Position numbers and translations under genes: made by a program
DNA from: Erythrobacter sp. YJ-T3-07
Lineage (GTDB): Bacteria > Pseudomonadota > Alphaproteobacteria > Sphingomonadales > Sphingomonadaceae
Length of the DNA: 64,000 nucleotides
Reading direction: 5' to 3'
Assembly: GCF_015999305.1 (NCBI RefSeq)
Contig: NZ_JAEAGP010000001.1
Span: 682,001-746,000 of the forward strand
Shown here: in pieces, positions 1-64,000 of the stretch
Numbering within the stretch: the first letter of the stretch is position 1
How the letters are laid out: each line of letters opens with the position of its first letter
The notes under the pieces: generated by a model
Told to the model about the DNA's origin: nothing
The model's input: only the letters and a program-made list of their open reading frames with translations
Database searches by the model: none

Positions 1-594
1 CGGCTGGGAATGGATCAGCCCGGCGATGATCGCGCGGTGGTTATACTGCCAGTTGGCGATCTTGAGCCCGGCCTCCTCGCGCGTGGGCGAGCGACGGCCT
101 TCGGCGGCGACCATCAGCCGGCCCTTCAGCACGGTCCCGTCGGCCAGCGTCGCGCTGACGCCATGATCGCCCCGCTCGCGCGCGACCACGTCGACGCCCG
201 CATGCCACGCGATCAGAGGCTCGGCCTTGGCCGCTTCAAACAGCGCGACGCGCAGCTGCCGGTTGGCGAACATGCGGCCGAGCGAGCCCTCGTGCTCCTC
301 CGGAGCGAAGTCGATCCGTCCGGGTTTGAGCTGGTCGGTCACCGCGATCTTCGCGATCGGGCAGCCATACGGCTCGAGCGAGTCGGCCAGGCCGATATTG
401 GTGAACAGGTTCCAGCTGGCGGTGGAGATGGCCGAGGCGCGTCCGTCGAACCCTTCGGCGGTCAGGCTTGCCGGATCGGCACGGTCGACCACATGGCTGG
501 CGATGCCCTTCTTCGCCGCCGCCAGCGCCAGCGTCATGCCGACGAGGCCGCCGCCGAGGATCAGGAGATCGCGCGTGTCTGAAGGTTGGGGCAT
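1..594 (-). CDS. UbiH/Coq6-family FAD-dependent monooxygenase, partial (5' part only)
   Basis: The gene starts at an ATG at 594 and runs off the left edge, so only the N-terminal 198 residues are visible. A dinucleotide-binding GGGLVG at residues 14-19, the DGRASAIS stretch at 50-57 and AEGRRSPTR near 164-172 are typical of the UbiH/UbiF/VisC/Coq6 flavoprotein hydroxylases that hydroxylate the ubiquinone ring. These act at the inner face of the cytoplasmic membrane. It is divergent from dsbD with a 54-bp gap that must hold both promoters. Which ring position is hydroxylated cannot be told from the N-terminal half. The family call is firm; the exact ubi gene is not. Confidence 0.85.
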   Translation of the reverse strand, partial: MPQPSDTRDLLILGGGLVGMTLALAAAKKGIASHVVDRADPASLTAEGFDGRASAISTASWNLFTNIGLADSLEPYGCPIAKIAVTDQLKPGRIDFAPEEHEGSLGRMFANRQLRVALFEAAKAEPLIAWHAGVDVVARERGDHGVSATLADGTVLKGRLMVAAEGRRSPTREEAGLKIANWQYNHRAIIAGLIHSQP

Positions 595-648
595 GGCTGG
601 GCGCTCGCTCGCTTGTCTTGGGGTTGCGACAGCCCTAGGCCGCTGGCG

Positions 649-2715
649 ATGACCTCCGCAAGCCTCCCCGTGGTTCGCCGTGTGTTCGCAGCCCTTGTCG
701 CGCTGCTCGCTGCGGTGCTGCTGCTGCCGGTTACGGCGCAGGCACAGGACGCCAATATCGCCGCGCGCTTGCTGGTCGAAGGGCCGGTGGCCAAGGGTGG
801 CGAGACGCGGATCGCAATCGAGTTCTCACCCAAGTCCGCTGAATGGCACGGCTACTGGTCCAATCCCGGCGACGCGGGGCTGGGGATGCAGGTCGAGTGG
901 GATTTGCCCGCGGGCGTCACCATCGGCGACTTCCACTATCCCCCGCCCCAGACGCTGCTGATCGGCGGCTTGATGAACCACGTGTTCGAAGGCGATTACG
1001 CGGTCGTCGCGCCACTGCGCGTCGCATCGGACGCGGCGGTGGATGGCCCGTTCGAACTGATCGGCAAGGCCTTCTACCTCGCATGCACCGACAAAATCTG
1101 TGTCCCGCAGGAGGCGCGTTTGCGCGCGGTGGTCGGGTTCGGCGCGGGTGAACAGGATTCGCGCTTCGCCGCATTCCAGAGCGCGCTTGCCGCCCCGCTC
1201 GATCAACCGGCACGTTTCACGGTGGAGGGCGATAACCTGCGGATCGCGATTCCCCTGCCTGCCAGCCTCGATGTCGGCGCCCCGCATGTCTTCGTGGGGA
1301 CGCGCGAACTGGTCCGCTACGCGGCGCCGCAGCGCTTTGCGCGCGCGGGCGATGTGCTGGTGGCGGAGATTCCGCTCGCCGAGGGGGTGGCCATGCCCGC
1401 GAGCCTTTCGGGGATCGTGAGGCTGGGCGATGGCACCGGGCTCCAGTTCGAAGGCGCGCCGGGCACGGTGCCGACCGGGGGCGAGCCGATCCGCATGGGC
1501 AGCGACCTGCCGCCATGGTGGGCGCTGCTGGGCGCGGCGCTGCTGGGCGGGCTGATCCTCAACATCATGCCCTGCGTGTTTCCGATCCTCAGCCTCAAGG
1601 CGCTGTCGCTGGCCAAGGCGGGCGGGTCGGAAGCGTCGGCGCGCAAGGACGCGCTGGCCTATACCGCAGGCGTGGTGCTCGCCTGCCTTGCGCTGGGCGG
1701 GCTGCTGCTGGTGCTGCGCGCGAGCGGAGAGGCGGTCGGCTGGGCGTTCCAGTTGCAGGAGCCGGGCGTGGTGGTGGCGCTGTTCCTGCTGGCCGTGGCG
1801 CTGACCGCGAACTTCCTCGGCGCGTTCGAGATTCCCGGAATGGCGATCACCGGCGGCGGAGCGAGCGGGCGCGGCTCCTTCGCGACCGGACTGCTGGCGG
1901 CCTTCGTCGCGACACCCTGCACAGGCCCGTTCATGGCGGCGGCGCTGGGCGCGGCGCTGGTGCTGCCGTGGCCGCTCGCGCTCGGCCTGTTCGCCGCGCT
2001 GGGGCTGGGGATCGCGCTGCCGTTCCTGCTGGTCGGCTTCGTGCCTGCGATCCGCCGGCGGCTGCCGAAGCCCGGCAAATGGATGGAGACCTTCCGCCGC
2101 TGGATGGCGCTGCCGATGGGGCTGACCGCGCTCGCGCTCGGCTGGCTGGTCTGGCGGATCGGCGGCTGGAACTGGCTGGCGATTGTCGTCACTCTGGGCG
2201 CTCTGGTGGTCGCGATGCTCGTCCAGGCGGGACGCGCCCAACGCGCCTCGCGCCCCGCGCTGCTCTACGGCCTGTCGCTCGCCGCGACCGCCGCGTTCGC
2301 GCTGCTCGTGATCCCCGAGCCGACCCCGCCCGCCGCGCAGGCCGACATGCTCGACAGCCAGCCCTTCAGTGAGGCCGCGCTGGCCAAGGCGCGCGCGGAG
2401 AACCGCCCGGTTTTCCTCTATTTCACCGCCGACTGGTGCCTGACCTGCAAGGTGAACGAGAGCGTCGCGATCGAGACGGAGGCGAGCGCGCAGGCGCTGG
2501 ACGGTGCCGATGCGGCGGTGTTGCGCGGCGACTGGACCCGGCGCGATCCCGCGATCACCGCGTTCCTGACGCAGCAGGGCGTGGCGGGTGTGCCGCTTTA
2601 CCTGTGGTATGCGCCGGGCGCGAACGCACCGCAGCGCCTGCCGCAGGTGCTTACTCCGCAGGTTCTTCCGGAACTGGCGACTGCTTCCGCGCAGCCAGAC
2701 GACAGCTCTCGATAA
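649..2715 (+). CDS. dsbD: Thiol:disulfide interchange protein DsbD (ScsB-like three-domain form)
   Basis: A 688-residue inner-membrane electron-transfer protein that passes reducing power from cytoplasmic thioredoxin to periplasmic proteins. The start at 649 gives a clean signal peptide ending in VTAQAQ; an upstream in-frame ATG at 586 would add a non-signal extension and overlap the divergent gene. Three redox units are visible: a periplasmic N-domain with Cys146 and Cys151 in CTDKIC, a multi-helix membrane domain with Cys309 in NIMPCVFP and Cys424 in VATPCTGPF, and a C-terminal thioredoxin-like domain with WCLTC (Cys597, Cys600). All six expected cysteines are present, so the relay should be intact. 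The 3' end overlaps the convergent lipoprotein gene by 65 bp. Confidence 0.93.
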   Translation: MTSASLPVVRRVFAALVALLAAVLLLPVTAQAQDANIAARLLVEGPVAKGGETRIAIEFSPKSAEWHGYWSNPGDAGLGMQVEWDLPAGVTIGDFHYPPPQTLLIGGLMNHVFEGDYAVVAPLRVASDAAVDGPFELIGKAFYLACTDKICVPQEARLRAVVGFGAGEQDSRFAAFQSALAAPLDQPARFTVEGDNLRIAIPLPASLDVGAPHVFVGTRELVRYAAPQRFARAGDVLVAEIPLAEGVAMPASLSGIVRLGDGTGLQFEGAPGTVPTGGEPIRMGSDLPPWWALLGAALLGGLILNIMPCVFPILSLKALSLAKAGGSEASARKDALAYTAGVVLACLALGGLLLVLRASGEAVGWAFQLQEPGVVVALFLLAVALTANFLGAFEIPGMAITGGGASGRGSFATGLLAAFVATPCTGPFMAAALGAALVLPWPLALGLFAALGLGIALPFLLVGFVPAIRRRLPKPGKWMETFRRWMALPMGLTALALGWLVWRIGGWNWLAIVVTLGALVVAMLVQAGRAQRASRPALLYGLSLAATAAFALLVIPEPTPPAAQADMLDSQPFSEAALAKARAENRPVFLYFTADWCLTCKVNESVAIETEASAQALDGADAAVLRGDWTRRDPAITAFLTQQGVAGVPLYLWYAPGANAPQRLPQVLTPQVLPELATASAQPDDSSR

Positions 2716-3217
2716 GGTTGCGCGGCGCATCGCTGGCGTTGAGCGCCAGCGTGCCCGCCCCCGGAATGGTCAGCTCCACCCTGCGCAGGCCGGTCAGCAC
2801 GTCGAGCTTTTCCGACGTGAGCGGGATCGTCCCCTCCCACAGGAAGGCGCGGCCATTATCGATCGCATCGACGGCAAAGCGTTCCTTGTGGCCATTGCCG
2901 ACCATCGCCATGAGCGCCTGCGCACCCTCGTCCGCCCGCACGAAACGGGTCACCCGCAGCGATGGCGTTTCGCCTTCCATCTCGCACGCGATCGCGGCGA
3001 AGGGCTGCTGGCCGGGAATGCCGTAGAGCAGGCGCAGAGGCGTCTGGCTGGGCGCCCACACCGCGCCTTGCGCATCGGGCGAGGCCTGCGGCTCGCTGGC
3101 GAAGCTTTCCGGCTCGGGTGGATCGTTGCGCTCTTCGTAGTGCTCGGCCGCAGGCGGCTGGCACGCCGCCAGCGCGAGCGGCAGCGCGACGAACAGGGCG
3201 AGGGTGCGACGCTCCAT
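2651..3217 (-). CDS. Putative lipoprotein of unknown function
   Basis: A 188-residue protein with an N-terminal signal and lipobox LALAAC (lipidated Cys19), followed by an acidic, proline-rich linker and a compact domain rich in beta-forming residues with two Cys (in IACEME and ESCRLA). I do not recognise a named family. Its ATG overlaps the TGA of the upstream S10 peptidase by one base (TGATG), so the two are translationally coupled and the product probably works in the periplasm alongside that peptidase. It is convergent with and overlaps dsbD. Confidence 0.75.
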   Translation of the reverse strand: MERRTLALFVALPLALAACQPPAAEHYEERNDPPEPESFASEPQASPDAQGAVWAPSQTPLRLLYGIPGQQPFAAIACEMEGETPSLRVTRFVRADEGAQALMAMVGNGHKERFAVDAIDNGRAFLWEGTIPLTSEKLDVLTGLRRVELTIPGAGTLALNASDAPRNLIESCRLAARKQSPVPEEPAE

Positions 3218-4728
3218 CAGCGGGCGCGAATGAAGGCGCGGATGTCGCGCGACAGCTTCGCCCGGTCCTCGTCGCGAATATACATCATGTGCCCTGCATC
3301 ATAGTAATGGAACTCGACACGGTCCTGCGGGATGCCCACGCGGTTCAATGAATATTCCGCGCCAAAGAAGGGCGTGGCGAAATCGTACCAGCCCTGACCG
3401 ACGAAGGTGCGCAGCTGCGAATTCTGGCGCATCGCATCGCCGATGAACGGCGCGACGTTGAGATAAGCTCCGCGGCCCCGGCCCGACAGACTCCAGTCCC
3501 AGTAGCGCCCCGGATCGCTGCCGATCGCCTGATATTCGCGGTCCGTCTCGAACCCCAGCGTGTCGCGCGCCCAGGAATTGATCGCGGCGGTATAGCCCCC
3601 ATCGATGCCGTAGAAGCTGGGGTCGTTGTCCGGGTATTCGCCGGCATTGTCGTAATCCGTGCCGGTATAGCGGCTGTCGAGCCGGCCGATGGTCAGCCCC
3701 CGGTCGCGCAGCAGCTCCTTGTAGAAACGCTGGTCGGTCACCCGCAGCTCCGCCTGGTCGAGGAACGTCTCGGATAGGCCGGTAAGGCGGGAGAGCTGCG
3801 CGCGCACGCTCGCGCGTTCGGCGGCGGGCAGGTCCTGCCCCTTCATCAGCGCGGTGGCGTAGGGGCCGATCGCGAACTGCCGTGCTTCCTCGGCGATCGC
3901 CTCTACCGACGGGGCCTGCGCCTTGCCGTGGTAGTAGGCGGCGGTCGCCATATTAGGTAGCGCCATCACGTAAGCCATCTCGTTGCCCGGCGTCGGCTCG
4001 CGCGCGGCGAAATCGAGGATGGTGGAGATCAGGATCAGCCCGTTGAGCCCGACGTCGTTGTAGGTCGCGCCCTCCAGCTCGCGCACGACCATCGCGGTGC
4101 GGGTGGTGCCGTAGCTTTCGCCGCCGAGATATTTGGGGCTGTTCCAGCGCCCATTGTCGTTGATCCAGCGGCGGATCACGGTGGCGACTGCGCGCGCGTC
4201 CTGCTCCAGCCCGTAATATTTCTCCGGGTCGGTGCCTTTCGTCAGATAGCTGAAGCCCGTGCCCGGCGGATCGATGAACACGAGGTCCGCGACGTCGAGC
4301 AGCGAGTCCGGATTGTCGAGGATCGGGTAGGGCGGCGCACCATCGTCGCGCGCGTCGCTGGGAATCGCCACCCGCTTCGGCCCGAACGCGCCCATCTGCA
4401 GCCACACCGAGCCCGAGCCGGGCCCGCCGTTATAGATGAAGAACACCGGCCGCGAGGTATCGCGCGGGTTCTTCACGTAGCTGGTGGTGACGATCACCGC
4501 CTCTGCCTTGCCATCGTCGTTGGCCAGCACGTGCTCGGCAATGGTTGCGGTGTAGCCGATTCGCTGCCCGCCGAACGTGCCGCTGAGGTCGCGGGTGCGG
4601 ACCTGCGGCTCAATGCTCGGCGCTTCGGACTTCGCGGCTTCTGCCTTGTCCTGCGCGATGGCGATGGTGGGAAGGGCGGCTGCCAGCGCGGCTGCGGCGG
4701 CAAGATTGCTGAACGTGCGAAGGATCAT
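3217..4728 (-). CDS. Exported S10-family serine carboxypeptidase-like peptidase
   Basis: A 503-residue protein with a signal peptide ending near AIAQDK. The start at 4728 is preferred over 4752 because it puts the signal sequence at the N-terminus. The S10 catalytic triad is complete: Ser205 in GESYGT, Asp449 in GWYDFATPF and His480 in DAGHMMY. The oxyanion region GGPGSGS is also present. S10 enzymes remove C-terminal residues from peptides; this one is probably periplasmic or secreted and serves peptide scavenging. It is followed directly by a one-base-overlapping lipoprotein gene. Confidence 0.9.
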   Translation of the reverse strand: MILRTFSNLAAAAALAAALPTIAIAQDKAEAAKSEAPSIEPQVRTRDLSGTFGGQRIGYTATIAEHVLANDDGKAEAVIVTTSYVKNPRDTSRPVFFIYNGGPGSGSVWLQMGAFGPKRVAIPSDARDDGAPPYPILDNPDSLLDVADLVFIDPPGTGFSYLTKGTDPEKYYGLEQDARAVATVIRRWINDNGRWNSPKYLGGESYGTTRTAMVVRELEGATYNDVGLNGLILISTILDFAAREPTPGNEMAYVMALPNMATAAYYHGKAQAPSVEAIAEEARQFAIGPYATALMKGQDLPAAERASVRAQLSRLTGLSETFLDQAELRVTDQRFYKELLRDRGLTIGRLDSRYTGTDYDNAGEYPDNDPSFYGIDGGYTAAINSWARDTLGFETDREYQAIGSDPGRYWDWSLSGRGRGAYLNVAPFIGDAMRQNSQLRTFVGQGWYDFATPFFGAEYSLNRVGIPQDRVEFHYYDAGHMMYIRDEDRAKLSRDIRAFIRAR

Positions 4729-4788
4729 GGCGGCGCTATGCCAGCCCTTCACGCACGCGTAAATCCACCTGCGGTCAGCCTATGGCTG

Positions 4789-5319
4789 CTATGCGCAGGC
4801 TTCGATCCGCTGGAGCCGCATCGCGAAATCGCCATCGATCCCGTCGGCGATGATCAGCCCGACACTGTGCGCATCCTGCGTTGCGAAGGCGGGCGCGTCG
4901 ACCTGCTGCCCGAACAGCGAGGTTTCCAAGTGTGCAAGATCGATCACCGCGACGGACCACTCCCCGGCGCTTTCCCCGGGCGTCAGGGCCGCACGGTAGG
5001 CAATACGCCGCCCGCGCTCCCTCGCATCGGAACGCAGCGTCACCTCGTAGGTGCGGTCATCGCCCGAATAGACGATCCGCAGCGTCCGCGCCCCGGCCAT
5101 GGCGCCTTCGGGCAAGGTTCGCCGCAGCGAGGTGAACCCGCCGCCATTGGTGTTGATGGTGCCGGTGAAGGAAAGCGCGTCGCCGACCTGCTCGATATGG
5201 CCCTTGGAGAGGCCACCCATCACCCCGTCGTTGACGACCTCCCATCGTGCGAACTCTTCAGGATCGCTGAAGTCGAGCAGCGTGCGGCAGGTGCCGGGTT
5301 CGATGGCGGCGATGTTCAT
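4789..5319 (-). CDS. CIA30-family (complex I intermediate-associated protein 30-like) protein
   Basis: A 176-residue protein with the CIA30 signature features: FARWEVVNDGVMGGLSKG near the N-terminus, then FTGTINTNGGGFTSLR and a galactose-binding-like beta-sandwich pattern. Mitochondrial CIA30 (NDUFAF1) assists assembly of respiratory complex I; the bacterial members have no established role. No signal peptide is evident in the chosen reading (MNIAAIEPG). It lies between the S10 peptidase gene and higA on the same strand, separated from each by short gaps, with no sign of coupling. Confidence 0.85.
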   Translation of the reverse strand: MNIAAIEPGTCRTLLDFSDPEEFARWEVVNDGVMGGLSKGHIEQVGDALSFTGTINTNGGGFTSLRRTLPEGAMAGARTLRIVYSGDDRTYEVTLRSDARERGRRIAYRAALTPGESAGEWSVAVIDLAHLETSLFGQQVDAPAFATQDAHSVGLIIADGIDGDFAMRLQRIEACA

Positions 5320-5339
5320 GGCGAGGGTTGCGAGGAGTA

Positions 5340-5660
5340 TCAGGCTGCGCGCGGCGTGATGCGGTCGAGCGCATCGCCGTTCGTGCGCCGCTCTTCCTCC
5401 AGATCGTAGTCTATCTGCAGGCCGAGGAAGAAGCCTTCGCTGACCCCGAAGTAGCGCGCTAGCCGCAAGTCGGCTTCCGCATCGACTGCCGCGTTTTCGG
5501 AAAGCAACGCCTCGATCCGCTCTTTCGAAAGGCCGGTGCCGATCGCCGTTTCGCCCACCGGAATTTCGGTGCCGATCAGGAAATCCTCGCGCAGGATCGC
5601 GCCCGGATGGACGTTGTCCAGCAGGTCGTCATCCCTTGTGGTAGTCCTCGATGCGGACAT
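5340..5660 (-). CDS. higA: HigA-family antitoxin (XRE HTH)
   Basis: A 106-residue protein with the HigA N-terminal signature VHPGAILREDFL, an XRE-type helix-turn-helix (VGETAIGTGLSKERIEALL) and the closing segment RLARYFGVSEGFFLGLQ typical of HigA antitoxins. It should bind the partner toxin and repress the operon. The ATG at 5660 lies inside the toxin gene, giving a 32-bp overlap, and no other start fits better. Toxin-first order is the hallmark of higBA. Confidence 0.9.
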   Translation of the reverse strand: MSASRTTTRDDDLLDNVHPGAILREDFLIGTEIPVGETAIGTGLSKERIEALLSENAAVDAEADLRLARYFGVSEGFFLGLQIDYDLEEERRTNGDALDRITPRAA

Positions 5661-5916
5661 CGTGCGCGTCTCCTTCGGACCAGCGGAAGGTCACCCGCCA
5701 CTGGTCATTGATCCGCACACTATATCGCGAAGGTGTAAAGCCTTTCAACTTCTCGAAGCGATTGCCGCCCGGAATGCGCATATCGTCGAGCTTCGATGCA
5801 CGATTAAGCTGACGCAGCTTTCGCCGCGCGGTGTTCTGGATGTCCGGCGGCAATATGCGGCTTCGCCGTCCGCGAAAGACGCTTTCGGTTTCGGCATCGG
5901 CGAAGGACTGGATCAT
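5629..5916 (-). CDS. higB: HigB-family toxin (RelE-like mRNA interferase)
   Basis: A 95-residue protein matching the HigB/RelE plasmid-maintenance toxin pattern: MIQSFADAETESVFRG at the start, RKLRQLNRA in the middle, RIPGGNRFEKLKG and a C-terminal YSVRINDQWRVTFRW strand pair. The basic residues and the terminal strand are those used by this family to cut mRNA on the ribosome. It is the first gene of the pair and overlaps higA. It sits next to a dispersed repeat, consistent with an accessory insertion, though base composition is not strikingly different. Confidence 0.9.
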   Translation of the reverse strand: MIQSFADAETESVFRGRRSRILPPDIQNTARRKLRQLNRASKLDDMRIPGGNRFEKLKGFTPSRYSVRINDQWRVTFRWSEGDAHDVRIEDYHKG

Positions 5917-6040
5917 GGCTGCACCGGCTGGCTTGTAATGATCTGTTTGAGCGTATTGCGTCCACTGCCTGAAGTTAAAGATCTGAAAGATGACGAACCA
6001 GCGCCCAGCGCCTGAACTCGCACGCTTCGTCCCGCTCGAT

Positions 6041-6132
6041 CGTCACCCCGAACTTGTTTCGGGGTCCAGTCTTCGGTTTTCGACGTGCGGACCAGGCGGA
6101 GGGCTGGATGCTGAAACGAGTTCAGCATGACG
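6041..6132. repeat. Dispersed intergenic palindromic repeat (two-armed)
   Basis: One arm is CGTCACCCCGAACTTGTTTC followed by GGGGTCCAG; about 50 bases later comes GGATGCTGAAACGAGTTCAG then CATGACGG. Each arm can fold on itself. Repeats of this style are common between genes in sphingomonads and give rise to spurious short ORF calls. It is the first of several repeat families in this window and occupies part of the 496-bp gap between higB and uvrB. Confidence 0.8.
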
Positions 6133-6148
6133 GAGGAGTGAAGGGCGG

Positions 6149-6256
6149 TCATTTCTTATCGCCGAGCGACTTGCCGATCTGGATGCCCGCAAAGGCGAAG
6201 ACGCCCGCGAGCATGATGATAGCGACGATCAGGGAGACGATTTCGAAGGGGGTCAT
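6149..6256 (-). CDS. 35-residue single-pass membrane protein
   Basis: A small ORF with ATG at 6256, a GAGG ribosome-binding site about 7 bases upstream and a TGA at 6149-6151. The product starts MTPFEIVSLIVAIIML, continues AGVFAFAGIQIG and ends KSLGDKK: one hydrophobic helix with a short charged C-tail. The third-position pattern and the good ribosome-binding site favour a real gene. It lies alone between higBA and uvrB. I do not recognise a family. Confidence 0.7.
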   Translation of the reverse strand: MTPFEIVSLIVAIIMLAGVFAFAGIQIGKSLGDKK

Positions 6257-6412
6257 GGCTGCCTCGATTTGAATGCAGCCAACCAATCAGAGCGAAATTC
6301 CAGCCACGTCCAGTGCGCCAAAATCGCTTTCCACACAGAAAAAAATGGAATCGTTTAAAATCAGAACTTTGTCGATTCCGACTTCGATAGCCTCACGTGA
6401 CTCGCCAATACC

Positions 6413-8590
<2,178 letters not shown>

Positions 8591-8711
8591 GGCGTCCATA
8601 TTGGCGCATCGCACGCCCGTCGCAATGGCAGTTGTCGGCTCGGGGCCCGCAGCTTAGGATCGCGGCATCACGGACCAAGGTCCGGCAACATGCTTTCTGG
8701 GGAGAAACATC

Positions 8712-9275
8712 ATGCGCACCCTTCTTGCTGCTTCCGCCTGTCTTGCCCTGCTGGCCGCCTGTTCGGATGGCGCGAGCGATACGCCGGGCAGTGCCGACGC
8801 CAATGGCGACGGCGACATCAGCAGCGAGGAAGTGGCTGCCGAGGTCGCCTCCGCAGGTGATGCGATCACCATGCGCCCCGGGCAGTGGGAGAACACCATC
8901 GAGTTCACCGAATTCGACATTCCCGGCGTCCCGGCCAATGTGAAGGACATGATGGCCAAGCAGATGGGCAGTTCGGTGACGACGAAATCCTGCCTGACGC
9001 AGGAAGATGCGGACCGTCCCAACGCAGGCTTCTTCGGCGGCGACAAGAACGAGAACTGCACCTACGATACGTTCGACCACTCGGGTGGCAAGCTGACCCT
9101 GCGGATGACCTGCAAGACCGATGATGGCGGCACCGCCAAGGTCGCGATGGATGGGGCCTTCGGGGACGAGAGCTTCACGCTGACCATGGACCATCGGATC
9201 AGCGGAACCCAGGCGGGCGACGTCACGATGAAGGGCAAGGTGACGGGCAAGCGGATCGGCGATTGCCCGGCCTAG
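8712..9275 (+). CDS. DUF3617-domain lipoprotein with an EF-hand-like loop
   Basis: A 187-residue lipoprotein, lipobox LLAAC with Cys17, preceded by a strong GGGGAGAA ribosome-binding site. Just after the lipid anchor is DANGDGDISSEE (residues 29-40), which matches the 12-position calcium-binding EF-hand loop at every ligand position. The rest is a DUF3617 domain: RPGQWENTIEF, a CLTQEDA motif, a CTYDTF cysteine and a closing KRIGDCPA, four conserved Cys probably forming two disulfides. DUF3617 proteins are periplasmic and of unknown role. It is followed 52 bp later by a paralogue. Confidence 0.88.
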   Translation: MRTLLAASACLALLAACSDGASDTPGSADANGDGDISSEEVAAEVASAGDAITMRPGQWENTIEFTEFDIPGVPANVKDMMAKQMGSSVTTKSCLTQEDADRPNAGFFGGDKNENCTYDTFDHSGGKLTLRMTCKTDDGGTAKVAMDGAFGDESFTLTMDHRISGTQAGDVTMKGKVTGKRIGDCPA

Positions 9276-9327
9276 TCACGCCGCCCGCCCTCTCTCCAAC
9301 CCGACAAGCAAGCAATAAAGGCACCCC

Positions 9328-9846
9328 ATGACCACGCGCGTTATACCCTGGGGCGGCATCGTCGCGCTCCTGACCCTGTCCTTTGCGCTGGGTCTGGGGG
9401 GCTGCGGGGAATCGCTCTACGACAAGGACGAGGCTCCGCCCGAAAAAGTGGAGGGCGATGTCGTCCTCCAGCCCGGTCTGTACCGCATGCAGGTCAGCAT
9501 CGGCGGGGCGGGCGGCGAAGCCTCGGGCAGCCAGTTCGCCGACGACACGACGTGCCTGACGCAGGCGGATGTCGCGGGTGGTTACCGTGAGATGCTGCTC
9601 GACATGCAGGGACGCGATGCTTGCCGCTTCGATAGCTACGATCTGCAGGATGGTACGCTGAACGCGGTGATGACCTGCAAGGGCGACCAGTTCCAGCCCG
9701 AGACAGAGGCTCGGATCGAGGGCACGCTGAGCGAGACGGCGACCGACCTGAGGATGACCGTCGCCGGGTTCGAAGGCGGCAAGGGTGGTATCGACATGCG
9801 CGTGACGAGCGAGCGGATCGGCGAGTGCCCCGACGAGACGAAATAG
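9328..9846 (+). CDS. DUF3617-domain lipoprotein, paralogue of the preceding gene
   Basis: A 172-residue lipoprotein with lipobox LGLGGC (Cys26). It shares the DUF3617 plan of its neighbour: LQPGLYRMQVSI, CLTQADV, a CRFDSYDL cysteine, VMTCKGD and a closing SERIGECPDE. The EF-hand-like loop of the neighbour is absent. The two genes are tandem duplicates on the same strand and probably co-transcribed. Function unknown. Confidence 0.85.
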   Translation: MTTRVIPWGGIVALLTLSFALGLGGCGESLYDKDEAPPEKVEGDVVLQPGLYRMQVSIGGAGGEASGSQFADDTTCLTQADVAGGYREMLLDMQGRDACRFDSYDLQDGTLNAVMTCKGDQFQPETEARIEGTLSETATDLRMTVAGFEGGKGGIDMRVTSERIGECPDETK

Positions 9847-9856
9847 GCGCGTATCA

Positions 9857-9877
9857 CCTATGCGCCCCGCGCATAGG
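9857..9877 (+). terminator. Hairpin after the DUF3617 pair
   Basis: A perfect 8-bp inverted repeat, CCTATGCG and CGCATAGG, with a 5-base loop, 10 bases after the second DUF3617 stop. There is no T-run after it, so it is either a weak terminator, an mRNA-stabilising hairpin, or a regulatory site for the next gene. Confidence 0.4.
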
Positions 9878-9930
9878 ACCTGTGTCGACCGCTTCGTGAA
9901 ACTCTAAGCCTCCTGCCGCATTATGAAGGC

Positions 9931-10758
9931 ATGCGAGGCTTTTTCAGGATACCACAGGCCACCGCTCAGCCAGCACCCAGCACCGGCGTGTACGGGTTCA
10001 CCGCGCTCGCCGACAGCGAGTGGGCGCGCCGTATCGAACTTGCCAGCGAACCCGATCCCGACGGTTCCACCGGCCCGCGCCTGTGGCTGTTGTTGCGCGA
10101 GCTTGGCTACATGATCGAACCCGTGCGCCGCCTTTACCGCAGCCTGTTCAAACCGTTCCGGATCGCCAAGGCGCAAACCCCGCGGATGGTGATGGTGCTG
10201 CCCGGTTTCGGGACCAACCCGATCAAGATGCGCTATTTTGCGCGGCGACTGGAAGACGCGGGCCATACGGTCAAGCGCTGGGGCTGTGGCTATAACTGGG
10301 GCTTTTCGGAAGAGCTGTTCAGCCAGCTGGAAAACCGCCTGCTCGACCTGCACAAGCGGGCGGGCGCGCCGGTGGTGCTGGTCGGCTGGAGCCTCGGCGG
10401 GCTCTACGCGCGCGAACTGGCCAAGCGTCAGCCCAATGCGGTGGCGAAGGTGATTTCGATGGGCTCGCCCTTTTCGGGCAATCTGCGCGCGAACAATGTG
10501 TGGCGGATCTATCAGGCGGTTGCCGGCCACCGGATCGCCGATGTGAAGATCGCCGCGCAGCTTTCGCGCAAACCCCCGGTCGAAACCGTGGCGCTGTGGA
10601 GCCCGCGCGATGGGGCGATCAGCCCGCGCTCGGCCGCCGGCTACCCGGGCGAGCGCGACCGGGCGGTGGCATTGCGCTGCAGCCACATGGGCTTTTCTTA
10701 TTCACCCGAGGCGATCCGTGCGGTCGCCCGCGAGATAGACTGGGCCGACGAGAACTGA
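9931..10758 (+). CDS. Alpha/beta hydrolase (lipase/esterase-like)
   Basis: A 275-residue cytoplasmic-looking protein with the nucleophile elbow GWSLGG (Ser154) and an upstream oxyanion segment VMVLPGFGTNP. A candidate acid lies in WSPRDGAISP and a candidate catalytic His in CSHMGFSYSP near the C-terminus. The arrangement resembles PGAP1/lipase-like hydrolases, but the substrate cannot be predicted. Its stop abuts the convergent extensin-like gene with no gap. Confidence 0.8.
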   Translation: MRGFFRIPQATAQPAPSTGVYGFTALADSEWARRIELASEPDPDGSTGPRLWLLLRELGYMIEPVRRLYRSLFKPFRIAKAQTPRMVMVLPGFGTNPIKMRYFARRLEDAGHTVKRWGCGYNWGFSEELFSQLENRLLDLHKRAGAPVVLVGWSLGGLYARELAKRQPNAVAKVISMGSPFSGNLRANNVWRIYQAVAGHRIADVKIAAQLSRKPPVETVALWSPRDGAISPRSAAGYPGERDRAVALRCSHMGFSYSPEAIRAVAREIDWADEN

Positions 10759-11448
10759 CTAGCGGCAGAAGCTGCTGTCGCCGACTTCCAGATGCAGATG
10801 ATCGGCATGTGCCGCGTTGTAATCGGGGCTGAGCACGGTGCCGAAGCGCTTGCAGGCGCTCTCGCGGACCACTCGTAAAAACTGCCGCTCGTCCGAGTTG
10901 CCGCCCTGCCAGTCCCCGATCACCGAAATGCGCCGCCCGTCTTCGAGCACGAAGGCTGCGACGTCGATCGCCTCTGCCCGCGCGTGGGCGGAGCGCCTGC
11001 TGGTGCCCGCGACGTTGCGGCACGAATAGCTGCCCATCGTCTCGATCCGGGCGAGCGGACTGCCGAGATAGGCACGCGCGGCGCGATCCACGCCGTAGCG
11101 GACCCAGCCTGCGAAGGTGCTCGCGGTCTGGCAGGTGACCGGTCCGATATTGGCGATTCCGAAGCGGCCCGCATCGCCCCGCAGATCGCTCAGCGAGACG
11201 GTATCGATCCGGGTGCAGCCGGGCGCGTCATAGGCATTCGGCAGAGGTGAGAAACTCGCGCCCGTGGCACCCAGTTTTGCGAGACATTGCTGGCCGATCA
11301 GGCTCGGCGCGACGGCGCCCGTCTGCGGGGCGCTGGTAGGGGTGCGCGGTCCCGGCCGGTCGGCGCGACCGCCACCGCTCGGCAGCAGTTGGCAGCCGGA
11401 AAGGCCGATCGCGATGCAGGCCACAAGAAGGGATCTCGATAGGTGCAT
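10759..11448 (-). CDS. Extensin-like C-terminal domain lipoprotein
   Basis: A 229-residue protein with a lipobox at IGLSGC (Cys19), a proline/threonine-rich linker, and the extensin-like C-terminal family domain. Motifs SAHARAEAIDVAAF and NAAHADHLHLEVG carry His and Asp residues that resemble the zinc site of D-Ala-D-Ala peptidases of the LAS group, so a peptidoglycan-active role is plausible but unproven. Several Cys (CLAKLG, CTRID, CQTAS, CRNV, CKRFG, SFCR) suggest disulfides in the periplasm. Confidence 0.85.
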   Translation of the reverse strand: MHLSRSLLVACIAIGLSGCQLLPSGGGRADRPGPRTPTSAPQTGAVAPSLIGQQCLAKLGATGASFSPLPNAYDAPGCTRIDTVSLSDLRGDAGRFGIANIGPVTCQTASTFAGWVRYGVDRAARAYLGSPLARIETMGSYSCRNVAGTSRRSAHARAEAIDVAAFVLEDGRRISVIGDWQGGNSDERQFLRVVRESACKRFGTVLSPDYNAAHADHLHLEVGDSSFCR

Positions 11449-11559
11449 GACGGTGCGATCATGGTCGGGGCTTGGTTAACACCGGCCTAAGATCGGGGGA
11501 TCGGAAACATTCGCGGGGGCCGCCCATTGCCAAGGTGACGCAGACAGAAAGAGGAATGC

Positions 11560-12348
11560 ATGCAACGCTTTACCGACCGCACCGTGATCGTGACCGGATC
11601 TTCCAAGGGGATCGGCGCAGCCATTGCCCGCCGCTTTGCGCAGGAGGGTGCCAATGTGGTCCTCAACAGCCGCAGCCGCGATGATCTGGAGGAGGTTGCC
11701 AGCGATCTGGACGATGCCCGCACCCTGTTGGTGGAGGGGGACGTGTCAGACGCCGCCTTCGCGAAGGAGCTGGTCGCGCGCACTGTCGAGCGGTTCGGCG
11801 GGCTCGATTGCCTGGTCAACAATGCGGGTACCGCGACGGCAGGCCCGCTGGCCGACGCGAGCGACGAGGATATCGACAAGGTGATCGATATCAACGTGAA
11901 GGGCGTCCTGTACCTGTGCCGCGACGCGATCCCGCATCTCGCCAAGAGCGACGCGCCCGGCGGTGGCTCGATCGTCAACACGTCCAGCGTTTCGGGCACC
12001 GGTGGCGACTGGACCATGCCGATCTACAACGCGAGCAAGGGCGCGGTGACGAACCTGACGCGCGGCCTTGCGCTGCAACTGGGCAATCAGGGCATCCGCG
12101 TGAACGCGGTGTGCCCTTCGCTGACCAAAACCGAGATGAGCGAGGGCATCCGTGACAACGACGAGTTGTTCGACGCCTTCCTGCGCCGCATCCCGCTGGG
12201 CCGGGCGGGCGAACCGGAAGACATTGCAGCGGTCGTCGCCTTCCTCGCCAGCGAGGATGCGCGCCATGTCACCGGTGTGAACCTGCCCGTGGATGGCGGG
12301 GTCAGCGCGTCCAACGGCCAGCCCAATTTCCAGGCGTTTCAGTCGTAG
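11560..12348 (+). CDS. SDR-family NAD(P)-dependent oxidoreductase
   Basis: A 262-residue classical short-chain dehydrogenase preceded by an AAGAGGAA ribosome-binding site. It has the cofactor motif TGSSKGIG (residues 12-19), CLVNNAG, the catalytic Ser in NTSSVSG, and Tyr156 and Lys160 in YNASK. The C-terminal VTGVNLPVDGG is typical of FabG-like members. The substrate is not predictable. The last 10 bp overlap the convergent DUF4424 gene. Confidence 0.9.
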   Translation: MQRFTDRTVIVTGSSKGIGAAIARRFAQEGANVVLNSRSRDDLEEVASDLDDARTLLVEGDVSDAAFAKELVARTVERFGGLDCLVNNAGTATAGPLADASDEDIDKVIDINVKGVLYLCRDAIPHLAKSDAPGGGSIVNTSSVSGTGGDWTMPIYNASKGAVTNLTRGLALQLGNQGIRVNAVCPSLTKTEMSEGIRDNDELFDAFLRRIPLGRAGEPEDIAAVVAFLASEDARHVTGVNLPVDGGVSASNGQPNFQAFQS

Positions 12349-13361
12349 CGGAAGAAGCTGAGGATCAGCACGTCGAGATCGCCGCTGGGCTCGAAATCTG
12401 TCTTCCTCACCTCGAACCGGGTCGAGCCGGTCTTCGTCACTCCGTCCATGCAGAAGCTGACGAGATTGTCGGGCGATCCCTTGTCGACCACCAGCCGGAA
12501 ATCGCGGATCGGCCCGCTCCAGTTGGCGCCCGAGGAGAGGACGTAGCTTAGCCAGGTCTCGCCCATGTAGGTCTGCTTCGCCTCATCGCCGCTGGGATTG
12601 GCAACCCGTTTGTCCACTCCGGCAAGGATGCTGTCGTCGAGGCAGTATTTCGTGCGGTACTCGGTCAGGATGCTGTCGAAATCGTCGCTGCGATATTGCG
12701 GGTAGAGCGCGCTTCCCGCGCTCCCGCCGACCAGCGGCACATATTCATGACGCACCGCGACCTTGCTGTTCGGTTCGAACGTCTGTTCGCGCACGAAGTA
12801 GGTGACCAGATCCCACGCGGGCACCGCCTGCTCGCCGAACAGCGGGTCGCGCACCGCCCATCCCTCGGCCAGCAGCGGGGCAAGCTCTGCTTCGGAAAGC
12901 TCCGCAAAGGGGTTGAGCTCGTCGGCGAGCGCCCATGCTGCGGGCCATCCGCGGCTGGCGATCAGATCGGTGACGTCGCGCGTGCCGATCATCGCGCGGT
13001 CGATCTGCTGGAGACGGACAGGGCGACCATCGACATGCGTCGCGAAGTCGAAGCCGGACCAGTTTTCGGTGTTGTCGTAATAGACATCGCGCGCGACCAG
13101 GCCGCGCGGTTGCGCCGGCATGGGGAAGGCGATCGTGGTGGTGACGTACTCGTCGGTCGGGTTCTCGAACACGTAGTCGACCGTCACCAGCTCGGCGGAG
13201 AGATAGAGGTCTTCCTTGAGCAGGCGCAGCGCGCTCGACGGCTTGAGCACGATCCCGCCGAGGCCGATTTCGGCTTCGGAATCGTTCGCGGCGATCGGGC
13301 CTGCCAGCAGCAGGCCCATCGCTGCCAGCAGCGCGGCGCGCGGCATCACACGTGCAATCAT
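12339..13361 (-). CDS. DUF4424-domain exported protein
   Basis: A 340-residue protein with a signal peptide ending near PIAAND; the ATG at 13361 is chosen over 13406 because it places the signal at the N-terminus. The mature part starts with the DUF4424-style SEAEIGLGGIVLKPSSALRL followed by a long beta-rich domain. No catalytic motif is evident. Two Cys near the end (KYCLDD, SFCMDG) may pair. Role unknown, probably periplasmic. Confidence 0.82.
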   Translation of the reverse strand: MIARVMPRAALLAAMGLLLAGPIAANDSEAEIGLGGIVLKPSSALRLLKEDLYLSAELVTVDYVFENPTDEYVTTTIAFPMPAQPRGLVARDVYYDNTENWSGFDFATHVDGRPVRLQQIDRAMIGTRDVTDLIASRGWPAAWALADELNPFAELSEAELAPLLAEGWAVRDPLFGEQAVPAWDLVTYFVREQTFEPNSKVAVRHEYVPLVGGSAGSALYPQYRSDDFDSILTEYRTKYCLDDSILAGVDKRVANPSGDEAKQTYMGETWLSYVLSSGANWSGPIRDFRLVVDKGSPDNLVSFCMDGVTKTGSTRFEVRKTDFEPSGDLDVLILSFFRYD

Positions 13362-13430
13362 GTTCGACGAACTCCCCGACTGCGCGACCCTGTGCGAATA
13401 TAGCACGCAGGCACAATCCGTGGCGAGTGG

Positions 13431-13805
13431 TCAGGAATCGGGCGCGTCGCTCTGTTCCCACAACTCGATCTTCACCCCGTCCGGGTCGAGCAGCCAGGCG
13501 AACTTGCCATAGCCTTCATCGACCTGGCCGAAAATCTCGACGCCCTTGGCCTTCAACTGCTCGACCATCGCGTCGCAATCATCGACCCTGAGGTTGATCA
13601 TGAAGCCGCCCTTGCCGGGTTCGATATACTTGTCGTCCGCGAAGTGGCTGATCAGTGAGTAGGGCGCTGCGTGCGGCTCGTCCGACCAAGGGATCTGCGG
13701 GCCGTAATCGCCGGTCACGCCGAGCATCTCCTCGTACCACTGCCGTGTCGCAGCGGGATCTTTCACGACGTAGAATACGCCGCCCAGGCCCGTCACTTTC
13801 GCCAT
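13431..13805 (-). CDS. VOC-family (glyoxalase/bleomycin-resistance fold) protein
   Basis: A 124-residue single-unit vicinal-oxygen-chelate protein. It begins GLGGVFYVVKDPAATRQWYE and closes GKFAWLLDPDGVKIELWE, the usual beta-alpha-beta-beta-beta ends of the fold; the closing Glu is a likely metal ligand. An AGGAAGAGG ribosome-binding site precedes the ATG. The substrate is unknown; such proteins include small-molecule isomerases and resistance binding proteins. Confidence 0.88.
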   Translation of the reverse strand: MAKVTGLGGVFYVVKDPAATRQWYEEMLGVTGDYGPQIPWSDEPHAAPYSLISHFADDKYIEPGKGGFMINLRVDDCDAMVEQLKAKGVEIFGQVDEGYGKFAWLLDPDGVKIELWEQSDAPDS

Positions 13806-13875
13806 CTCGTCATCCTCTTCCTGCGCGACCTTTCGCTATTCTACCGCACCTGTGGCCGTGCACCTAACGCGCATC

Positions 13876-13912
13876 TTGACGCGAATCATTTAGGCATTTA
13901 GCTAAATGCCTA
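13876..13912 (+). promoter_or_regulatory. Promoter with a perfect palindromic operator at the sdpR start
   Basis: A -35-like TTGACG at 13876-13881 lies 17 bp before TAGCTA at 13899-13904. That -10 candidate is the centre of a perfect 22-bp palindrome, 13891-13912 (half-site TAGGCATTTAG). The palindrome ends on the A of the ATG at 13912. The obvious reading is an autoregulatory operator for the ArsR-type repressor encoded immediately downstream. If this -10 is right, transcription starts about at the ATG and the mRNA would be leaderless; no Shine-Dalgarno sequence is visible. Confidence 0.65.
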
Positions 13913-14226
13913 TGAACAAGGTCTTCGATGCCCTTTCGCACCCCATCCGGCGGGAAGTGCTCGAACTGCTCAAGTCTGGCGGGATGACCGCGGGCGATCT
14001 CGCCGATCGCTTTCCCGTGTCCAAGCCGACCATGTCAGGCCACTTCGCCAAGCTGAAGGAAGCCGGTCTGATCCAGGGCGAAAACCGCCGGGGATCGGTG
14101 GTCTACACGATCAACATGTCCACGCTCGAAGAGACGCTGCACGGTTTCATGGGACGGGTCGGGATCGGGGCTGCACCGCACTCCGTGTCTCAGCGCGATG
14201 ATCTGAATGGAAAGGAAGGCACATGA
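13912..14226 (+). CDS. ArsR-family transcriptional repressor, SdpR-like
   Basis: A 104-residue winged-helix regulator. It begins MNKVFDALSHPIRREVL, the usual SdpR/ArsR opening, with a recognition helix in FPVSKPTMSGHFAKLKEAG and a wing at ENRRGSVVYTIN. No metal-binding Cys motif is present, so it is probably the non-metal autorepressor subtype. I prefer the ATG at 13912; an in-frame ATG at 13906 inside the palindrome would add two residues. It overlaps the next gene by ATGA. In Bacillus, SdpR and SdpI form a signalling/immunity pair; here a parallel circuit is inferred. Confidence 0.88.
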   Translation: MNKVFDALSHPIRREVLELLKSGGMTAGDLADRFPVSKPTMSGHFAKLKEAGLIQGENRRGSVVYTINMSTLEETLHGFMGRVGIGAAPHSVSQRDDLNGKEGT

Positions 14227-14891
14227 AGGTACGATCGCTGTTGCTGGTCAATCTGCTGCTCGTCGCGCTGATGGCAGGGTTTGCCTTCTGGGTTGCGGGC
14301 ATCGCCCCCATGGGGATGGAATTGCCGACCCACTGGAACGCTGCGGGCGAAGTCGACCAGACGATGGCCCCGCTGCCAGCTCTGCTGATGCCCGCAGGTG
14401 TCTCCCTGTTCGTCGCGCTGGTCTTCGCGGTCACTCCGATGCTGGAACCGCTGCAGGACAAGCTCGACAAATCCGCCCCGCTGTTGCGCGCGGTATGGAT
14501 CGGGATGATGGCGCTGTTCGTCGCCCTGCAGGGCATCATTGCGGCGCCGGTCTTCGGCTATTCGCCCGGTGCCGGGGCAATCATGCTGCTGGTCGGACTG
14601 CTGTTCGTGGTGATCGGCAACACGCTGCCCAAGTCGCGCCCCGGGTTCTTCGTCGGAATCCGAACACCGTGGACGATCACCGATGAAGACAACTGGGTCG
14701 CGACCCATCGGCTGGGCGGCAAGCTGTTCATGCTGGCGGGCGTCGCGCTCGTTATCGCGGCGCTGCTGGATGTGTCTGCCGGGCTGCGTCTGACCGTGAT
14801 GCTCGGCGGGACGCTACTCGCCGCGCTGGTGCCGGTGATCTACAGCTGGTGGTTCTGGCGCAGCCACCGCCATGCCGGGAAGGAGGCGTAA
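14223..14891 (+). CDS. SdpI-family membrane protein (DUF1648-like)
   Basis: A 222-residue integral membrane protein with about six hydrophobic helices. The N-terminal PTHWNAAGEVD motif is that of the DUF1648 domain, and GIRTPWTITDEDNWVATHRLGG is the SdpI signature. Bacillus SdpI gives immunity to the SdpC toxin and sequesters SdpR at the membrane. The four-base overlap with the repressor gene argues for a coupled regulator-membrane pair. No SdpC-like toxin gene is nearby, so the real ligand is unknown. Confidence 0.87.
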   Translation: MKVRSLLLVNLLLVALMAGFAFWVAGIAPMGMELPTHWNAAGEVDQTMAPLPALLMPAGVSLFVALVFAVTPMLEPLQDKLDKSAPLLRAVWIGMMALFVALQGIIAAPVFGYSPGAGAIMLLVGLLFVVIGNTLPKSRPGFFVGIRTPWTITDEDNWVATHRLGGKLFMLAGVALVIAALLDVSAGLRLTVMLGGTLLAALVPVIYSWWFWRSHRHAGKEA

Positions 14892-14892
14892 G

Positions 14893-15867
14893 ATGCGTGG
14901 AGCTACCACACTCGCGAGTGCGCTGATGCTCTCGGCGATGGCCGGTCCCTTGTCCGCGCAGGAGGCGATAACCACCACCCATGCCGGTTTGCAGGGCGAC
15001 CTTGCCGGCACGCTGGAGGGCACGCTCGCGCAAGGGACACCTGCGGTGCTGATCGTGCCCGGCTCCGGCCCGACCGACCGCGACGGCAACAGCCCGCTGG
15101 GCATCGCGGCGCAGACCTACAAGCTGCTCGCCGAGGCGCTGGCGCAGCGGGGCATCGCCTCGGTCCGGATCGACAAGCGCGGGATGTTCGGCAGCGCGGC
15201 CGCGGTGCCCGATCCCAACGCAGTGACCGTCGAGGACTATGTCGCCGACATCGAAAGCTGGTCGGAGACGATGGCGACTCGCAGCGACGGGCAATGCGTC
15301 TGGCTGCTCGGCCATAGCGAGGGCGGCCTGATGACGATGGCGGCAGCGGCGAATGACCCTTCGCGCTATTGCGGGCTTTTGCTGGTGGCGAGTGTGGGGC
15401 GCAACCTGGGCGATGTCCTCAGGGCGCAGCTCGCCGCGAATCCTGCGAATGCTCCGTTACTGCCCGAGATCGATGCGATCATCGCGAAGCTGAAGGCGGG
15501 CGAGAGCGTTCCGGCTGCCGGGATGCATCCCGCACTCGTGCCGCTGTTCGCCCCGCAGGTGCAGGGCTTCCTCGGCAGCGTGTTCCGGCAGGAGCCGGCC
15601 GAGCTGATCGCCGCGCACGACCTGCCGGTGCTGATCCTCAACGGCACCGCAGACCTGCAGACGCCCGCCGCCGATGCGCAGGCGCTGGCGAACGCGCGGC
15701 CCGATGCAACGCTGGTGATTCTCGAGCGTGCGAACCACGTCCTCAAGCAGGTGCCGGACGACAGCCGCACGGCCAACCTTGCTACCTATGCCGACCCCGA
15801 CCTGCCGCTCGCGCCCGGAGTGGTGGACGCGATCGCGCAGTTCGTGGCCGAGGAGGGCGCCAGCTAG
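14893..15867 (+). CDS. Exported alpha/beta hydrolase
   Basis: A 324-residue protein starting at the ATG at 14893 behind a GGAGG site, one base after the SdpI stop, with a signal peptide ending PLSAQE. It contains the oxyanion segment VLIVPGSGPTDRDG, the nucleophile elbow GHSEGG (Ser142), a probable acid in NGTADLQTP and a catalytic His in RANHVLK. It resembles the alpha/beta hydrolases often called serine aminopeptidase-like. It is the third gene of the sdpR-sdpI operon, so its expression should follow the same repressor. It overlaps putP by 4 bp at the convergent ends. Confidence 0.85.
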   Translation: MRGATTLASALMLSAMAGPLSAQEAITTTHAGLQGDLAGTLEGTLAQGTPAVLIVPGSGPTDRDGNSPLGIAAQTYKLLAEALAQRGIASVRIDKRGMFGSAAAVPDPNAVTVEDYVADIESWSETMATRSDGQCVWLLGHSEGGLMTMAAAANDPSRYCGLLLVASVGRNLGDVLRAQLAANPANAPLLPEIDAIIAKLKAGESVPAAGMHPALVPLFAPQVQGFLGSVFRQEPAELIAAHDLPVLILNGTADLQTPAADAQALANARPDATLVILERANHVLKQVPDDSRTANLATYADPDLPLAPGVVDAIAQFVAEEGAS

Positions 15868-17354
15868 GCGGCCTCACCCTCGACCGCGTAGTGGCCCAGA
15901 TCCTCTTCCTTGGTGGCGAGGCTTACGAGCACGACCGCGATCATCGAGGCGATGAAGCCGGGGATGATCTCGTATACGCCCGGGCCGCCCAGGAACTCGG
16001 CATTCCAGCCCTGCGCGATCCAGAAGCCGACCGTGCCCGCGCCGACCACCAGCCCGGCGAGCGCGCCGGACCCGGTCATCCGCGGCCAGACCAGCGCGAG
16101 CAGGATCAGCGGGCCGAAGGCGGCGCCGAAGCCCGCCCAGGCATTGGCGACCAGGCCCAGCACCTCGCTTTCCGGATCGCTCGCGACCCAGATCGCGGCC
16201 AGCGCCACCAGCAGCACGCTGACGCGGCCAACGTTGACCGCCTCGCGCTCGCTTGCATCGCGGCGCAGGAATAGGCGGTAGAAATCCTCGGTCAGCGAAC
16301 TGGAGGAGACCAGCAGCTGCGAGGAGATCGTGCTCATGATCGCGGCCAGCAGCGCGGCGAGCAGGAAGCCGGTCACCAGCGGGTGGAACAGCAGGTCCGC
16401 CAGTACCACGAAGATCGTCTCCGGATCGTCGACCACGATGCCGTTGCGATCCGCATAGGCGCGCCCCGCGAGCCCGATGCCGAGCGAGCCGAGCAGGCAC
16501 ACGAACATCCAGATCAGCCCGATATTGCGCGCCGTCGCCACCTCGGGGATCGAGCGGATCGCCATGAAGCGCACGATGATGTGCGGCTGCCCGAAATAGC
16601 CCAGGCCCCAGGTTACCGCGCTGAGCCAGCCGATCGCGGTCAGCCCCTGCGTCAGGCTGAGGAAGCCGGGCTGGATGTCGGTCAGCGATTCGCCCGCGCT
16701 CCCGCCGGGGCCGAACATCACCACCAGCGGCATCACCACCAGTGCCAGCAGCATGATCACGCCTTGCACGAAGTCCGTCAGGCTGACCGCGAGGAACCCG
16801 CCGACCATCGTGTAGGCCAGCACCACGCCCGCGGTGATCCACACGCCCATCATGTAGTCGCTCATCCCCGTATTGGGCAGCAGCGCGGGGAAGGCGGTTT
16901 CGAACAGCTTGCCGCCGCCGACCAGGCCTGCGGCGGAATACACCATGAAGAACACCACGATCACGATCGCGGAGACCACCCGCAGCGCCACCGCGCGGCT
17001 GGGGAAGCGGTTGGCCATGAACTCCGGAATGGTCAGCGCATTGCCCAGCCGTTCGGTCTGTTCGCGCAGTCTCGGCGCGACGATCGTCCAGTTGAGCACC
17101 GCGCCCAGGAACAGGCCGATGCCGATCCACGCCTCGACCAGGCCGGCGGCGTAGAGCGCCCCGGGCAGGCCCAGCAGCAGCCAGCCCGACATGTCCGACG
17201 CCCCGGCGGAGAGCGCCGCCACCCCCGGCGACAATCCGCGCCCGGCGAGCAGATACCCTTCCGAGGTATCGGTCGATTTCTTCCAAGCAAATAGCCCGAT
17301 CCCCAGCATGAGGGCGAAATAGGCTGCGAGTGAGATGAGTACGCCTGTCTGCAT
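15864..17354 (-). CDS. putP: Sodium/proline symporter
   Basis: A 496-residue sodium:solute symporter (SSS family) with about 13 membrane segments. The first helices read GYLLAGRGLSPGVAALSAGASDMSGWLLLGLPG, split here by the conserved SDMSGW sodium-site region, and the middle carries WGLGYFGQPHIIVRFMAI, both typical of PutP. It imports proline with Na+, supplying carbon, nitrogen or osmoprotection. No putA is nearby. It stands alone on its strand and is convergent with the preceding hydrolase. Confidence 0.93.
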   Translation of the reverse strand: MQTGVLISLAAYFALMLGIGLFAWKKSTDTSEGYLLAGRGLSPGVAALSAGASDMSGWLLLGLPGALYAAGLVEAWIGIGLFLGAVLNWTIVAPRLREQTERLGNALTIPEFMANRFPSRAVALRVVSAIVIVVFFMVYSAAGLVGGGKLFETAFPALLPNTGMSDYMMGVWITAGVVLAYTMVGGFLAVSLTDFVQGVIMLLALVVMPLVVMFGPGGSAGESLTDIQPGFLSLTQGLTAIGWLSAVTWGLGYFGQPHIIVRFMAIRSIPEVATARNIGLIWMFVCLLGSLGIGLAGRAYADRNGIVVDDPETIFVVLADLLFHPLVTGFLLAALLAAIMSTISSQLLVSSSSLTEDFYRLFLRRDASEREAVNVGRVSVLLVALAAIWVASDPESEVLGLVANAWAGFGAAFGPLILLALVWPRMTGSGALAGLVVGAGTVGFWIAQGWNAEFLGGPGVYEIIPGFIASMIAVVLVSLATKEEDLGHYAVEGEAA

Positions 17355-17621
17355 GGGCGCATTGCCTAACGACTCCTGAACGGTTTGACCACAGGAAGCC
17401 GGAAAGTGCCCCGCGCATGGCAGGCGGAGCGCCCGCAGCGGGCATTTCCGCGGTGGCCTGACACACCTGACACACAGTCCAGGGGATCAAATCCACTCGA
17501 TCGAACGGCGCGGACTTATCGACCCCGTCGATCAGAGGCGTGGCCGGGGCGCGGCGTGGTGACGGACGGTGCGAAAGAGCGGCGTGGAGTGTAGCGCGGC
17601 GCGGGGGAGTAGGAAAATCAG
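17355..17621. other. Gap between putP and the low-GC patch
   Basis: About 270 bases (306 if the next gene starts at its GTG at 17661) with no credible gene. It holds GC-rich inverted segments such as GCGCCCGCAGCGGGC and two near-copies of TGACACAC close together. It marks the left edge of an AT-richer patch. No tRNA or integrase target could be identified. Confidence 0.45.
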
Positions 17622-18197
17622 ATGTACGCAGCGGCTGGATGCGCTCAAATTCCGGGGCGAGTGAACAACTTGACTATAAGGTTGCCGTGTTCGATATATG
17701 TTCTCGCGTGGCGCACAAAATTTGGGGAGCATAACTTGCCTTTGTTCTCGGGCAATTTTCCGGAGAGCGATGGGCGTCGGGGAGTTGCGGCGGTGGCAGA
17801 GGTCTTAGGGAAACGCTTTGATCACCAAACAGGTGGGCACTCATATACCGTGTTCGAGTACGTTTATCGGGATGGGGGCAACTATAAGGCTTTCGGAGAG
17901 ATATGGCTTAGCGGAACGCTAACTGTGGACGACCGCTCCGGTCTGACGTCCGCGCTAGAATGCGGCGAGTTTTTTATCGCCGAACAGGTTGGCGTACCTA
18001 CGCTTTATTCGGCCTTGGAAGATTTCGATGGTCCCAACGAGGATGATCACACATGGCACGCCTTTGTAGGCTTACGTGATGAGGCGACGCTGCCAGACGC
18101 CGTCGCTGTGTGGGATGAGGCGGCCAACATATTAGCCAAATTTCGCGAGGCGAAGGAAAGTTGGCGGCCAGAACTATCTAAGAATTTTATCGTCTAG
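17622..18197 (+). CDS. Hypothetical protein in a low-GC patch
   Basis: Up to 191 residues; an in-frame GTG at 17661 may be the true start. The first 50 or so residues look unconstrained, while the part from GGHSYTVFEYVYRDGGNYKA onward looks like a folded alpha/beta domain with CGEFFIAEQVGVP and NEDDHTWHAFVGL. I do not recognise a family. Base composition is clearly lower in GC than the flanks, and it faces the HNH gene tail to tail with a 10-bp gap, so the two may have arrived together. Confidence 0.65.
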   Translation: MYAAAGCAQIPGRVNNLTIRLPCSIYVLAWRTKFGEHNLPLFSGNFPESDGRRGVAAVAEVLGKRFDHQTGGHSYTVFEYVYRDGGNYKAFGEIWLSGTLTVDDRSGLTSALECGEFFIAEQVGVPTLYSALEDFDGPNEDDHTWHAFVGLRDEATLPDAVAVWDEAANILAKFREAKESWRPELSKNFIV

Positions 18198-18207
18198 GCA
18201 TTCTGTA

Positions 18208-19017
18208 TTAGGGCGGGCTCGCGTCGACAAAGCAATTTAGATTGTGCCATCTAAGAAAGGCGGGATCTGGATCAAAACGGACCGCCGAGCGGAGAGTTTT
18301 TCCTTCGAATTCTCTAAAATAGGATCGCGTGGCTTGGCTCTCGCTTTCGCACAATTGTCGAGAGACGTTTATTCGTCCGTTTTCGTCAACGGTGATAAGG
18401 CCGCGGTCAAATGCTCTGTCAAAAGTCGCAGATAGTAACAGTCCATTGGCCGGGTTGTGCCTGTTGAATTCGTCTTTAATCCACGGCTTGATGTGGCTGG
18501 CAGTCAGTAATCGCGGGTCTGCAATGCCTGTAATGCAACATGCTTCTTCGAAGTTTGCGAGAACCGCGCGTCTGAAGAAGTTCTGCCCTATCCGTTGGTC
18601 CGCCAAAGCCCTTCTGGTTGAAGGGCCATTGTAGGTTTCAAAGCTAAATTCACGACGATCTTCCTTCAGGGCTTGGGAGTGCGGCTCGTTGCTCTCCACT
18701 CGATCGATCCAGATGTTCTCAGCGCGATCGACTAGGCCGGTCCAATCTTGTCCGAATTGATCATAGACGGCGCGATCTAGCTTGCTTGCGCCTGTCAGAC
18801 CCTTGCGCCCGCTTTCGACGATCTTGGGATCGAGACTCGCGAAGTTGCACAATTTCATCGCTATCGAATTTTCAGAGCGGCCTAGCGCGGTCGCTAGTTT
18901 CCGAATTTCTGGATTGCGGGAGTGAAGCTGGCCGAACGGCAATTGGAAATAGAGATAGAGCGCCAGCAGCGTCTCTTCTTCAGTCCAACGCTTCGCTTGG
19001 CTTCTTTCCGCATCCAT
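18208..19017 (-). CDS. HNH endonuclease with an N-terminal SANT/Myb-like segment
   Basis: A 269-residue protein from the ATG at 19017; an upstream extension to 19122 runs into unrelated GC-rich DNA and is rejected. Residues 1-60 (KRWTEEETLLALYLYFQLPF, then LGRSENSIAMKLCNFASLDP) look like a DNA-binding helical domain. The C-terminal part has the HNH_2-type core: CCITGI, TASHIKPW, NPANGLLLSATFDRAFDRG. The His-Asn-His pattern appears intact. It could be a solitary restriction-type nuclease. Its low GC content points to horizontal transfer. Confidence 0.88.
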   Translation of the reverse strand: MDAERSQAKRWTEEETLLALYLYFQLPFGQLHSRNPEIRKLATALGRSENSIAMKLCNFASLDPKIVESGRKGLTGASKLDRAVYDQFGQDWTGLVDRAENIWIDRVESNEPHSQALKEDRREFSFETYNGPSTRRALADQRIGQNFFRRAVLANFEEACCITGIADPRLLTASHIKPWIKDEFNRHNPANGLLLSATFDRAFDRGLITVDENGRINVSRQLCESESQATRSYFREFEGKTLRSAVRFDPDPAFLRWHNLNCFVDASPP

Positions 19018-19081
19018 GAAAGCGATCTTTGGGCGAGACGGAGTGCGGGGGCAAGTTAGGTTGTTGCGGACTAGTGGCCGA

Positions 19082-19264
19082 GCACCAGAAGCGCACCGCG
19101 CGCCCGATGAGGCGGTCGCCAATGCCTATGGTTGGGGTGACCTGTTCAAGGAGAAGACATCGCCCGACGCGGTGTCCGAATAGATCGACGGCGCAGAGGA
19201 CGAGATACTGGCCCGCCTGTTCCGGCTGAACCAGGAAAGGGCGGAGGCCGAAGCCTCCGCCTGA
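19082..19264 (+). pseudogene. Remnant C-terminus of a DNA methyltransferase
   Basis: Translation in one frame gives EAHRAPDEAVANAYGWGDLF, then an in-frame TAG at 19181-19183, then DEILARLFRLNQERAEAEA and a TGA. The AAYGW-x-DL motif followed by EILxRLLxLNxERA is the usual tail of Eco57I/PglX-type adenine DNA methyltransferases of restriction-modification systems. No start codon or upstream catalytic domain is present; the HNH gene occupies the place where it would be. It is therefore the scar of a lost restriction-modification gene. Confidence 0.7.
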
Positions 19265-19270
19265 GACGGC

Positions 19271-21097
<1,827 letters not shown>

Positions 21098-21395
21098 TGG
21101 TGGGTTCGCTTTCGGGGAGGGAAGACGCGCGCGGGGCGCTGTTGCGCCGCGCCTTTAGCCGCCTTGGTGCGATGCAGCAAGGGATGCGAGCCTCTGGCGC
21201 GGGCAAAGCGGCATGCGAGGGGCCGCTGCCAGCGCATATCCCCGCGAATCGCGCAAGTTAATGGAACGGCGGCGAATCGCGCCTGGTAGAAAGGCACGGG
21301 CGACCTGTTCCATTACGCTACGGCAAGCGCGACCGGCGGCGTTTCCCTGTGCCGTTTGGGCAACACTTACGCGCGAGCCCTTCGGATTCCGCGTG

Positions 21396-21426
21396 TTTCG
21401 CAGTTGAGTGAGGGTATTTCGCAGTT
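21396..21426 (+). promoter_or_regulatory. Direct repeat upstream of the TonB-dependent receptor gene
   Basis: The 10-mer TTTCGCAGTT occurs at 21396-21405 and 21417-21426, exactly 21 bp (two helical turns) apart and 61 bp before the receptor ATG. Phased direct repeats at this distance suit a dimeric activator or repressor. The rest of the 390-bp gap (21098-21487) shows no other gene and only GC-rich sequence near typA. Confidence 0.45.
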
Positions 21427-21487
21427 TACTGAATTTCACCAAGCGCAAATCATGCGCATCGAAACAACATGAGAGAGGAAGCACTCG

Positions 21488-24166
21488 ATGGCTCATTCGT
21501 CCTCCGGCATCGCCGGATTCTCACGCTACGCATTGTTCGCCGGTGTCGCCGCGATCACTCTGCCGGTCGCCGCCCAGGCGCAGGATAACGAAGCCGGGCA
21601 GTCCGTCGACGGCGAGGACGTGGAGAGCGCGCAGGAGCTGGAACGCTCGCTGGGTGGGAACACCATCGTCGTCACCGCGACCAAGCGCGAACAGACCCTC
21701 CAGGAAGCGCCCGTCTCGGTCAGCGTGACCACCGGTGAGACGCTGGAGCGCGCGGAAATCCGCGACCTGATCGACGTGCAGACGGTCACCCCGTCGCTGC
21801 GCGTGAGCCAGCTGCAAAACTCTTCCACCACCACCTTCATCATCCGCGGCTTTGGCAACGGCGACAATAACTTCGGCGTCGAGCCGTCGGTCGGCGTGTT
21901 CATCGACGGCGTGTTCCGTTCGCGCTCTGCCGGCGCGATCGGCGACCTTGCCAATGTGAGCCGCATCGAAGTGCTGCGCGGTCCGCAGTCGACCCTGTTC
22001 GGCAAGAACGCGAGCGCGGGCGTCGTCTCGGTCATCACGCGTGAACCGCAGTTCGACTTCGGCGGATCGGTCAGCGCGACCTACGGCAATTTCAACCAGG
22101 TCGTGCTGAAGGGCGACATCACCGGCCCGCTGACCGACGATCTGGCCTTCGCGGTGTCCGGCGGGCTCAACAAGCGCGACGGTTATGCCGAGGTGATCGG
22201 CTTCGACGAGAAGCTGAACGATCGCAACCGCTGGAACGCGCGTGCAGACCTGCTGTTCGACAACGGCGGCCCGCTGCGCATGCGTGCCATCGGCGACTAT
22301 TCCAAGATCGACGAGATCTGCTGCCAGGTGAACAACCTTGTCGCCGGGCCGACCACGCCGCTGGTGTTCGCCGCAGGCGGCAACATCATCACCAATGATT
22401 TCTTCGGCGATACCGCGGCGCTCAACCTGCTGCCGACCAACGAAGTCGAAAGCTACGGTGTCTCGTGGCAGGCCGACCTCGATCTGGATACGATCGGGAT
22501 CACCGCGATCACCGCGTATCGTGTGCTCGACAACTTCTTCAACCAGGATGTCGATTTCACCGGGCTCGACTTCATCCGCGAGTTCCGCGACCAGAAGGCC
22601 AAGACCTTCACGCAGGAAGTGCGGGTGGCCTCGGACTTCGACGGACCGTTCAACTTCCTGCTGGGCGGCTTCTACTACAACGACGACGTGACGCAGCAGA
22701 GCGGCATCACCAATGGTGATGACGGGCGTCTGTTCTTCGATCTGCTGGCGGGTGGCGGCACCCCGGGCACGCTCGCGGCGGTGGAGACCCAGCTGGGCCT
22801 GCCGGTGGGGTCGAGCTTCGCTGCCGGGCCGAGCACGCAGGAAAGCTACGCGATGCAGAACGAGAGCTGGTCGGTCTTCGGCACGCTCGACTTCACGATG
22901 CTCGACGATCGCCTGACGCTGACCGCCGGGTTCAACTACACCGACGACCGCAAGGACTTCCAGCTGTCGCAGCGCTCGCTCGACCCGCTGGCCAACGTCA
23001 ACCTGGCGGACGCTTACATCGTCGGCGCTCTGGCCACTGCGGCCGGGATCGACGCAACCGACCCGAACCAGTTCAATGCGTTCGTCGGCACGCCTCTTGG
23101 CCAGGCCGTGTTCGGTCAGGTGTCGCAGCTGGCGGTGACGCCGTGCCCGTCCGGCGTGTCCAACCCGGCGGTGTGCAACCCGCTGCTGGGCCTTGCTGCG
23201 CTGCAGTTCCTGCCGCCGTTCCTCGACGTTCCCAACGCGGTCGAGCCGGGCAAGACCCACGACGACAAGTTCACCTACACCCTGCGTGCCTCGTTCGAGA
23301 TCACGCCGGAGCTGAACACCTACGTGACCTACGCGACCGGCTTCAAGGCAAGCTCGATCAACCTGTCGCGTGACAGCCGGCCGGTGTTCGGCGACTACAT
23401 TCCCGCCACGCTCCCTGCGGGCGTGCCGGGCGTGGTGGGTGGCAGCCGCTTCCTGTCGCCGTCTTCGCCGATCCGCGATGCGGGCCTTCCGATCACCAAC
23501 CTGACGGTCGGCACCCGCTTCGCCGGGCCGGAAAATGCCGAAGTCTACGAAATCGGCCTGAAGGGTAACTACCCGGGCATCTCGTTCAACCTCGCGCTGT
23601 TCGACCAGACGCTCAAGGGCTTCCAGTCGAACCTGTTCACCGGCACCGGCTTCGCGCTGTCCAATGCCGAGCAGCAGTCCACCCGCGGGTTCGAGTTCGA
23701 CACGGTCATCACCCCGGCGGATCCGCTGGCGATAACCTTCGCGATGACCTACCTCGACGCGAATTACGACAGCTTCGACAACTCGCCCGTCGGCAACCTG
23801 ACGGGCATGCGTCCGGGTGGTATCCCCGAGTTCGCGATCTCGACCTCGGCGACCTACACCCACGATTTCGGCTTCAGCGGCAACCAGCTGATCGCCCGCG
23901 TGGACTACAGCCACGAAAGCAACGTTTTCATCAACAACGGGCTTTCGGCGGTGCGCGACAACAACTTCCGTCGCGAAGTGAACCTGGTCAACGCATCGCT
24001 CACGCTGGCGCTGGCCAACGGGATCGAGGTTTCGGGCTATGTCCGCAACCTGACCAACGACCGTTACATCCTGACGGTCTTCCCCAGCGTTGCGCAGTCT
24101 GGCTCGGTCTCGGGCTACCCCAGCGCGCCGCGCACCTATGGCGGCACCGTGCGGTTCAAGTTCTAA
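21488..24166 (+). CDS. TonB-dependent outer-membrane receptor
   Basis: An 892-residue receptor behind a GAGAGGAA site, with a signal peptide ending AAQAQD. A TonB-box-like IVVTATKREQTLQEAPVSVS is followed by the plug domain (TFIIRGFGN, VGVFIDGVFRSR, RIEVLRGPQSTLFGKNASAG) and a beta-barrel ending in VRFKF with a terminal Phe. It imports a substrate with energy from TonB. The substrate is not predictable; no hydrolase or transport partner sits beside it. Two extracellular-loop Cys pairs (EICCQV; TPCPSGVSNPAVCNP) are notable. Confidence 0.93.
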   Translation: MAHSSSGIAGFSRYALFAGVAAITLPVAAQAQDNEAGQSVDGEDVESAQELERSLGGNTIVVTATKREQTLQEAPVSVSVTTGETLERAEIRDLIDVQTVTPSLRVSQLQNSSTTTFIIRGFGNGDNNFGVEPSVGVFIDGVFRSRSAGAIGDLANVSRIEVLRGPQSTLFGKNASAGVVSVITREPQFDFGGSVSATYGNFNQVVLKGDITGPLTDDLAFAVSGGLNKRDGYAEVIGFDEKLNDRNRWNARADLLFDNGGPLRMRAIGDYSKIDEICCQVNNLVAGPTTPLVFAAGGNIITNDFFGDTAALNLLPTNEVESYGVSWQADLDLDTIGITAITAYRVLDNFFNQDVDFTGLDFIREFRDQKAKTFTQEVRVASDFDGPFNFLLGGFYYNDDVTQQSGITNGDDGRLFFDLLAGGGTPGTLAAVETQLGLPVGSSFAAGPSTQESYAMQNESWSVFGTLDFTMLDDRLTLTAGFNYTDDRKDFQLSQRSLDPLANVNLADAYIVGALATAAGIDATDPNQFNAFVGTPLGQAVFGQVSQLAVTPCPSGVSNPAVCNPLLGLAALQFLPPFLDVPNAVEPGKTHDDKFTYTLRASFEITPELNTYVTYATGFKASSINLSRDSRPVFGDYIPATLPAGVPGVVGGSRFLSPSSPIRDAGLPITNLTVGTRFAGPENAEVYEIGLKGNYPGISFNLALFDQTLKGFQSNLFTGTGFALSNAEQQSTRGFEFDTVITPADPLAITFAMTYLDANYDSFDNSPVGNLTGMRPGGIPEFAISTSATYTHDFGFSGNQLIARVDYSHESNVFINNGLSAVRDNNFRREVNLVNASLTLALANGIEVSGYVRNLTNDRYILTVFPSVAQSGSVSGYPSAPRTYGGTVRFKF

Positions 24167-24197
24167 GCCTCTCGCAAGAGAATTGGACACCAGGAGA

Positions 24198-24226
24198 AGA
24201 GGCCCCCGTTGCGGGGCCTCTTTTTC
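24198..24226 (+). terminator. Rho-independent terminator of the TonB-dependent receptor gene
   Basis: A 9-bp stem, AGAGGCCCC with GGGGCCTCT, separated by a 6-base loop and followed by TTTTT. It lies 32 bases after the receptor stop, an ideal position. Confidence 0.9.
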
Positions 24227-24286
24227 GTTGGCGTCGACATCGATAGCCGCCAAGGCGAATGCGGCATGCCTTCACGCAGGCGGCAG

Positions 24287-24305
24287 CTTGCAGGCAGGCT
24301 GCAAG
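24287..24305. repeat. Short inverted repeat before the DUF805 gene
   Basis: CTTGCAG and CTGCAAG with a 5-base spacer, 35 bp before the DUF805 start. It could be a regulator site or a weak hairpin in the leader; nothing else supports a function. Confidence 0.3.
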
Positions 24306-24339
24306 GCGTAAGCAGACAAACAGGTGACGGGGATTTCTG

Positions 24340-24741
24340 ATGAAGTGGATGGCCTTGCCGCTCAAGCGGTATGCGGATTTTTCGGGGCGTTCGCGCCGCA
24401 AGGAATACTGGGCGTTCCAGCTGGGCCAGCTGCTCTTCTATCTGGTTATATTCGTCTTGATCGGCATGACTGCGGACCCTGCGCAGCCCGATGGCGGTAC
24501 GCTCGTGGGTGATCTGCTGGGAATACCGGTTTTGCTGTTTTGGCTTGGTCTGATCATTCCCAATCTCGCGGTGACGGTGCGCCGGCTGCACGATCACGGC
24601 AAGTCGGGCTGGTGGATTCTGATCGGCCTCATCCCGCTTGGCGGGATCGTGCTGCTGGTTTTCATGCTGATCGAGGGGACGCCCGGCACCAATGAATATG
24701 GCGCCGACCCCAGGGAGAGCGTCGCGCAGACCTTCGCCTAG
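24340..24741 (+). CDS. DUF805-family membrane protein
   Basis: A 133-residue integral membrane protein. Signature parts are YADFSGRSRRKEYWAFQL at the N-terminus, a central helix pair, VTVRRLHDHGKSGWW and GTPGTNEYGADP at the end, all standard for DUF805. Four membrane segments are likely. The family is widespread and of unknown role. It ends 9 bp from the convergent recF stop. Confidence 0.93.
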   Translation: MKWMALPLKRYADFSGRSRRKEYWAFQLGQLLFYLVIFVLIGMTADPAQPDGGTLVGDLLGIPVLLFWLGLIIPNLAVTVRRLHDHGKSGWWILIGLIPLGGIVLLVFMLIEGTPGTNEYGADPRESVAQTFA

Positions 24742-24750
24742 AGCGCGCTC

Positions 24751-25836
24751 TCAAATCCGCCGCAGCGAACCACCCGAGACGTCCCACACCGCGGCCTCGG
24801 GCAGGATCGGGTCGAACGGCATCCGCTCGGTCCCCGTCATCCACACCTGCTCGCCATTGGCGGCGAGGCGCGCGAACAGTGCTTCGCGCCGCTGCGGGTC
24901 GAGATGCGCGGCAACCTCGTCGAGCAGCAGCAGCCCTGCGCGGCCGCGCGTCGCCAGCGCGCCATGCGCCAGCGTGATCGCGATCAGCATCGCCTTCTGC
25001 TCGCCGGTCGAGGCGCGCGCGGCGGGTACGCCCTTGTCGGCCAGCGTCACCGCCAGTTCCGCGCGATGCGGCCCGATCACGGTGCGGCCCGCGCGGCGTT
25101 CCGTACGGCGATTGGCACGGAGCGCTTCGGCCAGCGCATCGCGCTCCTCCGGACCGGTCGGTTCGATCGCCAGCAGCGGGCGGGGGAACAGCGCATCGGC
25201 CTGCGCCTCCAGCTCGCGGTTCAGCTCTTCGACCAGCGCGCGGCGATTGGCGGCGATCGCTGCGCCATGCTCCGCCAGCTGCGCCTCCAGCGCATCGAGC
25301 CATTGCGGGTCGGGCGGCGTATCGTCGGAGAGCAGCCGGTTGCGGTTGCGCAGCGCGGTTTCGTAGCGGTTGGAGAGCGCGGCGTGGCCGGGCGCGGTCG
25401 CCAGCGCGAGCCGGTCGAGATAGCGCCGCCGCGCGCCTGCGCTGTCGGTAAACAGTCCGTCCATCGCCGGCGTCAGCCAGCGGACCGAGAGCCATTCGGA
25501 TAGGCCCAGCGCGCTGCGCTCCGCCCCGTTGACACGCACCCGGCGGCGAGTGGGTTGTGCCGCATCGACCACGGTGCCCAGCTGGACCGGCTCCGCGCCG
25601 TCGGCGGGTTGGAGCCGCGCCGCCACGGTGAACCCACCCGGCCCATCGATCCGCGTCATCTCGGGCAGCTTCGCCCGCCGCAGCCCCCGCCCGGGCGCAA
25701 GCAGGGAGAGTGCCTCGAGCACGTTGGTCTTGCCCGCACCATTCGCACCCACGAGCAGGTTGAACCGCGCGGTGTCCTCCAGCGCGGTCTGCCGATGATT
25801 GCGAAAATCGAGGATCGAGATGCGGTCGAGCGCCAT
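24751..25836 (-). CDS. recF: DNA replication and repair protein RecF
   Basis: A 361-residue SMC-like ATPase that, with RecO and RecR, loads RecA at gaps. It has the opening ISILDFRNH, Walker A GANGAGKT (residues 30-37), the signature-type STGEQKAML segment and Walker B LLLLDEVAAHLD. Length is normal. It is not next to dnaA, dnaN or gyrB here, an arrangement seen in many alphaproteobacteria. Confidence 0.97.
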   Translation of the reverse strand: MALDRISILDFRNHRQTALEDTARFNLLVGANGAGKTNVLEALSLLAPGRGLRRAKLPEMTRIDGPGGFTVAARLQPADGAEPVQLGTVVDAAQPTRRRVRVNGAERSALGLSEWLSVRWLTPAMDGLFTDSAGARRRYLDRLALATAPGHAALSNRYETALRNRNRLLSDDTPPDPQWLDALEAQLAEHGAAIAANRRALVEELNRELEAQADALFPRPLLAIEPTGPEERDALAEALRANRRTERRAGRTVIGPHRAELAVTLADKGVPAARASTGEQKAMLIAITLAHGALATRGRAGLLLLDEVAAHLDPQRREALFARLAANGEQVWMTGTERMPFDPILPEAAVWDVSGGSLRRI

Positions 25837-25913
25837 GGGGGCCTTTGAAATTCGGCCTAGCGCGGCGGGCGGATGCAGGCCAGCGGAATGCGCGAAAAGT
25901 CCGGTTCCAAGAG

Positions 25914-25972
25914 TTGGGAAAAATTCCCAAGCTTTCGGAAAGGTGAACGAGTGGTTGTCGCGTCGCTCACCT
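25914..25972. promoter_or_regulatory. Candidate enhancer-binding sites upstream of the sigma-54-like promoter
   Basis: Two inverted repeats sit 30-90 bp upstream of the -24 element. The first is TTGGGAA-3-TTCCCAA at 25914-25930 (perfect 7-bp arms). The second is AGGTGAACG-14-CGCTCACCT at 25941-25972 (8 of 9 matched). This is where an AAA+ activator such as a PspF-type protein would bind. The assignment is positional inference only; the activator gene is not in this window. Confidence 0.45.
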
Positions 25973-26003
25973 CCGAACCACGCAATTCCGGCATTTCTTC
26001 AAC

Positions 26004-26020
26004 TTGGCACGGCTCCTGCA
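26004..26020 (+). promoter_or_regulatory. Sigma-54 (RpoN)-type promoter of the small-protein/PspC operon
   Basis: The sequence reads TTGGCACG, four bases, then CTGCA. Compared with the consensus TGGCACG-N4-TTGCA, the only mismatch is one T in the -12 element, and the invariant GG and GC are spaced exactly 10 bases apart. It lies 56 bp before the first small gene, giving a leader of about 45 nt. No good sigma-70 promoter competes here. Phage-shock operons in enterobacteria are sigma-54-dependent, which fits the PspC gene at the end of this operon. Confidence 0.7.
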
Positions 26021-26075
26021 ATGTAGTCGATATCCGGCGGGATGGTCCCCCGGAAACACGAAAGGAACCACTCAC

Positions 26076-26195
26076 ATGACCACCACCGACCTCCGCAGCC
26101 GCATGTTCGCCGCCGTTATGGCGCTGGGTATCTCCGCCGTTTTCTTCGCCACCGCGATCATCCCCGCGAGCCCCACCGGCCTCGTTATCGCCTGA
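26076..26195 (+). CDS. 39-residue membrane protein, paralogue 1 of 3
   Basis: A small gene with an AAAGGA ribosome-binding site. The product begins MTTTDLRSRMFAAVMALGIS and ends AVFFATAIIPASPTGLVIA: a short polar N-terminus and a single hydrophobic helix. The last 17 codons encode exactly the same residues as paralogue 2 but differ at five synonymous positions, strong evidence that the protein is under selection. It is the first gene of the operon after the sigma-54-like promoter. No family known to me. Confidence 0.85.
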   Translation: MTTTDLRSRMFAAVMALGISAVFFATAIIPASPTGLVIA

Positions 26196-26248
26196 GCCGC
26201 CACAGCCTGAACCACATCGCCAACCGCTTTTCAAAGGACACACCGACC

Positions 26249-26362
26249 ATGCAATCCATCGCCCGCAACACCTTCGCCGCCGTCTTCGCAGTCGGCATCT
26301 CGGCCATGTTCTTCGCCACCGCGATCATCCCTGCCAGCCCGACCGGCCTGGTCATCGCCTGA
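26249..26362 (+). CDS. 37-residue membrane protein, paralogue 2 of 3
   Basis: Starts at the ATG at 26249 with an AAAGGA site in front. The product begins MQSIARNTFAAVFAVGIS and ends AMFFATAIIPASPTGLVIA, the same C-terminal helix as paralogue 1 and the same MQS-x-x-RN start as paralogue 3. One membrane segment, almost no soluble part. It is 53 bp after paralogue 1. It may be a regulator or stabiliser of the PspC-type membrane protein encoded downstream, but this is inference. Confidence 0.85.
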   Translation: MQSIARNTFAAVFAVGISAMFFATAIIPASPTGLVIA

Positions 26363-26400
26363 GCCACCCTCACCACAGATTTTCACTGGAGACCGACACC

Positions 26401-26517
26401 ATGCAATCGCTTACCCGCAACCTGTTCGCCGCCGCCGGGGCGCTCGCCTTCACCGGCCTCGCCTTCGCCTTTGCCATCGTGCCCGTGATGGTCGATACTG
26501 CCGGAATGGTCGCATGA
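26401..26517 (+). CDS. 38-residue membrane protein, paralogue 3 of 3
   Basis: Starts at the ATG at 26401. The product begins MQSLTRNLFAAAGALAFTG and ends LAFAFAIVPVMVDTAGMVA. It shares the N-terminus with paralogue 2 but has diverged in the C-terminal half. Its TGA overlaps the PspC start (ATGA), so it is translationally coupled to PspC, tying the whole small-protein set to that gene. Confidence 0.83.
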   Translation: MQSLTRNLFAAAGALAFTGLAFAFAIVPVMVDTAGMVA

Positions 26518-26729
26518 GCCAGTTCGACATCGACCGCCAAGCGCCGCAGCCCGCCCGCCAGTTCCGCCTCGACAAGCAGCGCGGCTCGATCGCCGGGGTC
26601 TGCGCAGGGATCGCCAACTATTTCGGTTGGGATGTCACCATGGTCCGCCTCGCCTTCGTGCTGACGACCATCTTCCTGACCGGCGCCCCGCTGATCGCCT
26701 ATCTCATCCTGTGGGCGATCGCCGACTGA
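26514..26729 (+). CDS. PspC-domain membrane protein
   Basis: A 71-residue protein consisting of one PspC domain: LDKQRGSIAGVCAGIANYFG, WDVTMVRLAFVL and PLIAYLILWAIAD. PspC proteins sense or stabilise the stressed inner membrane in the phage-shock response. PspA, PspB and PspF are not present nearby. The gene is coupled to the third small-protein gene and sits under a sigma-54-like promoter, consistent with an envelope-stress operon. Confidence 0.93.
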   Translation: MSQFDIDRQAPQPARQFRLDKQRGSIAGVCAGIANYFGWDVTMVRLAFVLTTIFLTGAPLIAYLILWAIAD

Positions 26730-26732
26730 CCC

Positions 26733-26753
26733 GGCCGGAGGCCCACTCCGGCC
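26733..26753 (+). terminator. Hairpin after the PspC gene
   Basis: GGCCGGAG and CTCCGGCC, perfect 8-bp arms with a 5-base loop, 3 bases after the PspC stop. No T-run follows, so it may need help from Rho or serve to protect the mRNA end. Confidence 0.5.
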
Positions 26754-26801
26754 ACAACTCCCGGTCGGGGACGAATGGATCGCCCCCGCACCAAGCCTTC
26801 T

Positions 26802-27584
26802 TCACATTGCCGAAATGCCGCCATCCAGCCGCAGCTCCGCCGCAGTCATGAAACTGCTCTCGTCACTGGCGAGATAGAGCACGCCATTGGCGATTTCCTG
26901 CGGCTTGCCGACCCGCCCGAGCGGGATCTGACGCGCCAGCTTGCCCATCACCACTTCCTTGTCGAGCCCGGCATTCTTGCCGATCCCATCGAGGATGGGC
27001 GTGTCGACGAAGGTCGGGTGGATCGAGTTGCAGCGGATATTCCAGCCCATCTTCGCACAATAGAGCGCGACCGACTTGGTCAGCATCCACACCGCCGCCT
27101 TGCTGGCATTGTAGCCGGGCATGGTGTCGCTCGCGATCAGTCCCGCGATCGAGCTGATATTGATGATCGAGCCGGGCTGGTTGTCCTTCATCAGCTTCAG
27201 CGCCTTCTGGCAGCCCAGGAAAGGCCCATCGACATTGATCGCGAAGCCGCGGCGCCATTCTTCCAGCGTGCAGGTCTCGATATTGCCGCGCACGCCGATG
27301 CCGGCATTGTTGAGCAGGATGCTCAGTCCGCCGAGCTTGTCGTCCGCCATCGCGATCGCCGCGTCCCACTGGTCGGGCTGGGTCACGTCGTGTGTCATCG
27401 CGAAGGCGGTGTCCGCGCCCAGCTCCTGATTGATCGCATCGGCGGTCGCCTGCGCGCCCTCGCCATTGATGTCGGTGCACAGCACCCGCGCACCCTCGCG
27501 CGCCAGCGTGGTCGCGGCCTGAGCGCCAAGCCCCTGCGCCGCGCCCGTAATCAGTGCGAGCTTGCCCGCTACCCGTCCAGCCAT
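26802..27584 (-). CDS. SDR-family oxidoreductase
   Basis: A 260-residue classical short-chain dehydrogenase with TGAAQGLG at the cofactor site, LLNNAG, catalytic Ser in NISSIAG, and GYNASKAAV giving the Tyr-Lys pair. An acidic residue after the second strand (CTDINGEG) favours NAD over NADP. It resembles hydroxysteroid or cyclopentanol dehydrogenases of sphingomonads. Its start lies 16 bp inside the end of the upstream NUDIX gene, so the two are co-transcribed. Confidence 0.9.
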
Positions 27585-28141
27585 CCGTTCTCTCCAATTT
27601 TCTGTGTCATCAGCAGCATGGCGAGGCGCACGTCGAGAGCAACCCCTGCTGCGCGTTTCTCGTCCACGAAAGCGGCCAGCTCGGCCAGCTTCACGCGGTG
27701 GACCGTGATATCCTCGCCATCGACGCCGCCGCCATCGCCGACCTTTGTCAGACCTTCGGCGCGCAGCAGCGAGAACCCTTCGGAGACCATGCCGGGGCTG
27801 GAGAAGAACTCGCCCAGATCGGTGATCTTGGCCGCGCGGTAGCCGGTTTCTTCCTCCAGCTCGCGGTGCGCGGCGGTGATGGCGCTTTCGTCCGCCGCGC
27901 CGTCATCATCGCCAACCAGCCCGGCGGGAATTTCGAGGCAGCGACGACCCAGCGGCACGCGGTACTGTTCGACCAGAATTACGTGTGCCCCGGAATCGGA
28001 GGTGTCGATCGCTATGATCGCGGCGGCGCGGATATTGCGCGGGCGGCTGGCATATTCCCACCGGCCCCGCTGCTTGGCGACGATGTAGTCGCCCTGCCAG
28101 CGGATTTCCTCGGGCGCGTCGTGGTCGGGGGGATAGGTCAT
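27569..28141 (-). CDS. NUDIX hydrolase (ADP-ribose pyrophosphatase-like)
   Basis: A 190-residue protein with a Nudix box running from [12 protein letters not shown] to [12 protein letters not shown], which carries the REL-EE-x-G metal site, followed by the [10 protein letters not shown] segment seen in ADP-sugar pyrophosphatases. These enzymes hydrolyse ADP-ribose and related ADP-sugars to AMP. The loop between G and E is slightly longer than the strict consensus. It is the first gene of a two-gene unit with the SDR. Confidence 0.9.
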
Positions 28142-28159
28142 GTCAGGCGGGCCCTAAGA

Positions 28160-28187
28160 CGCCCTTTCCCTCAAGGGAAGGGTGGGC
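28160..28187 (-). terminator. GC-rich hairpin between the TPM operon and the NUDIX gene
   Basis: AGGGAAGGG pairs with CCCTTTCCCT (one bulged T) and the stem extends through GGGC/GCCC. It is 33 bases past the stop of the last TPM gene and 19 bases before the NUDIX start. It resembles the CTCCC-TTGA-GGGAG repeats found at two other places in the window and may act as a terminator. Confidence 0.5.
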
Positions 28188-28219
28188 GTACTCGGGGCCA
28201 GAGGTCGAACCCCACCCCC

Positions 28220-28891
28220 TCAAAGTTGGATCAAGCGGTCGGGCAGCTCGTTCTGGTCGTCCTCGGCGCGGGGGAAGTGCGGCGCGAGGATTTCGCCCAC
28301 ATCGCGCACGCCCGCCGCGATCCCGGCACCCAGCTGGCCCGCCTTGATCTCGCGTAGCATGTCGACCATCGCATCGCCCCACACTTCGGGAGGCACCTGC
28401 TCGGCAATCGCGGAATCGGCGACGATCTGCGCACGGTGTTCGCGCAGGGAGACGAAGATCAGCACCCCGGTGCGGCCATGCGTGCGCCGTTCCGCGCCGA
28501 CCTTGAAATGCCGGATCGCGGCGTCTTCCACGCGCAAGGTCTTCACCCGGCCCGGGATCAGCGCGAAGCGCACCGCGGGGCTCAGCGTCAGTGCAAAGGT
28601 GGCGAGAAACAGCACGATGGTGATCGCACTGGCGAGGCCCAGCAGGCCCGATGCGGTCCACTCGCTGTTCCAACCGCCCGACAGTGTGTCCACCAGCCCG
28701 GTGACGGGATCGGGAAAGAAGGCGAGCAGCACCAGCCCGGTGAAGGCGACGAATGCCGACAGCGCCAGCGCGACATCGGTATAGCCGTCGCTCTCCTGCG
28801 CCACGACTGTGACGATCTCGCCCGAAGTTTTCAGCTCCGCTTCGGCGACCGCGCGGGTCACCGCTTCGCTATCTGCCTGGGTAATCTGCAT
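28220..28891 (-). CDS. TPM-domain membrane protein
   Basis: A 223-residue protein starting at the ATG at 28891, which overlaps the stop of the upstream gene by one base. Longer upstream reading frames are antisense to the Gly-rich tail of that gene and are rejected. A short TPM-like N-terminal segment (AVAEAELKTSGEIVTVVAQE) is followed by two membrane helices and then the C-terminal TPM portion (GRTGVLIFVSLREHRAQIVAD). It is the last gene of the lemA operon. Confidence 0.85.
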   Translation of the reverse strand: MQITQADSEAVTRAVAEAELKTSGEIVTVVAQESDGYTDVALALSAFVAFTGLVLLAFFPDPVTGLVDTLSGGWNSEWTASGLLGLASAITIVLFLATFALTLSPAVRFALIPGRVKTLRVEDAAIRHFKVGAERRTHGRTGVLIFVSLREHRAQIVADSAIAEQVPPEVWGDAMVDMLREIKAGQLGAGIAAGVRDVGEILAPHFPRAEDDQNELPDRLIQL

Positions 28892-29721
28892 CACCAGCCT
28901 CCGCTCGCGCCGCCGCCGCCGGACATGCCGCCGCCGAAGCCGCCGAAACCACCGCCGCCTCCGCCACCGCCGAAGCCGCCACCTCCGCCGCCCCAGTGAT
29001 CGTGGTCGCCGGAGTTGAGCGCGGAGTTGATCGCAGTCCACAGCAGCACATCGCCCACCGCGCTGCCCGCGCCATAGCGCCGCCGCCTGCGGCCCTTCTT
29101 GCCGCGCCCGAAGATGCCGATAAAGGCGAAGATCAGGATCAGCCACACGAACGCGCCGCCGATGGTTGCGCCGGTCACCTCGTCGCCGTCCTGCGCGCGC
29201 GCGGCGGCCTCCGCTTCCTCGATCGCCTTGGCGGTTGCCGGGTCCATGTCGAGCGCCTCGATCATTTGCGCGACACCGGCGACAATCCCACCGGTGAAAT
29301 CGCCCTGCTTGAAGGCAGGGGTGATCGTGTTGCGAATGATCCGCCCGGACATCGCATCGGTCAGGGTGGGGGTCGAGCCATAGCCGACCTCGATCCGGAT
29401 CTTGCGCTCTTCCTTCGCGACCAGCAGCAGCGCGCCCTCGTCGGTCTTCTCGCCGCCGATGCCCCAGGTCTCGTACAGCTTGACCGCATAGCCTTCGACC
29501 GTTTCGCCATCGAGGCTGGGCACGGTCGCGACGATCACCGCGCGGCCGGTCGCCTTGTTATAGGCGCGCAGTTCCTCGTCGAGCTTCGCCTCGGTCGCGG
29601 CGTCGATCATGTTCGCGCCGTCATAGACCGGCCCATCGGGACGCGGCGGCAGCTCCTGAGCCGCTGCGGGGAGCGCGAGTAGCGCGAGGGCGAACAGGAG
29701 CAGGGTTCTAAGCAGGGTCAC
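28891..29721 (-). CDS. TPM-domain protein with a glycine-rich tail (YgcG-like)
   Basis: A 276-residue protein with a signal peptide (ALPAAAQEL), a periplasmic TPM domain (GPVYDGANMIDAATEAKLDE; EGALLLVAKEERKIRIEVGY), one transmembrane helix (FVWLILIFAFIGIFG), an Arg-rich stretch and a C-terminal tail almost entirely of Gly, Phe and Ser. This is the usual YgcG layout. TPM domains of this type have been linked to membrane protein quality control and photosystem II repair in plants; the bacterial role is unclear. Confidence 0.9.
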   Translation of the reverse strand: MTLLRTLLLFALALLALPAAAQELPPRPDGPVYDGANMIDAATEAKLDEELRAYNKATGRAVIVATVPSLDGETVEGYAVKLYETWGIGGEKTDEGALLLVAKEERKIRIEVGYGSTPTLTDAMSGRIIRNTITPAFKQGDFTGGIVAGVAQMIEALDMDPATAKAIEEAEAAARAQDGDEVTGATIGGAFVWLILIFAFIGIFGRGKKGRRRRRYGAGSAVGDVLLWTAINSALNSGDHDHWGGGGGGFGGGGGGGGFGGFGGGMSGGGGASGGW

Positions 29722-30245
29722 AAGGGGGCACCTTCACGGCATTGCGGGGGATTGGGGGCGGCGCGCTTGAGTTCCTCGACTCCGGCCAGCGTGCCCCCGG
29801 CAACGTCGCCTTCGCGATAGAGAGGGATCATCGCATTCTCGATGATGCGCTTGGCGCGAACGTCGCTGACGTCGTCTTCCAGTCCAAGGCCTACTTCGAT
29901 CCGCACCATCTTCTCTGCGGGTGCGACGAGGACGAGCAGGCCGCAGTTGGTTGTGTCGTCACCGATGCCCCATTCGTTGAACGTCTCGTTCGCCACGTGC
30001 TCGATCGACTCGCCGCCGAGCGATTCGTCGGTGAACACAACCAACGCAACGCCCGATGTGCGCCAGTACTCGGTCAGGTCCCGGTCGAGCGCGGCCTTAG
30101 CTGCGGGCGCGAAAACATCCGCCTCGTCCAGCACGGGGCCATCGGGCCGCTGCGCCACCGGCGTCGCTGCGCTTTGCAGCGAACAGGCGGCCAGCAGCAG
30201 CGGCGCGAGGGCGATACAGCGGGCAGGAACAAGCCGCCCGATCAA
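29718..30245 (-). CDS. TPM-domain lipoprotein
   Basis: A 175-residue lipoprotein with lipobox LLAAC (Cys21) and one TPM domain (GPVLDEADVFAPAAKAALDR; CGLLVLVAPAEKMVRIEVGL). It is the second gene of the lemA operon and overlaps both neighbours by 4 bp (ATGA). Lipidation instead of a membrane helix distinguishes it from the next TPM gene, so this operon places TPM domains on three different anchors. Confidence 0.87.
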   Translation of the reverse strand: MIGRLVPARCIALAPLLLAACSLQSAATPVAQRPDGPVLDEADVFAPAAKAALDRDLTEYWRTSGVALVVFTDESLGGESIEHVANETFNEWGIGDDTTNCGLLVLVAPAEKMVRIEVGLGLEDDVSDVRAKRIIENAMIPLYREGDVAGGTLAGVEELKRAAPNPPQCREGAPL

Positions 30246-30925
30246 TTGTCGGTGCCGGTCGCGGCCCCGTTCTGATCGGCGCCGGTTGCCGCGTTGTCGT
30301 TGGCAGGCGCGGCGGCGCTGGGGCTGCTCATATCGTCGAAGTTCACTTCGGGCGCGATTTCGCTGCCCGCCTGCGCCTTGAAGCCTTCCATCGGCTCCGC
30401 GCCGTAGATCACATTGGCGGCGATCGTCGCGGGGAAGGTGCGGATCGTGGTGTTATAGTTCTGCACCGCCTCGTTGTAGCGGTTGCGCGCCACTTCGATG
30501 CGGTTTTCCGTGCCTTCCAGCTGGGTCATCAGGTCCGCGAAACGCGCCTGGCTCTGCAGCTCGGGATACTTCTCGACCGTCACGAGCAGCCGCGAAAGTG
30601 CACCGCCAAGCTGGCTCTGCGCCTGGTCGAACTGCTGGATCTTGGCCGGATCGTTCAGATCCTCGGTGGTCAGCTGCACCTGGCTGGCGCTGGCGCGGGC
30701 CTGGATCACCTGGGTCAGGATGTCCTCCTCGCTCGCCGCCGCAGCGCGCACCGTGTTGACGAGGTTGGGGATCAGGTCGGCGCGGCGCTGATACGCGCTC
30801 TGCACGTCGGCCCAGCGTGCGTTGGCCTCTTCCTCTGCCGTGGGGACCGAGTTGATGCCGCATGCGCTGAGCGACACGAGGCCGAGCGCGAGCAGGATCG
30901 ATCGAACGAGATTGCGGAACGCCAT
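30242..30925 (-). CDS. lemA: LemA-family lipoprotein
   Basis: A 227-residue protein. The start at 30925 is chosen because it gives a lipobox SLSAC (Cys22). The body is the long helical LemA domain (RRADLIPNLVNTVRAAAASE, NRYNEAVQNYNTTIRTFPA). The C-terminus is a low-complexity Ala/Asn/Asp tail. LemA is typically encoded with TPM proteins, as here, and is thought to form a cell-envelope complex. It is the first gene of a four-gene overlapping operon. Confidence 0.93.
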   Translation of the reverse strand: MAFRNLVRSILLALGLVSLSACGINSVPTAEEEANARWADVQSAYQRRADLIPNLVNTVRAAAASEEDILTQVIQARASASQVQLTTEDLNDPAKIQQFDQAQSQLGGALSRLLVTVEKYPELQSQARFADLMTQLEGTENRIEVARNRYNEAVQNYNTTIRTFPATIAANVIYGAEPMEGFKAQAGSEIAPEVNFDDMSSPSAAAPANDNAATGADQNGAATGTDN

Positions 30926-31086
30926 CGAAGTATCCCTTTTCGAGAAAAGTTGGTGTATTGCCAATATACGACACGCCCCCACCGGTGCAAGGATTTGTGG
31001 GCGCAATCGGGGGCAAGATTGTCGCGCGCGGACCCTGTGTGCAAAAAGGCGATAGCACAGCGTCAGACCAAGGGGGCACCTCTCGC

Positions 31087-31569
31087 ATGTTCAAGGAATT
31101 CAAGAAATTCATCGCGCGCGGCAACGTGATCGATCTGGCGGTCGGCGTGGTGATCGGCGCGGCGTTCAGCGGGATCGTGAAGCAGCTGACCGACGGGGTG
31201 CTGATGCCGCTGATCGGCTGGCTGTTCGGCGATATCGACTTTTCCAACTGGTTCCTGCGGCTGGGCCAGGTGCCCGAGGGCTACGAGGGCGCGCTCGACA
31301 ATTACGAGCAGCTGAAAGAGGCGGGCGTGGCGATGATCGGCTACGGCGCGCTGATCACCGCGATCATCAACTTCCTGATCGTCGCCTTCGCGCTGTTCCT
31401 GCTGGTGCGCGGCGTGAACCGCGTGACCGAGGAAATGCAGCGCAAGCAGGCCGAGGTGGAAGACAGCTCCAAGAGCGACGACGTGCCGACCGACCCGCAG
31501 CTGGACGTGCTGAAGAAGATTCTGGCGGAGCTGAAGGCGGAGCGGAGTGGGGCAGGTGAGGTCGGCTAG
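31087..31569 (+). CDS. mscL: Large-conductance mechanosensitive channel MscL
   Basis: A 160-residue inner-membrane channel that opens under hypo-osmotic shock. It begins MFKEFKKFIARGNVIDLAVG, followed by GVVIGAAFSGIVKQLTDGVLMP, split here as TM1, and has a second helix ALITAIINFLIVAFALF before a charged cytoplasmic tail. The start at 31087 follows a GGGGG site and matches the family N-terminus. It is divergent from lemA. Confidence 0.97.
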   Translation: MFKEFKKFIARGNVIDLAVGVVIGAAFSGIVKQLTDGVLMPLIGWLFGDIDFSNWFLRLGQVPEGYEGALDNYEQLKEAGVAMIGYGALITAIINFLIVAFALFLLVRGVNRVTEEMQRKQAEVEDSSKSDDVPTDPQLDVLKKILAELKAERSGAGEVG

Positions 31570-31580
31570 AAATCTTCTTT

Positions 31581-31666
31581 CGTCACCCCCGCGCAGGCGG
31601 GGGTCCCGCTTTGTCGATCACGTGCAGGCCAGAGTGAGCGGGATCCCCGCCTTCGCGGGGATGACG
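31581..31666. repeat. Palindromic intergenic repeat (CGTCACCCCCGCGCAGG type)
   Basis: CGTCACCCCCGCGCAGGCGG followed by GGGTCCCGC forms one foldable arm and GCGGGATCCCCGCCTTCGCG then GGGATGACG the other; the outer ends are also complementary. It sits 12 bp after mscL and may double as its terminator. It is one of at least four dispersed repeat families in this window. Confidence 0.8.
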
Positions 31667-31695
31667 AGGAATTGGAAACTGATCCCTCCGATCAC

Positions 31696-31723
31696 TTCAC
31701 ATTAAGCCGCAAACGCCTATATA
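31696..31723 (+). promoter_or_regulatory. Likely sigma-70 promoter of ssrA
   Basis: TTCACA at 31696-31701 and TATATA at 31718-31723 are separated by 16 bp, predicting a start near 31730, just before the tmRNA acceptor piece. Confidence 0.55.
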
Positions 31724-31729
31724 GGTCGG

Positions 31730-32093
31730 TGCCGGTTTCGGCCGGCTATGGTGATAAATGGCGGTGTATAATAGACGCAATGGACCCGGGGGCAGTACCC
31801 GGCGGCTCCACCAAAAGGCCCGGTCCCACTAGCGAGAGGGGCGGGCTTCCTGATGGGGCCGAACCAGGATCGACATGCGTTGAAAAGCATCGTTTTTGCC
31901 CGGAATGAGCACTCCGTAAAAAGCTTATTTCACAAGTGCCAACGATAACGAAGCACTCGCTCTCGCTGCGTAATTTGATGGCCTAACGGCCTGAATTTAC
32001 AAAGCTAAAGCGCGGTTGGACCGACCGGGCAACAGAACGGATACCGGGGGCCCGGGGGAGCCTAGCAACAGAATCCCCCACCTTGGATTTCCC
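31730..32093 (+). ncRNA. ssrA: Transfer-messenger RNA, circularly permuted two-piece type
   Basis: The acceptor piece comes first and ends GGCGGCTCCACCA with CCA at 31811-31813. After an intervening segment the coding piece begins GGGGCCGAACCAGGATCGAC at 31855, whose GGGGCC pairs with GGCTCC to form the tRNA-like acceptor stem. The tag reading frame, 31938-31973, encodes ANDNEALALAA followed by TAA. This permuted order is typical of alphaproteobacteria. The RNA rescues stalled ribosomes. The 5' and 3' limits are estimates. Confidence 0.95.
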
Positions 32094-32238
32094 CTCTTCG
32101 ATCGAAATCGGCCTGCGAACGGCAACCGGCTGCGATTCCGGTGCTCACGAACTTGATGGTCGCTGCGCGCCGGTTCTCGCTGTTCACCATTCTCGGCTCG
32201 ATCTCCACCGAAGATGATGAAAATTCGCTATCGGCTTC

Positions 32239-32496
32239 TCAGCCCCCCTGCGTGGATTGGCCTTGCGCCTCCTTCGCCGCCTTCTCGTGCCTCAGGCAGT
32301 CGAGGATCTTCGCCCCCGCCATGAACACCGCGGCCGAGCAGGCGAGGAACAGCAGTTTGCCGCCCCAGCCGGGATATTGCTCCAGATAGTTTGCCCCGCG
32401 CGCGGTCGCGCCCAGCGCCAGCGCGTAGATGATCAGGAACGCCTCGAACCGGGTCTTGATCACGAACAGGCGGGAAATCTTGCGGAGCATCTTCAT
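32239..32496 (-). CDS. Small two-helix membrane protein
   Basis: An 85-residue protein, MKMLRKISRLFVIKTRFEAF, then a first helix (LIIYALALGATARG), a loop containing YPGWGG, a second helix (LLFLACSAAVFMAGA) and a Lys/Glu/Gln-rich tail. It does not match a named family that I recognise. It lies between ssrA and the ast genes, on the same strand as the latter but separated from them by a structured gap. Confidence 0.75.
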   Translation of the reverse strand: MKMLRKISRLFVIKTRFEAFLIIYALALGATARGANYLEQYPGWGGKLLFLACSAAVFMAGAKILDCLRHEKAAKEAQGQSTQGG

Positions 32497-32559
32497 CCTT
32501 AACGCGGCTGGGCGAATTACCTACGCAAAGCCTATGCCAGATGAGGGTTCCTGCGGGCC

Positions 32560-32612
32560 GCGCTGGTTAATGCGCGCGCCATTGTAAGCTTACCCGACAG
32601 GGTAACCAGCGC
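32560..32612. repeat. Nested inverted repeats downstream of astB
   Basis: Outer arms GCGCTGGTTA and TAACCAGCGC are perfect 10-bp complements. Inside are the palindrome GTAAGCTTAC (32584-32593) and TTACCC-GACA-GGGTAA (32590-32605). The cluster begins 3 bases past the astB stop in the direction of transcription and could terminate or stabilise the long minus-strand transcript. Confidence 0.55.
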
Positions 32613-32614
32613 GT

Positions 32615-33862
32615 TTACCCTAATTCAGCGAGATCGAGCGCGTCGAGCAGCGCGCCGCGTGCCGCGCGGACCTGTTCGCTCAGCGCATCGGTGCCCAGCT
32701 GAGCCGGTTCGATCGCCTCGGGCCAATGCTGGCCGATCACCGCCTCGATCCGCTCCGCCTTTGCCTCGTCGAGCAGGAAGCGCGGATCGACCGTCGCGGG
32801 GTCGGCGACCACGCGCAGGCGCAGACAGGCGGGGCCGCCGCCATTGGCCATCGACTGGCGCACGTCGACCGGGATGACCTGCCGGATCGGGCCGTTGCCC
32901 GCGGTCATCTGCTCGCAGAAGGCCCACACGCTTGTCGACTCGCGGCATTCGCTGGGGACTACCAGCGCCATGGTGCCGTCGGGCAGGGTGAGCAGCTGCG
33001 CGTTGAACAGGTATGTGCGGATCGCCTCTTCGAGACTCACCGCTTCCTCGGGCACCTCAACCAGTTCGAGCGCGGGGAACGCCTCGCGGATCGCGCCGTA
33101 GGCCGCCTGCGGATCGGCGAAGGCGCGTGCGTGGGTGAACAGCACCCGCTCGTTCGCGACCGCGACCACGTCGTTATGGAAGGCGCCCGCCTCGATCGCT
33201 TCGGGGTTTTGTTCGATGAACACCGTCCGTTTCCGATCGAGCCCGTGCATGCGGGCGACAATGCGGCTGGCCTGTTCGTGCTGGCGCGCGGGGAACTTGC
33301 CGCCCGGACGGCCATAGACGAACACCTCGACGCCCGCCTCGCCGTGGCTGTCGCACAGGCGCATGTGGTTAGCAGCGCCCTCGTCGCCGAAGGTCGGCGG
33401 CACCGCGTCGTGGACCGCGAAGTGCTTTGCATCGCCAAATGCGATGTCGAGCTGCGCCTTGGTGTCCTGCCATTCCTGCGCGCGGTGGAGCATCGTGATG
33501 AGGTTGGCGGGCGTCAGGTGGCAGCGTCCGTCGCGCGTATCGGGCGCAGGGCTGACCGTGGCCGCATTGGCGGTCCACATCGCGGAGGCGGACCAGGGCG
33601 CGGCGCGCAGGGCAGGATCTTCGCTGCCGTCGAGCGCCAGCGCTTCACCCAGCACGCCATTGGGGCGCGGCAGCGGCAGCAGGAAGCCCTGCGGAATCCC
33701 GCGCGCCATATTCCCGCGCATCTTGGCGAGGCCCTGCAACGCCGCCTCGCGCGGGTGGCTGGTCTGCCCGCGATGGCTCGCGCTGGCGATATTGCCGAGG
33801 CTCAGCCCCGCGTAATTGTGCGAGGGGCCGATGATCCCGTCGAAGTTGATCTCTTTGAGCAT
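32615..33862 (-). CDS. astB: N-succinylarginine dihydrolase
   Basis: A 415-residue enzyme that converts N2-succinylarginine to N2-succinylornithine, ammonia and CO2 in the arginine succinyltransferase pathway. The start at 33862 (MLKEINFDGIIGPSHNYAGL) matches the family opening; the upstream extension is repeat DNA. Later family segments are FGDEGAANHMRLC, IEQNPEAIEAGAFHNDVVAV, and SMANGGGPACLRLRV with the catalytic Cys. It follows astA, separated from it only by a dispersed repeat. Confidence 0.95.
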   Translation of the reverse strand: MLKEINFDGIIGPSHNYAGLSLGNIASASHRGQTSHPREAALQGLAKMRGNMARGIPQGFLLPLPRPNGVLGEALALDGSEDPALRAAPWSASAMWTANAATVSPAPDTRDGRCHLTPANLITMLHRAQEWQDTKAQLDIAFGDAKHFAVHDAVPPTFGDEGAANHMRLCDSHGEAGVEVFVYGRPGGKFPARQHEQASRIVARMHGLDRKRTVFIEQNPEAIEAGAFHNDVVAVANERVLFTHARAFADPQAAYGAIREAFPALELVEVPEEAVSLEEAIRTYLFNAQLLTLPDGTMALVVPSECRESTSVWAFCEQMTAGNGPIRQVIPVDVRQSMANGGGPACLRLRVVADPATVDPRFLLDEAKAERIEAVIGQHWPEAIEPAQLGTDALSEQVRAARGALLDALDLAELG

Positions 33863-33877
33863 GCTCACGAATAACTC

Positions 33878-33952
33878 CGTTCGTGCTGAACCTGTCGAAG
33901 CGCGGCCAGCGCTCCGTTGCCATTCGCCCTTCGACAAGCTCAGGACGAGCGG
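33878..33952. repeat. Dispersed repeat between astA and astB
   Basis: TCGTGCTGAACCTGTCGAAG and, about 30 bp on, CCTTCGACAAGCTCAGGACG form imperfect inverted arms. The element fills nearly all of the 101-bp space between two genes of one pathway on the same strand, so it is probably transcribed and may tune relative expression. Confidence 0.75.
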
Positions 33953-33963
33953 GCGTCCCTAGA

Positions 33964-34977
33964 CTATCGCGGCACGCTCCACACCGTGTCGCCTTCGCCC
34001 ACCTGCAGCGTCTTCGCGCAATCCGCGCCGATTTCGAGCCGCTCGCCATCCACGTTGCGGGTGCCGTAGCAGCAGCGGAAATCGGTCAGCGTGCCGGTTG
34101 CCAGCAGCGCGCGCTCTCCGCCATCCAGCTGCGCCTTGTCGAGCGTGCGCGGGGTGGCATCGGCCACGCTCACCACATCGTCGGTCCGCGCGAGCATCGT
34201 CGGGCCGCCGTCGAAAATGTCGACATAGCCTTCGAAGCGGAAGCCCTCGTTCTCCAGCATCTTCATGGCCGCGCGGCCCGTCGGGTGGGGCAGGCCGATC
34301 ACGTCGCGCGCGTCGTCGTCGAGCATCGCGACATAGACCGGGTGCTTGGGCATCAGGTCGGCGATGAACTGGTTGCCGTTGATCGCGTTGAAATAGTCCG
34401 CTTCCTGGAAGGTCATTCCGAAGAAGCGCCCGGCGACCCCGTCCCAGAAGGGTGAACCGCCGCGATCGTCGATAATCCCGCGCAGCTCCGCCAGCACGCG
34501 CTCGGCAAACCGCGCGCGGTGCATCGCGATAAACAGGTAGCGGCTGCGCGCGAGCAGCAGGCCGAGCCCGCCGGCGCGCTCATTGGGATGGAGGAACAGG
34601 CCGCCAACCTCGCTGCACCCTTCCAGATCGGTGACCAGATTGAGCATTTCGGCCCGCACCGTGCGGTCCAGCTCCTGGCTGTACTGGGTCAGCGTGTTGA
34701 GGCGGTAGGAATAGAACGGCCATTGCTGGCCGACCTGCGTCATCAGCTGGCAGGTGCCGCGCACTGCGCCAGTCTCGGTATTTTCCAGCACCAGCAGGAA
34801 GGTTTCGTCGGTCAACTCGTCGCCCGTGTTGGCAAAGGCCTTGGCCGATCGTTCCAGCTTGCCGCGCAGCGCATCGCGGTCGGCGGGCAGGTTGGTGAAC
34901 CCGCCGCCGGTCAGCTTGGCCATCTCGTACAAATGCTCGAGGTCGTCCTCGCGCGAGGGGCGGATTACGAAACTCAC
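33964..34977 (-). CDS. astA: Arginine N-succinyltransferase
   Basis: A 337-residue GNAT-fold enzyme that transfers succinyl from succinyl-CoA to arginine, the first step of the AST pathway. It begins MSFVIRPSREDDLEHLYEMA; the middle holds EVGGLFLHPNERAGGLGLLL, the acyl-CoA site, and GMTFQEADYF, NQFIADLMPKHPVY and LPHPTGRAA are AstA family segments. It overlaps the upstream M20 hydrolase gene by 4 bp (ATGA). Confidence 0.95.
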   Translation of the reverse strand: MSFVIRPSREDDLEHLYEMAKLTGGGFTNLPADRDALRGKLERSAKAFANTGDELTDETFLLVLENTETGAVRGTCQLMTQVGQQWPFYSYRLNTLTQYSQELDRTVRAEMLNLVTDLEGCSEVGGLFLHPNERAGGLGLLLARSRYLFIAMHRARFAERVLAELRGIIDDRGGSPFWDGVAGRFFGMTFQEADYFNAINGNQFIADLMPKHPVYVAMLDDDARDVIGLPHPTGRAAMKMLENEGFRFEGYVDIFDGGPTMLARTDDVVSVADATPRTLDKAQLDGGERALLATGTLTDFRCCYGTRNVDGERLEIGADCAKTLQVGEGDTVWSVPR

Positions 34978-36185
34978 AGCACATCCTCCGTTGCCAGTCC
35001 GTGCAGGACCATCGCCGCCAGCGCGGCGCGTTCTGCAAGGCTTGGCGCAATCATGAATTCATCGGGCGAGTGAATCTTGCCGCCCCGCACGCCCATCGTA
35101 TCGACCACCGGAACGCCGGTCGCGGCGATGTTGTTGCCATCGCACACGCCGCCGGTGGATTTCCAGTCGATCTCCTGCCCCAGCTCGGCGCCGCATTCGC
35201 GCACGAGGTCGAACAGCGCCTGCGCCTTGCGGTCCACAGGCTTGGGCGGGCGCGAGATGCCGCCGTGGACCGTGATATCGACCTCCTGCGCCTGCTTCAC
35301 CTCGCCGATCAGCGCGTGCATCTCCGCCTCGAAGCGTTCGGCCGCAGCGGGTTCCTTCGGGCGGATGTTGAAGCGCAGCACGGCATGGTCGGGCACGACG
35401 TTGTTGGCCGCGCCGCCGTCGATCTTGGCCGGGTTCACGCTGATATCCTCGCGCTGCAATTCCTTGAGCCGCACCGCGAGAGTGGCGGCGGCAACGATCG
35501 CGTTGCGGCCATCGTGCGGGTTGCGGCCTGCATGGGCGGACTTGCCCGTCACCGTCAGGCTGTAATTCCCGCTGCCGCCGCGCGCATGGGCAAGCGAGCC
35601 TTCGGGCGTCGCCGCAGGCTCGAAGGTCAGCGCGGCGTATTTGCCCTGCGCCAGGTCTTCGATCAGCGGGGCGGAGGAGAGCGAGCCGGTTTCCTCGTCG
35701 GCATTGATCAGCACATCGTAACCGACCTGCTGCCATGCCTCGATCTGCTCGAGCGCGGTCAGCGAGGCGAGGATGATGGCGAGGCCGCCTTTCATGTCTG
35801 CCGTGCCGGGGCCGTTGAGAACCTCGTCGTCGAGCCAGGTCAGTTCCTGGAACGGATGATCGGCGGGGAACACAGTGTCCATGTGCCCGGTCAGGATGAA
35901 GCGGCGCTCGGCTTCGGGGCGTACGCGCAGCACGAAGTGCTTGCCGTTCTGGACCGCCGTTTCCTTGCCGCTGGCATCGACTGCGGTGACGGGGGCGGGC
36001 TCTTCCAGAGTGATCTCGCCGGGGAAGGTAGAGAACGCCTCGCTCAGTTCCTGAGCCATGCGGGCGAGGCCATCAAGGTTGGCGGTGCCCGAGTTGATGC
36101 GTGCCCAGCGCTCGACCTGCGCGAGCATGGCAGCGCCGTCGATAGTGTCGATGGCCTGCTGGAGGGGGCCGGAAAGTCTGTTCAT
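34974..36185 (-). CDS. M20-family metallohydrolase (CPG2/ArgE/DapE-like), coupled to astA
   Basis: A 403-residue zinc amidohydrolase. The ATG at 36185 is preferred over 36221. Metal and catalytic residues are present in order: TGHMDTVF, GTADMKGG, DADEETGS-like INADEETGS, and a C-terminal GGKIHSPDEF His. Relatives remove N-acyl groups, including succinyl (DapE) and acetyl (ArgE), from amino acids. Its overlap with astA suggests it deacylates a pathway intermediate, possibly N2-succinylornithine or succinylglutamate, in place of the unrelated AstE. That role is inference. Confidence 0.88.
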   Translation of the reverse strand: MNRLSGPLQQAIDTIDGAAMLAQVERWARINSGTANLDGLARMAQELSEAFSTFPGEITLEEPAPVTAVDASGKETAVQNGKHFVLRVRPEAERRFILTGHMDTVFPADHPFQELTWLDDEVLNGPGTADMKGGLAIILASLTALEQIEAWQQVGYDVLINADEETGSLSSAPLIEDLAQGKYAALTFEPAATPEGSLAHARGGSGNYSLTVTGKSAHAGRNPHDGRNAIVAAATLAVRLKELQREDISVNPAKIDGGAANNVVPDHAVLRFNIRPKEPAAAERFEAEMHALIGEVKQAQEVDITVHGGISRPPKPVDRKAQALFDLVRECGAELGQEIDWKSTGGVCDGNNIAATGVPVVDTMGVRGGKIHSPDEFMIAPSLAERAALAAMVLHGLATEDVL

Positions 36186-36227
36186 GCCCGGGGGCCTAGC
36201 CTGCGCGGCGCGGCGGGCCAAGCCCGG

Positions 36228-37055
36228 TCAGATGGACAGCGCGCGGGCTAGCGCCACGAATTCCCCGACATCGAGCGTTTCGGCACGCCGCTGCGGGTCG
36301 ATGCCGAGCGTCTCAAGCGCAGCGAGCGCGCCGGGCACGCTCTTGAGGCTCTGGCGCAGCATCTTGCGGCGCTGGCCGAAGGCGGCGGCGGTGACCTGCT
36401 CCAGCTTCGCGGCCGAGACGCCCTCGGGCATCGCTGCCGGTTCGACATGGACAATTGCGCTCATCACCTTGGGCGGGGGGGTGAAGGCGCTGCGGTGGAC
36501 CTTCATCGCCAGTTTCGCGCTGCCGCGCCACTGGGCGAGGACCGCGAGCCGTCCGTAGGCAGAGCCGCCCGGCTGCGCGACGATCCGCTGCGCGACCTCC
36601 TGCTGGAACATCAGCGTCAGGCTGGTCCAGTTGGGCGGCCATGCCTCTCCGCCCATCCAGCGGGTGAACAGCGCGGTGCCAACGTTGTAGGGCAGGTTGG
36701 AGAGGATCGCGTAGGGCTCGCCATCGAACAGCGCGTCGTGGTCGATCTTCAGCGCGTCGCCCTCGATCACGGTCAGCTGGCCGGGGAAGGCTTCGGCGAG
36801 TTCTGCCAGCGCGGGCAGGCAGCGGCGGTCCATCTCGATCGCGGTGACTTTCGCACCGGCGCGCAGCAACGCGCGGGTGAGGCCGCCAGGGCCGGGGCCG
36901 ACTTCGAGCACGTTCCTGCCAGACAGGTTGCCGGGCACCGCCGCGATGCGCGCGAGCAACTGCTCGTCGAACAGGAAGTTCTGGCCGAGCGCCTTGGACG
37001 CGCTGAGCCCGTGCGCCGCGATCACTTCGCGCAAGGGCGGGAGGTCGCGGATCAT
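36228..37055 (-). CDS. rsmA: 16S rRNA (adenine1518/1519-N6) dimethyltransferase
   Basis: A 275-residue KsgA/RsmA enzyme that dimethylates two adenines near the 3' end of 16S rRNA during 30S maturation. Visible are ALGQNFLFD, the SAM site [15 protein letters not shown] and the catalytic NLPYNV. It overlaps the pdxA stop by 4 bp. The order surA-pdxA-rsmA is a widely conserved operon in Proteobacteria. Confidence 0.97.
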
Positions 37056-37942
37056 TCCGCGCTCCGCCGCGCAGCAATCTCGCCCGCCATGCGGATCGCG
37101 GCGATCATCGCGTCGGGCCGGGCGATGCCCTTGCCCGCAATGTCGAACGCGGTGCCGTGGTCGGGCGAGGTGCGCACGATCGGCAGGCCGAGCGTGACGT
37201 TGACCCCCTCGTCGAAATCGAGCGCCTTGATCGGAACGAGCGCCTGATCGTGATACATCGCGATCGCGACGTCGTAGGTGGCGCGCTTGTGTGGCGCGAA
37301 CAAGGTGTCGGCGGGGTGCGGCCCGGTCGCGTCGATGCCTTCGGCTCGCAAGGTGGTGATGGCCGGGGCGATCACCTCGATCTCCTCGCGCCCCATGCGG
37401 CCATCCTCCCCGGCGTGGGGATTGAGCCCGGCGATGGCGATGCGCGGAGCGTCAATGCCGTAATCGCGCCGCAGCGACGCGTGGACGATCCGGCTGCGCT
37501 GCACGATCAGCTCCTGCGAGAGGCGCGCGGGCACGTCCGCCAGCGCGCAATGCACGGTCATCGGCACGGTCTTGAGAGAGGGCCCGGCGAGCATCATTAC
37601 CGCATCCTCGCGCGGCAATTCGCACGCATCGGCGAGGAATTCGGTCTGGCCGACGAAGTTCGGGTCGATCTGGGCAATGGCGGACTTGGCCACCGGCCCG
37701 GTCACCAGAGCGCTGCACTCGCCCGAGCGGACCAGGGCGACCGCCTGCCCCAGCGCGTCGAGAGCGCATTGGGCCGATGCACGATCGGGCTGGCCCGTGC
37801 GCACCGGAGAGCGTGGCTTTCCGACAACCCGCAGCGGGGGCAGGCCAAGCTCGGCCTCGCGGCGCATGATGTGCGCGACGATCTCCGGCCCGACGCCCGC
37901 CGGGTCGCCGATGGTTACGGCCAGCGGGCGGGGCGTGGTCAC
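37052..37942 (-). CDS. pdxA: 4-hydroxythreonine-4-phosphate dehydrogenase, compact form
   Basis: A 296-residue protein read from a GTG at 37942, 4 bases after the surA stop. It catalyses an oxidative step of pyridoxal phosphate synthesis. It keeps [15 protein letters not shown], the metal-ligand histidines in [19 protein letters not shown] and [13 protein letters not shown], and the closing [12 protein letters not shown]. It is about 30 residues shorter than the usual 330, the missing part lying between residues 48 and 53 (VVGKPRSP then TGQPD). The usual GHTEF reads GQTEF. The reading frame is intact. Confidence 0.93.
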
Positions 37943-37946
37943 CGGA

Positions 37947-39347
37947 TCAGTTGTATTCGATGATCGCGTCGTCGCGCAGGTCGCGCAGGAAGCGCTGGGC
38001 GCGCTTGCTGATCCGCTCTTCCTCGATCCGCGACATGATCTGGTCGAAGTCGGGCTCGGCGCTCGCTTCGGGATCGTCGCGCCCGCACAGCAGCAGCACC
38101 CGCACGCCTTCTTCCATCGAGCCGAACGGCGGGGTGGTCTGGCCGACCTGCAGGTCCACAAGCGAGGCCTGCAACTGCGGCGGCAGGTCGCGCAGCTTGA
38201 TCGAATCATTGTCGACCACGTTCGCATTGACCGACTGGGCCACCCGGTCTGCATCGCCGCAGCCGCGGATCGTGCCGATCGCGCTGGCGAATTCCTGGAC
38301 CCGCGCGTTGGCGCGATCCTGGCTCATACCCTGCGGGAAGGTGATCGCGATCTGTTTCAGGCTGAGCGTCGCGTCGCGCGGATCGGCGGTCAGGACCTGC
38401 CGCTTGTCGAGCAGCAGCATGATCACGTAGCCGCCGGGAATCGGCACCGGGCCGACCAGCTGGCCGGGGCTCATCTTGGTCGCCATCTCGGCCATCTGGC
38501 TCGGCAGGGTGCCCAGCCGGACGAAGCCGAGGTCGCCGCCGACCGACGCGGTGGTCGATTCGGAGAACTGCCGGGCATAGGCCTGGAAGCTGCCGCCGGC
38601 ACGGATCTGCTCCATGATCTGATCGGCATTGGCTTCCACGGTCTGGGCGGTCTCGGGCGTTGCCGAGAGATAGATTTCTGCGAGGCGATATTCTTCCTGC
38701 CCGCGCGAGGTCTTGAGCCGCTCGATCGTGTCGTTCACCTCTTCGGCGGAGACGTTGACGAACGGGGCGACGTTGCGCCGCAGCAGCAGCTGCCATGCAA
38801 TCTCACCCTGGATCTGGCGCTTGAGCGTGGCGGGCGACGATCCGGCGGAGATGAGGAACTTGTCCATCTGCTCCGGATTGCTGCCGAAATTCTGCTGCGC
38901 GAGCGCGGCGTAGCGCTGGTTCACCTCTTCGGGCGATACCTGCATGTCCTGCGCGGCGGCGGCCTGGATCTGCAGTGTCTCGTCGATCAGGTTGCGCAGC
39001 ACCTGCATCCGCAGCGCCTGCATCTGCTCGGCGGGGATATCCTTGCGCTCCGATGCGGCGAGCACCAGCGCGACCCGGTGATCAATATCCGTACCGGTGA
39101 TGACCGTGCCGTTCACCTTGGCGGTCGCGGTGCGCATGTTCGGGTCCAGATGATCCGGGCGGACCACCTCGGCGGGGATGCCGAAGGGGCCTTCGCTCGC
39201 CGCCTGCTGTGCTGCGGAGGGCTGCGGCGCGTCCTGCTGCGCCGCATCGCTCGCCTGCTGGGCCTGCGCCGCGATCGGCATCGCCGCCATCGCAAACGCG
39301 GCGAACGAGGTGGAGATCTTGCTGATAATGCTGATGCTGTCGGTCAC
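37947..39347 (-). CDS. surA: Periplasmic chaperone/peptidyl-prolyl isomerase SurA
   Basis: A 466-residue exported chaperone that escorts outer-membrane proteins to the Bam complex. I choose the GTG at 39347, which gives a signal peptide ending PIAAQAQ; ATGs at 39425 and 39494 remain possible. A Gln/Ala-rich linker is followed by a SurA N-terminal domain (VNGTVITGTDIDHRVALVLA), a parvulin domain (FSESTTASVGGDLGFVRLG, PGQLVGPVPIPGGY) and a second, more divergent parvulin-like part. It sits after lptD, the substrate it is best known to assist. Confidence 0.92.
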   Translation of the reverse strand: MTDSISIISKISTSFAAFAMAAMPIAAQAQQASDAAQQDAPQPSAAQQAASEGPFGIPAEVVRPDHLDPNMRTATAKVNGTVITGTDIDHRVALVLAASERKDIPAEQMQALRMQVLRNLIDETLQIQAAAAQDMQVSPEEVNQRYAALAQQNFGSNPEQMDKFLISAGSSPATLKRQIQGEIAWQLLLRRNVAPFVNVSAEEVNDTIERLKTSRGQEEYRLAEIYLSATPETAQTVEANADQIMEQIRAGGSFQAYARQFSESTTASVGGDLGFVRLGTLPSQMAEMATKMSPGQLVGPVPIPGGYVIMLLLDKRQVLTADPRDATLSLKQIAITFPQGMSQDRANARVQEFASAIGTIRGCGDADRVAQSVNANVVDNDSIKLRDLPPQLQASLVDLQVGQTTPPFGSMEEGVRVLLLCGRDDPEASAEPDFDQIMSRIEEERISKRAQRFLRDLRDDAIIEYN

Positions 39348-39486
39348 GAAGATAGCCTGTTGGTCGCTGGTGCGGGCGATGGGTTCCCGCCGGAGGAGCG
39401 CATTCGCGCGATCTGGCTGAACCATTGCTGAGTATTCTGCGGAGGCAGCCTCTAGCGCGTTCGCGCCGCTGTGCCAATCGTGGCGC

Positions 39487-41817
39487 TCATCCACCGAAGC
39501 CGAGGTTGAGCAGGCGGAAGGTCAGTTCGAACGTATTGCCGCGCAATGCGTCGCCCTGGGTGGCGTAGTCGCGCCGCCAGGTGAGGCCCAGATCGATACA
39601 GTCGTCCTGGTACGCGATCCCGATCCGGGTGCGGATCGGATCGAACCCATCGGCCTGCAGAGTCGGGTCCTCGTCGCGATTGGTCATGTTGACCACCGCC
39701 GAACCGAACAGCGACCAGTAGCGGGCGAAGGCGACGCGGCCCGCTGCGCGCAGTTCCTCGCGGTCGCCCAGATCCTCGTTGATATTGGGGATGTCCCGGT
39801 TGAGCCTGAGATAGCCGATTTCGGCATAGGTCCGCCGCGATCCGATGGTCGCATCGATCTCGGTACGACGCGGCGTGAAGTCGTCCTTGTCCAGCCGGAA
39901 GCGGTAGGTGAAGGAGACGAAATCCTTGTAGCGCACGCGCGCCCGGCCGACGAAGTCGGAGAACCTGTCCGACAGGCCGGTCCCGTCGGGGAAGATGATC
40001 GGCTTGTCGTCGAGCCGGTAGGACTGGCCGAAATTGGCGGTAACCTGCCAGTCCGGCTTGGTGAACTGCCAGTCGACCCCGTAGGTCACCCGCGCGCCGT
40101 CTTCGAACCGGTCGTCGCCGGGGAAGCGGTTGAGCGAAAACAGGTTCACGTCTTCCAGATCGATCGAGCGCGAATCCTCGTTGGGAATTGCGGCGTTGCG
40201 GATGGGCGGGGTGGCGACCACCTGGACCCGCGGGGTCAGCACCTGGGTGCCGCCGAAAATCGGCCCGACCAGCGGCCACGACACGTCGATCGCGGCGAGC
40301 CCGATCGCGCGGCCCTGCCACCCTTCGCGCCCGCGATAGCTGGCGACCGTGGTCGCCGCCGAATTGTTGGTATTGTAGACATCGCCGCGCGCCAGCGCGG
40401 TCAGTTCCACCACCTGGCCAAGGCCCGTCACCCGGCGCAGGTTCCACTGCGCGGAGGCGAAGCCGCGCTGGGTATCCTGTCCGTCCTCGCGCAAGATGCC
40501 CAGCGTATTGCCGCGCAGCGTCACGGTGCCGCCCAGCAGCGGCTCCGAAATCCGGCGGCGGTAATCGATCAGCGGCAGCGCGACCGGCACCTCGCCCTGC
40601 GGCTGGTTGAGGCGCAGGGTCTGCGTGGCGAAGCCCGCGATCACGAAATAGCTGTTGGCATCGATCCGCTCCAGCTCGCCCACGGTGCGCAGCCGGTCGT
40701 CGCGGCTGATGTCGTAACGGCGCAGGAAAGTGCGGTCGCTCGCGCGGCGGACCGAACCGGTGAAGCTCCAGTTCTCGTCGAACTGATAGCGTCCGTTGGC
40801 GGCGAAGTAGCCGCGAAAATCCTGATCGGTCTGGGGCAGGCCCGTGTTGAGGTCGATTCGCCGGCTGACCGTGGCATAGCCGGTCGCTTGGAACGCGCCC
40901 TTGTCCGACAGCGTGCGATAGGTCGCGCGTGCCATCGGGGCCGCATCGGTGAACACGTGCGCACCCAGTTCAAGGTCGCGGTTTTCGGCGAGCCGCCAGT
41001 AATAGCTGCCGCTGACCTCCACCCCGTTGGAACGCGAGATGCGCAGGCTGGGGACTAGGAAGCCCGATTGCGGGCCACCGTCGGTGCGCAGCTCCAGCGT
41101 GGGCAGGGGCACGATGCGCGCACCGAACAGCGAGAAATAGCCCTGTTCGAACCGCACGGTGTTGGCGTCGGGATTGTAGACGACCCGTTCGGCGGTGATC
41201 TTCCAGCTGGGCTGCTTGGGGCAGCCATCCTCATCCACCACCGGGCAGCCCGAATAGGCCGCTCTGGTCAGCGCAATGCGTCCGTCGCCCGCACGCTCGC
41301 CGCGTTCCGCCGCCAGCCGGCCGCCTTCGCGCAGCACCAGCAGCAGGTCTTCCAGCGCGCCCGCTTCGAAGGTGTCGGTCAGTTCGAGCTGTTCGGCATA
41401 GAGCTGGTTGCCGTCGCCATCGACGTAGCGCACGCCGCCCCTGGCATCGATCCGACCGGCGAGGCGATCCCACCGGACCTGATCGGCGCGCACCGAACGC
41501 TCGCCCTCGCGCAGCAGCACGTTGCCGCGCGCGATCACGGTGTCGGCCTGCGAATCATATTCCAGACTATCCGCTTCGAACCCGATCTCGCGCGGGGTGC
41601 CGGGCGGCTGGTCGCCGTCGATATAGTCGGACACAGCCTCTTCGACCGAGCCCTCGTCCTTGGCCTGCTGGCCGCTCTGCGGCTCGCTTTGCGGCGCATC
41701 CTGGGCGTGCGCGAGGCTGGGCCACGCGATCGTCGCCATCACCGCCAATGCGGCACCACTCAGCAGGCAGGCGCGGCCACCAAAGGCAGGCGACGCGGAA
41801 CGATCGGTCAGGCGCAT
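39487..41817 (-). CDS. lptD: LPS-assembly outer-membrane protein LptD
   Basis: A 776-residue beta-barrel that inserts lipopolysaccharide into the outer leaflet. The signal peptide ends SLAHAQDA. The periplasmic N-domain is the OstA-type jellyroll (FEADSLEYDSQADTVIARGN; VLLREGERSVRADQV) and the barrel carries the LptD C-domain (GGPQSGFLVPSLRISRSNGV). A Cys pair, CPVVDEDGC, lies after the N-domain. It is the first gene of the minus-strand run lptD-surA-pdxA-rsmA and is divergent from pepA. Confidence 0.96.
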   Translation of the reverse strand: MRLTDRSASPAFGGRACLLSGAALAVMATIAWPSLAHAQDAPQSEPQSGQQAKDEGSVEEAVSDYIDGDQPPGTPREIGFEADSLEYDSQADTVIARGNVLLREGERSVRADQVRWDRLAGRIDARGGVRYVDGDGNQLYAEQLELTDTFEAGALEDLLLVLREGGRLAAERGERAGDGRIALTRAAYSGCPVVDEDGCPKQPSWKITAERVVYNPDANTVRFEQGYFSLFGARIVPLPTLELRTDGGPQSGFLVPSLRISRSNGVEVSGSYYWRLAENRDLELGAHVFTDAAPMARATYRTLSDKGAFQATGYATVSRRIDLNTGLPQTDQDFRGYFAANGRYQFDENWSFTGSVRRASDRTFLRRYDISRDDRLRTVGELERIDANSYFVIAGFATQTLRLNQPQGEVPVALPLIDYRRRISEPLLGGTVTLRGNTLGILREDGQDTQRGFASAQWNLRRVTGLGQVVELTALARGDVYNTNNSAATTVASYRGREGWQGRAIGLAAIDVSWPLVGPIFGGTQVLTPRVQVVATPPIRNAAIPNEDSRSIDLEDVNLFSLNRFPGDDRFEDGARVTYGVDWQFTKPDWQVTANFGQSYRLDDKPIIFPDGTGLSDRFSDFVGRARVRYKDFVSFTYRFRLDKDDFTPRRTEIDATIGSRRTYAEIGYLRLNRDIPNINEDLGDREELRAAGRVAFARYWSLFGSAVVNMTNRDEDPTLQADGFDPIRTRIGIAYQDDCIDLGLTWRRDYATQGDALRGNTFELTFRLLNLGFGG

Positions 41818-41960
41818 GCCTTGCCTATTGCACCGAGCCTGCCTAATCGCAATCGCACTTGCGGCAGCGCGCGCAGGCGCGGCTCTTTAGTGGCCTGCGC
41901 GACACGGGGGAGGTAGTTCCCCGCGCCGCCGGCCGAGATCATCCAAGGGACCTCCACCAT

Positions 41961-43421
41961 ATGCAAATCACCTTCGCCGACAGCCTTCCCTCCGATGCCG
42001 TCCTGATCGCCTCGATCGCGAACAAGGACAGCCTGCCCGACGGGATCGAACCCGCGCTGGCCGAAGGGGCCAAGCGTTCGCGGTTCAAGGGATCGGCAGG
42101 CCAGGTGGTCGACGGGTTCGTCGAACGGGATGGCAAGGTGCTGCGGGTTGCGCTCGCAGGCGCGGGCGATCCCAAGGCGAAGGACCGCCGCGCCAATCTG
42201 GAAAAGGCGGGTGGCGCGCTGGCGGCGAAGTTCCTGACTTCGGGCGAGAGCACGATCGCACTCGACCTGACCGGCGCGGGCCTTTCCGCGGAAGACGCCG
42301 CTGCGGTGCTGCTGGGCCTGCGGCTGCGCGCGTGGCGGTGGGATGAATACCGCACCACGCAGAAGGATGCGGAGAAGGTTTCGCTCAAGAGCGCGGTCAT
42401 CGTCGGCGCGCCCGACGGGATCGAAGCTGCGTGGGCCCGCGAGAGCGCGCTGGCCGAAGGCGTCGAGTTCACCAAGGAACTGGTCACCCTGCCGGCCAAT
42501 GTCCTCTACCCGGAAAGCTTCGTCGAACGCTGCCGCAAGGCGCTCGAGGGTACGGGGATCGAGATCACCGTGCTCGACGATGCTCAGATGGAAAAGCTCG
42601 GCATGGGCGCGCTGCTCGGCGTCGGGCAGGGTTCCGATCGCCCCTCGCGCATCCTCGCGATGCGCTGGAACGGCGGCGATGCGGGCGCCAAGCCCACGCT
42701 GCTGGTCGGCAAGGGCGTGACCTTCGATTCCGGCGGCATCTCGATCAAGCCGGGTGCGGGCATGGAAGACATGAAGTGGGACATGGGCGGCGCTGGCGCG
42801 GTCGCAGGGACCATGGTCGCGCTGGCCAAGCGCAAGGCGAAGGCGAACGTCGTGGGCGTGTGCGGCCTGGTCGAGAACATGCCCGACGGCAAGGCGCAGC
42901 GCCCCGGCGACGTGGTCACCACGATGAGCGGGCAGACGGTGGAAGTCATCAACACCGACGCCGAAGGACGGCTGGTGCTGTGCGACGCGCTCCACTGGGC
43001 GCAGAACGAGTTCGATCCCGCTGCGGTGATCGACCTTGCCACGCTGACCGGCGCGATGCTGATCGCGCTGGGTAACGAGCAGGCGGGCCTGTTCTCCAAC
43101 GACGATACGCTGGCGGGCAACCTGTCCACCGCAGGCGCGACCAGCGGCGACAAGGTGTGGCGGATGCCGATCGGCCCGGCTTACGACAAGCTGATCGATT
43201 CGCCGATCGCGGACATGAAGAACGTCGGCCCACGCGAAGCAGGCTCGATCACCGCCGCGCAGTTCCTCAAGCGGTTCATCAAGGACGGGATGCCCTGGGC
43301 GCATCTCGACATCGCCGGGATGGCATGGTCGAACAAGCCGGGCGCAACCTACGGCAAGGGCGCGACCGGATACGGCGTGCGCCTGCTCGACCAGTATGTC
43401 CGCGACGTGATCGAGGGCTAG
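41961..43421 (+). CDS. pepA: Leucyl aminopeptidase (M17)
   Basis: A 486-residue cytosolic dizinc aminopeptidase. The ATG at 41961 is chosen because upstream sequence lacks a family-like N-terminus. Metal-binding and catalytic segments are GKGVTFDSGGISIKPG, MKWDMGGAGAV and the M17 signature NTDAEGRL. The C-terminal part ends GATGYGVRLLDQYV. It trims N-terminal residues from peptides. It is the first gene of a pepA-DUF2256-holC unit, as is common in alphaproteobacteria. Confidence 0.96.
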   Translation: MQITFADSLPSDAVLIASIANKDSLPDGIEPALAEGAKRSRFKGSAGQVVDGFVERDGKVLRVALAGAGDPKAKDRRANLEKAGGALAAKFLTSGESTIALDLTGAGLSAEDAAAVLLGLRLRAWRWDEYRTTQKDAEKVSLKSAVIVGAPDGIEAAWARESALAEGVEFTKELVTLPANVLYPESFVERCRKALEGTGIEITVLDDAQMEKLGMGALLGVGQGSDRPSRILAMRWNGGDAGAKPTLLVGKGVTFDSGGISIKPGAGMEDMKWDMGGAGAVAGTMVALAKRKAKANVVGVCGLVENMPDGKAQRPGDVVTTMSGQTVEVINTDAEGRLVLCDALHWAQNEFDPAAVIDLATLTGAMLIALGNEQAGLFSNDDTLAGNLSTAGATSGDKVWRMPIGPAYDKLIDSPIADMKNVGPREAGSITAAQFLKRFIKDGMPWAHLDIAGMAWSNKPGATYGKGATGYGVRLLDQYVRDVIEG

Positions 43422-43433
43422 GCGAGAGCCCGC

Positions 43434-43595
43434 ATGCCCAAGATGCGCAAGAAGGGCGACCTGCCGAGCAAGATTTGCGCGGCCTGCGGGTTGCCCTTCG
43501 CCTGGCGCAAGAAGTGGGAGCGGGACTGGGACGCCGTGAAATATTGTTCGGAGCGGTGCCGCCGGGCGGCCAAATCTGCTGGCGCGGGCTCGTGA
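43434..43595 (+). CDS. DUF2256-family small zinc-finger-like protein
   Basis: A 53-residue basic protein beginning [20 protein letters not shown], with Cys15, Cys18, Cys38 and Cys42 in CAAC and CSERC, a likely zinc site, and the [12 protein letters not shown] segment typical of DUF2256. It lies 12 bp after pepA and its TGA overlaps the GTG start of holC by four bases (GTGA). Function unknown. Confidence 0.9.
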
Positions 43596-44038
43596 AGGTC
43601 GACTTCTGGCTCCTCTCCCGCGATCCGGCGGAACGCGTGGTCGCGATGATTGCCGAGCGTGTGCTGGCCGATGGCGGGCGCGCGCTGGTGGTCAGCGGCG
43701 ATGCGGCGCAGCGCGAATCGGTCTCCACCACCTTGTGGGAGGCGCGGCCCGAAGCCTTCCTCGCCAACGGGCAGGCGGGCCGGGCGCATGATGCGGACCA
43801 GCCGATCCTGATCGGCGAGGCGTGCGTGTCCACCAATGCGGCGACCGCCTGCATCCTTGCCGATGGCCACTGGCGCGCAGAAGCGCTGGCGGGCGATCAG
43901 TTCGAGCGCGTGTTCCTGCTGTTCGGCGACGAACAGCGCGACGCCGCGCGCACCGCATGGCGTGAGGTGAGCGCGGCCGAAGGCCTCGAACGCAGCTTCT
44001 TCGAACAGAAGGACGGGCGCTGGGTTAAGGTCGCCTGA
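43592..44038 (+). CDS. holC: DNA polymerase III subunit chi
   Basis: A 148-residue protein with a GTG start at 43592 overlapping the DUF2256 stop. Family features are [10 protein letters not shown] at the start, [33 protein letters not shown] and a closing [13 protein letters not shown]. Chi links the clamp loader to single-stranded DNA-binding protein. The pepA-holC neighbourhood is conserved in many bacteria. Confidence 0.93.
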
Positions 44039-44135
44039 CGTCCGCAGCAGCCCGCGCGGACTTGCCGTTGGCGTGGAAGCTGCTAGGGGCGCGCGCGACA
44101 AAATTCTCCCCCTACAATTCGCAAGGAACAAGACC

Positions 44136-44558
44136 ATGGCGGTTACCCGCACCTTTTCGATCATCAAGCCCGACGCCACCCGCCGCAACCTGACCGGCGC
44201 GGTCACCAAGATGCTGGAAGAAGCCGGCCTGCGCGTCGTCGCCTCCAAGCGCATCCAGATGAGCGAAGACCAGGCGAAGAAGTTCTACGAAGTCCACGCA
44301 GAGCGTCCGTTCTACGGTGAACTGGTCGCCTTCATGACCAGCGGCCCGGTGGTCGTGCAGGTGCTCGAAGGCGAAGACGCCGTGAAGCGCAACCGCGACG
44401 TGATGGGCGCGACCAACCCGGCCGACGCCGAAGAAGGCACGATCCGCAAGGCCTTCGCCGAATCGATCGAAGCCAACTCCGTGCACGGCTCGGACAGCGA
44501 CGAAAACGCCGCAACCGAAATCGCGTTCTTCTTCAGCGATGACGAGATTGTCGGCTAA
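44136..44558 (+). CDS. ndk: Nucleoside-diphosphate kinase
   Basis: A 140-residue kinase that balances NTP pools. It starts [19 protein letters not shown] behind an AAGGAA site and has the active-site NSVHGSDS with the phospho-acceptor His, plus [19 protein letters not shown]. Length and motifs are normal. A strong terminator follows. Confidence 0.97.
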
Positions 44559-44584
44559 GCTTCGGCCTAAGCGATGAAAAATAA

Positions 44585-44614
44585 GGGCTCCGGAGCGATC
44601 CGGGGCCCTTTTTG
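44585..44614 (+). terminator. Rho-independent terminator of ndk
   Basis: GGGCTCCGGA and TCCGGGGCCC pair (one G-T wobble) around GCGA and are followed by TTTTTGTTT, 26 bases past the ndk stop. Confidence 0.9.
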
Positions 44615-44661
44615 TTTGGTCGGTGGCGGTCGCCGTCGCGTATCCGGTTTGCGTACACGAC

Positions 44662-44679
44662 TCGTCAGACTTCTGACGA
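44662..44679. promoter_or_regulatory. Palindrome upstream of the Cys-rich lipoprotein gene
   Basis: TCGTCAGA-CT-TCTGACGA, perfect 8-bp arms with a 2-base centre, 107 bp before the next ATG. The short centre suits a dimeric DNA-binding protein better than an RNA hairpin. No regulator is known. Confidence 0.4.
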
Positions 44680-44786
44680 TGGCGAGGGGAAGCCACTTGG
44701 CGAAGTTAAGCCGGGCCAACCGAGCCTGTTAATGTATCATCACCCCTCAAAAGCGAGCCTACGGTCGAAGAGCAGAGAGGTGAGTC

Positions 44787-45506
44787 ATGATTTGGACATT
44801 TAGAATTGCGCCTTGGGCGATGCTGAGTGTCGCGATCGCGGGATGCTCGATCGGCGAGCCAGCTTCGAGATCGGCACCGCTTCAGCCGGACGCATATTAT
44901 GAGAGCCAGGCGGAAGCCGATGCCGATCTCGCGCGGTTCGCGTCAGAAAATCCCTCGTGTGGCCTGTGGACCAATTGGCAGAAGGCCTGCGCGAACACAG
45001 GACCCGGCCATTCAACACAATGCATCAGCGATTCTGACCGAAAGGTCGCCCCGTCGAGGCCGTTCTGCGCGGATTCCGGGTTCTTTATCGGCCCAGATCT
45101 TGCGGATGGAGTCGCTGCATCGAAGGCACGCTTTTGTGACGATCTGGGTCTGTCGAGTGCCACTGACGCGCAGGGAAAGCGCTCTAGCGTATACGATTGC
45201 CACAGGTTTCAGCCCGACAGGCCATTCAATGGCCAAAAGGTCGAAGACATTGTGGGCTCGCAACTTTGCAACACCTGGCGCAGGGGCGTCGGAGGCGTAC
45301 TCTATTGCTCGAAATGGGCAGATCAGACGTGTGGCCCGCGCGATGCGCAGGCTCAATCGCAGGCAGCTGTCGAGAATAGCCTGAAGTTTACCGGCGGCAT
45401 CTCAATTCCCGAGCAATCTCGCGTGCAAATGGATTCGATCATTGGCGTACAATGTACGATTTCGCCGGCCTCTCGGGACGTGGAGGGGCGGTCTGCTGTC
45501 GGTTGA
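44787..45506 (+). CDS. Cys-rich putative lipoprotein of unknown family
   Basis: A 239-residue protein with a lipobox AIAGC (Cys20) behind an AGAGAGG site. The mature part has about nine further Cys (PSCGLW, KACANT, TQCISD, PFCADS, RFCDDL, YDCHRF, QLCNTW, LYCSKW, QTCGPR), implying a disulfide-stapled periplasmic domain. Codon use is less GC-biased than the neighbours, suggesting recent acquisition. I do not recognise a family. It stands alone between ndk and the pur genes. Confidence 0.7.
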   Translation: MIWTFRIAPWAMLSVAIAGCSIGEPASRSAPLQPDAYYESQAEADADLARFASENPSCGLWTNWQKACANTGPGHSTQCISDSDRKVAPSRPFCADSGFFIGPDLADGVAASKARFCDDLGLSSATDAQGKRSSVYDCHRFQPDRPFNGQKVEDIVGSQLCNTWRRGVGGVLYCSKWADQTCGPRDAQAQSQAAVENSLKFTGGISIPEQSRVQMDSIIGVQCTISPASRDVEGRSAVG

Positions 45507-45542
45507 GCAGATGCGCATCCATATCGGACTTCCGAACGCGCC

Positions 45543-46502
45543 CTAAAACTCCTCCGCCGCATCCATAAGCTTCGTCAGGCGCTTGGGCGCGACGCTGCGC
45601 CATGAGCGTTCCAGCCAGTGCTGCACCTGGTCCCAGTCGCAATCGGGCCGGTTGAGCGCGATGCCGACCCAGCCGCTTGCGTGGTAATAGGCGGGGCGGA
45701 AGAACACGTCCGGGTCGCGCTCGACCAGATCGGCGAGTTCGTCCTGCCCGCTCGTTTTGGCGAGCACCGCGATCTGATGCGCGCCGTGGTGGCGGTCCGC
45801 GAAGTGGGCGAAGAATTTGCCGCTCTTGCCTGCGATCTTGAACCCGGGTGAGCCGTGGCTGGTTGCCGCCTCCGCTTCGGGCAGCTCCATCGCCAGCTTG
45901 CGCACGCGTCCCAGCAGCCAGTCCGGGTCGTAGGGGCGCGAGACGTAGTCGCCCAGCACGCGCGGGTAGAGCTGGTGCTCCGCGATCCGCACGCGGTGGG
46001 CGAGCGTTTCGGGCGTGTCGCCGCCGATCACCGCGACCTCCGCCTGGCCCAGCACCTCCCCACCATCCAGCTCGGTCGTGACGAGGTGGACCGATGCGCC
46101 GGCAAGCTCGTCACCCGCCTCCAGCGCGCGGGCATGGGGATCGAGCCCCTTGTACTTGGGCAGCAGCGAGGGGTGGATGTTGAGCATCCGGCCTTCCCAA
46201 CGCTCCACGATGGGATCGTCCAGCACGCGCATATATCCGGCCAGCGCGACATATTCCGCGCCGCTCTTGCGGATCGCGGCATCCATCGCGGCATCGTGCT
46301 CGGCGCGCTTCATGCCCCTGTGCGAGAGGGCGAAGGTGGCAATGCCCTCCGCCTCGGCCAGCGCCAGGCCGCCAGCGTGGGGATCATTGCTGGCGACCAG
46401 CACGATCTCGAACGGCGCGCCCTGCCTGCTGGCATAGAGCAGCGCGGCCATGTTCGTGCCTTCGCCCGAGATCAGCACCGCGACTTTGGCGCGCGTGCTC
46501 AA
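45543..46502 (-). CDS. purN: Phosphoribosylglycinamide formyltransferase fused to a YjbR/MmcQ domain
   Basis: A 319-residue protein in two parts. Residues 1-188 are PurN, which formylates GAR in purine synthesis: catalytic Asn108 and His110 in NIHPSLLP and Asp146 in LDGG are all present. Residues 192-319 are a YjbR/MmcQ-type domain (GSPGFKIAGKSGKFFAHF, DPDVFFRPAYYHASGWVGIA, SWRSVAPKRL). The start is TTG at 46502, with a GGGGAG site supplied by the adjacent palindromic repeat. It follows purM on the same strand. Confidence 0.9.
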   Translation of the reverse strand: MSTRAKVAVLISGEGTNMAALLYASRQGAPFEIVLVASNDPHAGGLALAEAEGIATFALSHRGMKRAEHDAAMDAAIRKSGAEYVALAGYMRVLDDPIVERWEGRMLNIHPSLLPKYKGLDPHARALEAGDELAGASVHLVTTELDGGEVLGQAEVAVIGGDTPETLAHRVRIAEHQLYPRVLGDYVSRPYDPDWLLGRVRKLAMELPEAEAATSHGSPGFKIAGKSGKFFAHFADRHHGAHQIAVLAKTSGQDELADLVERDPDVFFRPAYYHASGWVGIALNRPDCDWDQVQHWLERSWRSVAPKRLTKLMDAAEEF

Positions 46503-46503
46503 T

Positions 46504-46621
46504 GCTCCCCTCCCGCTTGCGGGAGGGGGCGGGGGTGGGAATGGGCCGGCAGGCCCACCCCGCTGCGGCTAGCCACTTCGCGGCAAGCCTGGCTGCCCCT
46601 CCCGCAAGCGGGAGGGGAGGC
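46504..46621. repeat. Palindromic repeat in the purM-purN space
   Basis: Two hairpins built from CCCTCCCGCTTGCGGGAGGG and CCCCTCCCGCAAGCGGGAGG flank a central segment; the two ends are also complementary, so the 118-bp unit can fold as a whole. It fills nearly all of the 126-bp gap. Related CTCCC-GGGAG elements occur at 28160 and 54042. Confidence 0.85.
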
Positions 46622-46628
46622 AGGGCGA

Positions 46629-47726
46629 TCAGTGATCATGCTCTGCAAGCCAGTCGCTCTGCGCCGACCATAGCCCGGCGGTGCCGTCGACATCGCAGCC
46701 GCGCGTCCCTTCGACGACCTCGCCGATGGTGAAGACGGTTTCGCCAGCCTCCTGAAGCCGCTGCGTAACCGCGTCGGCGTGCTCTTGCGCCACCATCAGC
46801 ACCATGCCGATGCCGCAGTTGAAGGTGCGCGCCAGTTCCTCGGGCTCGATATTGCCCTGCGACTGGAGGAACGCCATTAGCCGCGGCTGCGGCCAGCGCT
46901 GCGCGTGGACCTTTGCACGGGTGCCGTCGGGCAGCGCGCGCGGGATATTTTCCAGCAGGCCGCCGCCGGTGATGTGCGCCAGTCCGTCGATCAGGCCGTC
47001 GCGGATCAGCGGCAGCAGGCTGCCGACATAGATCCGCGTCGGCTCCATCAGGTGATCGACCAGCAGCCTGTCCTGGTCGAACAGGGCGGGGCGGTCCATC
47101 TTCCAGCCCTTGTCCTGCGCAAGCCGCCGGACCAGCGAGAAGCCGTTGGAATGCACGCCCGAGCTTGAGAGCCCGATCAGCACGTGGCCCGGAGCGATTC
47201 TCTCGCCGGTCAGCTGTGCCCCGCGCTCGACCGCGCCGACGCAGAAGCCTGCGAGGTCATAGTCGCCGGGCGAATACATGCCGGGCATTTCTGCGGTTTC
47301 TCCGCCGATCAGCGCGCAGCCGGCCTGCTTGCAGCCTTCCGCGATGCCCGCGATCACGCGCTCCGCAACGCCGCTCTCCAGCTTGCCGGTCGCGAAATAG
47401 TCGAGGAAGAACAGCGGCTCCGCGCCCTGCACGATCAGGTCGTTGACGCACATTGCGACCAGATCGATGCCCACGGAATCGTGCCGGTCGTGATCGATCG
47501 CCAGCTTCAGCTTGGTGCCGACGCCGTCGTTCGCGGCGACCAGCAAGGGGTCCTTGAACCCGGCCGCCTTGGGATCGAAGAACGCGCCGAATCCGCCGAG
47601 TTCGGCATCCGCTCCGGGCCGCGCGGTTGCGCGTACCAGCGGGCCGATCGCCTTGACCAGCGCGTTGCCTGCCGCGATGGATACTCCGGCACCTTCGTAG
47701 GTGTAGCTTTTTTCTGGGTCGGTCAT
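46629..47726 (-). CDS. purM: Phosphoribosylformylglycinamidine cyclo-ligase
   Basis: A 365-residue AIR synthetase, fifth step of purine synthesis. It has [15 protein letters not shown], the ATP-binding [28 protein letters not shown] and [20 protein letters not shown], all family hallmarks. It is upstream of and co-directional with purN, and divergent from the exported protein gene at 47799. Confidence 0.97.
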
Positions 47727-47798
47727 TGCGGCCCCGTCTTACGCTTTCGCGCTTGGAAATCCATCGCCACTTGGGCAAAAGGCCCACGAGTTTCCCCG

Positions 47799-49073
47799 AT
47801 GACCCTTCCGGCTTCCCCTTTCGCGCGCATCGCCTTCGCCTGTCTCGCCCTCTGCGGACTGATGGCCGCGCTGTATGGCGGGTGGGTAAACGCGCAGGTG
47901 GAGGGCGACCGGGGTATCGCGCCGCTGATGGTCAGCACCGACATCAATGTCGGCGGGATCGAGGTCAACGTGACCGCCGACGATCCCGAGGATGCGCGCC
48001 AGAAGGGTTGGCAGGAAGCGCAGCGCAAGGCGTGGGAAAAGCTGGGCGGGCCGAAGATTTCCGATGGCCAGCTGCAGGGCCTCGTCTCCGCGATCGTGAT
48101 CCAGCACGAGGAAACCGGGCCGAAACGCTATGTCGCCACGCTGGGCGTTACCTTCGATCGCCAGCGCGCAGCGGGCTATCTCGGCCGTTCGGGCGAGACC
48201 CAGCGCTCCGCACCGATCCTGCTGCTGCCGGTGACGGTCAGCGCGGGGACCGAGCTGATGTACGAACAGGCCAATCCGTGGCAGCGCGCCTGGGCCGAGT
48301 ATCAGCCGGGCGCGAGCCGGGTCGATTATGTGCGTCCCGCAGGCCAGGCGGGCGAATCGCTGTTGCTGACCTACGGCCAGACCGGTCGCCGCAGCCGCAA
48401 CTGGTGGGCGACCATTCTCGACCAGTTCGGCGCGGCAGACGTCCTCGTGCCGATCGCGCAGCTGCACTATGTCTATCCCGGCGGCCCGGTCGAAGGGCGT
48501 TTCGTGGCGCGTCACGGGCCCGACGACGAATATCTCGGCAGCTTCTCCCTGCGCGCGAACTCGCCGCGCGAACTGCCCGCGATGCTGAACCGCGCGGTCG
48601 AGCGGTTCGACGAGATGTTCGTCAAGGCGCTGGCCGATGGCACGATTCGCCCGGACAAGACGCTGGGCCGCAGCAGCGGGATGATGGACCGCGACATCGC
48701 CCGCCTGATCGAACAGAGCCGGGCGATCCTCGCCCAGGCCGAAGCCGCGCGCACCCGCGCCGCGACCGAGGAAGAGAACGTCGCCGATGCCAATGCCGCG
48801 CAGGCCGATGCGGCGGCGGGCGGCGATGCGCCGAGCATCATCAACCTGTTCATCAATTTCCCGACCCCCGATGCGGCAAGCTTCGAGGCGGGCCTGAACA
48901 CCGTACGCGGGACGCCCGGCGTGCGCGGGGCCTCGATCGGCAGCGCCGCGATCGGCGGAACTTCGGTGCTGAGCGTGACCTATGAGGGCACGATCGAACA
49001 GCTGGTCGGCGCGCTGGCGCAGCGCGGCTACAACGTGCAGCGCGCGGGCAATTCGCTCAATATCAGTCGCTAG
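47799..49073 (+). CDS. Exported protein, probable DUF2066-like
   Basis: A 424-residue protein from an ATG at 47799 with an N-terminal signal (LMAALYGGWVNAQ). The N-domain contains ADDPEDARQKGWQEAQRKAW and YVATLGVTFDRQRAAGYLG, a pattern like DUF2066 proteins, and the last 80 residues resemble a ferredoxin-like fold repeated domain (SIINLFINFPTPDAASFEAG). A long Glu/Ala-rich helix links the two. It is 13 bp before hdaA and likely co-transcribed. Role unknown. Confidence 0.7.
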   Translation: MTLPASPFARIAFACLALCGLMAALYGGWVNAQVEGDRGIAPLMVSTDINVGGIEVNVTADDPEDARQKGWQEAQRKAWEKLGGPKISDGQLQGLVSAIVIQHEETGPKRYVATLGVTFDRQRAAGYLGRSGETQRSAPILLLPVTVSAGTELMYEQANPWQRAWAEYQPGASRVDYVRPAGQAGESLLLTYGQTGRRSRNWWATILDQFGAADVLVPIAQLHYVYPGGPVEGRFVARHGPDDEYLGSFSLRANSPRELPAMLNRAVERFDEMFVKALADGTIRPDKTLGRSSGMMDRDIARLIEQSRAILAQAEAARTRAATEEENVADANAAQADAAAGGDAPSIINLFINFPTPDAASFEAGLNTVRGTPGVRGASIGSAAIGGTSVLSVTYEGTIEQLVGALAQRGYNVQRAGNSLNISR

Positions 49074-49086
49074 TCGGGGCCGTTAG

Positions 49087-49710
49087 GTGTCGCGCCCCTC
49101 TTCCCAGTTCGCGCTCCCCTTGCCTCCGGCGCAAGAGGGCGACCCGGCCAGCATCGTGATCGGCTCGGCCAATCTGCCGGTGGTCGAGGCGCTGCGCGAG
49201 CCGGAGCGCTGGCCTTTCCGGACCGCGATTTTGCGAGGCGAGCCGCGCTCGGGCAAATCGTTGCTGGGGCGCTGGTTCGCCCATGCCGGGCTGGGCGAGA
49301 CGATCGATCCGGCCGACGCGATGGAGGAAACCGCGCTGTTCCACCGCTGGAACCGCGCGCAGGAAGAAGACACTGCGCTGCTGCTGATCCCCGAAAAGGC
49401 CCCGTGGGACATCGCGCTGCCCGACCTGAGATCGCGGCTGGGCGCGGCTCTGGCGCTTGAAATCGGCCAGCCAGACGACGACATGATGCGGGATTTGATC
49501 GTCAGCCATGCGGCGCGCCGCGGGCTGATGCTGGGTGAAGACGCGCTGGCCTATGTGGTTCCGCGCATGACCCGCAGCTTTGCCGCTGCAGAAAGGTTCG
49601 TTGCGGTGCTGGACCGTCTCGCTTTGGAACGACAGGCCCGCCCGACGCGTAACCTGTGCCGCGATGCGCTCGAAACCCTATATGGTCCCGATCAGGGCCG
49701 CTTGCTTTAG
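49087..49710 (+). CDS. hdaA: DnaA-related regulator HdaA
   Basis: A 207-residue DnaA-like AAA+ protein read from a GTG. The clamp-binding hexapeptide QFALPL lies at residues 7-12, followed by P-loop GEPRSGKSLLGRW and a short sensor domain. Hda/HdaA with the DNA sliding clamp stimulates ATP hydrolysis by DnaA and prevents over-initiation. It is shorter than enterobacterial Hda but typical of alphaproteobacteria. Confidence 0.87.
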   Translation: MSRPSSQFALPLPPAQEGDPASIVIGSANLPVVEALREPERWPFRTAILRGEPRSGKSLLGRWFAHAGLGETIDPADAMEETALFHRWNRAQEEDTALLLIPEKAPWDIALPDLRSRLGAALALEIGQPDDDMMRDLIVSHAARRGLMLGEDALAYVVPRMTRSFAAAERFVAVLDRLALERQARPTRNLCRDALETLYGPDQGRLL

Positions 49711-49739
49711 TCGGGGAACGGTGAAATGTTGAAAGCACG

Positions 49740-50465
49740 ATGCTCGTGGGTCTGATCGACTATCTCGACTCCGTTAAGAAGCGGGACCCCGCGCCACGGT
49801 CGCGGTGGGAAGTGCTGCTCTATCCGGGCGTGCTTGCGCTGGGGCTGCACCGGGTCGCGCACTGGCTGTTCGAAGCCAAGCTCTATTTCCTCGCCCGGCT
49901 GGTAAACCATTTCTCGCGCTTCCTGACCGCGATCGACATCCATCCGGGCGCGACGATCGGGAAGTACTTCTTCATCGACCATGGCTTTACCGTGATCGGC
50001 GAGACCGCCGAGATTGGCGACTGGGTGACGATCTACCAGTGCGTGACGCTGGGCGGGACCAACCCGACCAACGGACAGCCCGGCAAGCGGCACCCGACGA
50101 TCAGCGATTACGCGATCATCGGATCGGGCGCGCAGGTGATCGGCCCGATCACGGTCGGCCAGCGCGCGCGGATCGGCGCCAACGCGGTCGTCACCGACGA
50201 TGTGCCAGAGGGCGCGACGATGATCGGCATGAAGGCGCGATCGACCCTGGTGCCCGCCGAAGAATGGCTGCGCGAATTCATTCCCTACGGCACTCCGTGC
50301 GACGAACCGTGCGAAGACCAGTCGACGGTCGGCAAGCGGCGCGCGGACGCGATGGAGGCGGAACTCGCCGCGCTGCGTGCCGAGCTTGAGGCGCTGAAGG
50401 CGGATCGCGCTGCCCCCGAGGCTGCGGAGCGCGACCCCATGCGGCGCAGTGGATCGGGTAGCTGA
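49740..50465 (+). CDS. cysE: Serine O-acetyltransferase (EpsC-type)
   Basis: A 241-residue hexapeptide-repeat enzyme that makes O-acetylserine for cysteine synthesis. Key parts are IDIHPGATIGKYFFIDHG, VIGETAEIGDWVTIYQ, CVTLGGTNPTNGQPGKRHPT and several left-handed helix repeats. A C-terminal extension with a predicted coiled coil (AMEAELAALRAELEALKADR) is unusual for the core fold. It is followed by a DUF2794 gene with a one-base overlap. Confidence 0.93.
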   Translation: MLVGLIDYLDSVKKRDPAPRSRWEVLLYPGVLALGLHRVAHWLFEAKLYFLARLVNHFSRFLTAIDIHPGATIGKYFFIDHGFTVIGETAEIGDWVTIYQCVTLGGTNPTNGQPGKRHPTISDYAIIGSGAQVIGPITVGQRARIGANAVVTDDVPEGATMIGMKARSTLVPAEEWLREFIPYGTPCDEPCEDQSTVGKRRADAMEAELAALRAELEALKADRAAPEAAERDPMRRSGSGS

Positions 50466-50818
50466 TGGCAGCCGGTCCCGGCGGCACCGTACTCGCTTTC
50501 CCCGGCGCGAAACCGAGCCAGGTGGGCTTTGCGCGCGAAGAGCTGATGCGCATCCTCGATCTGTACGGCCGGATGGTCGCGGCGGGCGAATGGCGCGATT
50601 ACGCGATGGATTTCGGACGCGATGCGGCCAGCTTCGCCGCCTTCCGCCGCGCCGCCGAACGCCCGCAGGCGCGCGTGGAAAAGCGCCCTTCCTTGCGCAA
50701 CAAGCAGGGCATGTGGACCTTGTTCGGCGAACATGGCCAGATCCTCAAGCGCGGGCACGAGTTGGCGGGCGTCCTCGCCCCGCTCGAACGGCGGCTGGTC
50801 AAGGCGATCGACGACTAA
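50465..50818 (+). CDS. DUF2794-family protein
   Basis: A 117-residue protein with the family segments VGFAREELMRILDLYGRMVA, WRDYAMDFGRDAASFAAFRR, AQARVEKRPSLRNKQGMW and a C-terminal LERRLVKAIDD. No catalytic motif is evident. Its ATG overlaps the cysE stop by one base, so the two are coupled. DUF2794 is largely confined to alphaproteobacteria. Confidence 0.9.
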   Translation: MAAGPGGTVLAFPGAKPSQVGFAREELMRILDLYGRMVAAGEWRDYAMDFGRDAASFAAFRRAAERPQARVEKRPSLRNKQGMWTLFGEHGQILKRGHELAGVLAPLERRLVKAIDD

Positions 50819-50826
50819 GCGTAGAA

Positions 50827-50858
50827 AAGGCCCGCCATCCGCACGGATAACGGGCCTT
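50827..50858. terminator. Bidirectional terminator-like hairpin
   Basis: AAGGCCCG and CGGGCCTT are perfect 8-bp arms around a smaller ATCCG-CAC-CGGAT hairpin. It lies 8 bp after the DUF2794 stop and 24 bp past the stop of the convergent membrane-protein gene, so it can serve both. Confidence 0.7.
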
Positions 50859-50882
50859 GTTCTGATGTCCGACGAGAGGCCG

Positions 50883-52040
50883 CTACGCGGCCACCAGCAC
50901 CCGCTCGCTGCTGGGCAGAGCCTCGCGCCAGTCCTCGGGCACAATCCCCAGTACGCCGCGCCGGATCGGGGCCCAGAAGGCCGACAGCGTCAGCAGGGCA
51001 GAGCCGATCACCAGCGCGGTGAGCGCCACGGTCAGTTCCACCGCGCCGAAGCGGTCGAACAGGAAGGCGAGCGCGAACAGTACGTAGATCAGCGCGGAGA
51101 CCAGTAGCGCGCGCCGGTCCACGATCAGCGCGACGATCCCGAAGACGATGTAGATCGCCAGCACCGCGACCGCCTTGCCGATCCCGATATCCGATCCGCC
51201 GACCACGCCCAGAGTGGCGAAGATCGGGTGTGCGATCATCGGCGCGGCGAGCAGGTGGAGCCAGAAGGCAACATCGCTGCGCCGCGTGGTGCGCGCCGGG
51301 TCCTGAAGATCCCACCGCATCGCGAAGGCGAACACCGCTAGCCCTGCGACGAAGGTGAGCCACAGCGCAACGTCGCCCTTGTCGATATCGAGCGGCGCGA
51401 GCGCCGACAGCGCCAGCCCGATCGCCGTCGCGGAGAGCGCCGCCGCGCCCGCTGCAATCGTGATCGGCACCTTGAAGCGCAGCCAGTGCAGCCACGCCGC
51501 GAGCGCGGCGATCAGGCCCGCTCCGGCCACGAAATAGCCTGCCAGCGGCTCGCCCTGTTCGGTGCCCACCAGCACCACGCCGAGCGCGATCGTGCCGATG
51601 AACACGCCGCCCACGAAGGCCAGCAGCAGGATGATGCTGGGCAGCGCCATGCGCCGCCTGCGGGTGAAGAACTCGGCCAGCGGCCACGCGGTGAGCGCTA
51701 CCAGCCCGGCGGCGATCGCAACCGATACCGCGGTGCTCAGGCTGCTTTGCTGCTGGTAGGCAGCCCATGCGGCTTCCGAAGCCTCGACCGACCAGTCCCA
51801 GGCCTGCACCGGCACGATCAGCTTGCCGATCTGCTGCCCGATCGCACCCGCGGCGAACAGCATGATCGCGATGCCGATCGCGACGAAGATGTCGTTGAAG
51901 GAGTTGAGGAGCCGGAAATTCTCCTCGTCCCCGCGCGAAATGCCGCGCACCTCGCTCATGTGCGCACGGAAGGCTGCCGCAGCATCCTCCGAAAGCGCGC
52001 CCGCCGCGACGGCGGAATTGATGTCTTCTTCGGAATACAC
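50883..52040 (-). CDS. Multi-pass membrane protein, DUF2157-like
   Basis: A 385-residue protein with an N-terminal cytoplasmic segment (MYSEEDINSAVAAGALSEDA) resembling DUF2157 and about ten hydrophobic helices. No transport or enzyme motif is visible. It stands alone on the minus strand. Family assignment is tentative. Confidence 0.75.
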   Translation of the reverse strand: MYSEEDINSAVAAGALSEDAAAAFRAHMSEVRGISRGDEENFRLLNSFNDIFVAIGIAIMLFAAGAIGQQIGKLIVPVQAWDWSVEASEAAWAAYQQQSSLSTAVSVAIAAGLVALTAWPLAEFFTRRRRMALPSIILLLAFVGGVFIGTIALGVVLVGTEQGEPLAGYFVAGAGLIAALAAWLHWLRFKVPITIAAGAAALSATAIGLALSALAPLDIDKGDVALWLTFVAGLAVFAFAMRWDLQDPARTTRRSDVAFWLHLLAAPMIAHPIFATLGVVGGSDIGIGKAVAVLAIYIVFGIVALIVDRRALLVSALIYVLFALAFLFDRFGAVELTVALTALVIGSALLTLSAFWAPIRRGVLGIVPEDWREALPSSERVLVAA

Positions 52041-52156
52041 CGGCCAAGCCTCCCCTGCCTGTTCGGAAAGGGAGGCTATGACCAGTGTGTTAGCGTGTCA
52101 ATACAGCCTGACGGAGCGGGTGTGTCGCTGGTCGGGCGCAGGTGTGCGGGCAGGTG

Positions 52157-52834
52157 CTAGTCGAACACCTGGCTGACGTGGAGCGCGGTGTCCTGCGCGC
52201 GGGTGATCTGGCGGATGATCCGGTGCAGCATCACGGCACAGGCGATCAGCAGCACGCTCGACACGGCGCCCATGCCATTGGCGACCACCATGTTGCTGCC
52301 ATCGCCATAGCCTTCCATCCGCGCGCTGATGTTCGACAGGATGCTGCCGATGATCCAGCAGGCCCACCAGGCGTTGATGAGGCCCGGCGCAGGCTCGCCG
52401 TAGCTGTCGCTTTCCAGATGGCTCTCGTTCCACAGATCGCGCATGTTCTGGAACGGCTTGATCAGGTTGGCGAAGGGGATGAAGTACCAGCCCACAGCCA
52501 TTCCGGGCGAGGACTCGGTCTCGATCCCGCGCTCCTTGAGATTGGCGTGCGCGCGGTAGATCCACATGCCCACCAGCACGATCGAGACGAGGAAGATCAC
52601 CAGATAGGCGATCGCCGCGAAGCCGTAGGTGACCGCGAGCGTTTCCGGCGCCATCGCATAAAGATCGACCTGGCCCGTCAGCGCGAGCACTTCGAACACC
52701 AGCATCACCGCGGCGATGCCGATATAGGCGATGATCGCGTAACCGGCATTGCGGGCGCGCGATTTCAGCTGCGCAAAGCCGCCGTCCGAAGCCTCCGCAT
52801 GTGCGTCGGCCGCGGTAAATTCCATGGTTTCCAT
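52157..52834 (-). CDS. DUF4328-family membrane protein
   Basis: A 225-residue protein with about five helices and the DUF4328 signature: FLVSIVLVGMWIYRAHANLK, SSPGMAVGWYFIPFANLIKP, FQNMRDLWNES and a Trp-rich INAWWACWIIGS. Function unknown. A large hairpin lies immediately upstream of its start. Confidence 0.9.
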   Translation of the reverse strand: METMEFTAADAHAEASDGGFAQLKSRARNAGYAIIAYIGIAAVMLVFEVLALTGQVDLYAMAPETLAVTYGFAAIAYLVIFLVSIVLVGMWIYRAHANLKERGIETESSPGMAVGWYFIPFANLIKPFQNMRDLWNESHLESDSYGEPAPGLINAWWACWIIGSILSNISARMEGYGDGSNMVVANGMGAVSSVLLIACAVMLHRIIRQITRAQDTALHVSQVFD

Positions 52835-52840
52835 AAAGTA

Positions 52841-52899
52841 TCAGCCCCCGAGGGGCGGAGCGAGCCGTACTGGCCGCTCCCCCGACCCCCGGGGGCTGA
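52841..52899. repeat. Long inverted repeat between the DUF4328 and SDR genes
   Basis: TCAGCCCCC and GGGGGCTGA enclose further complementary blocks (GGAGCG with CGCTCC-like), forming a long GC-rich hairpin 6 bp before the DUF4328 ATG and 75 bp past the SDR stop. It may terminate the SDR transcript or fold in the DUF4328 leader. Confidence 0.55.
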
Positions 52900-52974
52900 A
52901 TTATCCTGCCCTGTCGCGCCGCGCTATCGAAAAACGCGGCGGCAACCGGACCTTGGCCGGATCTGCGGCGGGCG

Positions 52975-53904
52975 TTAGCCGCGCGCGCTGTCGGGACCGG
53001 TGCCGGTGACCTTCTGCATCGCGGCGAGGATCGCGCCCGACTGCTCGGCACCCGACTGCGGGGCCTTGAGGTTGCTCTGCTCGCTGATCTTGTCCCAGTT
53101 GGCGGCGAAGCCTTCGACCGTGCGCTCGCCCTCGGGCAGCCACACCGCGTCGTTCATCACCACCCATGCCGAGTGGAAGCCGCCCGCGCCTGCGCCGACG
53201 ATCGCGTTGGTCGGCGAATCTTCGCTGACGAGGTAGAGCGCGGCGGGGACCACGTTCTCAGGGGCGAACAGCTCGAACGCTTCCTTGGGGAACAGGTCCT
53301 CGGTCATCCGCGTGCCCGCGACGGGGGCCAGCGTGTTGACCTTGATGTTGTACTTCGCGCCTTCGATCTGGAGCGTCTTGGTGAGACCCGCGAGGCCCAG
53401 CTTGGCCGCGCCGTAGTTGGCCTGGCCGAAATTGCCGAACAGCCCGGTGGAGCTGGCGGTCATCAGGATGCGGCCATAGGCCTGCTCGCGCATCGTGTCC
53501 CACACGGCCTTGGTCGCGTTGGCCGATCCGTTGAGGTGCACGTCGACCACGAATTCGAAGTCGGCCGGCTCCATCTTGGCGAAGCTCTTGTCGCGCAGCA
53601 CGCCGGCATTGTTGATCAGGACATGGACGCCGCCCCACTTCTGCTTGGCGTCGGCGACCATCTGTTCCATCTGCTCGTATTCGGTCACCGATGCGCCGTT
53701 GGCCATCGCCTCGCCGCCGGCCTTTTCGATCTCTTCGACCACCGCAGCCGCCGCGTCGGACGAACCGGTGCCGTCGCGCGAACCGCCCAGATCGTTGACC
53801 ACGACCTTCGCGCCGCGCCGCCCGAGTTCGAGCGCATAGGCGCGGCCGAGGCCCCCGCCTGCACCGGTGACGATTGCGACCTTGTCTTTGAACGAGATGC
53901 TCAT
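52975..53904 (-). CDS. SDR-family oxidoreductase, HSD17B4/multifunctional-enzyme-like
   Basis: A 309-residue dehydrogenase. The ATG at 53904 (MSISFKDKVAIVTGAGGGLG) is chosen over 53979. It has VLINNAG, the catalytic Ser in ASSTGLFG, and NYGAAKLGLAG with Tyr and Lys. The extended VVNDLGGSRDGTGSSDAAAA insertion after the second strand and the length above 300 are features of the (3R)-hydroxyacyl-CoA dehydrogenase part of peroxisomal multifunctional enzyme 2. A role in fatty-acid or steroid side-chain oxidation is likely. Confidence 0.9.
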   Translation of the reverse strand: MSISFKDKVAIVTGAGGGLGRAYALELGRRGAKVVVNDLGGSRDGTGSSDAAAAVVEEIEKAGGEAMANGASVTEYEQMEQMVADAKQKWGGVHVLINNAGVLRDKSFAKMEPADFEFVVDVHLNGSANATKAVWDTMREQAYGRILMTASSTGLFGNFGQANYGAAKLGLAGLTKTLQIEGAKYNIKVNTLAPVAGTRMTEDLFPKEAFELFAPENVVPAALYLVSEDSPTNAIVGAGAGGFHSAWVVMNDAVWLPEGERTVEGFAANWDKISEQSNLKAPQSGAEQSGAILAAMQKVTGTGPDSARG

Positions 53905-54041
53905 GAGTGTCTCTCCGCTAGGGTTCTGGAACGTGAAAATTGGCTGCGGAGTGGCAGGTTCCAGCCATTCTGGCAACACTGCGCGGGATGGACCGCCATG
54001 CCGTAGGGGCAGGCCGTGGGCGGTTCGAGTTCGATCATAAA

Positions 54042-54138
54042 CTCCCCTCCCTTGAGGGAGGGGTTGGGGGTGGGTGTACGACCTTTACTGCCAGCGCCGT
54101 ACACCCCCCACCCAACCTCCCCCTCAAGGGGGAGGGGC
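54042..54138. repeat. Palindromic repeat between the S9 peptidase and SDR genes
   Basis: CCCCTCCCTTGAGGGAGGGG (54044-54063) at one end and CCTCCCCCTCAAGGGGGAGG at the other; the segments between (TTGGGGGTGGGTGTACG and CGTACACCCCCCACCCAA) are also complementary, so the whole 97 bp can fold. It begins 12 bp past the peptidase stop and may terminate it. Confidence 0.85.
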
Positions 54139-54149
54139 GGTCATGCGCC

Positions 54150-56300
54150 TCAGTCCGCCAGCTGCTGCAGCAGGTAGACCACCTGCATCGCGCGGAGCGT
54201 CGCGCGCTGTTCGTTGTCGACGCCGCCCGAATGGCCGCCCTTGGTATCCTCGTAATAGAGGTAATCGTCGCCCTGCGCCGCCATCCGCGCGGCGGCCTTG
54301 CGCCCGTGGCTGGGGTGCGTGCGATCGTCGGCGGTGGAGGTGACGAAGAACACCCGCGGGTAGTCCTTCTGCTCGAGCAGCTTCTGGTAGGGTGAGTAGC
54401 CCTCGATCCAGGCGCGCTGTTCGGGAATGCGCGGGTCGCCATATTCGCCGATCCACGAGGCTCCGCGGCCGATATACTGATAGCGCAGCATGTCGAACAG
54501 CGGGATCTGGACGATCGCGGCGTTGAACAGGTCGGGGGCCTGGGTGAAGGCGGTGCCGACCAGCAGTCCGCCCTGCGATCCGCCTTCGACGCCCAGATGC
54601 TCCGGGCTGGTAATCCCGCGGGCGACCAGATCGCGGCCCACCGCGATGAAATCGTCCCACGTGCGCTGCTTGTTCTCGCGAATGGCGCTCTGGTGCCAGT
54701 TCGGCCCGAACTCGCCGCCGCCCCGGATATTGGCGAGGACGTAGGCATTGCCCCGCTCAAGCCACATCTTGCCCGTGCTGCCGAGATAGGAGGGCAGGCG
54801 CGGCACCTGGAAGCCGCCATAGCCGCCCATCAGAACGGGGGTGCTGCCATCCATCGCCATGCCCTTGGGCTTGACGAGGAAGTAGGGGATTTTGGTGCCG
54901 TCCGGGCTGGTTGCCTCGAACTGTTCGATGTCCATGCTCGCGGCATCGAACCGCTCGGGGCTTTCCTTGACCACTTCCAGATCGACGCCGTTTTCGGCAT
55001 AGTAATATGTGCCCGGCGACAGGAAGTCGGTCGAGGTGAACATGATCTGGTCGGTTTCGTTCGACGCCGTGGCGACGCCGACGGTCGCGTTCTCCGGCAG
55101 GTCGATCCGCTGGCTGGTCCACGCGCCATCGACATAGTCGAACTTCAGCACCAGCCCCCGGACATTGTCGAGGATGCTGACATAAAGGCTGCTCTTGGTG
55201 GAGCTGGCACCGCGCTTTGTCTGGCGATCGGCGGGCTTCCACACCAGCGTCTTCTTGGCGCCGTTGGGATCGGCCTTCCACTCTTCCAGATCGGCGGAGA
55301 CCAGCGAGTCTGCCGGGAAGGTCTGCCCCTGCGTTTCCCAGTCGACATCGGTCGAGAACAGGATCTGGCCGTCGATGATGCCATAGGGCCCGGCCTTGGC
55401 GGGCAGGTCCAGCTTCACCCACTCGCCGTCCGTCTCGTAGAAATATTCGCGTTCGTGGAAGGATACGCCGCGATAGGCCATGCGCCCGTGGATCGTCCCT
55501 TCGCCATCGCGCAGCAGGTATGCCCCGGCAGAGACATCGCTTTTCTCGCCCCGGAAGATTTCCGGCGCATCCTCCAGCGCGGTGCCGCGCTTCCACACGC
55601 GGGTGGTGAAGGGGTAGAAGCTGTCGGTGACGGTGCCGTCGCCGAAATCGCGGCTGACCAGCAGCGTGTCTTCATCGACCCAGCTGGCGCTGCCCTGGCT
55701 CTCGGGCAATTCGAAACCGCCATCCACGAAGTCGAGCGTGTCGAGGTCGAATTCACGCGCAATGCTCGCATCCTTCCCGCCGTCGGACAGGTAGACCATG
55801 CAATGCGTGCCGGCGGGCGGCAGGCAGGTCATGCCGCCATATACCCATTCCTTGCCCTCTGCCGCGGCAAGCGCGTCGACATCGAGGATGGTTTCCCATT
55901 CAGGGCTGTCGGTCCGCCAGCTTTCCAGCGTGGTGCGACGCAGGATGCCCTTGGGATTCTTCGCGTCCTGCCAGAAATTGACCAGGCCGTAGGGCGTGAA
56001 GGAGACGCCGGGGATGCGGTCCTCGGCGTCGTAGATCGCCAGCGCTTCGGCCTTCAGTTCCTCGAACCGCGGGTCGGTCTGCAGCGCGGCGACGGTCTTC
56101 TCGTTCTCGTTCTCGACCCATTTCAGCGCGCGGTCGCTGCGGGTTTCCTCCAGCCAGATGAAGGGATCGTTCTCGGCTTCGAATTCGGGTTCAACCACGG
56201 CGTTGGTATCCTGCGCGGCAAGCGGACTGGTGAGAAGCGGCGCGCAAGCGACCGACACGGCAAGCGATGCGAGAATCGCGCGAATGGAGGTGGATTTCAT
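54150..56300 (-). CDS. Exported prolyl oligopeptidase-family serine peptidase (S9)
   Basis: A 716-residue protein from the ATG at 56300 with a signal peptide ending SPLAAQDT. The N-terminal part is a beta-propeller with DPFIWLEE, the S9A opening. The C-terminal alpha/beta hydrolase domain holds GGYGGF, NIRGGGEFG, the nucleophile Ser575 in GGSQGG, the acid Asp in ADDRTHPSHG and His in KGGHSGG. It cleaves short proline-containing peptides in the periplasm. A terminator-like repeat follows. Confidence 0.93.
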   Translation of the reverse strand: MKSTSIRAILASLAVSVACAPLLTSPLAAQDTNAVVEPEFEAENDPFIWLEETRSDRALKWVENENEKTVAALQTDPRFEELKAEALAIYDAEDRIPGVSFTPYGLVNFWQDAKNPKGILRRTTLESWRTDSPEWETILDVDALAAAEGKEWVYGGMTCLPPAGTHCMVYLSDGGKDASIAREFDLDTLDFVDGGFELPESQGSASWVDEDTLLVSRDFGDGTVTDSFYPFTTRVWKRGTALEDAPEIFRGEKSDVSAGAYLLRDGEGTIHGRMAYRGVSFHEREYFYETDGEWVKLDLPAKAGPYGIIDGQILFSTDVDWETQGQTFPADSLVSADLEEWKADPNGAKKTLVWKPADRQTKRGASSTKSSLYVSILDNVRGLVLKFDYVDGAWTSQRIDLPENATVGVATASNETDQIMFTSTDFLSPGTYYYAENGVDLEVVKESPERFDAASMDIEQFEATSPDGTKIPYFLVKPKGMAMDGSTPVLMGGYGGFQVPRLPSYLGSTGKMWLERGNAYVLANIRGGGEFGPNWHQSAIRENKQRTWDDFIAVGRDLVARGITSPEHLGVEGGSQGGLLVGTAFTQAPDLFNAAIVQIPLFDMLRYQYIGRGASWIGEYGDPRIPEQRAWIEGYSPYQKLLEQKDYPRVFFVTSTADDRTHPSHGRKAAARMAAQGDDYLYYEDTKGGHSGGVDNEQRATLRAMQVVYLLQQLAD

Positions 56301-56423
56301 CGATTGGCTCCCCCTGGAACGGATGAAAGTGAGTGGAATGTGAGGCACTTGTCCCGCGCGGGGCTGGACTTGCCAATGTCGCTCGACGGAAGCCGCTGTC
56401 CGTTTGTCGATTGCGCACCCGCA

Positions 56424-57113
56424 TCAGGCGAGCCCGCGCAATGCGGGGATCAGCGCGTCGAAGCTGTCGATCACCGCGTCCGCGCCCAGATCGCGCGCGG
56501 GCTTGTCGCAATAGCCGTAGCCTGCCGCGACCACCGGCACGCCCGCCGCGCGCGCTGCCATCACGTCGTAGGTGCTGTCGCCGACGAAGGCGAAGCGTTG
56601 CGATCCGCACCGCTCCATCGCGGTCAGCACGGGATCGGCGGCGGGCTTGGCGCGGAAATTGCCATCCGCATCCTTGCCCAGACTGTCCCCGCCGATCAGC
56701 GTCACGAAGCGCTCGGTCAGGCCCAGCTGCTCCAGGATCTCGGCAGCGAAACCTTCGAACTTATTGGTCACGACCGCCAGCTTCACTCCCATCGCCGCCA
56801 GCTCGTCCAACGTCTCGATCACGCCGGGGAAGGGCTGCGTGTGGACCGCGTTGTGCTGCGAGTAATAGCGTAGCAGCGTCTTGTAGAGCGGGCGGAAGTC
56901 TTCCTCCGCCATGCTGCCGCCCTGGGCTTCGATCGCGCGGGCCAGCATCACCTTCGCGCCGCCGCCGATCAAACCCTCCACCTGCTCGGCAGGCACCTGC
57001 TGGTAGCCGCCATCTGCCAGCGCATGGTTCACCGCCGCGGCAAGGTCTGCCTTGGTGTCGAGCAGCGTGCCGTCGAGATCGAGGCCTATCGCATCAAAGG
57101 GAAAATCGCTCAT
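56424..57113 (-). CDS. gph: Phosphoglycolate phosphatase (HAD-IA)
   Basis: A 229-residue HAD hydrolase with nucleophile motif DLDGTLLDT, motif II VVTNK and motif IV FVGDSTYDVMAA. The ATG at 57113 matches the family start; 57149 would add an unsupported extension. It removes phosphate from 2-phosphoglycolate formed in DNA repair or oxygenation. It is divergent from glmU with a 60-bp gap. Confidence 0.9.
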   Translation of the reverse strand: MSDFPFDAIGLDLDGTLLDTKADLAAAVNHALADGGYQQVPAEQVEGLIGGGAKVMLARAIEAQGGSMAEEDFRPLYKTLLRYYSQHNAVHTQPFPGVIETLDELAAMGVKLAVVTNKFEGFAAEILEQLGLTERFVTLIGGDSLGKDADGNFRAKPAADPVLTAMERCGSQRFAFVGDSTYDVMAARAAGVPVVAAGYGYCDKPARDLGADAVIDSFDALIPALRGLA

Positions 57114-57173
57114 GCGGGCCTGCGTGGCGAAACCTTCTTCAATCTGCAAGCCGATGGTGGCACAGCCTGCCGC

Positions 57174-58529
57174 ATGACCGATTTCGCAGCCATCATTCTC
57201 GCCGCGGGCAAGGGCACCCGCATGAAGTCAGACCTGCACAAGGTGCTCCACCCGATCGCGGGGCGGGCGATGCTGCATCACCTGATGGCCTCGATCGACA
57301 CGCTGGGGCCCAAGCGCAAGGTCGTGGTGGTCGGCGCAGGCCGCGATCAGCTGGAGGCTGCGTTGGGCGACGACGCCGAAACGCGCGTGCAGGAGCCGCA
57401 GCTGGGCACGGGCCACGCGGTGCAGCAGGCGGAAGAGCCGCTGGGCGATTTCACCGGCGATGTGCTGGTGCTCTATGGTGACGTGCCCTTCGTTCGCGGC
57501 GAGACCATGCGTGCGATGCTCGACCGGCTGCATGCCGAAGATGCGCCCAAGGTGGTCGTGCTGGGCTTCGAACCCGAAGACGCGCTCGCCTATGGCCGCG
57601 TGATCGCGGACGACGAGGGCCGCATTTCCAAGATGGTCGAGTTCAAGGACGCGAGCGAGGAAGAACGCGGGTGCACCTTGTGCAATTCGGGCCTGATGGC
57701 GGCGCGTGCGCAGGACATGTTCGACCTGCTGCGCCGCGTGGGCAACGACAACGCGCAGGGCGAATATTACCTGCCCGATATCGTCAACATCGCGATTGCG
57801 GACGGCGATACCTGCGCCGCCGTGACCGCGAGCGATCCGGGCGAGGTCGCAGGGATCAACAGCCGCGCCGAACTCGCCCGCGCCGAAGCGCAGTGGCAGG
57901 CGTTGAAGCGCGAAGAGGCGATGGCCAATGGCGCGACGCTGCGCGCGCCGGAAACCGTGTTCTTCAGTTACGACACCGAGATCGGCCGCGATGTGACGAT
58001 CGATCCCAACGTGGTCTTCGGCCCCGGCGTGCGGGTGGCCGATGGCGCGCATATCAAGGCGTTCAGCCATCTGGAGGGGGCCACCGTGGGCGAGGGCGCG
58101 CAGGTCGGCCCCTACGCCCGCCTGCGTCCCGGCGCGGTGCTGGAGAAAGACGCCTTCGTCGGCAATTTCGTCGAGATGAAGAAGGCCACGCTGGGCCAGG
58201 GTGCCAAGGCCAGCCACCTCACATACCTCGGCGATGCCGAAGTCGGCGCGGGCGCGAATATCGGCGCGGGCACGATCACCTGCAATTACGATGGCTACTT
58301 CAAGTACAAGACGACCATCGGGGAGCGGGCCTTCATCGGCTCCAACTCCGCGCTGGTCGCCCCGGTCACCATCGGTGCGGACGCGATCGTCGCGGCGGGC
58401 AGCACGGTGACGCGCGATGTCGCACCGGGCGAACTGCGGATGGAGCGGGCCGAGCAGTCGATCAAACCCGGCTGGGCGGACCGTTTCCACGATACGATGA
58501 AGAAGAAGAAGCGGGGGGAAACCAAGTGA
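57174..58529 (+). CDS. glmU: Bifunctional GlcN-1-P acetyltransferase/UDP-GlcNAc pyrophosphorylase
   Basis: A 451-residue enzyme that makes UDP-GlcNAc for peptidoglycan and LPS. The N-terminal half has LAAGKGTRMKS, QLGTGHAV and VLYGDVPF of the uridyltransferase; the C-terminal half is a left-handed beta-helix (GPYARLRPGAVL, FVGNFVEMKKA, GAGTITCNYDG) with the acetyltransferase site. Start at 57174. It overlaps the next gene by GTGA. Confidence 0.97.
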   Translation: MTDFAAIILAAGKGTRMKSDLHKVLHPIAGRAMLHHLMASIDTLGPKRKVVVVGAGRDQLEAALGDDAETRVQEPQLGTGHAVQQAEEPLGDFTGDVLVLYGDVPFVRGETMRAMLDRLHAEDAPKVVVLGFEPEDALAYGRVIADDEGRISKMVEFKDASEEERGCTLCNSGLMAARAQDMFDLLRRVGNDNAQGEYYLPDIVNIAIADGDTCAAVTASDPGEVAGINSRAELARAEAQWQALKREEAMANGATLRAPETVFFSYDTEIGRDVTIDPNVVFGPGVRVADGAHIKAFSHLEGATVGEGAQVGPYARLRPGAVLEKDAFVGNFVEMKKATLGQGAKASHLTYLGDAEVGAGANIGAGTITCNYDGYFKYKTTIGERAFIGSNSALVAPVTIGADAIVAAGSTVTRDVAPGELRMERAEQSIKPGWADRFHDTMKKKKRGETK

Positions 58530-59146
58530 AGCGAATGATTCTGGTCGGCTGCGGCGCGCTCGCGCTGGCGGCCTGTGGCGATGCTACTGCCGAAACCAGC
58601 GGGGCGACCGCGAATGACGCCGCCGAAGCTCCTGCCCGGGCAGCGGACGAGGGTGCCGAGGCGCAAGAGGACGCTGCACAGGCCGATGCGTCGGGCGATG
58701 AGAAAGCTCCGGCCGTGGCGAATGTTGCCTGTGCATCGGACGAGCAGGAGCTGTTTTCCTGCGCAGCCGGTACCAAGCGGATCGCGGTGTGCGGCGTCAC
58801 CAACGAACAGGGCCAGAAGACCGCGCAGTACCGGTTCGGCGGTTCGGGCAAGCCCGAGATCGTGCTGGACGGCGGTCGTTTCGCCAGCGTACCTTATTCG
58901 GGCGGTGGCGAGGCGCAGATCGAGTTTGCCAACGGCGGCGTGCGCTACATCGTCTACAGCCGCACGGTGCGGACCAATTTCGAGGCGGACGAGCCGAACA
59001 ATCCCGAATTCACCGATGGCGTGCTGGTCGTGCGTGACGGCAAGCCGATTGCCGAGCGCAATTGCACCGGCAAAGTCGAAGCGGTCGATGTGATGGCGGG
59101 CGATTCCTACGGCGGCGTCGCGAACGAGCTGTTCTATTACGACTGA
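58526..59146 (+). CDS. Putative lipoprotein translationally coupled to glmU
   Basis: A 206-residue protein read from a GTG at 58526 behind GGGGGGAA, overlapping the glmU stop (GTGA). The lipobox is LALAAC, followed by an Ala/Asp/Glu-rich linker of about 50 residues and a folded domain with VACASDEQELFSCAAGTKRI, CGVTNEQGQ and a Cys in ERNCTGK. I recognise no family. Its coupling to glmU may be positional only. Confidence 0.8.
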   Translation: MKRMILVGCGALALAACGDATAETSGATANDAAEAPARAADEGAEAQEDAAQADASGDEKAPAVANVACASDEQELFSCAAGTKRIAVCGVTNEQGQKTAQYRFGGSGKPEIVLDGGRFASVPYSGGGEAQIEFANGGVRYIVYSRTVRTNFEADEPNNPEFTDGVLVVRDGKPIAERNCTGKVEAVDVMAGDSYGGVANELFYYD

Positions 59147-59438
59147 CGGCACCGAAGATCGGAACGGGCGCGATGATGGCCCGCTCGCCTGCTGGCTGTG
59201 CGGGCGGCCCATCGCGACCCGGCTGCAATGGCATCATCCGGTGCCCAAGGCGAAGAAGGGGCGGGGCACCGTGCCGGTCCACCCGATCTGCCACCGCACG
59301 ATCCACGCCAATTTCACCAATGCGCAGCTGGCCAGGATCGGCGACGATCCGCAGCGGCTGAAGGATAATCCGGCGGTGGCGAAGTTCGTCGGATGGATCG
59401 CGGACAAGCCGCCCGATTTCCACGCGCCGACGCGCTAG
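59136..59438 (+). CDS. HNH endonuclease-like protein without a canonical start codon
   Basis: The frame is open from 59094 and encodes CWLCGRPIATRLQWHHPVPK then HPICHRTIHANF, an HNH fold with a CxxC pair, an HH dyad and a further CHRTIH motif. There is no ATG, GTG or TTG before CWLC. The most likely start is ATT at 59136, or the adjacent ACG where an ATG would be expected (giving TDGTEDRNG). A GTG at 59241 would remove the first zinc Cys pair. It overlaps the lipoprotein gene by 11 bp, so reinitiation is possible. Length is about 100 residues. Confidence 0.7.
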   Translation: MTTDGTEDRNGRDDGPLACWLCGRPIATRLQWHHPVPKAKKGRGTVPVHPICHRTIHANFTNAQLARIGDDPQRLKDNPAVAKFVGWIADKPPDFHAPTR

Positions 59439-59448
59439 CGAAGCAACG

Positions 59449-59838
59449 CTAGTCGCTCAGCTTTTCGCGCAGTTCTTCGGTCAGTTCGGGCGCGAAGCGC
59501 ACCACTAGCCGCGCGGTGACGAGGCCGATCACGATCCCGACCATGTCCGCGAACAGATCGTAGATATCCGCATCGCGGCCGATCAGATCGAGCCCCTGAA
59601 CGATCTCGATCAGCCCGCCGAACGCGGTCAGCAGCACGAAAATCCGCACCGCGCCCGCCTTGGGCCAGCCGGCATAGGCTAGCCCGGAGAGCACGAAGAA
59701 CGCGAAGGCATGATTGAGCTTGTCGTTCATGTTCTCCGGCCCCGGCGCGGTCGGCAGGATGGCCAGCGTGAATGCGCCGATCGCTGCCACGACCAGCGCG
59801 ATCCGCGCGAAGCGGGCAAGGCGGGGAGAGACGATCAT
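59449..59838 (-). CDS. VanZ-like family membrane protein
   Basis: A 129-residue protein with about four helices and the VanZ-type segment NDKLNHAFAFFVLSGLAYAG, then GGLIEIVQGLDLIGRDADIY, and DLFADMVGIVIG. VanZ of Enterococcus gives low-level teicoplanin resistance; the proteobacterial relatives have no defined role. It follows the HNH gene tail to tail with a 10-bp gap. Confidence 0.88.
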   Translation of the reverse strand: MIVSPRLARFARIALVVAAIGAFTLAILPTAPGPENMNDKLNHAFAFFVLSGLAYAGWPKAGAVRIFVLLTAFGGLIEIVQGLDLIGRDADIYDLFADMVGIVIGLVTARLVVRFAPELTEELREKLSD

Positions 59839-59878
59839 GGTGCGACCCGTGGGAGGGGCAGGAGCCCCGGCCAGGAAA

Positions 59879-60136
59879 TCAGCCTTCGACGTGCTCGGCG
59901 AGGATGGTCAGCCCGTTCTCGCCCACTTCGGCGAAGCCGCCGCGCACTTCGATCGTCTCGGGGCTGGCACCGGCGGTCTTGAAGATCTGCAGCGCGCCGT
60001 CGCGAATCGTCGACATGAAGGGCGCGTGGCCTTCCAGCACGCCGAATTCACCCTCGGTCCCGGGCACGACGACCATGTGCACATCGTCGCTGCGCACGTG
60101 GCGGGCGGGGGTCACCAGTTCGAAGTGGAGGGGCAT
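59879..60136 (-). CDS. atpC: ATP synthase epsilon subunit, short form
   Basis: An 85-residue epsilon subunit, starting [20 protein letters not shown] and ending [10 protein letters not shown]. Only the N-terminal beta-sandwich that joins gamma to the c-ring is present; the C-terminal two-helix inhibitory domain (about 50 residues in E. coli) is absent. There is no sign of frameshift, and a short form is known in some alphaproteobacteria. It is last in the atp cluster, 5 bp after the membrane-protein gene. Confidence 0.92.
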
Positions 60137-60141
60137 AATCT

Positions 60142-60630
60142 TCAGGTCTCCGTGTCGGGCCGCAGGGTCGCCGCAGCCTGTGATGTGCTGTCGAGCCGCA
60201 GCCCGATGATAATCGCTATTCCGCCGCCGATCATATAGCCGATAAAGCTCAGGATGTCGGGCCAGATCATCCGGTAGACGACCATCTGCCACGCGGCCAG
60301 CGGCATTGCGGCGATGGCGATCGCGCTGATCACGAACAGCGGCACCATGATCGGCGCGCGCTTTCCGCGCAGCCACTGGACCATGCAGCCGAAATTGATC
60401 GCGACGAACGGGAAGGCGAAGGCATAGAGCCAGACCGGTTGCGCGGGCTGGTCGAACACCATCCGCGCTGCGATCCGGAACATTTCGTCGAAATCCTGCC
60501 AGTTGTCGCGCCGCCAGCGATGGATGTCGAAGGCAGAGATCAGCAGGAAATCCGCAATGCCGAGCTGCAACAGCCGGCGGAGCAGCAGGTCGACGCCGGT
60601 CGGCGCGCTAACCTGCTGCCCATCAGCCAT
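60142..60630 (-). CDS. Membrane protein of unknown function between atpD and atpC
   Basis: A 162-residue protein with about four hydrophobic helices ([62 protein letters not shown]). It starts 6 bp after the atpD stop and ends 5 bp before atpC, so it is certainly co-transcribed with the F1 genes. I recognise no family. It is not an AtpI or AtpZ look-alike. Confidence 0.8.
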
Positions 60631-60636
60631 GGTCGC

Positions 60637-62996
<2,360 letters not shown>

Positions 62997-63020
62997 CGTG
63001 GCTCCCTATCTCGCTGGGCT

Positions 63021-64000
63021 TCAGGCGAACTGCTTGGCGAACGCGTCGAGCGCGGCCACCGTGCGGTCCTTGATCTCACCTTCGAACTTCTTGGTTTCGC
63101 GGATGTCCTTCAGGATGTCCGCATGTTCGTGGCGCATGAAGCTGAGCATCTGCGTTTCGTATTCGGTCACCCGGTCGGTCGCGACGGAGTCGAGATAGCC
63201 GTTGGTTCCCGCGAAGATCGAGAGGACCTGCTCTTCCATCGGCATCGGCGAGAACTGCGGCTGCTTGAGCAGCTCGGTCAGGCGCGCACCGCGGTTGAGT
63301 AGCTTCTGTGTCGAGGCGTCGAGGTCCGAACCGAACTGCGCGAAGGCCGCCATTTCGCGGTACTGTGCCAGCTCCAGCTTGATCGAGCCCGCGACCTTCT
63401 TCATCGCCTTGGTCTGTGCGGCACCGCCCACGCGGCTGACCGACAGGCCGACGTTGATCGCCGGGCGGATGCCCTGGAAGAACAGGTCTGTTTCGAGGAA
63501 GATCTGGCCGTCGGTGATCGAGATCACGTTGGTCGGGATGTAGGCCGACACGTCGCCCGCCTGCGTTTCGATGATCGGCAGCGCGGTCAGCGAACCGCCG
63601 CCCATCGCATCGCTCATCTTCGCCGCACGCTCGAGCAGGCGGCTGTGGAGGTAGAACACGTCGCCCGGATAGGCTTCGCGGCCCGGAGGACGGCGCAGCA
63701 GCAGCGACATCTGGCGGTAGGCAACGGCCTGCTTGGAAAGGTCGTCGTACACGATCACGGCGTGCATGCCGTTGTCGCGGAAGAATTCGCCCATCGCGGC
63801 ACCGGTATAGGGCGCGAGATACTGCAGCGGAGCGGGCTCCGACGCGGTGGCGGCGACCACGATGGTGTATTCCATCGCGCCGTTTTCTTCGAGCTGCTTG
63901 ACGATCTGCGCGACGGTCGAGCGCTTCTGGCCGACCGCGACGTAGATGCAGTACAGCTTCTCGTTCTCGTCATCGCCCTTGTGCGCATCGCGCTGGTTGA
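63021..64000 (-). CDS. atpA: ATP synthase subunit alpha, partial (3' part)
   Basis: The C-terminal part, about 325 residues, is in the window; the 5' end lies beyond 64000. Internal ATGs such as 63875 are not the start because coding continues upstream ([20 protein letters not shown]). Features include [20 protein letters not shown] sequence ([15 protein letters not shown]), [20 protein letters not shown] and the alpha signature [14 protein letters not shown]. Gene order atpA-G-D-C is standard apart from the inserted gene before atpC. Confidence 0.97.

Follow-up and report, generated by a model that had tools for sequence, protein, structure and literature searches.

The phage-shock-protein (Psp) response is a model for the way in which bacteria sense and survive damage to the inner membrane. 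The locus described here raises the question of whether a run of very small genes placed immediately ahead of a PspC gene belongs to this response and, if so, what the encoded peptides may do. It lies in a 64,000-nucleotide stretch of DNA from Erythrobacter sp. YJ-T3-07 (contig NZ_JAEAGP010000001.1, positions 682,001 to 746,000; hereafter the window), in which three tandem small open reading frames (ORFs) and a PspC gene, all on the plus strand, sit between recF and a gene for a short-chain dehydrogenase (SDR). From this context, a preliminary description had suggested a role in envelope stress. We argue below that the locus is probably a second PspF/sigma-54-dependent Psp operon, in which a new family of single-helix micro-proteins would be combined with a translationally coupled, reduced PspC (mini-PspC). 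We rate the regulatory circuit as known and the micro-protein family, which it combines with a mini-PspC, as new.

Three small genes and a mini-PspC

The three small ORFs start with ATG and encode proteins of 39 residues (copy 1, 26076-26195), 37 residues (copy 2, 26249-26362) and 38 residues (copy 3, 26401-26517). They are followed by the gene for a 71-residue protein comprising the PspC domain alone (26514-26729), the start of which shares 4 nt (ATGA) with the end of copy 3. The ORF coordinates thus agree with the preliminary description, which had listed three adjacent short genes for related single-helix proteins of 37-39 residues, the third overlapping the PspC start. Its remark that copy 3 has kept the N-terminus and diverged at the C-terminus is also confirmed by eye, the N-terminus being like that of copy 2. 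Upstream of the small genes lies recF (24751-25836, minus strand; TIGR00611 over its cut-off) and downstream, in convergent orientation, the SDR gene (26802-27584). A GC-rich hairpin after PspC, with an 8-bp stem and without a T-run (26733..26753, plus strand), is a possible end of the operon. The mini-PspC scores 71.8 bits against Pfam PF04024 (cut-off 25) and 58.6 bits against TIGR02978, which is under the cut-off of 104, the latter match covering positions 2-59 of 121. Its AlphaFold2 model is of modest confidence (pLDDT 69) and was used for the helices alone.

The pattern of codon changes makes the small ORFs look like real proteins under purifying selection. As had been noted before, copies 1 and 2 have exactly five codon differences in their final 17 codons, all of them synonymous, with 0 non-synonymous differences. 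Compared with the sister genome G006, dN/dS is 0.17 for copy 1 and 0.12 for copy 3; copy 2 has one synonymous and no non-synonymous change (dN/dS 0). Compared with G100, the ratios are 0.38 for copy 1 and 0.16 for copy 3, such that copy 3 has its own sequence conserved within the genus. Pooling independent pairs from 26 named loci with two 37-aa copies gave 0.42 for copy 1 (13 pairs) and 0.34 for copy 2 (12 pairs). The two other reading frames of this DNA gave ratios of 1.03-3.34, and the earlier claim that the protein sequence is being conserved is borne out by values that fall below 1 in the coding frame while those off frame do not. For PspC, the comparison with G006 yields 1 synonymous and 6 non-synonymous changes (ratio 2.09), which are too few to judge; dN/dS against G100 is 0.49.

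The three small proteins have no match in Pfam at an E of 10 and none over cut-off in NCBIfam, where copy 1 gives two weak matches (E 0.042 and 0.16). The earlier statement that no described family was known for them is thus in line with these two collections, neither of which has a model for them. With copy 2 as the query, matches were obtained in 32 of the 149 genomes of the organism's family, at 30 loci at least (L004-L033, including the window itself). In the 30 listed loci, recF (28 of 30), the SDR gene (29 of 30) and PspC (28 of 30) occupy the same places, and all 30 have a -24/-12 promoter site (see below), with a distance of 69-80 nt from this site to the start of the first small ORF. 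A search for homologues in relatives, which the preliminary description had proposed, hence found them in some of the family genomes, with promoter and gene order largely kept. In all 28 PspC-bearing loci of this set, PspC and the last small ORF share exactly 4 nt. Copy number varies: the 51 small ORFs are distributed as three copies in 5 loci, two in 11 and one in 14, and every one of them starts with ATG. Alignment of 46 of the 51 (alignment A2, which omits all three ORFs of L004, ORF 3 of L016 and ORF 2 of L025) gives a core near AAxxSLAxSAxFxAxAI(V/I)PASP.

A profile search detected the small ORFs in 39 of the 149 family genomes at an E of 1e-5 or better, and in 65 at 0.05; 110 had no match at 1e-5. 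Outside the family, nothing convincing was found in 289 genomes of the class: strong matches came from 2 genomes, both of the window's family, and the other 26 matched genomes were taken as chance (E no better than 3.8e-5; in 23 of them the match lay within an open frame of >90 codons). At the search sensitivity used, the small proteins seem to be confined to a subset of the sphingomonads. When a 43-aa member served as the query of a protein search, 13 relatives were returned, one of them named, as a hypothetical protein.

Counted over the 46 aligned proteins, positions 1-12 contain 56 basic and 36 acidic residues; beyond the helix there are 0 basic and 5 acidic ones. AlphaFold2 predicts for copy 2 a single helix of residues 2-26 with a mean pLDDT of 82. 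This charge distribution and the single predicted helix together suggest bitopic inner-membrane proteins of ~35-45 residues with an N-in/C-out topology. Alanine is the last residue in 39 of the 46, also where there is no overlap with a following gene, and this may be a C-terminal signal.

Promoter and candidate enhancer

The preliminary description had missed a promoter of the sigma-54 type, TGGCACGGCTCCTGCAA, that lies upstream of copy 1 at 26005..26021 (plus strand) and was identified by pattern match and by conservation in relatives. By its resemblance to the consensus, we take it to be a -24/-12 core element. Further upstream, the palindrome TTGGGAAAAATTCCCAA (25914..25930, plus strand) starts 91 bp ahead of the TGG of the -24 box and is a candidate PspF enhancer (UAS). 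Column conservation in 64 aligned promoters of relatives reveals another palindrome, GGCnGAATTCCGCC, just upstream of the -24 element. In the window this promoter-proximal element is degenerate (ACGCAATTCCGGCAT, placed by eye at 25980..25994, no strand assigned). Its half-sites in relatives resemble those of the enhancer by eye, and it may serve as a further binding site for PspF or for a different factor.

A similar arrangement is found at the canonical psp locus of the same genome (L003), in which pspF is divergent from a 50-aa ORF, pspA, pspB, pspC and further short ORFs. The pspF|pspA intergenic region carries TTGGCAATTATTCCCAA 71 bp upstream of TGGCACGCCGGTTGCAA. The pspA enhancer of E. 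coli K-12, TTAGTGTAATTCGCTAA, is a palindrome laid out over 17 bp in the same way and lies 81 bp upstream of TGG. The three palindrome-to-TGG distances (71, 81 and 91 bp) are spaced by roughly one turn of the helix. At E. coli pspG the palindrome pattern has no match, and a partly similar stretch is seen by eye.

The plain sigma-54 pattern with 2 mismatches proved useless genome-wide, with 876 + 932 matches against 1471 + 1396 in the control. Only the composite of palindrome and promoter (TTGG-N9-CCAA-N46-76-TGGCAY-N6-TGC) is specific. In silico, this specificity holds for the genome as a whole, in which the palindrome-core composite occurs exactly twice, here and at pspF|pspA. The proposed role in envelope stress gains independent support from the sigma-54 promoter and the PspF-type enhancer that this operon has in common with the pspF|pspA promoter. 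The remaining components are also encoded: PspF, PspA, PspB and PspC of the window's genome pass their NCBIfam cut-offs, PspF being 49% identical to that of E. coli, and a single rpoN gene was found.

The operon and its promoter in related genomes

The arrangement was also approached from the PspC side, so that neither small ORF nor promoter could bias the choice of loci. A scan of the genome collection with the mini-PspC alignment alone gave 133 relatives, of which the best 80, all from Erythrobacteraceae or from records titled other sphingomonads or Alphaproteobacteria, were used; the nearest named PspC locus to that of the window is from a Citromicrobium MAG (68%). A small ORF precedes PspC in 79 of these 80 named loci. 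The profile alone finds it in 75 and misses L155, L167, L218 and L222, whose ORFs are visible. The 4-nt overlap of small ORF and PspC is present in 52 of the 80 and absent from 27, with a gap of 31-60 nt in the 24 non-overlapping loci that have a listed PspC start. Among the 78 loci with at least 1000 nt of upstream sequence, every one has a sigma-54 site (74 by the automatic rule and four, L155, L167, L222 and L231, on recheck), and the enhancer rule finds a site in 71 (67 automatically and 4 on recheck), in 68 cases at exactly -91. The locus that lacks the small ORF, L231, keeps the promoter and PspC (PF04024); its perfect sigma-54 site lies 66 nt before the PspC start, closer than the 80-nt limit of the rule allows, and the strict rule without this locus gives 77/78 for the sigma-54 site and 70/78 for the enhancer. 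In dinucleotide shuffles, the sigma-54 rule found sites in 68 of 780 sequences and both rules together in 0 of 780; the corresponding counts on the reverse strand were 8 and 0 of 78.

It had been asked earlier whether the small proteins always precede a PspC gene. They do so in 28 of the 30 loci anchored on the small ORF and in 79 of the 80 anchored on PspC; "always" is too strong, as there is no PspC in the stretches examined around L020, L025, L092 and L095. Two small ORFs follow a composite promoter at L095, one follows a similar promoter with a variant -12 element (by eye) at L092, and one follows a -24/-12 site without the palindrome at L020. The existence of such PspC-less copies implies that the micro-proteins can be used alone.

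Across the 149 family genomes, the composite occurs at 88 places in 67 genomes and 3 times in the reversed control, from which about 3 matches are expected by chance. A pspF gene lies no more than 250 bp away from 34 of these sites, and a small-ORF profile match (23 at an E of 1e-5 or better, 5 weak) no more than 600 nt away from 28. At two of the 28 (G121, which is L095, and G055, which is L137), PspC is absent from the stretch examined. All 28 small-ORF sites are 105-107 bp long, and the pspF sites fall into two length classes, 18 of 85-87 bp and 16 of 105-108 bp. The other 26 sites comprise 21 that were read and 5 outside the loci read. Twelve precede a small ORF and PspC, seven of them with recF (the PspC of L119 is a fragment); two precede pspA operons without pspF nearby; two have PspC as the first gene and no small ORF (L107 and L130, just over the Pfam cut-off); and five matches, two of them overlapping, precede a secreted-protein family. 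The members of the latter (L122, L123, L124 and L125, from three genomes) are 84-91-aa proteins with a signal-peptide-like start and a common YC...C core (40% over 43 and 31% over 58 residues). They have no Pfam family over cut-off, and from their promoter they are a possible further PspF target. Two other arrangements were observed in passing. At L137, the composite promoter precedes a 36-aa small ORF and, after it, the gene for a 177-aa AhpC/TSA (peroxiredoxin) family protein, and at L102:1595-2050 three tandem small ORFs with an RRTLFAxxGALFV core stand behind a sigma-54 site in a stretch that has neither PspC nor recF.

PspF itself is widespread in the family, TIGR02974 passing its cut-off in 137 of the 149 genomes (139 at 1e-100). 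The composite site is present in 66 of 139 PspF-bearing versus 1 of 10 PspF-less genomes (Fisher p 0.023) and a small-ORF match at 1e-5 in 39 of 139 versus 0 of 10 (p 0.06), the PspF-less set being small and including some incomplete assemblies.

Small leading ORFs are also a feature of pspA operons. Of the 27 examined, 17 have a single-helix ORF of 39-61 aa in first place and 5 a longer version (162-173 aa); in the other 5 the ORF filter listed none. In the window's clade, the pspA operon opens with a single-helix ORF of 50-61 aa, mostly ending in -ELA/-EIA (L003:5428-5580, minus strand; L142-L146; L149-L151), which in some genomes shares 4 nt with the following ORF. A test for homology between the micro-proteins and this pspA-leader ORF of the clade found none. 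When compared with leaders of other genera, the micro-proteins gave an hhalign value of 83% with those of pspA (7 sequences), which is suggestive only, and of 95% with those of pspC (20 sequences), a clearer likeness. Several short ORFs are also located downstream of pspC in the canonical locus (L003:2549-3808, minus strand), the first of which is weakly PspB-like (PF06667, E 0.0005, below cut-off).

Possible function, alternatives and known systems

In E. coli, PspA is described as releasing PspF under stress (PMC9239133, in excerpt). We propose that the same would happen here upon stress to the inner membrane or the proton-motive force, and that PspF would then bind the enhancer at about -91 (TTGG-N9-CCAA) and, much as at pspF|pspA, open the sigma-54 promoter at 26005. 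A single transcript would then supply the inner membrane with N-in/C-out micro-proteins and mini-PspC. Once there, the micro-proteins would most likely pack against each other and against the helix of mini-PspC, thereby stabilising or sealing the stressed membrane. Co-expression and coupling with mini-PspC suggest a complex of several micro-proteins with PspC. The most likely role of the micro-proteins would be that of a membrane-stabilising Psp effector, regulated like PspG and comparable in its task to E. coli PspG or to PspB as a partner of PspC. A more general idea, which we put forward tentatively and would not yet bet on, is that in Sphingomonadaceae a bitopic micro-protein of ~31-61 residues stands first in the PspF-dependent operons (those of pspC, most of those of pspA, and free-standing arrays), and that these micro-proteins, and not PspC, would be a main product of the response. 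They might form a clade-specific class of Psp effectors, with partial homology between the operons of pspA and pspC and with tandem amplification, which would not need PspC in order to act.

Other explanations of the locus have to be considered. That the small ORFs arose by chance in GC-rich DNA is hardly conceivable in view of the dN/dS values with their frame controls, the conserved peptide motif and the fact that each of the 51 ORFs from the 30 loci starts with ATG. A more serious possibility is that they serve mainly to control PspC synthesis, as translational leaders or couplers, the peptides having no function of their own. The 4-nt overlap with PspC, found in 28 of 28 listed loci of the first set and in 52 of the second (the best 80 of 133), would fit such a device; we nevertheless regard it as unlikely, because the peptides are under purifying selection, occur in 1-3 tandem copies, are found as stand-alone copies with no PspC nearby (L092, L095, L020) and, in 27 named loci, are encoded without overlap. 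Signal peptidases cleave directly after an AxA motif. The nearly invariant A-x-A-I-x-P of the 46-member alignment and the basic N-terminus could therefore identify the ORFs as signal peptides, from which cleavage at AxA before I-V-P would free a periplasmic peptide of 10-18 residues. This too seems improbable, since related proteins from other genera have not conserved the AxA and the AlphaFold2 helix runs through the would-be cleavage site.

The identity of the activator is a separate matter. The genome encodes six strong sigma-54 activator domains, PspF and five others, such that the choice of PspF rests on the shared palindrome. An operon that is sigma-54 dependent and driven by another of these enhancer-binding proteins is accordingly conceivable, but we consider it very unlikely: the palindrome is the same as at pspF|pspA, its layout is E. 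coli-like, and the composite is otherwise rare. A PspF-dependent operon for membrane micro-proteins and mini-PspC is the reading that we retain. The sequence analysis itself gives good support to the small genes and the selection on them, to the family, to the structure of the operon, and to the promoter with its enhancer-like palindrome and the specificity of the latter in the genome; binding by PspF, induction by stress, orientation in the membrane, association with PspC and the effector role are inferred. The locus would then be a sequence-defined candidate PspF regulon in Alphaproteobacteria and points to a conserved, so far unnamed part of the sphingomonad phage-shock response. Its composite promoter can be used as a scan pattern in any genome. 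The micro-protein family, for which Pfam and NCBIfam have no model, offers a direct way to examine by knock-out what small membrane proteins do in Psp.

Published accounts provide few points of contact. Excerpts of one survey describe PspF as a Psp regulator in Enterobacteriaceae only (PMC9239133), those of another mention pspF-linked operons in some Alphaproteobacteria without detailing PspF (PMC11237479), and sphingomonads are not mentioned in the excerpts of either. In the excerpt of a Novosphingobium paper, PspC is named once, in a table heading (PMC5443232). Among the matches listed from the open-licence literature, none concerns a sphingomonad or alphaproteobacterial PspF regulon or small-protein family.

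Compared with known systems, the window's PspC passes the Pfam cut-off of PspC (PF04024) but stays below that of TIGR02978 and is reduced to the N-terminal domain. The locus resembles the PspB-PspC pair in that a small membrane protein is encoded immediately before PspC. It differs from this pair in that its PspC is the N-terminal domain and the genome has a separate true PspB, located in its pspA operon (83.1 bits, cut-off 51.7). PspB is longer than the window's small proteins, none of which matches the PspB models (PF06667, TIGR02976). A likeness to the YohP-like membrane proteins of E. coli lies in the description of both as small membrane proteins, not in a sequence comparison. In the excerpted account, these are typically <50 aa and up-regulated in stress; production of YohP induces the phage-shock response, to whose regulon that account does not assign YohP (PMC12719787). 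The PspG of E. coli and Yersinia is similar in being a small membrane protein encoded at a separate locus with a -24/-12 promoter, and E. coli PspF is described as binding the enhancers of both pspA and pspG (PMC3709507, in excerpt). None of the three small proteins matches the PspG models of Pfam and NCBIfam. Compared with PspG (E. coli pspG is a 243-nt CDS), the window's proteins are about half the size, are encoded in tandem, are followed by a mini-PspC and belong to sphingomonads.
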